In this document: positions 1-37,514 of the stretch, in pieces
How the letters are laid out: each line of letters begins with the position of its first letter
Position numbering within the stretch: position 1 is the first letter of the stretch
Virus record (IMG/VR): IMGVR_UViG_3300047551_000808
Coordinates: 1 to 37,514 of that record
DNA: 37,514 nt
From: a virus
Direction: 5' to 3' (one strand)
Made by a program: the position numbers and the translations under genes
The notes under the pieces: model-generated
What the model saw: the letters and a program-made list of their open reading frames with translations, nothing else
The model's database searches: none
What the model was told of the DNA's origin: nothing

Positions 1-981
1 TTACTTGCGGATATGGTCCTCCCCGCAGAAAAAATTTCATGGCTACGGGAAAACCCTAGTATTGGGAAGACAGCCTTTATCCTGGCTGGCGGCAATCAAC
101 ACTTTGCCGGAATAAACCCACGCGGCGGTCAAGAGAATACCAGGCTGCACTACACCTACAAATTCCTGCCGTTTACTTTGACCCAGGTTTATGCCGGTCG
201 TATGGCGCAGCAAATTTGCCAGCCTGATTACATAACCACTGACGCCACTGCTTGTGTTTCTAGCCTAAAAGTCTTGATGGACTGCCAAATGCTAGAGGCT
301 TACGGGTTTACCAGGTTCATTATCTTGGGTGTCGAGGACGCTGTAAGTAATTCCGTCCTGGAATTCTTTGGGGATGCTGGCGCCTCACTGACTATAAAAC
401 GGGAGGAAGAAGGTGTTTTGCCTAGCGCCTTTGATCAAAAAAACGGGGGATTCTACGTTGGGCAGGGCGCGGTGTTTGCGGTATTTCAAAGTGAAAAGGA
501 GGTCCTGCATTACGGGCTTACCCCGAAGGCTAGATTGTTATCAGCATATCATGCTGCCGAAATTACTAAGAATGCCATTGGACAGCGGGATGACGGAGAA
601 GGCTATGTCAATGCCATTGAAGGTGCGTTAGCGTATGGGCAGGTTAATCGCAAAGACGTTTCAATTGTTAAGTCTCATGGCACTGGAACCGCATCAAACA
701 ACGCTTCTGAAAGGGCTGCTTTATTTAGGACACTCAACAACTTTGTTGCCACTTCATACAAACAAAAAATAGGTCACACAATGGGTGCTTCGGGGTTGCT
801 AGAAACACTACTTTTGCTTGACAATGTAGCATGTGGTGTTGTACCAGGTATAGCGAACAGAACTGAAACTGATCATGTGTTTTTGTCTCAGGATTGTGAG
901 GCGCCTGATGGACTGATACTAAGTGTTGCGGCTGGTATGGGCAATGTGTATTCGGCTGCGATCTTTGAACCTGTGAGGTAG
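1..981 (+). CDS. 3-oxoacyl-ACP synthase (FabF/KAS II-like), 5'-truncated copy
   Basis: The frame is open from base 1, so the N-terminus is cut by the window edge; by comparison with the copy at 36473 about 47 residues are missing. Three thiolase-fold condensing-enzyme motifs are visible: the nucleophile in DATACVSSL (Cys codon 253-255), SHGTGT (His codon 676-678) and the KQKIGHTMGASG block (His codon 775-777). In full-length numbering these are about C132, H273 and H306. The C-to-H spacing (141) and H-to-H spacing (33) are close to E. coli FabF (C163, H303, H340), and the conserved Lys five residues before the second His is present. The family condenses acyl thioesters with malonyl-ACP. The gene follows an ACP gene on the circular map and is followed 4 bases later by the next gene. 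The assignment to the family is firm; the substrate is unknown. This is most likely the same locus as 36473-37514, as a strain variant. Confidence 0.9.
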   Translation, partial: LLADMVLPAEKISWLRENPSIGKTAFILAGGNQHFAGINPRGGQENTRLHYTYKFLPFTLTQVYAGRMAQQICQPDYITTDATACVSSLKVLMDCQMLEAYGFTRFIILGVEDAVSNSVLEFFGDAGASLTIKREEEGVLPSAFDQKNGGFYVGQGAVFAVFQSEKEVLHYGLTPKARLLSAYHAAEITKNAIGQRDDGEGYVNAIEGALAYGQVNRKDVSIVKSHGTGTASNNASERAALFRTLNNFVATSYKQKIGHTMGASGLLETLLLLDNVACGVVPGIANRTETDHVFLSQDCEAPDGLILSVAAGMGNVYSAAIFEPVR

Positions 982-985
982 TGAC

Positions 986-1432
986 ATGGCAAAAATGGTT
1001 GACAGCCGAGAGAAGGAATTAAGCGTCGAAGACATAATCGGCATCGCCGGAATGAATACCGACGCAGGGGTTCAGGTCGGGCAATTGATTCAGATGATCA
1101 ACGCTGAATTACAAATGCCTGACACGCTGTTCCTAAGACAAGGTAACACACTCTTCATCATTCACAAAGCAGAGCCCCGCGTGGGCTTTTTTCGCGCATT
1201 GAATGCTGATACTGCAAACAACTTCTTGCAAAACGGCACGGAGTTTATCAAAGCCTGCTACAAAATGGGCTTCGACACAATGGCGACTCAGTTTGATGAT
1301 CCGACTTTGCTGAGTATTTTCCGCTACATATCTCAAAATCCTCCTAACCCTGACATGGGTTATCAGGTAGAAAAGACGGAAGACGGGGGCTTTTATGTAA
1401 CTGTCCAGTGTGGACCAAGGCGGGAGGCATAA
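986..1432 (+). CDS. hypothetical 148-aa protein after the ketoacyl synthase
   Basis: I do not recognise this gene with confidence. It starts 4 bases after the ketoacyl synthase stop and ends 3 bases before the next gene, so it lies in one transcript with both. The protein is soluble-looking, mixed alpha/beta, with no signal peptide or membrane segment. A central stretch around residues 60-110 (VGFFRALNADTANNF, then KMGFDTMATQFDDPTLLSIF) resembles small GNAT-like proteins that sit next to internal virion proteins in short-tailed phages. No acetyl-CoA binding motif is clear, so that is only a hint. Its position between the acyl enzymes and the ejection proteins makes it a candidate partner of either. 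Confidence 0.75.
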   Translation: MAKMVDSREKELSVEDIIGIAGMNTDAGVQVGQLIQMINAELQMPDTLFLRQGNTLFIIHKAEPRVGFFRALNADTANNFLQNGTEFIKACYKMGFDTMATQFDDPTLLSIFRYISQNPPNPDMGYQVEKTEDGGFYVTVQCGPRREA

Positions 1433-1435
1433 AAG

Positions 1436-3547
1436 ATGAGCGCAGCCGTTAAAGCCGTTGGAAAAGTTGTATCCGGCGCAGTTGAAGCAGTTGGTAGCGC
1501 AGTAAAGACTGTTGTTGAGGTCGTCGAAAATACTGCTAGAGCCGTTGTAGAAAATCCTGAAATTCTTGTAATTGCAGTTGTTGCGCCGCAGATATTGCCT
1601 GCGATTGGCGTGCCTGCAATTGCTGTTCAACCGATCACGGCTGGTCTTATCTCAGCGTCTCAGGGCGGTGACATTGAGGACATTGGTAAGGCTGCGCTTG
1701 GCGCTTACATTGCACCACAAGTGGCTGGCAGGGTGGGCGGTGCGGTGGCGGAAGCAACGGCTGGCTCTTCATTGCAAAACGCTTTGGCGAGTGCAGCCGG
1801 TTCCGCTGCTGGCTCCGCAGCCGGTGCTGCAATTGTTGGTGGTGATGTTGGTAAAGCAGCGCTTTTAGGTGCTGCTGGTGGTGCTGGCGCTTCAGTTGGT
1901 CGTGAATTGGCTGCTTCGTATGAGTATGGCACCACACCATTTAGCGATCAAAACCGAGCATTGATTGCGCAAGATGCTGGCATTAACAAATTCAATCAAA
2001 TTGCAGCCGACATTGGATCAGGTGTTGCGCGTGGAGTTGTTGGCGGTGATTTTGAGGGTGAATTGACCAATGCAGTTTCCGGCATTGCAAACCGAGAAAT
2101 TGGTGAAATGTTGCGTGACGCATTCAAATCAACACCTGGCGCAAAAGAAACGCAGAAAGCGCAAGAGATTCTTGCTGCCGAACTTGATTCAAACCCTGTG
2201 TATCAAGAGCAAGTGCAGTTGGCGCAAATTGCTAACGGCAATGTGCCATTGAGCGTCGATCAACAAATTGATGCACTTGCAGAAGCGTTAGCGCGTGAAG
2301 AGTTTGATATTGCGGCAGAAGAAAATGCAATACAAACTGCTGCGCTACCTGCTGTTGCGCTGCCAGTCGCTAGTGCTGCTGCCCGTGCAGCAATGCAGTC
2401 TGCTCCACAAGTGGTAGCGCGAATTGCACGTTTTGCCGCAAATGATCCACGTTTTGCGCAAGTCATGGCAACAAACCCTTACGTTCAGCGTTTGCTTGCA
2501 TCGGCTGGCGTGAGCATTACGATCTCTTTGACTGGCGACACAGTGGTAACGCCTGCTACTCCGCCTGATCAATCCGCTGCTGAAACCGCACGTTTGAACC
2601 GTTATGCCGCTGACATTCAAAAAAGCCTGCCCAAAACCAATACGCAGCAAATTACACGTTTGGAAAATGCTGCACGCCAGGCTGAACTGTCGTCAGCGCG
2701 TGAAGAATTAGTGCGCTTGGATCGTCAAGGATATAACGTTGACAGAGAATTAAGCCGAGTTGATACGGAACTCAATCGTATTTCTCAGCAATTCCCGTTG
2801 ACTGAGCCAACGATTGACGCAACGCCTGAGTTTGAGCCTGGGACTCTGCCGCCTACTACGGCACCTGAAGTTGAGCCTGAAATCACTGTGCCACGCGCAC
2901 CTGAATTTACTCCGCTTCCGGAAGTTGAAGTTGCTCCTGGTCGTGCGCCTCAGATTGATATTGACGTGTCTCCTGGCACTCAGCCAAGTCCACGTCCAGC
3001 GACTAGACCTGGAACTCGCCCAGGCGAAAGACCGGCGGAGGAACCTGCGCCTGGAACAAGTCCAGTTACTCGTCCAGTTACGCGCCCTGATACTGCCGTT
3101 CGTCCAGGCGAAGAGCCTGCTGTTGAGCCGGTATCTGACAAAGAGCCAGCCTCTAGAACTGAGCCAGCAAGACCTGGTGGAACACGAACTGATGGTCGTC
3201 GTCCTGTTACTACTCAGCCAGTGGATATTGATGAACTGTTTACTGATGAGGAAATCCTTAATTTGATTCGTGAAAGTTTTGGTGAGGACTATCTTGAGGA
3301 TACGCAAGTTGAGGGAATGGAATCTGATACACAAACCGGCGGAAGATTCCCTGCTACCGTTGATATTGAAATGGCAGGTGCAGCAAAACGCCCTGACGTC
3401 CGCAAGTCGTTAAGTAGCCGCCAAGTTGGGCAGGGTGTGGCTGCGATTGTTGGAGATAAGGACCCGACTTTTGGCGGTGATCCTAACGTACAGCAAGACG
3501 TGTGGAACGTGCGTTCATTGAGACTGAGAAAGGCATTGGGACTATGA
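1436..3547 (+). CDS. putative internal virion / ejection protein (703 aa)
   Basis: This is a large protein without a catalytic motif that I can see. Residues 1-150 are rich in Ala, Gly and Val, with alternating amphipathic and hydrophobic stretches and glycine-zipper-like patterns (AAGSAAGSAAGAA), which suggests membrane insertion. The middle is helical and Ala/Gln rich. Residues about 455-595 form a low-complexity Pro/Glu/Thr/Arg segment with RPGTRPGERP-type repeats, followed by an acidic section with DELFTDEEILN. Podoviruses place such long, helical, Ala-rich proteins between tail and lysis genes as internal core proteins that enter the host envelope with the DNA. The function is inferred from size, composition and position. 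Its stop overlaps the next start as ATGA. Confidence 0.7.
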   Translation: MSAAVKAVGKVVSGAVEAVGSAVKTVVEVVENTARAVVENPEILVIAVVAPQILPAIGVPAIAVQPITAGLISASQGGDIEDIGKAALGAYIAPQVAGRVGGAVAEATAGSSLQNALASAAGSAAGSAAGAAIVGGDVGKAALLGAAGGAGASVGRELAASYEYGTTPFSDQNRALIAQDAGINKFNQIAADIGSGVARGVVGGDFEGELTNAVSGIANREIGEMLRDAFKSTPGAKETQKAQEILAAELDSNPVYQEQVQLAQIANGNVPLSVDQQIDALAEALAREEFDIAAEENAIQTAALPAVALPVASAAARAAMQSAPQVVARIARFAANDPRFAQVMATNPYVQRLLASAGVSITISLTGDTVVTPATPPDQSAAETARLNRYAADIQKSLPKTNTQQITRLENAARQAELSSAREELVRLDRQGYNVDRELSRVDTELNRISQQFPLTEPTIDATPEFEPGTLPPTTAPEVEPEITVPRAPEFTPLPEVEVAPGRAPQIDIDVSPGTQPSPRPATRPGTRPGERPAEEPAPGTSPVTRPVTRPDTAVRPGEEPAVEPVSDKEPASRTEPARPGGTRTDGRRPVTTQPVDIDELFTDEEILNLIRESFGEDYLEDTQVEGMESDTQTGGRFPATVDIEMAGAAKRPDVRKSLSSRQVGQGVAAIVGDKDPTFGGDPNVQQDVWNVRSLRLRKALGL

Positions 3548-4542
3548 AAACCATTGAAATGATGACTGGCGGCGGTATGAATACCGTGCAAGAAATGGCT
3601 GAAATGATCCGCAAGATGGGTCGCGGTAAAGATCGGATTCTTGCGCACATTACGCCGGAAGAAGCAGTCATGCTCAAGCGCATGGGCGGCAGAGGAACAA
3701 TCAATCCAATGACCGGCTTACCTGAGTTTCAGGATGACCTGGATCAGTGGTTTGATGACTACTATGCTAAAGGCGGCGGCGGTCAAACCTCTCAAGAATT
3801 TCCACTCAATGAAAGCCTTGGCGCAAACATTGATCAGCCTCAAGTTAACATTGTTCAGAATCGTGGTCCTGAGTTTGATACTGGATCGGGATATACCCGC
3901 AGTTACTTGCCGCCGGACTCATTGCAAGACATAGAAACGTCTGAGCGCATGGCAAGCCAGGAATTTCCCCTGAGTACCCGTGAAGCGCCTCCGGTCGAAG
4001 AAACATTTGCTCAAAGCGCAGAGCGTCGTCTGCGAGACATTCGTGGCACCTTGGATAAATATCCTAACCTTACTCGCCTTGCCAGCGGTACTGGTGCTGT
4101 ATTGGCGCAAGGTCTAATGGCTGCCCGTGCAAACAGACAATATCGCCAAATGGCTGATGAAGCACGTCGTCGCGCTCAACCATTCCGCGCTGCTGAAACT
4201 GAGGCTATGGGTCGTGCGACTGGCACCGGATTGACTCCGCAGCAATCGCAGGAACTTGAGAATGAGTTAGCCCGTGCCCGTCAAGGTTTGAGCCAGCGCA
4301 ACATTTCTACAGGTAGCGCTGCTGCTGGTGTCCAGGCTGGTCAGCGTCAAAGAGCGCAAAGCCTGGCACGCCGCGAGAGTTTCACCGAAGCATTGCGTCT
4401 TGCCAACATTGCAGATCAATATGAGGCACGCGCACTTGAGGCTGAACTGGCGCGTGATCAACAACTATCAAAACTGTTTGCAGACATTGTGGGTCGTGAA
4501 CTACAGGCTGCAACTCGCACGTCAAATGTGCCGCAACGTTAA
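3544..4542 (+). CDS. putative internal virion protein (332 aa)
   Basis: I chose the ATG at 3544, which overlaps the previous stop (ATGA), over an upstream in-frame ATG at 3502 that would overlap the preceding gene by 46 bases. The N-terminus is Met and Gly rich (MKTIEMMTGGGMNTVQEMAE), then a disordered Gln/Ser/Pro region, and from about residue 165 a long helical region rich in Ala, Arg, Glu and Gln (for example ARANRQYRQMADEARRRAQ) with no Cys. No enzyme motif is visible. It is the second of four consecutive large helical proteins and is probably packaged with the DNA or part of an internal core. Assignment rests on composition and context. Confidence 0.65.
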   Translation: MKTIEMMTGGGMNTVQEMAEMIRKMGRGKDRILAHITPEEAVMLKRMGGRGTINPMTGLPEFQDDLDQWFDDYYAKGGGGQTSQEFPLNESLGANIDQPQVNIVQNRGPEFDTGSGYTRSYLPPDSLQDIETSERMASQEFPLSTREAPPVEETFAQSAERRLRDIRGTLDKYPNLTRLASGTGAVLAQGLMAARANRQYRQMADEARRRAQPFRAAETEAMGRATGTGLTPQQSQELENELARARQGLSQRNISTGSAAAGVQAGQRQRAQSLARRESFTEALRLANIADQYEARALEAELARDQQLSKLFADIVGRELQAATRTSNVPQR

Positions 4543-4551
4543 GGAGGTGCT

Positions 4552-5931
4552 ATGGAGCAAAATGGAACCAGTACTCTACCGGATACGCTTGGCACTGTGC
4601 CGACTGCGCTCACTGGTTTGGGCAAAGAAAAAAGCGTTACCGGACGAGCAAACGTTGCAAGACAGCAATTGCCAGCCCTCTTCAAAGGTCGTGCGCAAGC
4701 GGAAGCCGAAGCAGAGTTTGGAAAGTTTGAGCGCGATCAAGACGTCGCCAAAAAGACAGCCCAAGCAGAGCGCACCCTTGCCGACAAAAGCCGTGAGGAA
4801 ACGCAAGCCCTCGAAGCAGGCATAAAGCCATACAAAGAGTTTGAGGTTCCTGAGTACAAGGCATCGGACTACGCTGCCAATACTGCCATTCGGATCGTTA
4901 CAGCACTTGCATTGGGTGGCGTAGCCAAGTCTAGCGCAATGGGTCAATTGCAAGCCATTCGCTCTATGCAGGAAGCAGAGGATCGCGGTTTGCGCGATTC
5001 CTTTACTGCTGCCCGTATGAAGTTTGATGAGGCTGAAAAGTCCCGGATCGACAACAATAAGATGCTCAAGGATCGGTTTGATCGCATGATGAACTTGTTG
5101 TCTAGGGATCGCAATGCAGCATTGGCTGAAGCAAAGATTATTGAGGCGAAAATGGGACAGGGCATTATTGCTGCCCAGTTGCGTGCCGGTAACTATTCCA
5201 AGGCTTACGATCTATTTAACAAGGCAATTGAAGCAGGCGACAAGATTGCTCTTGAGCAAATGAAGCAGGCTGCAAAGCCAGCCAAGGTTCAGCAATTGCC
5301 TTCCGACCTAGTTAAGTCGTTTGAGAACGTGGGTCAAACCAATGTTGCGCTTAATCGCGCTGCACAAACTGCCAAGCCTGAATTCTTTGGTGTTGCGCCA
5401 AGTGATGCAATTGCTGATCTGATCGTGTCCGGTGTTGAGAAGGACTTGCCAGTTGGCGACATTATGAAAGGTCTTGGCGTCAATGCACCTAGAGTTACCC
5501 GCGAAACGGTTGAGTGGTGGAAAGATTACCAGGCGTTTGTTGCTCAAACCCGTAATAAATTATTCGGCGCAACATTGACCCCCCGTGAGGCTGGAGATTT
5601 CCGTAAATTTACGATTGGTCCTGCTACCGATCCAAAGGTTGCTGCTGATTACTTTAACCGTCAATTGCAGATCATTGCCCAGGCTGTTGAGCGTGAGCGT
5701 GCCAAGGGACGCACTCGCGGTGTGGATGATGCTGTCATTGGCTCATATCTTGATCTACCCAAAGATCAGGTGACGCCAGGCGGTAGCAATGCGCCTGCTG
5801 CTGGCGGTGGTCAAAGACAGGCATTTGCTACTGAGGCTGAAGCCGATGCTGCTTTTGCGGCTGGCAAGATTGGTGATGGTTCCAAGATTACTATTGGCGG
5901 TCGCAACGCTACTTATCGGGCAGGTCAATAA
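4552..5931 (+). CDS. putative internal virion protein (459 aa)
   Basis: The start has a strong ribosome binding site (AAGGAGG, 7 bases upstream). The protein is almost entirely helical and charged: residues 40-100 look like a coiled coil (AEAEAEFGKFERDQDVAKK), then a hydrophobic patch near residues 108-125 (IRIVTALALGGVAKSSAMG), then further helices. The C-terminus (from about residue 400) is Gly/Ala rich. It has no recognised enzymatic motif. Like its neighbours it fits a DNA-ejection or inner-core protein of a short-tailed phage. The stop overlaps the next ATG by one base (TAATG), indicating translational coupling. Confidence 0.65.
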   Translation: MEQNGTSTLPDTLGTVPTALTGLGKEKSVTGRANVARQQLPALFKGRAQAEAEAEFGKFERDQDVAKKTAQAERTLADKSREETQALEAGIKPYKEFEVPEYKASDYAANTAIRIVTALALGGVAKSSAMGQLQAIRSMQEAEDRGLRDSFTAARMKFDEAEKSRIDNNKMLKDRFDRMMNLLSRDRNAALAEAKIIEAKMGQGIIAAQLRAGNYSKAYDLFNKAIEAGDKIALEQMKQAAKPAKVQQLPSDLVKSFENVGQTNVALNRAAQTAKPEFFGVAPSDAIADLIVSGVEKDLPVGDIMKGLGVNAPRVTRETVEWWKDYQAFVAQTRNKLFGATLTPREAGDFRKFTIGPATDPKVAADYFNRQLQIIAQAVERERAKGRTRGVDDAVIGSYLDLPKDQVTPGGSNAPAAGGGQRQAFATEAEADAAFAAGKIGDGSKITIGGRNATYRAGQ

Positions 5932-8393
5932 TGGCTATTCAATACGAAGACACTCCGCAGCCACGCCGTAGTCGTATTGAGTACGAATCTGAGCCTGCGC
6001 CTGCGCCAAAGAAAAACGAATCTTTCACAATTGCTTCAAGTCCGCAGGCTAAAAGCCTGGCTGATCAAATTCCAGTCAGTGACCAGGACCGTGAGGCTGC
6101 ACGTCTTGCTGCGCAAATTCCCCCTGAAAAGCGAGTCCAGCCAGTAAGTCCACTAGAGTCTGCGCTTATGGCTATGTCTGCTATTCCAGTATTGGGTGGC
6201 GGCGCACGCCTGGCACAGTTGGGACTGCGTGGATCGCAGCGTCTTGCGCCTTATGCTGCCCGTGCTGCCGAACTATTCATTCCGAAAACTGGCGTTGAAC
6301 TGGCTAAACGTACAGCATTAACTGGTACGGGCGCGGCTGCTGCTCAAGCCGCAAGCAATCTATTGCCGGAAGACACAAGCCCATTGACACGTTTCGGCGT
6401 TGAGACTGGTACAGGATTGGCTGTCGAAGGTGCCGCTGGCGCTGGTCGATCTGCTTTGCGTTCATTACGCCCGATTCTGCCCGGTGGTCCGCAGCGTGCT
6501 GGTGAGCGCGTTGTGCGTGAGTTTGAGCCACAACAGATTCAAACCCTGCCTCAAGTATCTGAGCGCTCGTCCAGTGTCATGCGCCGTATGCAGGAAGCAT
6601 TGCGCGGCGCACCAAAAGAAGAAGCGATTGACGTTACTGAACTGTCTCGCATTCTTGGTACGGAGGCTGCAAAGACCCGTGCTGGTGGTGGCGCTTTGGC
6701 AGAACGTTTGGCTGCTGGAACTGAGCGCAGGCTGTCTGACATAAGCAGACCACGCACGTCAGCAGAGATTGGTCAAGAAGCCCGTCAAATTGTTGACACC
6801 AGGTTGAGTGCTTTGAAGAAAGCGAGAGAGCAAGAGGTGGACATTAACAAGTCTGCCGCTTTTAACCTGGCAAGAAACCAAGAGCGTGCTGGTCGTCGCG
6901 TCAATGAAACCGCTGCGTTTAAGGATGCAGAGGCAAAACTTGCCGCAATGAAGATTGATCCTGAAACCAAGTTGCCGTTAACGACTGGCGAGACTGGCTC
7001 ACAAATTGATCTAGTGCGCCGTGAGTTAACAGGTGTGATCTTGGACCCCATGACTGGTGAAACTCGCCGTGTTGGTGTGTCCTTCCAAAAACTTGAGGAC
7101 TTGCGCCGCAAACTAGGTGATCGTGCAGCAGGCTTACCTGCCGAGGGTTATGACGCCATTGGGCAACAACAAGCAGGCAATCTGAAAACCCTGGTCGAAA
7201 ACGTGATGAAAGAGTTTACCGGGGGTGCCTTTGATCCGAAATCAGGATTAACTAAGGGCGGAGACTTTGAAAAGTATCTGCTTGACTACCGTAAGGCTTC
7301 GGAGCCTATCAACGCTTTCCGTACTAGCCTTGGTCAAAAACTTACTGGTCGTGCCGAAACTGATCTGTCCCGCTTTGTGACGGATGAACAAGCGCTGCCC
7401 AAAGCAATCTTTTCTAGTCCGCGAAACGTTGACGACTTTATTGCGCTGGCTGGCGGAGATACGGCTGTCGTTGAAAGACTGGCACGAAACTTTGTAAGCC
7501 GCGAGTTGGCTGGCGCTACGCCAAAGCAGATCAATAACTTCCTGCAAACAAACAGCGCATGGCTGGCTAAATTTCCGACAGTGCGTGATGACTTCGCTAA
7601 GTTTGCTCAGAAGGCAACGCAAGAGACTGACGTTCAAAAACGCCTGGCTACCCGCACTGAACAACGTGCTGGACGCTTTGAGTTGGGACGTGATCCTGCC
7701 GAGCAAGCCCGTAACTTCAATGCTCTGATCAAGACCGGCAGTGCCAATGATCTTGCCGCTGCTGGACGTACTCTGTCACAAACCCCGGAGGGTGCTGAAC
7801 TCTTCAAGCGTGGTGTGCGTGACGTCCTTGGCACCGAGAATCCTGGCAGTCTAGAGCGCGTGTATCGGGATCGTATCCGTCCTGCAATGAATGCTTCCGG
7901 ATTGTACAGACCTGACGAACTGAACTTTGTCGATCAGTCGATCCGTGACATTGTGCAGGTGCAAAACGCCGTGAACCAGGCTATGAGCCGTGCTTCTCAA
8001 ATCCCTGGCGCTGAGACAAGTGCTGCCCAGTTGACTCGCCTGATCAATGAGGAAGTTAGCCAAATGAAGAAGGGTGGCGTCATGGCTACCGTCATTCTTG
8101 GTGCATTGCTCAAGGGTGCAGATACGCTTGGCTTGCCAACCCCTAGCCCTGGATACTTAGTCGGTGGAGCCGGTGTTGGCGCGGCACTAGCCAAAGACTC
8201 GTATTTGCAGTACAACAATAGAATCCGTGAAGCGGTTAACGATATTGTGACTGATCCAGTTAAACTGCGGCAGGTCATGTCGGCACCCCCGGCGCAGCGT
8301 GAGGGTGTGCTTGGCAGGATGATCCGTCAGACCACTGGCGTCGCGCTTGGTGTTTCAACGCCTGAAGTGGAGGAAGTCAATGCCCCTGAGTAA
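5931..8393 (+). CDS. putative large internal virion / ejection protein (820 aa)
   Basis: This is the largest gene in the window. The N-terminal 45 residues are polar and Pro-rich, likely disordered. Residues about 75-180 hold several amphipathic or hydrophobic segments rich in Ala and Gly (ALMAMSAIPVLGGGARLAQLG). The long middle is charged and helical, with many Arg/Glu and Thr/Glu repeats. Near residues 720-765 there is a likely membrane-active hairpin (MATVILGALLKGA, then YLVGGAGVGAALAKD). Large proteins with membrane-active segments at this map position are typical of podovirus ejection proteins that extend the tail across the envelope. I see no lytic transglycosylase motif. Its end overlaps the next gene by 14 bases. 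Confidence 0.7.
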   Translation: MAIQYEDTPQPRRSRIEYESEPAPAPKKNESFTIASSPQAKSLADQIPVSDQDREAARLAAQIPPEKRVQPVSPLESALMAMSAIPVLGGGARLAQLGLRGSQRLAPYAARAAELFIPKTGVELAKRTALTGTGAAAAQAASNLLPEDTSPLTRFGVETGTGLAVEGAAGAGRSALRSLRPILPGGPQRAGERVVREFEPQQIQTLPQVSERSSSVMRRMQEALRGAPKEEAIDVTELSRILGTEAAKTRAGGGALAERLAAGTERRLSDISRPRTSAEIGQEARQIVDTRLSALKKAREQEVDINKSAAFNLARNQERAGRRVNETAAFKDAEAKLAAMKIDPETKLPLTTGETGSQIDLVRRELTGVILDPMTGETRRVGVSFQKLEDLRRKLGDRAAGLPAEGYDAIGQQQAGNLKTLVENVMKEFTGGAFDPKSGLTKGGDFEKYLLDYRKASEPINAFRTSLGQKLTGRAETDLSRFVTDEQALPKAIFSSPRNVDDFIALAGGDTAVVERLARNFVSRELAGATPKQINNFLQTNSAWLAKFPTVRDDFAKFAQKATQETDVQKRLATRTEQRAGRFELGRDPAEQARNFNALIKTGSANDLAAAGRTLSQTPEGAELFKRGVRDVLGTENPGSLERVYRDRIRPAMNASGLYRPDELNFVDQSIRDIVQVQNAVNQAMSRASQIPGAETSAAQLTRLINEEVSQMKKGGVMATVILGALLKGADTLGLPTPSPGYLVGGAGVGAALAKDSYLQYNNRIREAVNDIVTDPVKLRQVMSAPPAQREGVLGRMIRQTTGVALGVSTPEVEEVNAPE

Positions 8394-8562
8394 AGGTTCT
8401 AGTCAAAAGACTATCAGCAAAAACATTGGTGAAATGGTCCGCAAGTTTAAGGAAAGCGGCAAGATTGGTTCGTCCCGTCCTGCCAATATCCGTGCTGCGG
8501 TTAAGCAAGCGGCGGCGGCTGCCTACACTTCGGCACGCAAAAGCAGAAAGGCAAAACGATGA
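8380..8562 (+). CDS. small basic helical protein (60 aa)
   Basis: I chose the ATG at 8380, preceded by GGAGGAAGT, over the longer in-frame start at 8347. It overlaps the end of the large upstream gene. The protein is very basic with an Ala-rich helix and ends in KSRKAKR. Residues GEMVRKFKESGKIGSSRPAN look like a short two-helix unit. Small Lys/Arg-rich proteins of this kind are common between tail/ejection and lysis genes in podoviruses and may be minor virion or DNA-associated components. No specific function can be assigned. Confidence 0.75.
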   Translation: MPLSKGSSQKTISKNIGEMVRKFKESGKIGSSRPANIRAAVKQAAAAAYTSARKSRKAKR

Positions 8563-8744
8563 GCGCTTACCAGGAATATGAAAACGGTAATGACTACCGT
8601 AAAAGCCAGCCAGGTGACACGGAAGAAATGAAGAAACTCACTGACATGCGCAAGGCGCGTGAGGCTGCAAAGGGAACGTCGATGCTATTGGGTGATCGGC
8701 GTATGAAGCGCGAGAAGCGTGACAATAGAAAGATGGAGAGATGA
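8559..8744 (+). CDS. small charged hypothetical protein (61 aa)
   Basis: The start overlaps the previous stop as ATGA, so it is probably translated by coupling. The protein is hydrophilic, highly charged (KLTDMRKAREAAKG, then RRMKREKRDNRKMER) and likely helical in its second half, with no Cys and no hydrophobic segment. I recognise no family. It belongs to a run of very short genes (8380-9394) between the ejection proteins and the lysis cassette, all in the same orientation with overlapping ends. Confidence 0.7.
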   Translation: MSAYQEYENGNDYRKSQPGDTEEMKKLTDMRKAREAAKGTSMLLGDRRMKREKRDNRKMER

Positions 8745-8944
8745 GCAAGAAGAGCAAGGGCGTAAACCCTGAACTTGAAGAGGCAATCAATAAATTGCTC
8801 AAAGAGGTAATGCAAGACTCTACTGCTTCGTTGACTGATAAGACCAAGGTACTTGATAGGGCACTAAAACTTGAACAGATCAAACAAAAAATCAGCGACG
8901 ATGAGTGGGGCAAAGGATTTTTCACTGAAGAAGGAGAAGAGTAA
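8741..8944 (+). CDS. small helical hypothetical protein (67 aa)
   Basis: It starts at an ATGA overlap with the previous gene and ends at a TAATG overlap with the next. The sequence is helical and charged (PELEEAINKLLKEVMQDSTA, then TKVLDRALKLEQIKQKIS). Two amphipathic helices separated by a short linker would be compatible with a small adaptor or dimerising protein. No family is recognised and no catalytic residues stand out. Confidence 0.7.
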   Translation: MSKKSKGVNPELEEAINKLLKEVMQDSTASLTDKTKVLDRALKLEQIKQKISDDEWGKGFFTEEGEE

Positions 8945-9165
8945 TGATGGACGGGGCTGCGTTGAAAATAGTACGGGTGGCGATGGAGGTTCTCTCTATG
9001 CGGTTATTGACCATCCTGGCTATGGGTATGAGTTTCCTGCTCGCTTGTTGGGCGATGTGGGAACCTACTTGGGAGAGGATGGGAACGGCTGGATTTTTTG
9101 CCGTGTGTATTTATTTACCGTGCATTAGTTGGGAAAGGAAAAATCGAAATGATGAAGATCAGTAA
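8944..9165 (+). CDS. small two-helix membrane protein, holin-like (73 aa)
   Basis: The ATG at 8944 follows GAAGGAGAAGAG. Two hydrophobic segments are visible, at residues about 19-41 (LLTILAMGMSFLLACWAMW) and about 48-62 (GFFAVCIYLPCI), with a charged C-terminal tail (ERKNRNDEDQ). The length, two membrane helices and charged tail are those of a class II holin or pinholin-like protein, and the lysis gene lies 1.5 kb downstream. A more holin-like three-helix protein sits directly before the endolysin, so this one could instead be an antiholin or an unrelated small membrane protein. Confidence 0.65.
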   Translation: MMDGAALKIVRVAMEVLSMRLLTILAMGMSFLLACWAMWEPTWERMGTAGFFAVCIYLPCISWERKNRNDEDQ

Positions 9166-9394
9166 AACAAGTATTACGGCTTACATGAAATCTGAAGAGA
9201 ATGAGTATGCTGGTAAATCTGCTGGCGATGCAATGCGTCCGGCAAGCATTTCCGATACTTATGGTCGTGGCAAGCCTACTCGTACAAACCCTATCGGCGG
9301 TTTCATGGCTATGCAGTGCTTCTCAGGTTCGCCTGATCAAAAGAAGTCCCCCACTAGCAAGCCTGGAAATGCTGGCAAAAAGAGGATCGTCTAA
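9149..9394 (+). CDS. hypothetical 81-aa protein
   Basis: I chose the first of two adjacent ATG codons (9149 and 9152), after GGGAAAGGA; a longer in-frame start at 9098 lies deep inside the upstream gene. The gene overlaps the preceding one by 17 bases and the following one by one base. The protein is polar, rich in Ser, Lys, Gly and Pro (for example YGRGKPTRTNPIGGF), and looks largely disordered apart from a short helix at the N-terminus. Function is unknown. Confidence 0.65.
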   Translation: MMKISKTSITAYMKSEENEYAGKSAGDAMRPASISDTYGRGKPTRTNPIGGFMAMQCFSGSPDQKKSPTSKPGNAGKKRIV

Positions 9395-9720
9395 TGGGAA
9401 TCATGGCATTTACCCCGATGGGGGACACGGTAACGTTTACCGCTGCCGTTACTCCCCCTACACCTGTCCAGGCTTCCTCTACGACCATCGGTGGCACTCA
9501 GTTCAGGGTTCATAACCTTGGAAACGTTGCCGTATATCTTGGTTTTGGTCCAAACGCAAACGCGGCAACAACAATGGCGAACGTGTCTGTTGTTGGGTCA
9601 ACACTAAGTTTGATGCCAAATTCGGTCGAGGTTTTCACCTTGAATGCTAATCAGTACTTTACTGGGGCAACAACGAGTGGAACTGCTGTAGTTAACATCA
9701 CACCTGGGGATGGTCTGTAA
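9394..9720 (+). CDS. beta-rich virion-type protein, paralogue of the gene at 33854 (108 aa)
   Basis: It has the same layout and much of the same sequence as the 114-residue protein at 33854: an MGI(M)AFT / MGINAFT start, a DTVTFTAA / NTVKLTAA strand, PTPVQ, GG-Q-R--NL, a VEVFTLNANQYFT / DEILSFVPNGYFT strand, and the shared C-terminus ITPGDGL. The fold is probably an all-beta sandwich. In both places the gene lies just before a fibre-type protein, so a role as a small fibre adaptor, cap or decoration protein is likely. An internal ATG at 9403 is an alternative start. The two copies are diverged, so this is old duplication or independent acquisition. Confidence 0.75.
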   Translation: MGIMAFTPMGDTVTFTAAVTPPTPVQASSTTIGGTQFRVHNLGNVAVYLGFGPNANAATTMANVSVVGSTLSLMPNSVEVFTLNANQYFTGATTSGTAVVNITPGDGL

Positions 9721-10235
9721 TGGCACTGCGTACTGCTGGTGGATTGACAGTCAACATTAGTGGCGGATTCACCGGCTACTACGGTTCCTTTTATAGTAGC
9801 GTTGATCAGTCAGTAGCAGCCAATACACCGATTGCAATGGCTGCCGAAACCACTGCCGACGCAGATGGCGTTAGCATGGGTTTAGATGGTTCCGGCAAAA
9901 AGACGGAGATTACGTTTGCTAATGCAGGGACATACAACATTCAATTCTCAGCCCAGTATCACAACACTGGTGGTGGTGGATCAGGTCAAACCTTAGATAT
10001 TTGGTTTGCCTTAAATGGCACAGCCATAGCAGATTCGGCAACCAAGTTGGTAGTACCGTCCAATGCGCCATACGTTGTAGCAGCCTGGAACTTTATCGTT
10101 AGCCTTGCAGCAGGCGATTACATAGAAATCTATTGGAAGACAGATAACGCCAACATCAAGTTAGAGCATATAAATGCTGCTTCTCCAGTACCGGCAATAC
10201 CGTCCGTAATTATTACTGCACAGCAAGTGAGGTAA
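9720..10235 (+). CDS. putative jelly-roll (C1q/TNF-like) fibre or receptor-binding protein (171 aa)
   Basis: It begins at a TAATG overlap with the previous gene. The sequence is all-beta: GSFYSSVDQSVAANTPIAMA, then an EITFANAGTYNIQFSAQY strand pair, LDIWFALNG, and AAWNFIVSLAAGDYIEIYWK. This order (short repeated strands, a GxYxIxFSxQ motif, then an aromatic AGDYIEIYW strand) is typical of C1q/TNF-like trimeric heads found at phage fibre tips and in host-recognition modules. I infer a virion surface role. It is separate from the main fibre cluster at 31-35.6 kb and sits directly before the lysis genes, with its partner gene at 9394. Confidence 0.7.
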   Translation: MALRTAGGLTVNISGGFTGYYGSFYSSVDQSVAANTPIAMAAETTADADGVSMGLDGSGKKTEITFANAGTYNIQFSAQYHNTGGGGSGQTLDIWFALNGTAIADSATKLVVPSNAPYVVAAWNFIVSLAAGDYIEIYWKTDNANIKLEHINAASPVPAIPSVIITAQQVR

Positions 10236-10237
10236 TT

Positions 10238-10615
10238 ATGTTTGATCCGTTAAGTGTCCTAGCCATATTTGGTCCACTTGCGGTTGATGCAGGCAAGGCT
10301 TTAATCAATAAATTCCTTGCCCCAGCCGAATTCAAACCTGCCACGATTGAACAGTACGTTCAGATGCGCGACGTTGATCTGCGCATGTTTGAGGCGATGA
10401 ACAATGCTGGTGGCACTAATCAATCCTATCCCTGGGTTGAGGCGGTGGTCCGGCTCATGCGTCCTACCGTTGCCGCGCTGGTCTTGCTGACCTGGGCATG
10501 GAGTAAGGTATCGGGAAATCCATCCGACGCTATTGATAACTTCGCCGCCGCCATAGGTTTTTACCTTTTTGGTGATCGGACTTTGTTCTACGCCAACAAG
10601 TCTTTGAAAAAATAA
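10238..10615 (+). CDS. putative holin (125 aa)
   Basis: The gene lies directly before the endolysin and overlaps it by one base (TAATG). The N-terminus carries a weakly hydrophobic segment (LSVLAIFGPLAVDAGKALI, residues 5-23), a charged middle (EQYVQMRDVDLRMFEAMNN), then two stronger hydrophobic segments at about 71-86 (MRPTVAALVLLTWAWS) and 98-112 (IDNFAAAIGFYLFGD), and a Lys-rich end. This is the pattern of the three-helix holin family also linked to gene-transfer-agent release. Holins form lesions in the inner membrane that release or activate the endolysin. Family by motif memory, role by context. Confidence 0.75.
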   Translation: MFDPLSVLAIFGPLAVDAGKALINKFLAPAEFKPATIEQYVQMRDVDLRMFEAMNNAGGTNQSYPWVEAVVRLMRPTVAALVLLTWAWSKVSGNPSDAIDNFAAAIGFYLFGDRTLFYANKSLKK

Positions 10616-10986
10616 TGGACTGGTCGCGCTATCCAAACTTCAAGGCTGACGAATTTAAGTGCAGCCATTGCGGTGATAATGAGATCAAGCCTGAGTTGCT
10701 AGACAAGTTGCAAGCGCTGCGCTCCAAATACGGTAAGCCAATGCGTGTCACGTCCGGCTACCGTTGTCCACAGCACCCCATTGAAGCCAAGAAACCTGCG
10801 CCTGGACCACACTCAAGCGGATTGGCATGCGACATAGGAGTTGAAGGCGCTGACGCCCATAAACTTCTTGGCATGGCGATTGAGGCTGGATTCAAGGGGA
10901 TTGGTGTTCAACAAAAGGGGACTGGCAGATTCTTGCACTTGGACCTGGTTGCCGGTCCGAATCGTCCTACGGTGTGGAGTTACTAA
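10615..10986 (+). CDS. endolysin, M15-type D,D-carboxypeptidase/endopeptidase
   Basis: This is a 123-residue zinc peptidase of the M15_3 type that cleaves peptidoglycan cross-bridges. Zinc-site residues fit the family: H66 and D73 in HSSGLACDI (H-x6-D) and H108 in FLHLDL. The N-terminal FKADEFKCSHCG region carries a conserved Cys pair typical of the family. It has no signal peptide, so export through the preceding holin is expected. The start overlaps the holin stop, and the stop overlaps the next ATG, so three genes are translationally coupled. The length is normal for single-domain phage M15 lysins. Confidence 0.9.
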   Translation: MDWSRYPNFKADEFKCSHCGDNEIKPELLDKLQALRSKYGKPMRVTSGYRCPQHPIEAKKPAPGPHSSGLACDIGVEGADAHKLLGMAIEAGFKGIGVQQKGTGRFLHLDLVAGPNRPTVWSY

Positions 10987-11252
10987 TGGCAAAGAAAAAG
11001 GGTGTCTCTCTTTCGATTGGGCGCGGCGAGAAGTTGTCTGCCAAGCAGGGTGCCGGTCTTACTGCCAAAGGTCGTGCCAAGTACAATCGTGAGACAGGCA
11101 GCAATCTAAAGGCTCCTGCGCCAAATCCCAAAACAAAGCGGGATGCAGGCAGGAAACGTTCGTTTTGTGCCCGGATGGGTGGCGTTGTGAGGAAAGCCAA
11201 AGGTCCTGCAACTCGCGCTAGGGCGTCTATGAGAAGATGGGGGTGTCGATGA
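10986..11252 (+). CDS. small basic conserved phage protein (88 aa), DUF6321-like
   Basis: I chose the ATG at 10986, which overlaps the endolysin stop (TAATG). The protein is strongly basic and contains GLTAKGRAKYNRETGSNLKA and RKRSFCARMGGVV. I associate these two phrases with a small phage family (DUF6321) usually found near structural or lysis genes; the family number is from memory. No enzymatic residues are apparent. Lys/Arg density suggests nucleic acid binding or a minor virion component. The gene overlaps the next one as ATGA. Confidence 0.75.
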   Translation: MAKKKGVSLSIGRGEKLSAKQGAGLTAKGRAKYNRETGSNLKAPAPNPKTKRDAGRKRSFCARMGGVVRKAKGPATRARASMRRWGCR

Positions 11253-11392
11253 AACCAGGACTTTATGCCAATATCGCAGCCAAGCGTGCCAGGATCAAGG
11301 CTGGTAGCGGCGAAAGAATGAGAAAGCCAGGCAGCAAGGGTGCGCCTACTGCGCAGGCTTTCAAACGATCTGCGCGTACTGCCAAGCGGTAG
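11249..11392 (+). CDS. small basic conserved phage protein (47 aa)
   Basis: This short gene starts at an ATGA overlap (ATG 11249, previous stop 11250-11252); an in-frame ATG at 11237 is an alternative. The peptide begins MKPGLYANIAAKRARIKAG and continues with SGERMRKPGSKGAP, ending in an Arg/Lys-rich tail. Similar short peptides with the KPGLYANI start recur in phage genomes beside the preceding small basic protein, by memory. It is the last gene of the plus-strand transcript before the terminator at 11450. Function unknown. Confidence 0.7.
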   Translation: MKPGLYANIAAKRARIKAGSGERMRKPGSKGAPTAQAFKRSARTAKR

Positions 11393-11449
11393 TACATGCG
11401 GTTGCCAGTGGGGATTCTCCTTCAAGCGCTTTGCTTACCCCACGTTACG

Positions 11450-11476
11450 CCCCGGCTCCGTGCCGGGGTCTTTTTT
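11450..11476 (+). terminator. rho-independent terminator at end of lysis cassette
   Basis: A perfect 7-bp GC stem, CCCCGGC / GCCGGGG, with a TCCGT loop is followed by TC and six T residues. It ends the plus-strand late transcript. No T-run follows on the other strand, so it acts in one direction only; the converging minus-strand gene uses part of the T-run as its stop codon. Confidence 0.9.
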
Positions 11477-11693
11477 AGTATCGGTCGTTCACCAGGTCAA
11501 TGATCTTGCTGGCAGCGAGTAACGCTTGCTGATTGGTTGGGCTAAGTATCTCTGCCACTTTCATACCAGCAGCGTCGATGATGAACATATCCTTGCCGTT
11601 AACCATAATCGCCCAGGGCGTGTTGAGCATGTCTGCGGTCCACTCGCGCTCACGATCAGATTCGTAGGCTTGCTGAGAGTCGTCTTCGATCAT
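11475..11693 (-). CDS. hypothetical acidic protein (72 aa)
   Basis: This is the last gene of the minus-strand operon. The start overlaps the stop of the upstream glycosyltransferase-like gene (ATGA). The protein is acidic at the N-terminus (IEDDSQQAYESDREREW) and has a compact beta/helix region (TPWAIMVNGKDMFIIDAAGM) with no Cys and no membrane segment. I do not recognise it. Its stop codon lies in the T-run of the opposing terminator. Confidence 0.7.
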   Translation of the reverse strand: MIEDDSQQAYESDREREWTADMLNTPWAIMVNGKDMFIIDAAGMKVAEILSPTNQQALLAASKIIDLVNDRY

Positions 11694-12460
11694 TTCTTGC
11701 TCACCTTTTTAGCCTTGGTTGTCTTTGGCGCAGGTGGTGCCTCTTCCGGTGGTAGTAATCCCTCAAAGGTATAACTGCCCATGTGACCTAACTGGCACCA
11801 GGGTGCTGCATAAATCTTGCCGCCGTGCCTACGCCACTCGTTGCAAAAGTAATAGTCTTCCGATAAAAAGCGCTGCGTGTCCGGGCAAATTGGGTCCATA
11901 AAAAATGCGTGGATCAATTCCCCAGGCTTGTAAGCATTCATGTCGTTACGGTACTGTGGCGTCCACTCTTTCATCTTTTCAAAGACTTGGCGCTTGATCA
12001 GCATAAAGCCAGTACCAATGGCAAATACTTCGCATGGCTGATCGACTGGCACGGTTATGTTGTTCTCAAAATTGACAGTGTTAACGACAAACGATCCAGT
12101 GTAGTTTTGCAGGTTGGTCTTGCCTTCAACGGCAGCCTTGCGAACCATGTCCCAGTTGATCTCTTTCTTTGGATAGATTCCGCCGATAATGTCCTTGTCT
12201 GCCTGCAACATTCTTGCTGCATCCTCGGCTCTGAACCGAATGTCTGCGTCGATCCAAAACATGTAATCGTGATCGCCTTGCAAGAATTGGTGCGCCATGT
12301 TGTTGCGTGCCCTTGTGATCAGGGATTCGTTGAACATGAAGGCACATGCTACTTGGTGCCCCAGGGAAGAGAATAAGTTAACTAGCCCCAGTAGTGATTG
12401 CACATAAGTACCAGTACACATGCCGCCGTACATTGGTGTTGCTACAAAAATCTTTGCCAT
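11690..12460 (-). CDS. GT-A fold glycosyltransferase-like protein (256 aa)
   Basis: I chose the ATG at 12460 (MAKIFVATPMYGG), preceded by GGAG, instead of the longer frame from 12490. The N-terminus looks like a nucleotide-sugar-binding Rossmann half (KIFVATPMYGG). A DxD motif is present at residues 71-73 in FWIDADIRF, which in GT-A enzymes binds the metal and nucleotide sugar. A second conserved-looking block is VFAIGTGFMLIKRQVFEKM, followed by SEDYYFCNEWRRHGG (acidic residues suited to a catalytic base). The C-terminus is a Pro/Lys tail. The acceptor could be DNA, virion protein or host glycan; the early operon position argues against a purely structural role. Fold assignment is fairly firm; substrate unknown. 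Confidence 0.75.
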   Translation of the reverse strand: MAKIFVATPMYGGMCTGTYVQSLLGLVNLFSSLGHQVACAFMFNESLITRARNNMAHQFLQGDHDYMFWIDADIRFRAEDAARMLQADKDIIGGIYPKKEINWDMVRKAAVEGKTNLQNYTGSFVVNTVNFENNITVPVDQPCEVFAIGTGFMLIKRQVFEKMKEWTPQYRNDMNAYKPGELIHAFFMDPICPDTQRFLSEDYYFCNEWRRHGGKIYAAPWCQLGHMGSYTFEGLLPPEEAPPAPKTTKAKKVSKK

Positions 12461-12483
12461 GTTTTCTCCATTGTTGAATTGGT

Positions 12484-12511
12484 GGGGCATGCCGCAGTGC
12501 CACTGTGCCCC
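12484..12511 (-). other. hairpin in the leader before the glycosyltransferase-like gene
   Basis: Arms GGGGCA and TGCCCC enclose a second small inverted repeat (CAGTG/CACTG). There is no T-run, so it is not a standard terminator. It lies in the 60-base gap between two minus-strand operon genes and could be an RNA-processing or stability element. Confidence 0.35.
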
Positions 12512-12520
12512 GCAGCGGTC

Positions 12521-12883
12521 CTAACTGTCTTCCGTTGCAGAAGACTCATCCTGCGACTGACGGGGGGTTAACTCATTGCCTAGCAGTTTCAGCAGATCAG
12601 GCAGGTGCATCACAGCCAGGGACTTTTTGCCATCTGCACGCATGATCACCACAGGTGTTTGACCAGCCTCACACGCCTGGTCTGCCTGCTCCATGAATTC
12701 GTACACAGCAATCTTTCTCCGGCGTTTGCATTCAATAAGATAGTTTCCAAGCAGCAAGTCGCCCTCTTCACGCTCCTGGTATTGCTTCAGGTTGCGCTTG
12801 ATCTTGATGCCAAGCATGTCAAATATCTCATTGGCTACCTCACGCTCGTAGGTAGCCCCGCGCTGTCTGCTGATCTTTGCCAT
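12521..12883 (-). CDS. PD-(D/E)XK nuclease, putative Holliday junction resolvase-like (120 aa)
   Basis: The N-terminal two thirds carry the restriction-endonuclease-like core: a helix with E15 in TYEREVANE, then G41-D42 in EGDLL, then the E-x-K pair E51 and K53 in YLIECKRRRK, and a following helix (AVYEFMEQADQA). These are the metal-binding and catalytic residues of PD-(D/E)XK enzymes. Small stand-alone proteins of this type next to phage recombinases are usually annotated as resolvases or accessory endonucleases. The C-terminal 20 residues are polar and disordered. The start overlaps the stop of the upstream secreted peptide (TAATG). Confidence 0.8.
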   Translation of the reverse strand: MAKISRQRGATYEREVANEIFDMLGIKIKRNLKQYQEREEGDLLLGNYLIECKRRRKIAVYEFMEQADQACEAGQTPVVIMRADGKKSLAVMHLPDLLKLLGNELTPRQSQDESSATEDS

Positions 12884-13032
12884 TAGTAGCAGGACGTGTT
12901 GCAGTTACCGCCATAGCAGCACGTCGTACAAGTGACGTAGCGACCATTGACGTAGTAACTGTGCGTCGTACAGGCTGCGTATGCTGCTGACGCAACAAAC
13001 AATCCAGCAAGTGCGAGTACAAGTTTCTTCAT
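12883..13032 (-). CDS. secreted cysteine-rich peptide (49 aa)
   Basis: This short gene reads MKKLVLALAGLFVASAAYA, a clear signal peptide with an AYA cleavage site after residue 19, followed by a 30-residue mature peptide with six Cys (residues 21, 35, 38, 39, 44, 48) and many Thr, Tyr, Asn. It has a strong AAGGAG site before the ATG at 13032 and a one-base overlap (TAATG) with the nuclease gene downstream. The mature part would be exported to the periplasm and could form three disulphides. There is no lipobox with a +1 Cys at the usual position: the first Cys is two residues after AYA. The role is unknown; it is not an obvious spanin. Confidence 0.8.
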   Translation of the reverse strand: MKKLVLALAGLFVASAAYAACTTHSYYVNGRYVTCTTCCYGGNCNTSCY

Positions 13033-13042
13033 GCTCTTCTCC

Positions 13043-13333
13043 TTAAAATGGAATGTCGTCGTCTGAGTCCACGCGACGGGATGGGAAAGGATTTCGGTTG
13101 GCTCTCGGCGGCTGATTGGTGTCTGCCGCGTTCTCAGGCTGCCAGTTGTCTTCCTTCAGGCTTATCAAAGCACCGACCGAAGTCTCTTTCGTCCAGGCTG
13201 CCAGTTTAACTGTGTCGCCTGCTCTGTAGTCCCGTTCTAGTTTGATCTCGCCCTTCCAGTCCGGTCCTGATCCCTTTTTGTACCGGTTCGATAGCAGTAC
13301 CCCAGTACCTCTCATGCGTTCACGATCTGTCAT
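13043..13333 (-). CDS. putative single-stranded DNA-binding protein (96 aa)
   Basis: The C-terminus, DSDDDIPF, is the acidic tail with terminal Pro-Phe that bacterial and phage SSBs use to recruit partner proteins. The N-terminal 65 residues look like a short OB-type beta domain (GTGVLLSNRYKKGSGPDWKG, AGDTVKLAAWTK). A disordered Asn/Pro/Arg linker separates the two. At 96 residues it is shorter than canonical SSB, so the DNA-binding domain may be atypical. The gene sits in a recombination operon and its ATG overlaps the upstream stop (ATGA). The tail is direct sequence evidence; the OB fold is inferred. Confidence 0.7.
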   Translation of the reverse strand: MTDRERMRGTGVLLSNRYKKGSGPDWKGEIKLERDYRAGDTVKLAAWTKETSVGALISLKEDNWQPENAADTNQPPRANRNPFPSRRVDSDDDIPF

Positions 13334-13842
13334 TTCTTAGTCCTTTCAGTAGATAGGTTCGCCCAGTTGAATTGAGCGCTCATCATTTCGTCAAAATCAA
13401 AATGTTTGCCAAAGCATCCCCGGAAAGAGATTTCCTCTGCCTCAAAGCCCCATACCTTGTTGTCGTAGATATAAACGGCAGCAGGTAATGTGGTTGCCTC
13501 ACTGACAAAGTTGTGTCCCTTGACGGTTGCAGTCCAAATGCCGGAGCGCGTAGCCTTGCTTTCGATCAAGCCCCAATGCTCAAGCAGTGGATAGGTCTTG
13601 CTCTTTAGCATCCACCTGGGCGCTTTGTTTTGCACATCCACCCACCCTTCAGAATCCAGGTGAGTAATGATCCAGCGCAGGCATAGCGCAAGGTGTTGGC
13701 TCAGTTTGATCTTGTAAACCTTGCCCCACTTGCCGCAGCAAGGGCAGTACGCTCCCTCGCCTTCTATTGCCTTGCTCCAGTTATGGCGCATCCGTGCCAG
13801 GAAGTTGCCTTCCGATTCAAATAACTCCGCCTGGTCCGTCAT
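13330..13842 (-). CDS. hypothetical zinc-ribbon / winged-helix-like protein (170 aa)
   Basis: Residues about 33-36 hold a CPCC motif (AYCPCCGKWGKVY), a half zinc ribbon, followed by a helical stretch (LSQHLALCLRWIITHLDSEG) and a segment resembling a winged-helix (YPLLEHWGLIESKATRSGIW, TATVKGHNF). Such architecture suggests DNA binding. I do not know the family. It is coupled at both ends by ATGA overlaps, between the annealase and the SSB-like protein, so a replication or recombination accessory role is reasonable. Confidence 0.7.
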   Translation of the reverse strand: MTDQAELFESEGNFLARMRHNWSKAIEGEGAYCPCCGKWGKVYKIKLSQHLALCLRWIITHLDSEGWVDVQNKAPRWMLKSKTYPLLEHWGLIESKATRSGIWTATVKGHNFVSEATTLPAAVYIYDNKVWGFEAEEISFRGCFGKHFDFDEMMSAQFNWANLSTERTKK

Positions 13843-14702
13843 TGCTTTGGCACCGGCGTGGTTTCGATCGTGGCAATTGCTTTGCGCTCTGCACTCTCCA
13901 TCATTTCCTTTAACAGTGGCTTTTCAGCACCGATCATTTCAATGATGAAAGAGTTAACCTCGCGTAGCGCTGCGACCTTTTCCTTCTTCTCATCCATATT
14001 GAACTTCTTGCTTGTTGCAATGCGCTCAATCATGGTGAGATAGGCTGCCACCCATTCGTCATTGTTTGGCAGTTTGTCGTAGGCTTCATTGACTCCCGGG
14101 ACCATGAAGACAATGCCTTCTTCCGGCACTTCGTACACTTGATCCTGGGGGATTTCCTCTACTGCTATGGGCGCGGGGTCTTGTGTAACAACAATGCTTT
14201 CACGGCGTGCTTCCGGGATAGTCTCGACTTCGGTTTCGTCAAGCATTCCGAGTCCGACGTGGGCGAGTACGGAACGCCGAATCGCTTTTGTAGTCGCTTT
14301 AAGGATTGCATTAGCAAGTCGTTCTCCCTGAAGGCTTGAGACGTCAACAGCCCCTTGATTTTCCGAAACTCTGCCATCAGCACCGGTACATCTGACGGAG
14401 ACAATGTAAATTCCATCCACTCGTTCCCGATGCGTAATCTGAGTTGAAAGTTTATGAATTGAACAGAGTTGTTGTGTGGCTCCTGCGTTGGCATAAAGTA
14501 TTTGCTTTCCATTCAGAGTTAACAGATCAAAGGGCTTGGCTGCTGGATCAAGCCCCACCTGGCGGCAGCGATACAAGTAGTAGTCTCGCTTTTGTGTTTC
14601 ATTTAAGCCCGATAGATCGCCGCGCAGGACAATTGAATCCTGAATCTTTGGGTCCAAAACGGCGGCAGCATTAGCCCCGCCATTGATATTGACGACATTC
14701 AT
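13839..14702 (-). CDS. putative single-strand annealing recombinase (RecT/Bet-like, 287 aa)
   Basis: The N-terminal 160 residues fit phage annealases: LYRCRQVGLDPAAKPFDLL, then ILYANAGATQQL, a beta region (ITHRERVDGIYIVSVRC) and the hallmark-like ATTKAIRRSVLAHVGLGMLD, which resembles the KA-TKAKRR-GLGMLDE phrase of RecT/Bet-type proteins. The C-terminal third is acidic then helical and probably binds partners. It lies directly after a YqaJ-type exonuclease gene, the usual pairing for phage two-component recombination (exonuclease resects, annealase pairs strands). A Rad52-like family is also possible. The role is well supported by context; exact family is inference. Confidence 0.75.
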   Translation of the reverse strand: MNVVNINGGANAAAVLDPKIQDSIVLRGDLSGLNETQKRDYYLYRCRQVGLDPAAKPFDLLTLNGKQILYANAGATQQLCSIHKLSTQITHRERVDGIYIVSVRCTGADGRVSENQGAVDVSSLQGERLANAILKATTKAIRRSVLAHVGLGMLDETEVETIPEARRESIVVTQDPAPIAVEEIPQDQVYEVPEEGIVFMVPGVNEAYDKLPNNDEWVAAYLTMIERIATSKKFNMDEKKEKVAALREVNSFIIEMIGAEKPLLKEMMESAERKAIATIETTPVPKQ

Positions 14703-14709
14703 AGTAGCC

Positions 14710-15603
14710 TCACTTCAAAAGAAAACGACGTGAACCTGGTTGCTCTACGACAAACTTCTCGTAGATTTCAGGCATGGAATTTTTGAATAGATCGGCTGAG
14801 AATGCCTTGCGAGACTTGCTGGCTTTCCAGGTTGCCAGTACTTGCCCATCGACTGAGACAAGTTGGCTGGCTTCCATCATGTAGCCTTGGATCGCGCTCT
14901 GTAGTTGGCTCTCTTGCTCTTCAAGGGCTTTGATCTGCTCCTTGACTAACTTCAGCCCTTCACAGGCACGCTCTAGGTTTTGTGTGGCGATCAGATTGGT
15001 GCCGTTGTCCTGGCGGTAAACCAGTTTGGCTGCGTCGCCCATTGTTTCGGGATCAAACGACCTGGCTTGAATGCGCCCCCAAAACTCTGCCATTTCTTTT
15101 ATGTGAATGTCTTTGATTTGGGCGCTGAAGTCCAGCGGATAGCCTACGATCTCTTGCCCACCAAAACACACCACTAAGACGACGCGTTCGATTTGGTGAA
15201 CAGTAGCCTCATGCAAGCACTGCACGCGGTAGCCAATGTCCACGTCCATGCTGCCGTTGTCACCGTACTTCTTGCGTTGGTGAATGCCCAGGTTCTTGAC
15301 CTCGTACAACACCTTCCCATCCTCGCTTATGTAATCAAAATGTGACTTCATAAACGTATGCTGCGGGTGAGACAGCATGTAATCAGCGTCCTTGAATTGG
15401 ATTTGATTACGCCTTGCATACTCCCGCATGATTGGTTCTTGCATGACAAGACCCATCTGCACTACTTCGACGTTGGATAGATCATCCAATGGTTTTGCGC
15501 CAATCTTCTCAGCGTAAACCTCGCCGCCTCTTCCTTCTACAAAACGCCTGGCATCGTTTGACCAAAGCCCGGCATTACGCACTTCAGGTGAAAAATCACT
15601 CAT
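14710..15603 (-). CDS. YqaJ/lambda-exonuclease-like recombination nuclease (297 aa)
   Basis: This protein digests double-stranded DNA ends to yield single strands for annealing. Catalytic residues of the YqaJ PD-(D/E)XK core are in place: E56 in GLVMQEPIMREYA, D90 in KSHFDYI, and E101/K103 in VLYEVKN, with Q-containing helix YRVQCLHEATVHQ downstream (the conserved Gln helix). The C-terminal 100 residues form a coiled coil (EQIKALEEQESQLQSAIQGY) and a small basic domain (TWKASKSRKAFS). Its ATG at 15603 is preceded by AGGGGC. The partner annealase follows 7 bases after the stop. Confidence 0.85.
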   Translation of the reverse strand: MSDFSPEVRNAGLWSNDARRFVEGRGGEVYAEKIGAKPLDDLSNVEVVQMGLVMQEPIMREYARRNQIQFKDADYMLSHPQHTFMKSHFDYISEDGKVLYEVKNLGIHQRKKYGDNGSMDVDIGYRVQCLHEATVHQIERVVLVVCFGGQEIVGYPLDFSAQIKDIHIKEMAEFWGRIQARSFDPETMGDAAKLVYRQDNGTNLIATQNLERACEGLKLVKEQIKALEEQESQLQSAIQGYMMEASQLVSVDGQVLATWKASKSRKAFSADLFKNSMPEIYEKFVVEQPGSRRFLLK

Positions 15604-15620
15604 GTTCAGCCCCTAATAAA

Positions 15621-15698
15621 TTAACGATCAAGTTTGTAGCATAGCCACACCACAAACACCACATACAACGCACTCCAAAACACTTCTGCACCTATCAT
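15621..15698 (-). CDS. membrane micropeptide (25 aa)
   Basis: This very short frame starts at an ATGA overlap with the upstream gene (ATG 15698-15696, stop 15697-15695) and encodes MIGAEVFWSALYVVFVVW followed by LCYKLDR. It is a single hydrophobic helix of about 17 residues with a short positive end, compatible with an N-out single-span membrane peptide. ATGA coupling is the rule in this operon, which supports real translation. Function is unknown; candidates are a modulator of membrane enzymes or superinfection exclusion. Confidence 0.6.
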   Translation of the reverse strand: MIGAEVFWSALYVVFVVWLCYKLDR

Positions 15699-15970
15699 TC
15701 GTAGTCCATCCCCAGGCTCAAGCGGCGCTCTTTCAAGCGCTCTACGCTGTCTGCCAGTGCATCGACACTACGACGCGCCTCGACCAATGCCTCGCGCAAT
15801 TCAGTTTCCTTTTGGCGCAGGGCATCTACGTTGCGGTAGTACTCAGTTAGATCGGGTTCAGATTGAAGTTTGGCAGCGTTGGCTGCATTGATTCCGCATA
15901 GCATATTGAAAATGCTGTCGGCATAGTGGATCGCATCGAATCCACATTCTTGCTTCAGTATTGCATTCAT
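15695..15970 (-). CDS. coiled-coil hypothetical protein, first gene of the minus-strand operon (91 aa)
   Basis: The ATG is preceded by GAGGGGAAC, and the promoter-like element at 16026-16055 lies just upstream, so this is the operon's first gene. Residues 1-35 form a short Cys-containing helical part; residues 45-85 are a regular charged coiled coil (ALRQKETELREALVEARRSV, ADSVERLKERR). No DNA-binding or enzyme motif is apparent. As a leading early gene it could be a host-takeover or regulatory protein, but nothing in the sequence proves that. Confidence 0.7.
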   Translation of the reverse strand: MNAILKQECGFDAIHYADSIFNMLCGINAANAAKLQSEPDLTEYYRNVDALRQKETELREALVEARRSVDALADSVERLKERRLSLGMDYE

Positions 15971-16003
15971 GTTGTTCCCCTCATAGTTAGGACCGGATTG
16001 TTT

Positions 16004-16019
16004 GTGTCACTACTGACAC
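16004..16019. promoter_or_regulatory. inverted repeat, operator candidate
   Basis: A perfect 6-4-6 inverted repeat, GTGTCA CTAC TGACAC, lies between the promoter-like element (16026-16055) and the first gene of the minus-strand operon, where a repressor would block initiation. No second copy of this half-site was noticed elsewhere. Confidence 0.5.
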
Positions 16020-16025
16020 GCTCAT

Positions 16026-16055
16026 ACGTTAACAGACTAACAAACACAATGTCAA
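16026..16055 (-). promoter_or_regulatory. putative promoter for the minus-strand early operon
   Basis: On the minus strand a perfect TTGACA (16055-16050) is followed after 17 bases by TTAACG, or after 18 by TAACGT, in the -10 position. The -10 is poor against TATAAT, but the same TTGACA-N18-TAACGTA layout occurs at 25260. It precedes the first operon gene (start 15970) by about 50 bases. Confidence 0.55.
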
Positions 16056-16111
16056 CACATCATGCAATTATTTTTTTTAATCGAAAACAAACTATTCATA
16101 GCATTTAGTGC

Positions 16112-16127
16112 TAGTACACTGGTACTA
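16112..16127. promoter_or_regulatory. inverted repeat next to DnaA boxes
   Basis: TAGTAC ACTG GTACTA is a perfect 6-4-6 inverted repeat ending 5 bases before the first DnaA box. It has the same arm and spacer lengths as the repeat at 16004 but a different sequence. It may bind an initiator or a regulator. Confidence 0.45.
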
Positions 16128-16132
16128 ACTGC

Positions 16133-16319
16133 TGTGGATAACTATGTGGATAACTATGGGATAACCTGGGGTAAGTGATCAGGTCTTGGGTCCTACCTAT
16201 ATAAATATATCTATAGGGTTTCATATAGCCTATAGTTGGTCTATATCTAGATGGTAACCTATAGCCTATGTATCTCTTAAATCCTAATAGTTACATTGAT
16301 CTATAGTGCCTGTGGAAAA
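16133..16319. other. putative replication origin with DnaA boxes and AT-rich unwinding region
   Basis: Two perfect DnaA boxes (TGTGGATAA, reverse of TTATCCACA) lie at 16133-16141 and 16145-16153, exactly 12 bases apart, followed by a degenerate third (ATGGGATAA, 16156). A further box of the TTTTCCACA type (TGTGGAAAA) is at 16311-16319. Between them is an AT-rich stretch (16195-16306) with four CTATAG hexamers, the expected place for strand opening. Phase spacing of boxes beside AT-rich DNA is the arrangement of DnaA-dependent origins. The phage carries no recognisable polymerase, primase or helicase, so use of host replication proteins fits. No convincing gene lies in 15971-16610. Confidence 0.6.
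16211..16306. repeat. CTATAG cluster 1
   Basis: The palindromic hexamer CTATAG occurs at 16211, 16230, 16259 and 16301, inside AT-rich DNA next to the DnaA boxes. A second cluster lies at 17824-18033. I noticed none elsewhere in the window by eye. Confidence 0.7.
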
Positions 16320-16564
16320 GTCAAACCGATTCGCAAAATCTCGCCATGTCACGCCAGCACTGATTGCCAAACCTATTATTTTTTTCTTGCCATGCTTTAA
16401 TACATTGGAGCAATTACTAACTTATGAATTTAATAAACGACTCGCAATATATTGGAAAACCGGCAGGCAGGCACCAGGCAAGCGCCCAGGATGTGCCCCA
16501 GGGCTTGCCAGGATCGCGCCCAGGGCGTTAAAAAAGAGCGCCCAGGGGGTAGGCTAGGGGCAAT

Positions 16565-16592
16565 AAAAAAAGAGCGCCGGAGCGCCCTTTTT
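16565..16592 (-). terminator. terminator after the 45-aa membrane protein / ardC transcript
   Basis: On the minus strand a GC-rich stem (GGGCGC TCCG GCGCTC, one mismatch) is followed by seven T residues. On the plus strand the same hairpin is followed by five T residues, so it may stop transcription both ways. It separates the leftward 16.6-17.7 kb transcript from the origin region. Confidence 0.75.
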
Positions 16593-16610
16593 AATGTGCC
16601 GGGATTGTTT

Positions 16611-16748
16611 CTAGAATCCGGCGATCGTTCCCAGGATCATTACTAGCCAAACCAGGGCGTAAAGCCCGAACGCTCCCAGGATCGCCACCAGGTAGAAAAA
16701 AGCGCCGCCCTCATTCATTCGATCATCAAACGTTTTACGCTGTCTCAT
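16611..16748 (-). CDS. small membrane protein (45 aa)
   Basis: The ATG at 16748 follows GAAAGGG. The peptide begins with a charged N-terminus (MRQRKTFDDRMNEGG) and then runs into one long hydrophobic segment, AFFYLVAILGAFGLYALVWL continuing VMILGTIAGF, long enough for one long or two short membrane helices. It is followed by a terminator and preceded by the antirestriction gene in the same direction. Function unknown; two-helix membrane peptides near immunity or antirestriction genes could affect superinfection. Confidence 0.7.
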   Translation of the reverse strand: MRQRKTFDDRMNEGGAFFYLVAILGAFGLYALVWLVMILGTIAGF

Positions 16749-16825
16749 GTTTTACCCTTTCGTTAAGAATGGCACCCAATGCGTGCCCCAGTGCCCCCGG
16801 ATCGCCAGGGGCACCAGGTCAGGCA

Positions 16826-17707
16826 CTAGGCGGCGATCTTCTCGCCCTCGCTCTCTTCCCTGGCGGCAGGCACCAGGTAATCAAGCGCTTTTTGTGCCTG
16901 GGCGCTGGCGCTTAGAATGAATTTTTTATCATTGCGGAGCGCTTTTAACCAGGATTGAATATAACCGGCGTGCCGCAGGTCCCCGTCAATTCCCAGGTGA
17001 GCGCATAGCATGGCGGCACCCAATTCCGCGCACAATTCCTCGTAAGCGTAGCCCTCTGATCCAAACCGGGCAGGCGTTAAGCGCTTTAGGCGCTTTTCGT
17101 GCCCTGTCGCGTGTACGCTCTCATGCAATAAAGTGGCGTGATAATTCGCGGCATCCGGGAAAGCGGCAGGCGGCGGCATCACAATGGCATCAGTGCTAGG
17201 GCGATAAAATGCCTGGTCCCCGGCATGTGTTAAGCCCCCGGATAAGCCCAGGCGCTCCACAATCGCCAGGACGTCGGCGCTTGTGTCAAATGCTGGCGCT
17301 GGCGTCTCAGGCAATGGGGGGAGTGTTAAGCCCTCGCATTGCTCCACGTTAAAAACCCAGTAATGCTTGATAAACGCATAGGCGCTTGTCACGCTCTCGC
17401 CGTTTTCGCCGGTAGTCTCTTTTTTGTGTACGTTCCAGTAAACCACTGGCGTGCCCTTTTCGCCTGGTTTCACATTGCCGCCCAGGGCTTGCGCTTGCTT
17501 GAATGTGACAAACCAAGGCATCGCGCAGGGTTGCATCCCTAGCCAAAAATGGTTAATGCCGCGATAGATCGTGCCGCTTGCCGGGTTATATGGCATCCCG
17601 GCACCTGGCGCTTGTTTCAGAGTACGCCAGGGTTTAACCCAGGGCGTCGCGCCTTTCTCTAGTTCGCTGATGATTCGATCGGTAATTGTTTGTGCAATGT
17701 CTAACAT
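16826..17707 (-). CDS. ArdC-like antirestriction protein (ssDNA-binding plus zincin domain)
   Basis: The 293-residue protein has the two-domain layout of ArdC/TraC-type proteins. Residues 1-125 match the N-terminal single-strand DNA-binding domain: ITDRIISELEKGATPWVKPW, NPASGTIYRGINHFWL, then GEKGTPVVYW. Residues 145-290 hold a metallopeptidase-like domain with HESVH (H195, E196, H199) and the downstream acidic helix YAYEELCAELGAA. ArdC proteins enter with plasmid or phage DNA and protect it from host restriction endonucleases. The gene has its own promoter-like element (17762-17790), and its DNA is CCAGG-rich like the flanking intergenic regions. This points to acquisition from a plasmid as one unit. 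All zinc-site residues are present. Confidence 0.85.
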   Translation of the reverse strand: MLDIAQTITDRIISELEKGATPWVKPWRTLKQAPGAGMPYNPASGTIYRGINHFWLGMQPCAMPWFVTFKQAQALGGNVKPGEKGTPVVYWNVHKKETTGENGESVTSAYAFIKHYWVFNVEQCEGLTLPPLPETPAPAFDTSADVLAIVERLGLSGGLTHAGDQAFYRPSTDAIVMPPPAAFPDAANYHATLLHESVHATGHEKRLKRLTPARFGSEGYAYEELCAELGAAMLCAHLGIDGDLRHAGYIQSWLKALRNDKKFILSASAQAQKALDYLVPAAREESEGEKIAA

Positions 17708-17761
17708 GTTAAGCCCCTTTCAGTGTTTAGGATGTGCCATATATTTATATATGACATTCAC

Positions 17762-17790
17762 AGTATAGGGACGTTAAGACGTTAAAACAA
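17762..17790 (-). promoter_or_regulatory. putative promoter of the ardC-like gene
   Basis: On the minus strand, TTGTTT (17790-17785), a 17-base spacer, and TATACT (17767-17762) form a good sigma70-type promoter 55 bases before the ATG at 17707. The spacer is filled by two tandem TTAACGTC copies, an ideal position for a repressor site. Confidence 0.65.
17770..17785. repeat. tandem 8-bp direct repeat in promoter spacer
   Basis: GACGTTAA is repeated exactly twice head to tail (17770-17777, 17778-17785). It reads TTAACGTC TTAACGTC on the strand of the ardC-like promoter, between its -35 and -10. Confidence 0.75.
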
Positions 17791-17823
17791 GCCCCATATA
17801 TATATATAGACTATGATATTTAT

Positions 17824-18033
17824 CTATAGGGATATGGGTATCTATAGGTATAGACTATAGGACGCATGGGGGCGAATGGATATAGATTGCCTATTCTCGC
17901 GCCCCCGTCGATCTATAAAAACTATTGGGGGTTCCTGGGGTATGGCATGTGGCGATCTATAGACAATCACCAGGGTGCCCCCTATACGCTCCCAGGCATG
18001 GGGTATGGCATGGGTAGGGTATGGCACCTATAG
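17824..18033. repeat. CTATAG cluster 2 in divergent intergenic region
   Basis: CTATAG occurs at 17824, 17842, 17855, 17957 and 18028. The region also has long TATATA runs (17733-17815). No convincing gene lies between 17708 and 18251; short open frames on both strands there have no supporting ribosome sites or composition. Confidence 0.7.
17938..18026. repeat. iteron-like GGGTATGGCA repeats
   Basis: Three copies of GGGTATGGCA occur at 17938, 18001 and 18017 (the first two extend to GGGTATGGCAT). They alternate with CTATAG and five CCAGG sites (17970-18081). Directly repeated 10-mers in an intergenic control region resemble replication iterons or a regulator array. Confidence 0.6.
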
Positions 18034-18196
18034 GCACCAGGTAGGGCACCAGGGCGCAATGATCGCCGGGTATGTGCCAGGGCAGGACGGGCACCGGCGC
18101 GAGTGTGACCACGAATGGGTTTCGCACTCGGCATTTGCGCGCCCCATTTCGCTCCCCGCCCCAAGGAAAAATCGTCTTTCCCAAACAACGCACACA

Positions 18197-18224
18197 TTGC
18201 GCAACGGTTTGTATATGTTATAGT
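18197..18224 (+). promoter_or_regulatory. putative promoter of the rightward operon
   Basis: TTGCGC, 16 bases, TATAGT with a TGT directly before the -10 give a sigma70-like promoter. It lies 28 bases before the first plus-strand gene (18252), after a long non-coding region. Confidence 0.6.
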
Positions 18225-18251
18225 GCGCATAGATTCACTGATGAGGTTTAT

Positions 18252-18371
18252 ATGGACGATGTGTTGAATGTGTTTCTTATATTCTTAGCACTATCAGGAG
18301 GTTTAGCGTGGTTGATAGTGTTTGCGTTATTGTTTTTTTATTGGCTGTGTCAATTGCCCCCAAGGGACTGA
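18252..18371 (+). CDS. small membrane protein (39 aa)
   Basis: The ATG at 18252 is preceded by GATGAGG. Almost the whole peptide is hydrophobic: VFLIFLALSGGLAWLIVFAL, then LFFYWLCQL, ending PPRD. It probably forms two short or one long membrane helix. It is the first gene after the rightward promoter. No family is recognised; it is distinct in sequence from the 45-residue membrane protein at 16611. Confidence 0.65.
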   Translation: MDDVLNVFLIFLALSGGLAWLIVFALLFFYWLCQLPPRD

Positions 18372-18383
18372 AAGGAGAAATGG

Positions 18384-18596
18384 ATGTACGAGATTACGAA
18401 GGCGGTACCGATACCTGCGGAGAAGGTGAAGCACAACTACCCGTATGAGCAATTGCAGGTAGGGGAGAGTTTTCATGTGCCTGGCGGCAATATGAATGTG
18501 CTATGCAATTACAACCGTACACGCGGTAAGAAACTAGAGCGCAAATTCGTGTGCCGCAAAGAAAACGACGGGATCAGAGTGTGGAGGATTGCATGA
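18384..18596 (+). CDS. small conserved phage protein of unknown function (70 aa)
   Basis: The gene follows GAAAGGAGAAATGG and encodes MYEITKAVPIPAEKVKHNYP, then YEQLQVGESFHVP, a short basic middle and a GIRVWRIA end. The pattern of an N-terminal P-x-P, Y-P-(Y/F), VG-SF and a C-terminal RVWR is one I associate with a small, widespread phage family of unknown role. It is probably a compact beta domain. Its stop overlaps the next ATG (ATGA). Confidence 0.75.
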   Translation: MYEITKAVPIPAEKVKHNYPYEQLQVGESFHVPGGNMNVLCNYNRTRGKKLERKFVCRKENDGIRVWRIA

Positions 18597-18757
18597 GCGC
18601 GACGGATGAACTGGTGCCCACTGCAAAACTGCGCTTTGTCGAGAAAGACGGAAAGAAGATTCTTCAGCAATGGTGGAGTAACGCGCCCCTGGTCAAGATG
18701 GGTCCAGCCCACATGATCAAGGGCGAATGGCGCGACGTGCCAGTGGAGAAGGAGTGA
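18593..18757 (+). CDS. hypothetical 54-aa protein
   Basis: I chose ATG 18593, coupled by ATGA to the previous gene and preceded by GTGGAGG. The peptide MSATDELVPTAKLRFVEKDG and KILQQWWSN looks like a small beta-rich domain. No function can be assigned. It ends in a one-base overlap with the next micropeptide (stop 18755-18757, ATG 18757). Confidence 0.65.
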   Translation: MSATDELVPTAKLRFVEKDGKKILQQWWSNAPLVKMGPAHMIKGEWRDVPVEKE

Positions 18758-18831
18758 TGGAAATGATTGCGGGGGACAAATGGTATTTGCTTTTACTCGC
18801 GATCTTTTTGGTGATTTGGACCTGGGAGTAA
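18757..18831 (+). CDS. membrane micropeptide (24 aa)
   Basis: This short frame starts on the last base of the preceding stop after GAGAAGGAG, a very good ribosome site. It encodes MEMIAGDKWYLLLLAIFLVI and ends in WTWE: one compact hydrophobic helix with acidic ends. The next gene begins 3 bases after its stop. Coupling on both sides supports translation. Function unknown. Confidence 0.6.
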   Translation: MEMIAGDKWYLLLLAIFLVIWTWE

Positions 18832-18833
18832 CG

Positions 18834-19037
18834 ATGAGCCTGGAAAAAGTGAACGGAGCGCCTACGGCGCTTGCAGCCGAAGACGCCAAGAAGGACTACA
18901 TGGCGCGGGTGTACAAGATGAGCCATGCCGAACTGTTCCATGAACTGATGCGGGTGCATACGGCAAGTGCGCAGATGATCAATGAACTTCAAGCGCAATT
19001 GGCTGCCAAGGAAGAGGCGGAGAAAAATGAACCTTGA
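18834..19037 (+). CDS. helical hypothetical protein (67 aa)
   Basis: I chose ATG 18834, three bases after the micropeptide stop; GGGAG lies just upstream. The protein is helical, and residues 38-64 could form a coiled coil (ELMRVHTASAQMINELQAQL). It overlaps the oxygenase gene by 11 bases. No family recognised. Confidence 0.65.
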   Translation: MSLEKVNGAPTALAAEDAKKDYMARVYKMSHAELFHELMRVHTASAQMINELQAQLAAKEEAEKNEP

Positions 19038-19638
19038 ACTGCTCTTTCCAACGCCGGTGGCGTTCTTTGATCTTGGCTTTGAACTGGTTGAGGAAGAAAA
19101 GGCATTCTTGCTAGACCTGGAAAGGCGACCCAATGAAGGAAATCAATCATCGGTAGATAACTACCTACTAGACAAGCCTGAACTGGTCCGTATATCTGAT
19201 CGTGTTCAAGAGTGTATTGATGAGTATGTGAATGACGTATGGAAAGCGGACATTGAAGCCTACGTTACCCAGTCCTGGTTGAACTGGACTAAGCCTGGGC
19301 AGTGGCATCACAAGCATGCGCACCCTAACAGCCTGTATTCCGGCGTGCTTTATATCGACGTTGAAAACGACCGTGATCGGATTTCGTTTTACCAGGACGG
19401 TTATCAGCAATTAAAGCCCAGGTACAAAGAATGGAACCGGTGGAACTCTTCGTCTTGGTGGCTTCCGGTTAAGACCGGATCAATTATTTTGTTTCCTTCA
19501 AGCCTAACGCACATGGTTGAAACCGTGCCAGGTGAAGTAATTGGCAAGGAACGCATAAGCCTAGCCTTTAACACATTTGCAAAACAGATTGGAGATAACA
19601 AAGACCTGACTGAATTAGTGCCGAGGCATTTTTCCTAA
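19027..19638 (+). CDS. 2OG-Fe(II) dioxygenase, PF13759-like (203 aa)
   Basis: The ATG at 19027 follows GGCGGAG. The double-stranded beta-helix residues fit the putative 2OG-Fe(II) oxygenase family found widely in aquatic phages: SWLNWTKPGQWHHKHAHPNS with candidate metal ligands H97 and H99, SGVLYI, the distal His in GSIILFPSSLTHMVE (H162), and the 2-oxoglutarate-binding Arg in ERISLAFN (R176). Such enzymes hydroxylate a protein or small molecule using oxygen and 2-oxoglutarate; phage substrates are unknown. The N-terminus (LLFPTPVAFFDLG) is also typical. The gene precedes a methyltransferase and could act with it. Confidence 0.85.
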   Translation: MNLELLFPTPVAFFDLGFELVEEEKAFLLDLERRPNEGNQSSVDNYLLDKPELVRISDRVQECIDEYVNDVWKADIEAYVTQSWLNWTKPGQWHHKHAHPNSLYSGVLYIDVENDRDRISFYQDGYQQLKPRYKEWNRWNSSSWWLPVKTGSIILFPSSLTHMVETVPGEVIGKERISLAFNTFAKQIGDNKDLTELVPRHFS

Positions 19639-19647
19639 CGAGTGCCT

Positions 19648-19932
19648 ATGACCGACGGGGGGTTATTTGATGAAAGGCTGAAATGCCGTGCTTGTGGACA
19701 AGTCCATGAGCATGCCAAGATCGTTCGCCTCCCCGACGGTAGAGAGGTAGGCAACTACAGCGAAGAGTCGCGGCGCTGGCATGAAGCGGCTTGGGTGTTA
19801 AAGCGGTATCGAAGCAAACGCACGCGCTTGGAATACTTGAGCGCGGTTGAGGATAAAAGAGGCACGCAGGCTAGAAATGAACTGCGTGAAGAAATGTTGA
19901 GAGTTTGGAACTGGAAAAAAGGGGCGCAATGA
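19648..19932 (+). CDS. hypothetical protein with short zinc-binding motif (94 aa)
   Basis: The ATG is at 19648 (a GTG at 19642 is an alternative; ribosome site is weak). An N-terminal CRACGQVHEH could bind zinc together with another subunit. The rest is charged and helical (SEESRRWHEAAWVLKRYRSK). The function is unknown. The gene ends 4 bases inside the methyltransferase gene and lies two genes before the terminase; it could be a terminase-associated protein, but I see no clear HTH. Confidence 0.65.
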   Translation: MTDGGLFDERLKCRACGQVHEHAKIVRLPDGREVGNYSEESRRWHEAAWVLKRYRSKRTRLEYLSAVEDKRGTQARNELREEMLRVWNWKKGAQ

Positions 19933-20708
19933 ACATACTGAATACGAGACACGGGCAACTGATGGTCCGACGTGGACCTGATCTCATAAGCAATCACTTG
20001 GTCCAGTTAGGAGAGTACGAGTGGCAGGTGGTTGAACTATGCCGCTTGCTGGCTGGTCCGTTTGATGAGGGCGTGGTGTTTGACATTGGTGCCAACATGG
20101 GCACGGTCACAGTCCCACTAGCCAAGGCGTTTCCTCATTACAAGTTTATTTCCTACGAGCCACAGTTACATGTGTTCTACCAACTCTGCGGCAATGTGGC
20201 GCTTAACGATCTAACCAACGTTGAAGTGCGTAACAGGGCACTAGGAAGCGACTATAAAAACTTTTGGATTGATATGCCTGACTACGCAACCAACGGCAAC
20301 ATTGGTGCCTGGTCTATGTCAGAGTTTGTGCGCGAAAACAGCCATGAGGCGCGTGCTGGTGGCGCAAAGCAATATGTCCGCCAGGATGTTTTGAACGACG
20401 TGCATTGCGAGGTGCCGGTGCGCCTGATCAAAATGGACGTGGAAGGCATGGAACTGGACATTCTCAAGGGAGCCAATTACTTTCTGCAAGAGCATAAGTA
20501 TCCGCCCCTGGTCTATGAATGCTGGAAGCAGTTTGAGTGGTACCAGCCTACGGCTGCCGAATTGGAAGAGTGCGTATGCGGCATGGGCTATGACACCTAC
20601 CACTTGGGCAACACCATCGTGGCGCTGCACCCTGACAACCCATTAAAAGTCGTAGTAAAAGAAGAGGACGGCAACGTGCGTTTTGAGGTACCCCGTGATG
20701 CAATTTGA
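19929..20708 (+). CDS. FkbM-family SAM-dependent methyltransferase (259 aa)
   Basis: I chose ATG 19929 after AAAAAAGGGGCG. The class I methyltransferase SAM site is visible at residues 50-59 (VFDIGANMGT) with an acidic residue at the end of strand 2 (SYEP). The FkbM signature IKMDVEGMELDIL is at 167-179. FkbM enzymes O-methylate sugars or other small groups. In phages they often accompany glycan or nucleotide modification. It overlaps the terminase gene by 11 bases, so it is expressed with DNA packaging genes. Together with the oxygenase upstream it forms a small modification set whose target is unknown. Confidence 0.85.
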   Translation: MNILNTRHGQLMVRRGPDLISNHLVQLGEYEWQVVELCRLLAGPFDEGVVFDIGANMGTVTVPLAKAFPHYKFISYEPQLHVFYQLCGNVALNDLTNVEVRNRALGSDYKNFWIDMPDYATNGNIGAWSMSEFVRENSHEARAGGAKQYVRQDVLNDVHCEVPVRLIKMDVEGMELDILKGANYFLQEHKYPPLVYECWKQFEWYQPTAAELEECVCGMGYDTYHLGNTIVALHPDNPLKVVVKEEDGNVRFEVPRDAI

Positions 20709-22458
20709 CCGCGCTAAGTTTTATCACTTCTGCAAGCAGTTAAAGATTGAAACCAAAGAGCAGGGCATGCGTGTCCTGGGCAATCAATTGCTTGGTACGC
20801 AAACCTACGTCATGGACGAGGTGGCGCGTGGTTTAGCAGAAGACAAACATTTTTTCGTCGTACTGAAAGGTCGTCAGTTAGGTATTACGACAATATCGCT
20901 TGCGCTTGATCTGTACTGGCACTTTATTCACCCAGGTATGCAGGGAACCCTGACTACCGATACCGAAGAAAACCGTGAGCAATTTCGATCAACGCTGCAA
21001 ATGTACATGGATGGACTCCCCAAAGAGTACAAAATTCCTCTCATGTCCCATAACCGAAATCAAATGGTCCTGCGAAATCGCAGCCGACTGTTCTACCAAG
21101 TGGCAGGGATACGGGCAAAAGGAGGGCTTGGACGAGGAAAAGGTATTACCTTCTTGCATGGTACTGAAACGTCTTCTTGGGGTGACGAAGAAGGCTTGGC
21201 TTCTCTCTTAGCGTCACTGGCGGAAACAAACCCGCTGCGTTACTACATGTTTGAGTCCACAGCGCGTGGCTTCAACATGTTTCACGACATGTGGACCACT
21301 GCAAAACGCGCCCGAACCCAAAAAGCAATTTTTGTTGGCTGGTGGCGCAACCAGTTTTACTCCGCTGATCCCGACTCGGACATTTACAAGGTGTACTGGG
21401 ACGGGAAACTTTCTCCGGAAGAGAAAGAGTGGACCAAAGACATTAAGAAAATTTACAACTACGAGGTCAACTCACGTCAGATTGCCTGGTGGCGTTGGAA
21501 ATTGTTTGAGGGTTTGAAAGACGACGGACTGATGTACCAGGAATTTCCGCCGACGGAAGACTATGCGTTCGTAATGACGGGCACTTCTTTCTTCAGCACG
21601 GCGCGTTGCACCGACGCAATGAAGGCTGCAAAGAAACTTCCTTTCCTTTCTTATCGTTTTTCGATGGGAGCCAACTTCCAAGACACCCAATTGATCCAGT
21701 CCACTGAGCGTTTGGCGACCATGAAGATATGGGAAGAGCCGGTTTCCAGTGCGTATTACGTTATTGGCGCTGATCCAGCCTACGGATCAAGCGATTGGGC
21801 GGACCGATTCTGCATCCAAGTGTACCGCTGCTACGCCGATGGCATTGATCAGGTGGCTGAATTTGCCACTTCCGAATTAAACACCTATCAATTTGCCTGG
21901 ATTATTTGCTACTTGGCTGGCGCTTATACCAATTCCACGTTGAACTTGGAGGTCAATGGTCCTGGTCAAGCCGTGATTAACGAAATGCGCAACCTAAAAC
22001 GCCAGGCAACAGCCCTGCCAGGCAGCGATGCGCGTGAATTAACCAATGTTTTAAGCCACATGCAGCACTATTTGTGGCGTCGTAATGACTCTTTTGGTAT
22101 CTCAAACAGCATTGGATGGGTCACAACGCACTCATCCAAGGAGCGAATGATGAATTATCTGAAGGATTATTTCGAGCGCGGCATGCTAAACGTCTATTCG
22201 ACCGAGTGTATTGATGAAATGAAAGGCATTGTGCGCGATCAAGGCTCGATTGCCGCGATGGGAAGGGCGAAAGATGACCGAGTAATGGCTTCAGCCCTGG
22301 CTGCCGCTGCTTTTGCAGAGCAAGTACAGCCTAGATTGATCCAAATGCGCCTGACTAGAGAGAAAAAACAGGTCCAAGACGCCGAAAGTGAGGGTAGTGG
22401 GCAGGTTCAGGTGCAAAAACAGGTCAGTAACTACCTTAAAGCACTGGGGTTCCAATGA
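20698..22458 (+). CDS. terL: terminase large subunit
   Basis: This 586-residue protein is the packaging motor ATPase and headful or cos nuclease. The N-terminal ATPase has a deviant Walker A at residues 57-64 (KGRQLGIT, with Ile where the P-loop Lys is usual and a Lys placed at the motif start) and a P22-like Walker B region FLHGTETSSW (acidic E157). The coupling-type FESTARGFN follows. The RNase H-like nuclease starts at YYVIGADPAYG (D359), with later acidic residues in LNLEVNGPGQ and KDDRVMASALAAAAF. Start ATG 20698 is chosen over 20683 by its GAGG site. It is followed by a coupled 132-residue gene and the portal. Confidence 0.9.
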   Translation: MQFDRAKFYHFCKQLKIETKEQGMRVLGNQLLGTQTYVMDEVARGLAEDKHFFVVLKGRQLGITTISLALDLYWHFIHPGMQGTLTTDTEENREQFRSTLQMYMDGLPKEYKIPLMSHNRNQMVLRNRSRLFYQVAGIRAKGGLGRGKGITFLHGTETSSWGDEEGLASLLASLAETNPLRYYMFESTARGFNMFHDMWTTAKRARTQKAIFVGWWRNQFYSADPDSDIYKVYWDGKLSPEEKEWTKDIKKIYNYEVNSRQIAWWRWKLFEGLKDDGLMYQEFPPTEDYAFVMTGTSFFSTARCTDAMKAAKKLPFLSYRFSMGANFQDTQLIQSTERLATMKIWEEPVSSAYYVIGADPAYGSSDWADRFCIQVYRCYADGIDQVAEFATSELNTYQFAWIICYLAGAYTNSTLNLEVNGPGQAVINEMRNLKRQATALPGSDARELTNVLSHMQHYLWRRNDSFGISNSIGWVTTHSSKERMMNYLKDYFERGMLNVYSTECIDEMKGIVRDQGSIAAMGRAKDDRVMASALAAAAFAEQVQPRLIQMRLTREKKQVQDAESEGSGQVQVQKQVSNYLKALGFQ

Positions 22459-22853
22459 TTGAGGTATTGACCATCCAGGAGATTGAAAAACGCATTCAGT
22501 CGATGAATTTGGACCGAAAACGGGGGTTTTCGATGGAGGAATTCTCCCGTTTTGCCTGCATTGACTACCGAAATTTGAAAAAAATGTGCCTTGAGGGGTC
22601 TATTCCGATCACTGAACTGAGCCAACGCAAACTCAGTAAGGCACTTTTGGCTTTGGAGAAGGGTGAGGCTGGCTTGCGCATGGACATTGCAGGTCGAAAG
22701 TACTTGGACTTTCATCCGTCGAGTGAATACAAGATTCCTATGAAGCGCGGAATTTCGATAGAGAAAACAAATGATGGGTTTTCGCTATCGGTAAAGCCCG
22801 TTAATAAGATGAGTTACTCTACTGAACACTTGCTAAAGAAGAAAAGGGGTTAA
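22455..22853 (+). CDS. HTH-like hypothetical protein between terL and portal (132 aa)
   Basis: It starts at an ATGA overlap with terL. Residues 22-70 look like a small helix-turn-helix (RGFSMEEFSRFACIDYRNLK, then SQRKLSKALLALEKGE). The second half is basic and probably beta-rich (KIPMKRGISIEKTNDGF). An HTH protein coupled to TerL could be a small terminase subunit, which is otherwise unidentified in this genome, but phage TerS usually precedes TerL. I leave the role open. Confidence 0.65.
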   Translation: MIEVLTIQEIEKRIQSMNLDRKRGFSMEEFSRFACIDYRNLKKMCLEGSIPITELSQRKLSKALLALEKGEAGLRMDIAGRKYLDFHPSSEYKIPMKRGISIEKTNDGFSLSVKPVNKMSYSTEHLLKKKRG

Positions 22854-22854
22854 T

Positions 22855-23271
22855 ATGGCTGTATTGAAAGATTACAAATGTCCTGTACATGGTTTCTTTG
22901 AATCTTATCAACCTGTGTGTCCTGCTGGCTGTACAGACGTGCATGTAGTTTTTTTGAAAGCACCAGGTGTCAAATCAGAAAAAACCAAGCATAATGATAA
23001 AACGCTTAATCAACTCGCATTGGATTTCAAGATGGGAGACATAAAATCGACGAAGGAAGGTGAGGCACAGCCTCCACGCCACGCGAAGCCAAACAATCCG
23101 TTTGCGCCTCGGTGGGGATCGCCTGCCGAACTCGGTGGCTACAACTTGAATTCTATTGCCGGTGAGTCTGTGTCAGGTCTTAACACAGTGAAGCAGTCGG
23201 GCGTTCCGCTTAGTGGTCCAAAGGTCGGATCAATGATTGCTGATCACGAAAACTTGCAGATACAGAAATGA
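22855..23271 (+). CDS. zinc-finger hypothetical protein between terL and portal (138 aa)
   Basis: The N-terminus has KCPVHGFFESYQPVCPAGC, a four-Cys (or Cys/His) zinc ribbon in residues 9-27. A polar linker and a Gly/Asn-rich C-terminus (PRWGSPAELGGYNLNS) follow. Short Zn-ribbon proteins between terminase and portal are seen in several podovirus groups, with unknown role; packaging is the likely context. The stop overlaps the portal ATG (ATGA). Confidence 0.65.
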   Translation: MAVLKDYKCPVHGFFESYQPVCPAGCTDVHVVFLKAPGVKSEKTKHNDKTLNQLALDFKMGDIKSTKEGEAQPPRHAKPNNPFAPRWGSPAELGGYNLNSIAGESVSGLNTVKQSGVPLSGPKVGSMIADHENLQIQK

Positions 23272-24968
23272 GAATTCCAAAGGAACCGGTCGAAAGAGAA
23301 GCCTTCTACATGGACATGAAGCAGAAATGCTTGGTGTCCCAAAACGAACGTATGGCGACATACTCGACCTTGCGTTCCTACTACTTGCACGGTTCGGGGA
23401 TGGATGAGTCCCCTGCGCACTTCAACAAAATCTATCCTCACATTGATCAACTGAGTGCTTTCATGTACTCGGCTGACACCACAAGATTCTCAATTGAGAT
23501 TGGCGCTTCCGCGCCCAAGTCTTTTCAGAAAATGGTCCCGGCGCTGACAAAAGCGCTGCATGATTACTGGCTTGCCAGCAACGCGGATCAGGTATTTGGT
23601 CAAGCGCTGAACTGGGCGCTTTGCTACAACAGCACCTTCCTCAAACTTATTTGGCGCAACGGCATTCATCCGTACATGGTTGAGCCTGGCGTCTTTGGTG
23701 TTTTGCGGGAAGACACGCCCTACACAGATCGCCAAGAGGCGATGGTGCAAGAATATTTTATGACTCGCAGCGAACTGTACTCACGTCTGTGGGCGCACCC
23801 GAAACGCGACGAGATTATTAACCGCTTGTCTTATGCCGAGCAAGAAACTAAGCAATACCCGGAGGGCGTTGAGCGCGTAGTGACTTCCGCAATCAATCCG
23901 ACCATCTACGGTAACGTGATGATGAATCTTGCTGGCACCAACACCTATGTTCCTCGCATTGGTGAACCGACCGTCAAAATGTACGAACTGTGGATTTTTG
24001 ACGATGAGGTAAATGACTACATTTGCGTAACGATTGCCGAGCCAAATGTCGTGATTTATGACCGCCCATCCAAGAGCCTATTTCTTGAGGGTGAGCAGCC
24101 ATTTATTCAAATTTGTCCGTCCCCGCAGTACGACTATTATTGGGGACAGTCCGAGGTGCAGCGCCTTGTCTTCTTGCAGGACATGCGCAACAAGCGTACC
24201 GGTCAAATCCTGGAACTGCTGGATAAGCAAGTCAATCCGCCAAAGGCAATCATGGGCTTTACCGGAATCCTGGACGAAAAGAATTTTGCATTGAATCGTG
24301 CTGGTGGTTTGATTTCAACCGACATGCCAAATGCCAAGGTCGAGCAGTTTGTGCCCGATCTTCCAAACGATTTATTCCGCGAAATAGGCGAGATTGACAA
24401 TATGTTTGCTGAAGCCAGCGGCATTGTCAGCGTCTTGCAAGGTAGAGGGGAAACCGGCGTTCGATCTGCCGGACACGCAAGCCAGTTGGCACGCCTGGGT
24501 TCAAGCCGAGCCAAAAAACGCGCCTTGATTATTGAGGACAGCCTGGAAAAAGTGGCGACCATGTATCTGAAAATGATGCAGGTCTATGACGATACTGCTT
24601 ACACCGACGTGGATGGCAACAAGTTTATTGCCGCGCAGTTTACGACTGATTTTACCGTGAAGGTAGATGCTCACTCTAATAGCCCAATCTTTATGGAAGA
24701 TGCACGCGAACTGGCGTTTAGCCTATTCAACGCCCAGGCTATCAGTAAAGCACGCCTCATTGAACTCATTGAGCCTCCAATGAAGGAGGCATTGATAGAA
24801 GACATTAAACGTGCCGACGCTATGGCGGCAGATCAGGCTGCAATGCAGCAAAGCCAGTCAGCAAATATGCCTCAAGCGCCAGCAACCCCGGAAACTCCAC
24901 CTAACATGGACCTTACGGGCGAATCGGCAGGCGAACCTGCCCAACCACAATTGAGGGCGGTGCAATGA
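23268..24968 (+). CDS. portal protein (566 aa)
   Basis: This protein forms the dodecameric ring at the head vertex through which DNA passes. Length and sequence order fit podovirus portals: an N-terminal wing (KCLVSQNERMATYSTLRSYY), long beta/alpha region with YDYYWGQSEVQRLVFLQDMR (the stem/wing helix typical of portals), KQVNPPKAIMGF, and a long helix EASGIVSVLQGRGETGVRSA followed by the ring-forming helix region AKKRALIIEDSLEKVATMYL. The C-terminus is disordered and Pro/Gln rich. It sits after terL and before scaffold and capsid, as expected. Motif names are from knowledge of the family. Confidence 0.85.
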   Translation: MRIPKEPVEREAFYMDMKQKCLVSQNERMATYSTLRSYYLHGSGMDESPAHFNKIYPHIDQLSAFMYSADTTRFSIEIGASAPKSFQKMVPALTKALHDYWLASNADQVFGQALNWALCYNSTFLKLIWRNGIHPYMVEPGVFGVLREDTPYTDRQEAMVQEYFMTRSELYSRLWAHPKRDEIINRLSYAEQETKQYPEGVERVVTSAINPTIYGNVMMNLAGTNTYVPRIGEPTVKMYELWIFDDEVNDYICVTIAEPNVVIYDRPSKSLFLEGEQPFIQICPSPQYDYYWGQSEVQRLVFLQDMRNKRTGQILELLDKQVNPPKAIMGFTGILDEKNFALNRAGGLISTDMPNAKVEQFVPDLPNDLFREIGEIDNMFAEASGIVSVLQGRGETGVRSAGHASQLARLGSSRAKKRALIIEDSLEKVATMYLKMMQVYDDTAYTDVDGNKFIAAQFTTDFTVKVDAHSNSPIFMEDARELAFSLFNAQAISKARLIELIEPPMKEALIEDIKRADAMAADQAAMQQSQSANMPQAPATPETPPNMDLTGESAGEPAQPQLRAVQ

Positions 24969-25144
24969 ACGAGTCTTCAGGATCAATGAACAGTCAAAGC
25001 ATGGTTAAATCAGGCGATCAGCCGCGCATGCAAGAACGTGACATTCGCCAGGAAAAGGCACCTCCGTCCATGCAATATGTACGGAACATGCCAAGAGGGG
25101 CTACACAACGTAACAATGGTTACAGATCAACGTCGAGAGGATGA
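24965..25144 (+). CDS. small polar hypothetical protein (59 aa)
   Basis: The frame starts at an ATGA overlap with the portal stop and encodes MNESSGSMNSQSMVK, QPRMQERDIRQEKAPPSMQY, then an Arg/Asn/Gly-rich tail. It has seven Met and no hydrophobic segment, and looks disordered. It is coupled to the 25-residue basic peptide that follows (stop 25142-25144, next ATG 25146). Function unknown. Confidence 0.65.
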   Translation: MNESSGSMNSQSMVKSGDQPRMQERDIRQEKAPPSMQYVRNMPRGATQRNNGYRSTSRG

Positions 25145-25145
25145 T

Positions 25146-25223
25146 ATGTACGGAAAAACACCTATGAAACAACCCATGAAACCTATGAAAAAGGCTCCTA
25201 TGCGTGAGCAAAAGCGCAAATGA
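25146..25223 (+). CDS. basic Met-Lys-Pro micropeptide (25 aa)
   Basis: The ATG at 25146 is preceded by CGAGAGGATGAT. The peptide is MYGKTPMKQPMKPMKK followed by APMREQKRK: three near-repeats of (Q/K)PMK and a very basic end. It lies directly before the terminator at 25228. A nucleic-acid-binding or packaged peptide is possible. It is short enough that translation needs proof. Confidence 0.5.
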   Translation: MYGKTPMKQPMKPMKKAPMREQKRK

Positions 25224-25227
25224 GTTG

Positions 25228-25255
25228 AAGGGGCAGTGCATTTTGCCCCTTTTTT
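25228..25255 (+). terminator. terminator between packaging and capsid modules
   Basis: A perfect 8-bp stem AAGGGGCA / TGCCCCTT with an 8-base loop leads into a run of six T residues. The capsid-module promoter begins 5 bases later. Confidence 0.85.
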
Positions 25256-25259
25256 GTAG

Positions 25260-25289
25260 TTGACATGATAGTTAAAATGTATCTAACGT
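25260..25289 (+). promoter_or_regulatory. promoter for the capsid module with T7-gene-10-like leader
   Basis: A perfect TTGACA (25260-25265), 18 bases, then TAACGT (25284) mirrors the element at 16026-16055. The leader downstream carries AGGAGATATACATG (25302-25315), the same leader sequence as the T7 gene 10 ribosome site, before the first gene of the capsid module. Confidence 0.65.
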
Positions 25290-25311
25290 AATGTATCCAT
25301 AGGAGATATAC

Positions 25312-25749
25312 ATGGCTGTGAATCCGCAGGAAATGATGGACATGCTAAAGCAGGGACAAGGTGCAACGCCTTCCGCTGAAGCGCCCACTCCGCCTGCGTT
25401 TGAGCAAGAAGAAACCACAGCACCTATGGCTTCGCCTATGTCCACACCTGAAGAAAAGAAAGGTGAGCAGGAAAAGGCAAGACTCAACATTATGATGGCG
25501 CTCGACATGCTTCAGCAGTCTATGGGCGCATTCGATCCCAATACCCCTGAAGGCAAGACCATTGAAAAAGTCGTTGCCGAAATCACTCGCCGATTTGGTG
25601 AGCGTGAGTCTGAGACTCGCCAACTCATTCCCGCCGAGATTCTTCAAATGATTCAAACTTTGCCGCAAGCGGGTGGTGCCACGCCCGGTCAAAGGTCAGC
25701 GATGATGGCACCTGTCGCGGGATCGTCCGCACCCCCATTACCCATGTAA
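25312..25749 (+). CDS. hypothetical protein before scaffold (145 aa)
   Basis: This is the first gene after the module promoter, with the very strong AGGAGATATAC site. The N-terminus is disordered (Pro, Ala, Glu, Thr rich), the centre (residues 55-110) is helical and Met/Gln/Leu rich (MMALDMLQQSMGAFD, EKVVAEITRRFG), and the C-terminus is Pro/Ala rich. No protease triad or capsid fold is evident. Position suggests an assembly helper or head-portal protein. Cannot be named. Confidence 0.65.
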   Translation: MAVNPQEMMDMLKQGQGATPSAEAPTPPAFEQEETTAPMASPMSTPEEKKGEQEKARLNIMMALDMLQQSMGAFDPNTPEGKTIEKVVAEITRRFGERESETRQLIPAEILQMIQTLPQAGGATPGQRSAMMAPVAGSSAPPLPM

Positions 25750-25759
25750 GGAGAAATAA

Positions 25760-25945
25760 ATGGAACTGTTCAAACCGAAAGGTGCGCTGCAACCTCGTCG
25801 TCCTACCGACAATTCGCAGAATAATGGTCAGATGGTCAATACCCCTCGCTTTTCACAGATGGGTGGTCTTGATAATTCAGCCAAGATTGGTAAGCGCAAC
25901 GGCATGACTATGAGCAAGCCTGGCGACACCAAAAAAGTATATTGA
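25760..25945 (+). CDS. small polar hypothetical protein (61 aa)
   Basis: The ATG follows GGAGAAATAA. The protein is polar, rich in Asn, Gln, Gly, Lys and Met, with no hydrophobic segment (for example PRFSQMGGLDNSAKIGKRNG) and probably unstructured. It is located between two head-assembly genes with consistent spacing, so it is likely a minor head protein. No family known to me. Confidence 0.6.
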   Translation: MELFKPKGALQPRRPTDNSQNNGQMVNTPRFSQMGGLDNSAKIGKRNGMTMSKPGDTKKVY

Positions 25946-25965
25946 TTGACGAAAGGGGCTAAACC

Positions 25966-26493
25966 ATGAGTCTTGAAAACTATTCTCCTGAAGCGATTGA
26001 GGAATTGGCAGCGCTCTCTAAGCGTTTGTCAGAGGACCCTTCTACCCGCAAAGAATTCTTGCGTTTGACAAAGAAGGTGCATCCTGATCTGCCTGTGCCT
26101 GAGATCGAAATTGAAGAACAAGTGGACCGACGCGCATCCGCAGCCGAGCAAAAAGTGCATGAACTTGAGCAAAAACTGCGTCAACGCGAGGTTCGTGAAG
26201 AACTCAACAAACGTCGCAGTGCCTTAAAAGAAAAAGGCTATGTTCAATCCGACGATGAAATCTTAGAGGTTGAAAAGTTGATGACTGAAAAAGGTATTGC
26301 AAACCATGAGACTGCTGCCGACTACTGGCGTCACATGAAACAAGCCGCTGTGCCCACACCTGGGTATCCGCAGCCTGTCATGTCGCGCCTAGACGTGAGT
26401 GGTTTTATGAAAAACCCGGTAGGTGCTGCGCGTGAAACCGCTGCATCGGCTCTTGCAGAACTTCGCAAGAACCCAAAACCCATTGGGCTGTAG
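25966..26493 (+). CDS. putative scaffolding protein (175 aa)
   Basis: It lies directly before the capsid gene and is a strongly charged helical protein: acidic N-terminal half (EAIEELAALSKRLSEDPSTR), a coiled coil from about residue 52 to 90 (ASAAEQKVHELEQKLRQREV), and a C-terminal helical region. High Glu/Lys content, coiled coil and position are the usual marks of phage scaffolding proteins, which shape the procapsid and leave before or during packaging. The ATG follows GAAAGGGGC. Function by context. Confidence 0.75.
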   Translation: MSLENYSPEAIEELAALSKRLSEDPSTRKEFLRLTKKVHPDLPVPEIEIEEQVDRRASAAEQKVHELEQKLRQREVREELNKRRSALKEKGYVQSDDEILEVEKLMTEKGIANHETAADYWRHMKQAAVPTPGYPQPVMSRLDVSGFMKNPVGAARETAASALAELRKNPKPIGL

Positions 26494-26533
26494 TAGATTT
26501 AGGGGCTTTTTCTTGAAACTTCGGAGGTAAATT

Positions 26534-27544
26534 ATGCCTATTGGTGGCGGCATTCTTCCGGCTTCGGGTACTCAACAGTACAACGAGTTGACTTATGTTA
26601 CTCGCAGGGCGTTTATCCCGAAGTTGGTCGTGCAAATCTATAACTCAACGCCCTTAATGGCGGCGCTGATCGCAAACAGTCAAACTGCTTCAGGCGGTGT
26701 GTCTTCTGTGTCAGTACCCGTACAAGGTTCGCAATTTGTGAATGCTCAGTGGTCGGACTATTCCGGTTCGTTCGCGCAGCCTTCCGTTCAGCAAGGTGCT
26801 TACCAGGCTGAATTTAACCTCAAGTTGCTTGTGTCTCCCGTACCGTTCCTCGGTATGGAAGGTGCAGTGCAGCAAGACTATGCAATCATCCCTCTGATCG
26901 AAGCGCGTATGAACGACGCGACCAACGTGATGATGGATGCAATGGCAACGTCGCTTTACACGAACACCACTAACCAGCAACAGTTTATTGGTCTGCCTGC
27001 TGCGGTGGATGATGGTACCGGTACTGCCACTTACGGCAATATCGACCGTACCACTAACACCTGGTGGAAAGCCAAGCAGTACGCTGCTGGATCGGTTAAC
27101 CCAACTCGTCAAAACGTCCTTCAGTACATTTCCGGTACCGTCAAAAACGGCGCTGAAGTGCCTACTTTCGGTGTTTGCGGTTTTGGTACATGGACATTGC
27201 TTGCTCAAGACTACGTTGGTCAAGAGCAGTACATGATTACTCCTGGCTCCGGCTTTGACGGTGATGCCAACGGTCCCCAGGCTGCGTTCCGCGCCCTGAT
27301 GGTTGCTGGTGTGCCTATTTATCCGGACCCATATTGCCCTGAAGGTACTCTGTACCTATTGAACTCGAACTATCTCTCGCTCTATATCCATGAGCAGGCA
27401 TCGTTTGCGTTCACAGGCTTTGAGTCCACTTTGCCGAACTTCCAAATTGGTTACGTTGGCGCAGTGTTGATGATCGCTGAATTGGTCAACACTAAGCCTA
27501 AAGCCATGACGAAGATTACCGGCTATAACTCACTTAGCCTGTAA
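26534..27544 (+). CDS. major capsid protein (336 aa)
   Basis: The gene has a strong CGGAGG site and is placed after the scaffold-like gene. The 336-residue protein is an HK97-fold type candidate: N-terminal arm with LTYVTRRAFIPKLVVQIYN, a spine-helix-like segment (RMNDATNVMMDAMATSLYTN), a beta-rich P domain, and a C-terminal beta run (NFQIGYVGAVLMIAELVNTK). The NTWWKAKQYA and LNSNYLSLYIHEQASF phrases are typical of P22/podovirus capsids of this size class as I recall them. Lack of a protease gene is consistent with a non-cleaved shell. It is the best candidate in the genome by length, position and context. Confidence 0.8.
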   Translation: MPIGGGILPASGTQQYNELTYVTRRAFIPKLVVQIYNSTPLMAALIANSQTASGGVSSVSVPVQGSQFVNAQWSDYSGSFAQPSVQQGAYQAEFNLKLLVSPVPFLGMEGAVQQDYAIIPLIEARMNDATNVMMDAMATSLYTNTTNQQQFIGLPAAVDDGTGTATYGNIDRTTNTWWKAKQYAAGSVNPTRQNVLQYISGTVKNGAEVPTFGVCGFGTWTLLAQDYVGQEQYMITPGSGFDGDANGPQAAFRALMVAGVPIYPDPYCPEGTLYLLNSNYLSLYIHEQASFAFTGFESTLPNFQIGYVGAVLMIAELVNTKPKAMTKITGYNSLSL

Positions 27545-27553
27545 GGAGGAATC

Positions 27554-27889
27554 ATGTCTTTAGCAATCAATAAAATCATCCTTGCCGATGCAAACGCAAA
27601 CACGGACGGTGCGTATTTTCAGACTGGTACTTTCAGCGTTGCTGCTAACAGCACCACTGTGGTTACTGCTGGTACTTATTTGATCACGCCCACTGCTAAC
27701 GTTTCTGTTCAGGTAAACACAAACTCTAACGGTAACGCCTTCACTACCCTGATGGCGGCTAACGTTGGTGGCGTGTTGATCTCTGACGGTGTAAACGTTC
27801 GCTTGTCCAATGGTGACGCTAACAATGCCAAGACCGTTACTTATGTAACGATCAATGGCGGCGAAGCGGCTAACTCTACCTACGCGTAA
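27554..27889 (+). CDS. putative capsid decoration protein (111 aa)
   Basis: Directly after the capsid gene with a strong AAGGAGG site. The sequence is Ala/Asn/Thr/Val rich and all-beta (TGTFSVAANSTTVVTAGTYL, NVSVQVNTN), with no Cys and few charges. Small all-beta proteins at this position usually cover the capsid surface or form spikes. I infer a decoration or minor head protein; no family is named. Confidence 0.6.
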   Translation: MSLAINKIILADANANTDGAYFQTGTFSVAANSTTVVTAGTYLITPTANVSVQVNTNSNGNAFTTLMAANVGGVLISDGVNVRLSNGDANNAKTVTYVTINGGEAANSTYA

Positions 27890-27898
27890 GGAGGCACT

Positions 27899-28300
27899 AT
27901 GGACGCAAATGCCGTTGGTCGTTCCTATCCTGACTCGTTTGGTAACTATCGCCTTGCGGAGCAAACTGGCGTAAGCCTGAACTCCACTGGCGACGTAACC
28001 ACGCTAGTCGCACAGGCTGCGACCAAGTACATTGTGCGTCGTATCGTGCTGTCGAACTTCAGTGCAAGTGCCGCTAGTGCTAACGTCGGTGTTTTTACCG
28101 GCGCAAACTCTACCGGCACTACCATTGCTGCTGATCAAACAATTAGTGGCGCTTCCGGCGCTACTAAGTTTGTTGATCTGACTCTTGCTTCGGCAGCAAA
28201 TACAGACGTGCAAACTGCCCGTGTGCTTTACGTTAACGTGTCGGCAAACGCCGCAGCAACCTGCGACGTAGCCCTTTACGGAGATATTGTCTCGCTATGA
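27899..28300 (+). CDS. putative beta-sandwich head protein (133 aa)
   Basis: Strong AAGGAGG site, 9 bases after the previous stop. Beta-rich with alternating small and hydrophobic residues (TKYIVRRIVLSNFSASAASA, ARVLYVNVSANAAATCDVAL), like the previous protein and like head decoration proteins of other phages. The stop overlaps the next gene start (ATGA). Function by position. Confidence 0.6.
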   Translation: MDANAVGRSYPDSFGNYRLAEQTGVSLNSTGDVTTLVAQAATKYIVRRIVLSNFSASAASANVGVFTGANSTGTTIAADQTISGASGATKFVDLTLASAANTDVQTARVLYVNVSANAAATCDVALYGDIVSL

Positions 28301-28644
28301 CCACTACTGTTTTTGTCCGCAACAATGGAGATCAACCATTTTCTGATGCGCTGAATGGAGTCGTTTACGACTTTGTTCCTGGCGCTGAAATTGAGATTCC
28401 TGAAATTGCGGCAAAACACATTTTTGGTTATGGCGACGATGACAAAGAACCATACTTGGTAAGACTTGGGTGGATGAAAATGAACACGGATTTTCCGCTG
28501 GCTATGGAAAAACTTGGGAAGTTTTCGTTCAGTCGAGAGCCTTCCAAGCCCGTCCACTTGTCAGCCCCGGTGGTGGAACGAGTAGCCGCCCCCTTGCCTA
28601 AAGCACGGGGTGCGGCGAAAGTTGCAGTGACAGAAAATGAGTAA
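28297..28644 (+). CDS. hypothetical head-proximal protein (115 aa)
   Basis: Coupled by ATGA to the upstream gene. N-terminal beta region (FVRNNGDQPFSDALNGVVYD, EIEIPEIAAKHIFGYG), then a helical stretch around residues 60-80 and a Pro/Ala/Lys C-terminus. It is placed before the adaptor protein and could be a head-completion or minor head protein. No family recognised. Confidence 0.6.
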   Translation: MTTTVFVRNNGDQPFSDALNGVVYDFVPGAEIEIPEIAAKHIFGYGDDDKEPYLVRLGWMKMNTDFPLAMEKLGKFSFSREPSKPVHLSAPVVERVAAPLPKARGAAKVAVTENE

Positions 28645-28646
28645 CT

Positions 28647-29285
28647 ATGGCAACGACGTTATCGGGGTACATTACAGAAACCCGACGTTTATTGCATGAC
28701 GTTAACGCTAACTTTTGGACAAACGCAGAGTTAACTGATTACATAAACGACGGACGCAGCACAATGGTGAGGGACACCGGGTGTAGCCGTGTCCTTCAAT
28801 CTTATACTGCGCCTTACAACGTCGAAACTATCGACTTTTCTGCTTTACCCGAAGGCGCTAACACGATTGATGTTTTGAATATCAATCTGTACTGGGGCAA
28901 CTCTCGCGTGCCCCTGTACTACCTTCCCTGGACTGACTTTAACGCTCAATTGCGTTATTGGCAAAACTACACTGGGCGTCCCATTGGATACTCAATGTAT
29001 GGTCCTAAAAAAATCTTTATTGGTCCAAAACCTGATCAAGCCTATGTAATGGAACTTGATACGGTCGTGCTGCCTGAACCTTTAGTAAACCTGGCAGACG
29101 TTGAGACTTTGCCCACTCCTTTTACGGAGGCGGTGCCTTTTTATGCAGCCTACATTGCCAAGTACCAGGAACAGTCCTATGGCGAGGCTGAGATATTCAA
29201 AGCAGAGTACGCCAAGCATGTTATGGAGGCGCTCAATACTACCTTTACCCGCAGACTCCCGACACCTTATGTAGCGGGGTACTAA
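28647..29285 (+). CDS. head-tail adaptor / tail tubular protein A-like (212 aa)
   Basis: The order (capsid, decoration, this gene, then a large beta-rich tail protein) and the sequence fit the podovirus adaptor that binds the portal: an N-terminal helix-rich region with GYITETRRLLHDVNANFWTN and ELTDYINDGRSTMVRDTGCS, a beta sheet with YWGNSRVPLYYLPWTDFNAQ, and a C-terminal helix-rich PFTEAVPFYAAYIAKYQEQS. T7 gp11-type proteins start the same way (a helix pair with an N-D-G turn). Length 212 is close to family. Role by family resemblance and position. Confidence 0.8.
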   Translation: MATTLSGYITETRRLLHDVNANFWTNAELTDYINDGRSTMVRDTGCSRVLQSYTAPYNVETIDFSALPEGANTIDVLNINLYWGNSRVPLYYLPWTDFNAQLRYWQNYTGRPIGYSMYGPKKIFIGPKPDQAYVMELDTVVLPEPLVNLADVETLPTPFTEAVPFYAAYIAKYQEQSYGEAEIFKAEYAKHVMEALNTTFTRRLPTPYVAGY

Positions 29286-29286
29286 C

Positions 29287-31014
29287 ATGGCTGCGGTAGA
29301 GCAACAGAAAAAATACGCTGTAGTCAAAGACTTCAAGGGTATTAACACCAAAAACAATCGCACCGTTATTGATGATGGCGAGTTTGGCTGGCTAGAAAAT
29401 GCCATGCCAATTGGTTTTGGCAACCTTCGGATTATTGAGGGAAACCAACAAGTTAATGTGACCTGGGCACAGGAAGTGACTTTTTTAGGGTCCGTTAACA
29501 TTAACAACAACGAATACATCATGGCTTTTGAGGATGATGGTTCGGCTCAATACGTCAACTTAACCACTGGTGCGACTGGAAACGTGGCTGCTGCCGGTAC
29601 GTTTTCAAACGCTAACGTAATGATTACGCAGTGGAAAAACGAACGCGCCCTTATTATTGATCCCGTTAATGGTTACAAAACCTGGGATGGCACCAATCTG
29701 CATGACATTGGAAGCGTCAACAGTGTAACGATCAACAATGGCGGCACTGGATACAACGCGGCAAACACGACTGTAACTTTTGGCGCTCCTAACCAGGCAA
29801 ACGGGATACAGGCTACTGGTACGGTAGTTATTGTTTCGGGCGCTGTTTCTGAGATCGTAATGACGGAATGCGGTACTGGCTATACTTCCGCGCCTTCCGT
29901 GACAATTTCCGGTGCTGGAAGTAACGCAAATGTGACATGCACGATCCTAAACCAGTCCGGAACAGACATAGCAACGTTCTCCGGTCGAACTTGGATTGCC
30001 AGTGATCGAACCGTGTTTTACACGGCAGCCGACACCTTTAACGACTTTTACAGCGTTTCGGCAGGGTTTATTACCATTACAGACTCTACCCTGCGTACCA
30101 ACATAACCAGGATTTTGTCAGCCAATAACTTTTTGTATGTTTTTGGCGAGGACTCAATCAACGTGTTTTCGGACGTTAGGGTTGATGCTAATACTGGCAC
30201 CACGCTTTTTACCAACACCAACGTGTCTGCGTCGGTAGGTTCAAGCCTTAAACATGCCATTTTCCCGTACTTTCGATCAGTGCTTTTTATGAATGAGTAC
30301 GGTGTGTACGCCCTGGTGGGTGCTACAACGACAAAAATTAGTGATCCATTAGACGGAATTTTCCCTTCAATTTACTTTACGGAAGAAGTTTCAGGCGGTC
30401 AGTGTTTGATCAATAACATTTTGTGTGCCGTGTTTAATTTCAAATACAGCGAAAACGGTACGGATCGGTGGGTTCAGGCAGCATTTTTTGAGCGTAAATG
30501 GTTTTTAACAAACCAGTTAACTAACGCTTATTACGTTGTTCCAGCCGTAAAAGACGGTTTTCTGAATCTGTATGGATCAACGGGCTTAAACCTGTATCAG
30601 TTTTATGAAAGCAACACAAACCCAGTAGTCGTTGATATTGAGACTGCGCTATTGCCTATGGGGGACCCCATTCGTGATAAGCAAGCCTTAAAAATAGGCA
30701 TTGAGGCTACCCTTGGAAGCCAACCAGTGATCCTGGACGCCTATGTGGATTCGGAGTCGGACCAGTCTCCGGTCATTGCCTTTGCCAACTCTGTCCTATG
30801 GCTAAATAACTCTTCCCAAGTTATTGACTGGACTAACAATTCTTCAACGATTATTGCTTGGTTAGGTCCACAAAGTGCTGGTGCCGGGTATTACCTGTAC
30901 AAATCAGACGCAAAAATGTACGGCAAGTACCTTGGCATGACTATTCAAAGCACATCCACCCCATTTACAATAAATGGATTCCAATTTGAACATGAATTGA
31001 GAGCGAGGTTCTAA
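29287..31014 (+). CDS. tail nozzle / tail tubular protein B-like (575 aa)
   Basis: Follows the adaptor by one base. Long all-beta protein without Cys clusters: N-terminal KDFKGINTKNNRTVIDDGEF and GWLENAMPIGFGNLRIIEGN (the propeller-like start typical of nozzle proteins), a middle insertion with a repeated VTINNGGTGYNAANTTVTFG-type beta unit, and a C-terminal WLNNSSQVIDWTNNSSTIIA. T7 gp12-type proteins form the hexameric nozzle at the tail end. The middle unit resembles short phage repeats and may be a carbohydrate-contact insertion. The C-terminal WTNN phrase recurs in the tail fibre at 34209. Confidence 0.75.
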   Translation: MAAVEQQKKYAVVKDFKGINTKNNRTVIDDGEFGWLENAMPIGFGNLRIIEGNQQVNVTWAQEVTFLGSVNINNNEYIMAFEDDGSAQYVNLTTGATGNVAAAGTFSNANVMITQWKNERALIIDPVNGYKTWDGTNLHDIGSVNSVTINNGGTGYNAANTTVTFGAPNQANGIQATGTVVIVSGAVSEIVMTECGTGYTSAPSVTISGAGSNANVTCTILNQSGTDIATFSGRTWIASDRTVFYTAADTFNDFYSVSAGFITITDSTLRTNITRILSANNFLYVFGEDSINVFSDVRVDANTGTTLFTNTNVSASVGSSLKHAIFPYFRSVLFMNEYGVYALVGATTTKISDPLDGIFPSIYFTEEVSGGQCLINNILCAVFNFKYSENGTDRWVQAAFFERKWFLTNQLTNAYYVVPAVKDGFLNLYGSTGLNLYQFYESNTNPVVVDIETALLPMGDPIRDKQALKIGIEATLGSQPVILDAYVDSESDQSPVIAFANSVLWLNNSSQVIDWTNNSSTIIAWLGPQSAGAGYYLYKSDAKMYGKYLGMTIQSTSTPFTINGFQFEHELRARF

Positions 31015-31596
31015 ATGGCACTACCTATCACTATACCCAATACATTTGCTAATGCAAATGCTGCGATTCCGTTGTCGCAATTGGACAATAACTTTAGCAC
31101 GGTTGTTGTTGCAGTTAATGGAATCGGCAACGGCGCTGAAGCACTTTCTAACGTCAACATTACTGGCGGATCGGTTGCAGGTGCAAACGTTTCAAACTCA
31201 GTATTGACTAAAACTAACCGTGAATTGGTAACAATTGACGCAAACGGCGCAGCCAACACGATCAATTATGACGTAAATACGCAGCAAGTATTGCTTTATA
31301 CAGGCAATGCAAGCGCTAACGTTACGTTAAACATTCGTGGTAACTCGTCCGCATCCTTAAATAACGTCATGTCAACTGGTCAAGTAGTGACCATTGCGTT
31401 TGGTATGACTAATAACGCTACTGCCAAGTACGTTTCTTTGAGTCAAATTGACGGATCGAACGTTACTCCCAAGTGGCAAGGTGGTACTGCGCCAAGTGCA
31501 GGTAACGCTAACTCGACTGATTTTTATACTTACACGGTTATTAAGACCGGCAATGCTGCATTTACTGTGCTTGCATCGCAGACTAAGTTTGCATAA
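31015..31596 (+). CDS. putative tail fibre attachment / short fibre protein (193 aa)
   Basis: The ATG immediately follows the nozzle stop. N-terminus (ITIPNTFANANAAIPLSQLD, NNFSTVVVAVNGIGNGAEAL) is a fibre-attachment-type helix, followed by short beta repeats with VNITGGSVAGANVSNSVL and a C-terminal beta domain (ATAKYVSLSQIDGSNVTPKW). It reads like a trimeric short tail fibre or connector. Family unknown; role by position and composition. Confidence 0.7.
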   Translation: MALPITIPNTFANANAAIPLSQLDNNFSTVVVAVNGIGNGAEALSNVNITGGSVAGANVSNSVLTKTNRELVTIDANGAANTINYDVNTQQVLLYTGNASANVTLNIRGNSSASLNNVMSTGQVVTIAFGMTNNATAKYVSLSQIDGSNVTPKWQGGTAPSAGNANSTDFYTYTVIKTGNAAFTVLASQTKFA

Positions 31597-31605
31597 GGAA
31601 TCACT

Positions 31606-33225
31606 ATGCCAATTCTATCCACTCTAGCCATAGCCACTGCCAAAGCGTATGGTTTTACGCTTGGTGGTATTGGTCCATATACAGTCATTCAATCGTTTAC
31701 AGCGTCCGGATCGTGGACTTGCCCGACTGGTGTAACAGAAATTGAGTATTTAATTGTTGCTGGTGGTGCTGGTGGTGGTCGTGGAGATGGGCTTGGCGGC
31801 GGTGGTGGTGCTGGTGGATTTCGTACAGGCACGGGTCTTGCTGTAACTGCTGGAACAACCTACACGATTACTGTTGGTGGTGGTGGTGCCGGAGGAACAG
31901 GAGGTGCTGGTGCTTCAGGATCAAATTCATCTATTGCTGGTGCGCCTATAACAGAAAACCCATCTGGAGCAGGAACCAACACTTTGAAATCATATGGTGG
32001 TGGTGGTGGTGGTTATGGTGTAAATGCTGGACCCCCGGCTATGAATGGAGTAGCAGGTGGAAGTGGAGGTGGGGGTGGAGTTGCAGTGCCAAATACAGCA
32101 GGAACCGGAGCCGCTGGGAATACACCATCAACGTCTCCTTCTCAAGGAAACAGTGGTGCAAATGGAAATAATCCGTCAGATCAAGCCGGTGGTGGCGGTG
32201 GTTCGGGTGCCGCTGCTACAAACTTAAATGGCGGTGGCGGAACTTCATCAACAATTAGTGGTTCATCTGTTGGTTATAGCGGAGGCGGTGGTGGTGGCGT
32301 TGGTTCGGGAGTTGGCGGAAGCGCAACGGATGGAGGTGGTATTGGCGGTGGAACTACTTCACCAAGCACTGCTGCTGGCGCTGCTGGAACTGTTAATACT
32401 GGTGGGGGCGCAGGCGGTGGTCGTGCAGGTAACGGAGGCGCTGGCGGCTCCGGCATAGTCATCATCAAGTACACCGCAACTGCTCAAACTGCAATTTTCT
32501 ATACATCCGGATCATGGACTGCGCCTACTGGCGTATCGTCTGTCGAATACTTAGTAGTCGCTGGTGGCGGCGGTGGTGGCAAAAAAGGTGGCGGAGGTGG
32601 TGCAGGTGGTTTTAGGACCGGCACTGGATTGTCTGTTACTGGTGGAACTACTTATTCAATCACTGTAGGCGCTGGTGGTGCTGGTTCTACTAATTTGGCT
32701 GCCAAAGGTGTGAATGGGTCTGATTCTATTTTTTCATCAATAACTTCAAGCGGTGGTGGTGGAGCCGGTTCCGACTCAAGTGGTTTCCAAAATGGAGCAA
32801 ACGGTGGATCGGGTGGTGGTGCTGCTGGAGGAGGATATTCGCCTTCAGGAAGTGGTGGTGCTGGTAATACTCCATCTACAAGTCCCTCTCAAGGCAATAA
32901 TGGTGCAGGAAATATAGGCAGTTCCCCTTATAACGGAGGTGGGGGTGGGGGCGCTGGCGCTGCTGGATCAACTAACGGCAACGGTGGTAATGGCACTGCA
33001 TCATCAATTTCAGGTTCGTCCGTAACCTATGCTGGCGGTGGCGGAGGAGGTGGTGATATAAGCCCAAGCGGAACTGGTGGAACTGGTGGTGGTGGGGCTG
33101 GCGGAGCCGGTGGAGGCGCCTCTGTTGCAGGTACAGCAAACACTGGCGGCGGTGGAGGTGGTGGTGGTAATGCTTCTAATGGCTCTGCCGGTGGTTCCGG
33201 AATTGTTATTCTTAAATGGGTATAA
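31606..33225 (+). CDS. glycine-rich adhesin-like protein with two repeated domains (539 aa)
   Basis: The protein has two similar halves. Each starts with a short beta domain (FTASGSWTCPTGVTEIEYLI near residue 30 and FYTSGSWTAPTGVSSVEYLV near 297), followed by GGFRTGTG, a TTYTITV or TTYSITV strand and then a very Gly-rich region with poly-Gly runs. This matches the Gly-rich domain of phage fibre tips and adhesins (compare the Gly-rich motif adhesins of T-even phages, where parallel polyglycine II helices bind the receptor). A role in host recognition is inferred. The DNA is low-complexity (GGTGGTGG runs), prone to slippage and recombination. Confidence 0.8.
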   Translation: MPILSTLAIATAKAYGFTLGGIGPYTVIQSFTASGSWTCPTGVTEIEYLIVAGGAGGGRGDGLGGGGGAGGFRTGTGLAVTAGTTYTITVGGGGAGGTGGAGASGSNSSIAGAPITENPSGAGTNTLKSYGGGGGGYGVNAGPPAMNGVAGGSGGGGGVAVPNTAGTGAAGNTPSTSPSQGNSGANGNNPSDQAGGGGGSGAAATNLNGGGGTSSTISGSSVGYSGGGGGGVGSGVGGSATDGGGIGGGTTSPSTAAGAAGTVNTGGGAGGGRAGNGGAGGSGIVIIKYTATAQTAIFYTSGSWTAPTGVSSVEYLVVAGGGGGGKKGGGGGAGGFRTGTGLSVTGGTTYSITVGAGGAGSTNLAAKGVNGSDSIFSSITSSGGGGAGSDSSGFQNGANGGSGGGAAGGGYSPSGSGGAGNTPSTSPSQGNNGAGNIGSSPYNGGGGGGAGAAGSTNGNGGNGTASSISGSSVTYAGGGGGGGDISPSGTGGTGGGGAGGAGGGASVAGTANTGGGGGGGGNASNGSAGGSGIVILKWV

Positions 33226-33235
33226 GGGGCTAAAT

Positions 33236-33496
33236 ATGGAAACCAAAATTTATCGGTTGTATGGCATAGACACGGCAATGAATTTGCTGCGTCCTGGTGC
33301 CAAATGGGAGTGGACCGGTGGTGTTGGATTTACTCGTTGGGAAGACCCAAGACCAAAACCAACAGTTCAAGAAGTTGAAGAAACGATGGAAAAAATTAAA
33401 GCGTTTGAAGATTCTATTAACACAGTATGGTTGCCTGAACAGATCGCTGAAATTACTGGTCAGCAACAAAAAATTGCAGAAGCAATCGGAGGATAA
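33236..33496 (+). CDS. small tail-associated hypothetical protein (86 aa)
   Basis: I chose ATG 33236 after TAAGGGGC; an open frame upstream to 33077 is a shadow of the Gly-rich gene. The protein has an N-terminal beta part (IYRLYGIDTAMNLLRPGAKW, EWTGGVGFTRWEDPRP) and a helical C-terminus (QEVEETMEKIKAFEDSINTV). Similar short proteins lie beside tail fibre genes in marine and freshwater phages. It may be an assembly chaperone. Function not known. Confidence 0.7.
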   Translation: METKIYRLYGIDTAMNLLRPGAKWEWTGGVGFTRWEDPRPKPTVQEVEETMEKIKAFEDSINTVWLPEQIAEITGQQQKIAEAIGG

Positions 33497-33498
33497 CT

Positions 33499-33864
33499 AT
33501 GGCTCATTTTGCAAAATTAGATGAAAACAACGTAGTCACGCAAGTTATTGTGGTTGCAAACTCCGATACTGCTGACGCAAGTGGCGTTGAAAAAGAATAT
33601 ATTGGCGCTGCATTTTGTGAGCGTCTTTTTGGCGGCACATGGAAACAAACCAGTTACAACGGAAAGATTCGCAAAAACTATGCTGGCATTGGTTTTACAT
33701 ACCATGCAGACATTGATGCGTTTGTTGCTCCGCAGCCATTTCCGTCTTGGACATTAGATGATCAGGCTCAATGGCAAGCGCCAGTCCCTATGCCTACCGA
33801 TGGAAAAATGTATTCCTGGGATGAGGATGCACAATCATGGGTGGAGGTGCAAAATGGGAATTAA
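33499..33864 (+). CDS. conserved aquatic-phage tail-region protein (121 aa)
   Basis: The sequence begins MAHFAKLDENNVVTQVIVVA and contains GGTWKQTSYNGKIRKNYAGI, FTYHADIDAFVAPQPFPSW and WDEDAQSWVE. I recognise this combination from many cyanophage and pelagiphage genomes, where it is an unnamed structural or chaperone protein near tail fibres. It has no enzymatic motif. The gene overlaps the next by 11 bases, and its presence supports an aquatic source. Confidence 0.8.
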   Translation: MAHFAKLDENNVVTQVIVVANSDTADASGVEKEYIGAAFCERLFGGTWKQTSYNGKIRKNYAGIGFTYHADIDAFVAPQPFPSWTLDDQAQWQAPVPMPTDGKMYSWDEDAQSWVEVQNGN

Positions 33865-34198
33865 CGCTTTTACGGTGCTTGGCAACACGGTAAAACTTAC
33901 TGCTGCTACTACGGCTCCAACCCCTGTCCAGGTTAACAGCGCGACTCTTGGCGGGAACCAGTACCGGATCATTAACCTATCTAGTACGGTTACAGCCTTT
34001 CTTGCTTATGCGCAGACTTCTGCTGCTGCTACGGCAAATTGCGTTATTCCTACTGGCGACGGAGCAAATGCAAAAAATTGCATTCCTATCTTGCCAAACA
34101 CAGACGAGATTCTTTCTTTTGTACCTAACGGATATTTCACGGCGATTACGCCAGCAAGTGTTGCTGATCTGTATATAACGCCGGGTGACGGACTCTAA
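33854..34198 (+). CDS. beta-rich virion-type protein, paralogue of the gene at 9394 (114 aa)
   Basis: The ATG at 33854 overlaps the end of the upstream gene; an in-frame ATG at 33758 is rejected because it lies inside that gene. The protein is the diverged paralogue of the 108-residue protein at 9394: MGINAFTVLGNTVKLTAATT against MGIMAFTPMGDTVTFTAAVT, shared PTPVQ, GG-QYR-INL against GG-QFR-HNL, and the same ITPGDGL end. It probably forms a small beta sandwich with a role at fibre junctions. It precedes the long fibre gene just as the other copy precedes the C1q-like gene. Confidence 0.75.
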   Translation: MGINAFTVLGNTVKLTAATTAPTPVQVNSATLGGNQYRIINLSSTVTAFLAYAQTSAAATANCVIPTGDGANAKNCIPILPNTDEILSFVPNGYFTAITPASVADLYITPGDGL

Positions 34199-34208
34199 GG
34201 AGTAGATC

Positions 34209-35606
34209 ATGCTTAAAGTAGCAGGGGGCGGTGGAATACAAGGTGGTGTTGTTTACCAAGGCACTTGGGATGCAGCCACGAACACGCCTACGCTTACTTC
34301 AGGCATTGGCACCAAGGGTTATTACTATGTCGTATCTGTGCCTGGCAATACAAACCTGGACGGAATTACTGATTGGCAAACTGGCGACTGGGCTATTTTT
34401 AACGGTGTTGTTTGGCAAAAAGTAGATAACAGTGAAGTTGTTTATGTCAGTAACGTAGCCACGGGTACTGGTCTTACAGGCGGTCCGATCACGACTACTG
34501 GAACCATATCTATTGCCAACACTGCCGTTACTGCTGGCGTTTATGGAAACGCATCGACAGTAGCCCAGGTTACGATCAATGCACAAGGTCAAATTACCAA
34601 TGCCGTTAACACGGCAATTGCTATTTCGGTTGCTAACGTTGCAAACGCTGTACCTGATAGCAGAGAGATTATTGCCGGTACTGGATTGACTGGCGGTGGC
34701 AATCTTTCTGCAAACGTCACAATTAGCATGGGCAACACAAACGTGGTTGCTGCTACTTATGGCGGCGGCACCAATGCTGCTGAAATTACGGTTGACGCCC
34801 AGGGAAGAATTACCAATGCTGCTAACGTAGTTATTCCGCAAGGTACTGTAACCAATGTAGATACTGGCACCGGATTGACTGGTGGACCAATAACAACAAA
34901 TGGCACGATCTCTCTTGCCAATACTGCTGTAACTCCTGGCGTTTATGGAGATTCTGCAAACTCTGCGCAGATCACAATAGACGCTCAAGGTCGCATTACT
35001 TCTGCTTCCAATGTGGCAATTCCACAAGGAACTGTTACAAACATTGCGACTGGTACAGGTCTAACCGGCGGTCCAATTACAAGCACTGGAACTATTGCGC
35101 TTGCCAATACAGCGGTATCGCCTGGCGTGTATGGCTCATCCGGTCAAGTGCCACAAATTACTATTGATGCTCAAGGTCGCATTACTAGCGCGTCAAACGT
35201 TACGCTTGGCGGATCAACTATTGTTGTCACTAACGTCGCAACAGTATCTTCAGGAACTTTAGTTTCTTGGGAAAACAATGCGCCTGCAACAATTACTTGG
35301 CAAAACAATAGCCTTGTCACTATTGGATGGACAAATAACATTTATTTTGTTACTTCCAACAACGCAACTATTCTTGTCAATTGCTCTATTGAGGCAATGT
35401 CAATTCAATTGCCTGCTGCTGCAAGCGTGAGTGGTCAACAATACAAAGTTAAGAAAATTGATAGCGGTGCAAACGCCGCGACGATTACCACAACGTCTTC
35501 ACAAACTATTGATGGGTCAACAACATATCCTCTGCCAAGCCAATACAATAGTGCTACCGTTCAGTCTGATGGATCGAACTGGTGGGTAACTGCTGAAGTC
35601 GTATAA
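34209..35606 (+). CDS. tail fibre with four repeats (465 aa)
   Basis: The N-terminus (GVVYQGTWDAATNTPTLTSG, then GYYYVVSVPGNTNLDGITDW) is a sugar-binding-like domain common in phage fibres. From about residue 85 to 335 there are four repeats of 58-62 residues built on GTGLTGGPITT-GTISIANTAV, followed by GVYG, a Q(I/V)T(I/V)(D/N)AQG(R/Q)IT strand and an (A)SNVAIPQGTV link. Repeat 2 is most diverged (GGGNLSANV). The C-terminus (IEAMSIQLPAAASVSGQQYK, DGSNWWVTAEVV) is a beta tip. Repeats at the DNA level (34461, 34674, 34864, 35047) could change number by recombination and vary fibre length. The ATG follows AAGGAGTAG. Confidence 0.85.
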   Translation: MLKVAGGGGIQGGVVYQGTWDAATNTPTLTSGIGTKGYYYVVSVPGNTNLDGITDWQTGDWAIFNGVVWQKVDNSEVVYVSNVATGTGLTGGPITTTGTISIANTAVTAGVYGNASTVAQVTINAQGQITNAVNTAIAISVANVANAVPDSREIIAGTGLTGGGNLSANVTISMGNTNVVAATYGGGTNAAEITVDAQGRITNAANVVIPQGTVTNVDTGTGLTGGPITTNGTISLANTAVTPGVYGDSANSAQITIDAQGRITSASNVAIPQGTVTNIATGTGLTGGPITSTGTIALANTAVSPGVYGSSGQVPQITIDAQGRITSASNVTLGGSTIVVTNVATVSSGTLVSWENNAPATITWQNNSLVTIGWTNNIYFVTSNNATILVNCSIEAMSIQLPAAASVSGQQYKVKKIDSGANAATITTTSSQTIDGSTTYPLPSQYNSATVQSDGSNWWVTAEVV

Positions 35607-35620
35607 CTTGAGAGGAAAAA

Positions 35621-35842
35621 GTGGAGCCACAGTTTTTGATCAACATTCTTTTTGCTGCCGCTGGTGCTGCTTTTGGGTGGATTCTGAATAGCCTGTCGCG
35701 CTCAATTGTTCGGATTGAGGACCGGATTTCGGAAATGCCCATGATTTACGTCAACCGTGATGACTACCGGGCAGACATTACTGAAGTCAAAAGCATGCTT
35801 GGCAAGATTTTTGATCGTCTTGACCAAAAGGCTGACAGATGA
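35621..35842 (+). CDS. small membrane-anchored protein (73 aa, GTG start)
   Basis: I chose GTG 35621 after a GAGAGGAAAAA site. It has one N-terminal membrane segment (NILFAAAGAAFGWILNSL, residues 8-25), then a charged coiled-coil-like region (SRSIVRIEDRISEMPMIYVN, ITEVKSMLGKIFDRLDQKAD). This is like small phage membrane proteins of the spanin or holin-helper kind, but lysis genes are elsewhere. It is the first of four coupled genes ending in the ketoacyl synthase, overlapping the next gene by 4 bases. A membrane scaffold for the acyl enzymes is a speculative option. Confidence 0.7.
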   Translation: MEPQFLINILFAAAGAAFGWILNSLSRSIVRIEDRISEMPMIYVNRDDYRADITEVKSMLGKIFDRLDQKADR

Positions 35843-36186
35843 GCCTGAACATGGATGCCTTGGCTACGCCGATTTTTGGTGAGCCGGACAGCCTGCGGGA
35901 CTTTTTGTTTGAAAACGGTATCCAGCACCAGGTCTTTTCTGAGCGTTTAATTGACGCTGGATTCTTCGTTCCGCGTTATCCGATCATTGATGCCGACCCC
36001 CAGGACTTAGATGATTGGCTGCAAATACACCAACTTGAACACCAACGCTTTGCTACAATTCTTAACTTGAATGATCCATTTAATCTGTTAGACTTGGACT
36101 TCAACCAGGAAGATGACTTTTACGATTGGGTAAACAGTCACTTGTTAATACATGAACAGATAGCAAGAGTGTTGGGGGTAACATGA
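35839..36186 (+). CDS. triple-repeat His-containing protein upstream of ACP (115 aa)
   Basis: The sequence contains three copies of a D-x-L-x-D-(F/W)-L-x-x-(H/N)-x-x-x-H helix: DSLRDFLFENGIQHQVF, QDLDDWLQIHQLEHQRF, and DFYDWVNSHLLIHEQIA. Each gives a helix pair with one or two His. The protein is acidic and probably forms a small helical bundle; the His may bind metal. It is coupled by ATGA at both ends, with the membrane protein before and ACP after. I do not know the family. Position makes it a candidate accessory of the ACP/ketoacyl synthase pair. Confidence 0.7.
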   Translation: MSLNMDALATPIFGEPDSLRDFLFENGIQHQVFSERLIDAGFFVPRYPIIDADPQDLDDWLQIHQLEHQRFATILNLNDPFNLLDLDFNQEDDFYDWVNSHLLIHEQIARVLGVT

Positions 36187-36476
36187 TAGATGATACAGAG
36201 TTTCTAAGACTTTTCAACGCTGTAGCCAAGGTCGCCAAGACCCCTTCAAACCCTCCCGTTCCGGCAGAAAGCCTGGATCAAAACTTCCAAGAATTGAACA
36301 TTGACAGCCTCGACGGGCTGATCATGGGCATGTATTTGTGCGAGATTTTTGACATTCCTGAAGAGGTGGGCAAAAACTTCCAGCCACAGACTGTAGGCGA
36401 ATTCCAGGCAATGCTGTATGAGCATGCCCAAAAGACCGATATTGTGGTCGATGAAGTCATTAAGAGCCTCAAATGA
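36183..36476 (+). CDS. acyl carrier protein
   Basis: A 97-residue acidic four-helix protein with the carrier signature: ELNIDSLDGLIMGMYLCEIF, with the DSLD motif placing Ser42 at the start of helix 2, where 4'-phosphopantetheine is attached in ACPs (Ser36 in E. coli). Helix 1 (EFLRLFNAVAKVAKTPSNPP) and the following FDIPEEVGKNFQPQTVGEFQ match the ACP layout of helix 2, loop with I(P/A), and helix 4. A phage-coded ACP would need host phosphopantetheinyl transferase, since none is visible here. It overlaps the ketoacyl synthase gene by 4 bases (ATGA), so the two are coexpressed. Confidence 0.85.
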   Translation: MIDDTEFLRLFNAVAKVAKTPSNPPVPAESLDQNFQELNIDSLDGLIMGMYLCEIFDIPEEVGKNFQPQTVGEFQAMLYEHAQKTDIVVDEVIKSLK

Positions 36477-37514
36477 GCCTGTTTTTGACCTTCGGAAACA
36501 CGGTTTACAACAAAAAAACGACCGTTTTAGACGAAATACGCTACCCACAAAGGGTTCATTGGCTGCCTGAAACCTACGCCAAAACTAAGACTGGGTTCGT
36601 CTATGTGCCGCATTTACTTGCGGATATGGTCCTCCCCGCAGAAAAAATTTCATGGCTACGGGAAAACCCTAGTATTGGAAAAACGGCATTTATCCTGGCT
36701 GGTGGCAATCAACACTTTGCCGGAATCAATCCTCGCAGTGGTCAAGAGCAAACCAGGCTGCACTACGTTTACAAATTCCTGCCATTTTCTTTGACTCAGG
36801 TGTATGCCGGTCGCATGGCGCAGCAAATTTGCCAGCCGGACTACATAGCCACAGACGCCACTGCCTGCGTTTCTAGCCTCAAGGTCCTTATGGACTGCCA
36901 AATGCTTGAAGCCTACGGGTTTACCAGGTTCATTATCCTGGGCGTCGAGGACGCTGTAAGCAACTCAGTTTTAGAGTTTTTTGGGGATGCCGGAGCCTCT
37001 TTGACCATGAAGCGGGAAGAGGAAGAGGGTGTTTTGCCTAGCGCTTTTGATCAGAAAAACGGTGGTTTTTACGTTGGGCAGGGCGCGGTCTTTGCAGTCT
37101 TGCAAACCGAAAAGGAGGTCCTGCATTACGGGCTTACCCCGAAGGCTAGATTGTTGTCAGCATACCATGCCGCTGAAGTGACTTCCAACGCCATAGGTCA
37201 GAGGGATGATGGAGAAGGTTACTGCAATGCAATTGAGGGTGCGTTAGCGCATGGGCAGATTAACCGCAAAGACATTTCAATTGTTAAGTCTCACGGTACT
37301 GGAACCGCGTCTAATAATGCTTCAGAGAGGGCTGCACTATTTAGATCACTCAATAACTTTGTTGCCACTTCGTACAAACAAAAAATTGGTCACACAATGG
37401 GTGCTTCGGGGTTGCTAGAAACACTACTTTTGCTTGACAATGTAGCATGTGGTGTTGTACCAGGTATAGCGAACAGAACTGAAACTGATCATGTGTTTTT
37501 GTCTCAGGATTGTG
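36473..37514 (+). CDS. 3-oxoacyl-ACP synthase (FabF/KAS II-like), 3'-truncated copy at window end
   Basis: The gene starts at an ATGA overlap with the ACP stop and runs off the window. Its 47 N-terminal residues (MSLFLTFGNTVYNKKTTVLD) are absent from the copy at base 1. The rest aligns collinearly with bases 1-898, with roughly 15 amino-acid changes and one extra Glu codon in a REEEEG run. The active-site Cys (DATACVSSL), SHGTGT and KQKIGHTMGASG motifs are unchanged. Joined with the start copy the protein is about 374 residues, somewhat shorter than FabF (about 410), mainly at the N-terminus. The family catalyses decarboxylative Claisen condensation on ACP. The two copies are best read as alleles of one gene. 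Confidence 0.9.
   Translation, partial: MSLFLTFGNTVYNKKTTVLDEIRYPQRVHWLPETYAKTKTGFVYVPHLLADMVLPAEKISWLRENPSIGKTAFILAGGNQHFAGINPRSGQEQTRLHYVYKFLPFSLTQVYAGRMAQQICQPDYIATDATACVSSLKVLMDCQMLEAYGFTRFIILGVEDAVSNSVLEFFGDAGASLTMKREEEEGVLPSAFDQKNGGFYVGQGAVFAVLQTEKEVLHYGLTPKARLLSAYHAAEVTSNAIGQRDDGEGYCNAIEGALAHGQINRKDISIVKSHGTGTASNNASERAALFRSLNNFVATSYKQKIGHTMGASGLLETLLLLDNVACGVVPGIANRTETDHVFLSQDC
37388..37514. repeat. terminal 127-bp exact repeat of 772-898
   Basis: The last 127 bases are identical to 772-898. The mismatch immediately before the run (T versus A) shows it ends exactly at 127. Upstream of it, 36614-37387 aligns to 1-771 with many substitutions and a 3-bp indel. Bases 1-65 also match 36614-36678 exactly. 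Confidence 0.95.

Follow-up and report, generated by a model that had tools for sequence, protein, structure and literature searches.

The window analyzed here, an entire virus record of 37,514 bases, encodes an acyl carrier protein (ACP), a FabF-like β-ketoacyl-ACP synthase (KAS), a protein of 148 residues with a predicted GNAT acyltransferase fold (gp148), and an ejection-type protein (gp703). The first three genes recur in this order among the virion genes of many related phages. As far as gene content and order can indicate, this suggests that many uncultured short-tailed phages may synthesize a fatty-acyl group destined for an injected protein. The relevant features of the window are as follows.

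35621..35842, + strand: gp73, a small membrane-anchored-looking protein, neighbor in window-type loci (phrog_462, 1.6e-9)
35839..36186, + strand: gp115, a triple-repeat protein, neighbor in window-type loci (no Pfam match; cluster 12, confined to window-type loci)
36183..36476, + strand: phage ACP, 97 residues, with Ser42 as the 4'-phosphopantetheine attachment site (profile, invariant residues, predicted fold)
36473..37514, + strand: FabF-like KAS, codons 1–347 of 374 (PF02801, PF00109, FabF alignment)
1..898, + strand: second KAS allele, an assembly duplicate of 36614–37514 and not a separate gene (88.5% identity, shared ends, dN/dS 0.058)
899..981, + strand: 3' end of KAS beyond the circular junction, comprising its final 27 codons and the stop (L004 read-through, open joined frame)
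986..1432, + strand: gp148, predicted GNAT-fold acyltransferase without the acetyl-CoA P-loop, candidate acyl-transfer enzyme (predicted structure)
1436..3547, + strand: gp703, ejection-type protein with N-terminus MSAAV, candidate acylation target (N-terminal motif, GNAT co-occurrence)

The ACP and KAS genes and the circular junction

A preliminary description of this DNA had proposed an ACP with a DSLD motif and Ser42 (codon 36306–36308), and the family-level evidence bears this out. The ACP family profile matches ACPs in the PDB (best match 3.7e-5), and D41, S42, and D44 are invariant in 80 of 80 sequences (the best 80 of 164 relatives). The AlphaFold model (pLDDT 93.5) has a four-helix fold in which Ser42 starts helix II (residues 42–55). 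The Foldseek matches listed are ACPs or ACP-containing entries, at weak E-values of 0.07 and above; such values are usual for small helical proteins. The suggested comparison with PF00550 gave a divided result, as the window ACP alone falls below the Pfam PP-binding cut-off (14.6 bits vs 20.8, E = 0.041), whereas 18 of 32 family members match PP-binding, with a best E-value of 3e-4.

The KAS exceeds both Pfam cut-offs in the HMM search that the same description had advised, with PF02801 at 6e-13 and PF00109 at 1.3e-4 (49.3 and 22.1 bits vs 20.8), and its family profile matches FabF structures at 3e-26. Residues C132, H274, K302, and H307 align with C163, H303, K335, and H340 of Escherichia coli FabF, in agreement with the intact C-H-H residues and FabF-like spacing noted earlier, and these catalytic residues are invariant in all of the best 80 of 164 relatives. 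The codons for C132, H274, and H307 lie at 36866–36868, 37292–37294, and 37391–37393. The phage enzyme thus shares with FabF/KAS II the C-H-K-H set, both ketosynthase domains, and an ACP partner, but is shorter (374 vs 413 residues), has Met361 in place of the gatekeeper Phe400, belongs to a separate clade with a long stem, and scores far below the NCBIfam cut-offs (81.2 vs 493.75 bits for the FabF equivalog TIGR03150). The reported ATGA overlap of the ACP and KAS genes is present at 36473–36476. A similarity to cispentacin AmcF, a ketosynthase that works with AmcG, was set aside, as no AmcG-like partner was seen.

The KAS reading frame runs off the end of the record because the circular genome was cut within this gene. 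Positions 1–898 are 88.5% identical to the last 901 bases (36614–37514), with exact shared ends of 65 bases on the left and 127 bases on the right; the latter would fit 127 as a common assembler k-mer. The independent contig L004 spans the join of the record ends with 100% identity over 1867 + 5999 bases, and the KAS frame stays open when the ends are joined, giving a complete protein of 374 residues encoded by 36473–37514 and then 899–981. The simplest reading is that the record represents a complete genome of about 36.6 kb, circularly permuted, and that the assembler passed through two strain alleles of this one gene. These alleles differ mainly at silent sites, with a dN/dS of 0.058 (about 0.06), and ACP and KAS are under strong purifying selection. 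A pair of KAS paralogues at the contig ends, similar to a KS-CLF pair, was ruled out, as the two copies represent a single gene whose alleles the assembler had linked. The 148-residue protein previously placed just downstream is indeed adjacent to KAS, but at 986–1432, across the circular junction.

The KAS tree proposed in the preliminary description returned a single phage-only clade (support 100/100) far from bacterial FabF/FabB-type enzymes, with a stem of 5.0; bacteria contributed only 10 rows to this tree. A survey of 395 genomes from one phylum gave no match above 92 bits, compared with 642 bits for the phage type, which occurs in one contig of a metagenome-assembled genome (MAG) in that survey. 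This contig (L084; from a "Balneolaceae" MAG; JAGYJQ010000016.1, 37,605 bases) shares the phage gene order of the window type and looks, from that order, like a sibling phage genome binned into the MAG; any host assignment from it is therefore only a hint. An auxiliary metabolic gene newly captured from the host does not fit a phage-only clade with host copies of at most 92 bits. The earlier concern that the locus might be a host fragment or a misassembly finds some footing in the record ends, which are an assembly artifact of two KAS alleles. The same cassette, however, is present on more than 100 distinct loci and in MW202545.1, a deposited complete circular phage genome, and the sampled bacterial genomes hold distant matches only. 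We therefore rule out a host fragment and consider this whole explanation vanishingly improbable.

A three-gene cassette among virion genes

A contig scan found KAS relatives encoded on 164 viral contigs. Among the best 80, ACP is present in every locus, far more often than chance would give, and gp148 in 74; in the other six, the contig stops inside or at KAS. The preliminary description had advised a search of other viral genomes for its four-to-five gene order. We considered 123 distinct loci, counting each different gp148 gene that was preceded by 1.5 kb or more of sequence. The order ACP–KAS–gp148 is found in 119 of them, while four lack both ACP and KAS and none has only one of the two. 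An ATGA or GTGA terminates the ACP reading frame in 114 of the 119 loci. Since each search took the closest 80 relatives, frequencies in more distant phages may differ.

The cassette occurs in two different tail backgrounds. In group A, the window type, the order is fiber–gp73–gp115–ACP–KAS–gp148–gp703. In group B, which is P22-like, it is tail hub–small protein–ACP–KAS–gp148–ejection-type protein, and MW202545.1 carries the annotation "phage stabilization protein" at the tail hub position. The placement among virion genes, between tail and ejection-type genes, is as first described. The suggestion that adjacent genes belong to the same unit holds for the 148-residue protein; the membrane protein gp73 and the triple-repeat protein gp115 are local neighbors, and we rejected them as core parts because another small protein replaces both in group B.

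In the KAS-less loci L115, L139, and L185, the small protein or gp115 is joined directly to gp148. Two others, L182 (4062–5000) and L187 (3708–5000), have in place of ACP–KAS a variable protein that by eye looks structural and DUF4214-like; its appearance led us to reject a replacement acyl enzyme there. No phosphopantetheinyl transferase (PPTase; PF01648), PF00698 acyltransferase, or SDR reductase (PF13561) was found in 21 related records, some of which are possibly fragments. The earlier remark that the phage encodes no PPTase, acyltransferase, or other fatty-acid enzyme stands for these three families, but not for acyltransferases as a whole, given the predicted fold of gp148.

The gp115 protein has three DW..H...H-like repeats and is 90–99% identical in many relatives whose KAS is about 70–80% identical, so that it appears from sequence to be under unusually strong constraint for a small protein without assigned function. 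In P22-like phages, whether or not they carry the cassette, a conserved "YDPR.H.W.SW" protein of 82–112 residues (L139:4721–4981 and relatives) separates the tail hub from the variable ejection module.

gp148 and the protein encoded after it

The third part of the unit, gp148, is confidently predicted to have a GNAT acyltransferase fold. Its model, built from the family alignment, has a pLDDT of 91.9 and the GNAT order of strands and helices. The PDB fold matches listed belong to GNAT acetyltransferases, ribosomal-protein-alanine N-acetyltransferases among them; 40 have E ≤ 0.001, and a few carry generic titles. Scans of Pfam, NCBIfam, and PHROG gave no convincing family for gp148, and Pfam and NCBIfam gave no match to a HlyC-type family. 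The P-loop motif R/Q-x-x-G-x-G/A is present in none of 38 members, as expected if the acyl donor is not CoA, while D6, S7, E41, G53-N54-T55, N73, and D75 are kept, and H60 almost always. The toxin-activating acyltransferases HlyC, ApxC, and CdiC likewise have a GNAT-like fold without the acetyl-CoA loop.

The protein encoded after gp148, to which we assign a probable role in ejection on the basis of position and composition, is variable in sequence with a fixed N-terminus, M-[S/G]-A-V-V. Ser or Gly occupies position 2 in 117 of 128 such proteins, against a background of 19.5%. A relaxed motif, M[SGA][AGSV]V, is found in 108 of the 128 and in 3 of 883 other genes, a count that describes rather than tests the pattern, since the motif was written after the sequences had been viewed. 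Among phages sharing the group B hub, the ejection-type protein is present in 19 of 19 with the GNAT gene and in 3 of 24 without it (Fisher P = 2e-9, a value that overstates independence because the contigs are related); the three exceptions are weak matches with different N-termini. The GNAT and ejection-type proteins thus appear, from this distribution, to be exchanged as a pair.

Divergent GNAT relatives without ACP–KAS (L300:5733–6137 and L330:4671–5168) precede proteins starting with MCDIG or MGWKK, so GNAT subfamilies may differ in the N-termini of their targets. Alternatively, the fixed N-terminus may have a role in assembly.

A possible acylation pathway and its alternatives

We propose that ACP, KAS, and gp148 form a phage acylation unit that is made together with virion proteins and acylates the ejection-type protein, a reading to which we give just under an even chance. 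The host would provide both the phosphopantetheinyl transferase that activates the phage ACP at Ser42 and the enzymes that charge it or supply malonyl-ACP. The KAS would then add a C2 unit to, or select, a particular acyl chain on the ACP, and gp148 would move the acyl group from the ACP to an amine of the next protein to be translated, the ejection-type protein. The most likely amine would be the N-terminus of gp703 (Ser2/Gly2 after Met removal), and the lipid, together with the V-rich N-terminus, could make it easier for this protein, once ejected, to get into the host envelope. Gene identities, gene order, translational coupling, co-occurrence, predicted folds, and conserved active sites are observed here, whereas the reactions, the acyl chain, the target, and the part played in entry are proposals. 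The more specific form of this proposal, in which a dedicated ACP, ketosynthase, and GNAT-fold N-acyltransferase attach a custom acyl group to a DNA-ejection protein at its N-terminus and so give it a lipid anchor in the manner of myristoylated proteins, we hold only tentatively. At four distinct loci, ACP and KAS are missing while gp148 and the same target N-terminus are retained, so gp148 is not strictly dependent on ACP and KAS. This suggests that the GNAT–target pair is the core, to which ACP–KAS supplies a special chain, and it leaves room for other explanations.

Known systems offer partial parallels. ACP-dependent GNAT N-acyltransferases with dedicated ACPs include FeeM and SbzC/SbzI with SbzG/SbzK; like the unit described here, these have a GNAT-fold enzyme with its own ACP gene nearby, and feeding by acyl-ACP is known for them (PMC6331615). 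They acylate small molecules and load their ACPs through adenylate-forming enzymes, whereas the phage unit has a ketosynthase and a virion operon, and no adenylate-forming ACP loader was identified in it. HlyC, ApxC, and CdiC use acyl-ACP to lipidate a protein whose gene lies next to their own, a modification that helps the effector engage the target-cell membrane (PMC8510554), and by analogy a comparable reaction may take place here. These enzymes modify internal lysines, whereas in 63 of the 128 candidate phage targets the first 40 residues contain no Lys, and we do not favor lysine acylation in this segment.

The preliminary description offered three roles for the ACP and KAS, of which acylation of a virion protein fits best; altered host lipids and titration of fatty-acid synthesis fit less well because the unit is translationally coupled and virion-linked. 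If gp148 joined the KAS–ACP acyl chain to an amino acid or lipid precursor, in the way of FeeM or LuxI, the product would be a small molecule or host lipid causing a late change in membrane or signaling. A dedicated ACP with a GNAT enzyme is typical of N-acyl amino acid synthesis (PMC6331615), the KAS catalytic set is complete, and phage copies of acpP and fabF have been interpreted as lipid genes. We nonetheless find this rather unlikely, as the cassette is locked to virion genes in both tail backgrounds, gp148 is exchanged together with a virion-type protein, and the 21 records hold none of the three enzyme families searched for.

That same absence would be consistent with KAS and ACP titrating host fatty-acid intermediates, as either decoys or regulators, without a dedicated product, but the invariance of all catalytic residues, the location among virion genes rather than early takeover genes, and the link to a GNAT gene, which this idea leaves unexplained, make it very unlikely. 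It is also unlikely that gp148 is a structural virion protein retaining a GNAT fold, with ACP–KAS a separate passenger pair that tunes host fatty-acid synthesis. The persistence of gp148 without ACP–KAS, its missing acetyl-CoA loop, and other phage proteins that share the GNAT fold without known activity point in this direction, whereas the adjacency of ACP–KAS to gp148 in 119 of 123 loci across divergent phages and the retention of polar E41, N54, T55, N73, D75, and nearly always H60 point away from it.

Phage ACP or fabF calls have been reported as auxiliary metabolic genes in R6L, R22Y, and roseobacter prophages, and the KAS is already labeled in one deposited genome. Those reports concern lone ACPs or a host-like fabG–acpP–fabF order, none described with a GNAT and an ejection-type protein. 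We found no paper in the open-licence literature describing an ACP–KAS–GNAT unit tied to an ejection-type protein, in keeping with the initial impression that no phage system of this layout had been described. The components come from known families; the unit and its setting, judged from sequence, appear to match no described phage system that we found. It has long been asked how short-tailed phages move their ejection proteins and DNA across the cell envelope. If the proposed acylation is correct, these loci, more than 100 of them distinct, would be a first sign of phages lipidating injected proteins; if the product differs, they would still encode a phage acyl pathway that has not been described before, with a deep ketosynthase clade of its own.

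Elsewhere in the window, we noted an anti-restriction protein (16826–17707, − strand; PHROG, 3e-76) and, just upstream of the terminase, a 2OG-Fe(II) oxygenase (18982–19638, + strand) and an FkbM-type methyltransferase (19905–20708, + strand).
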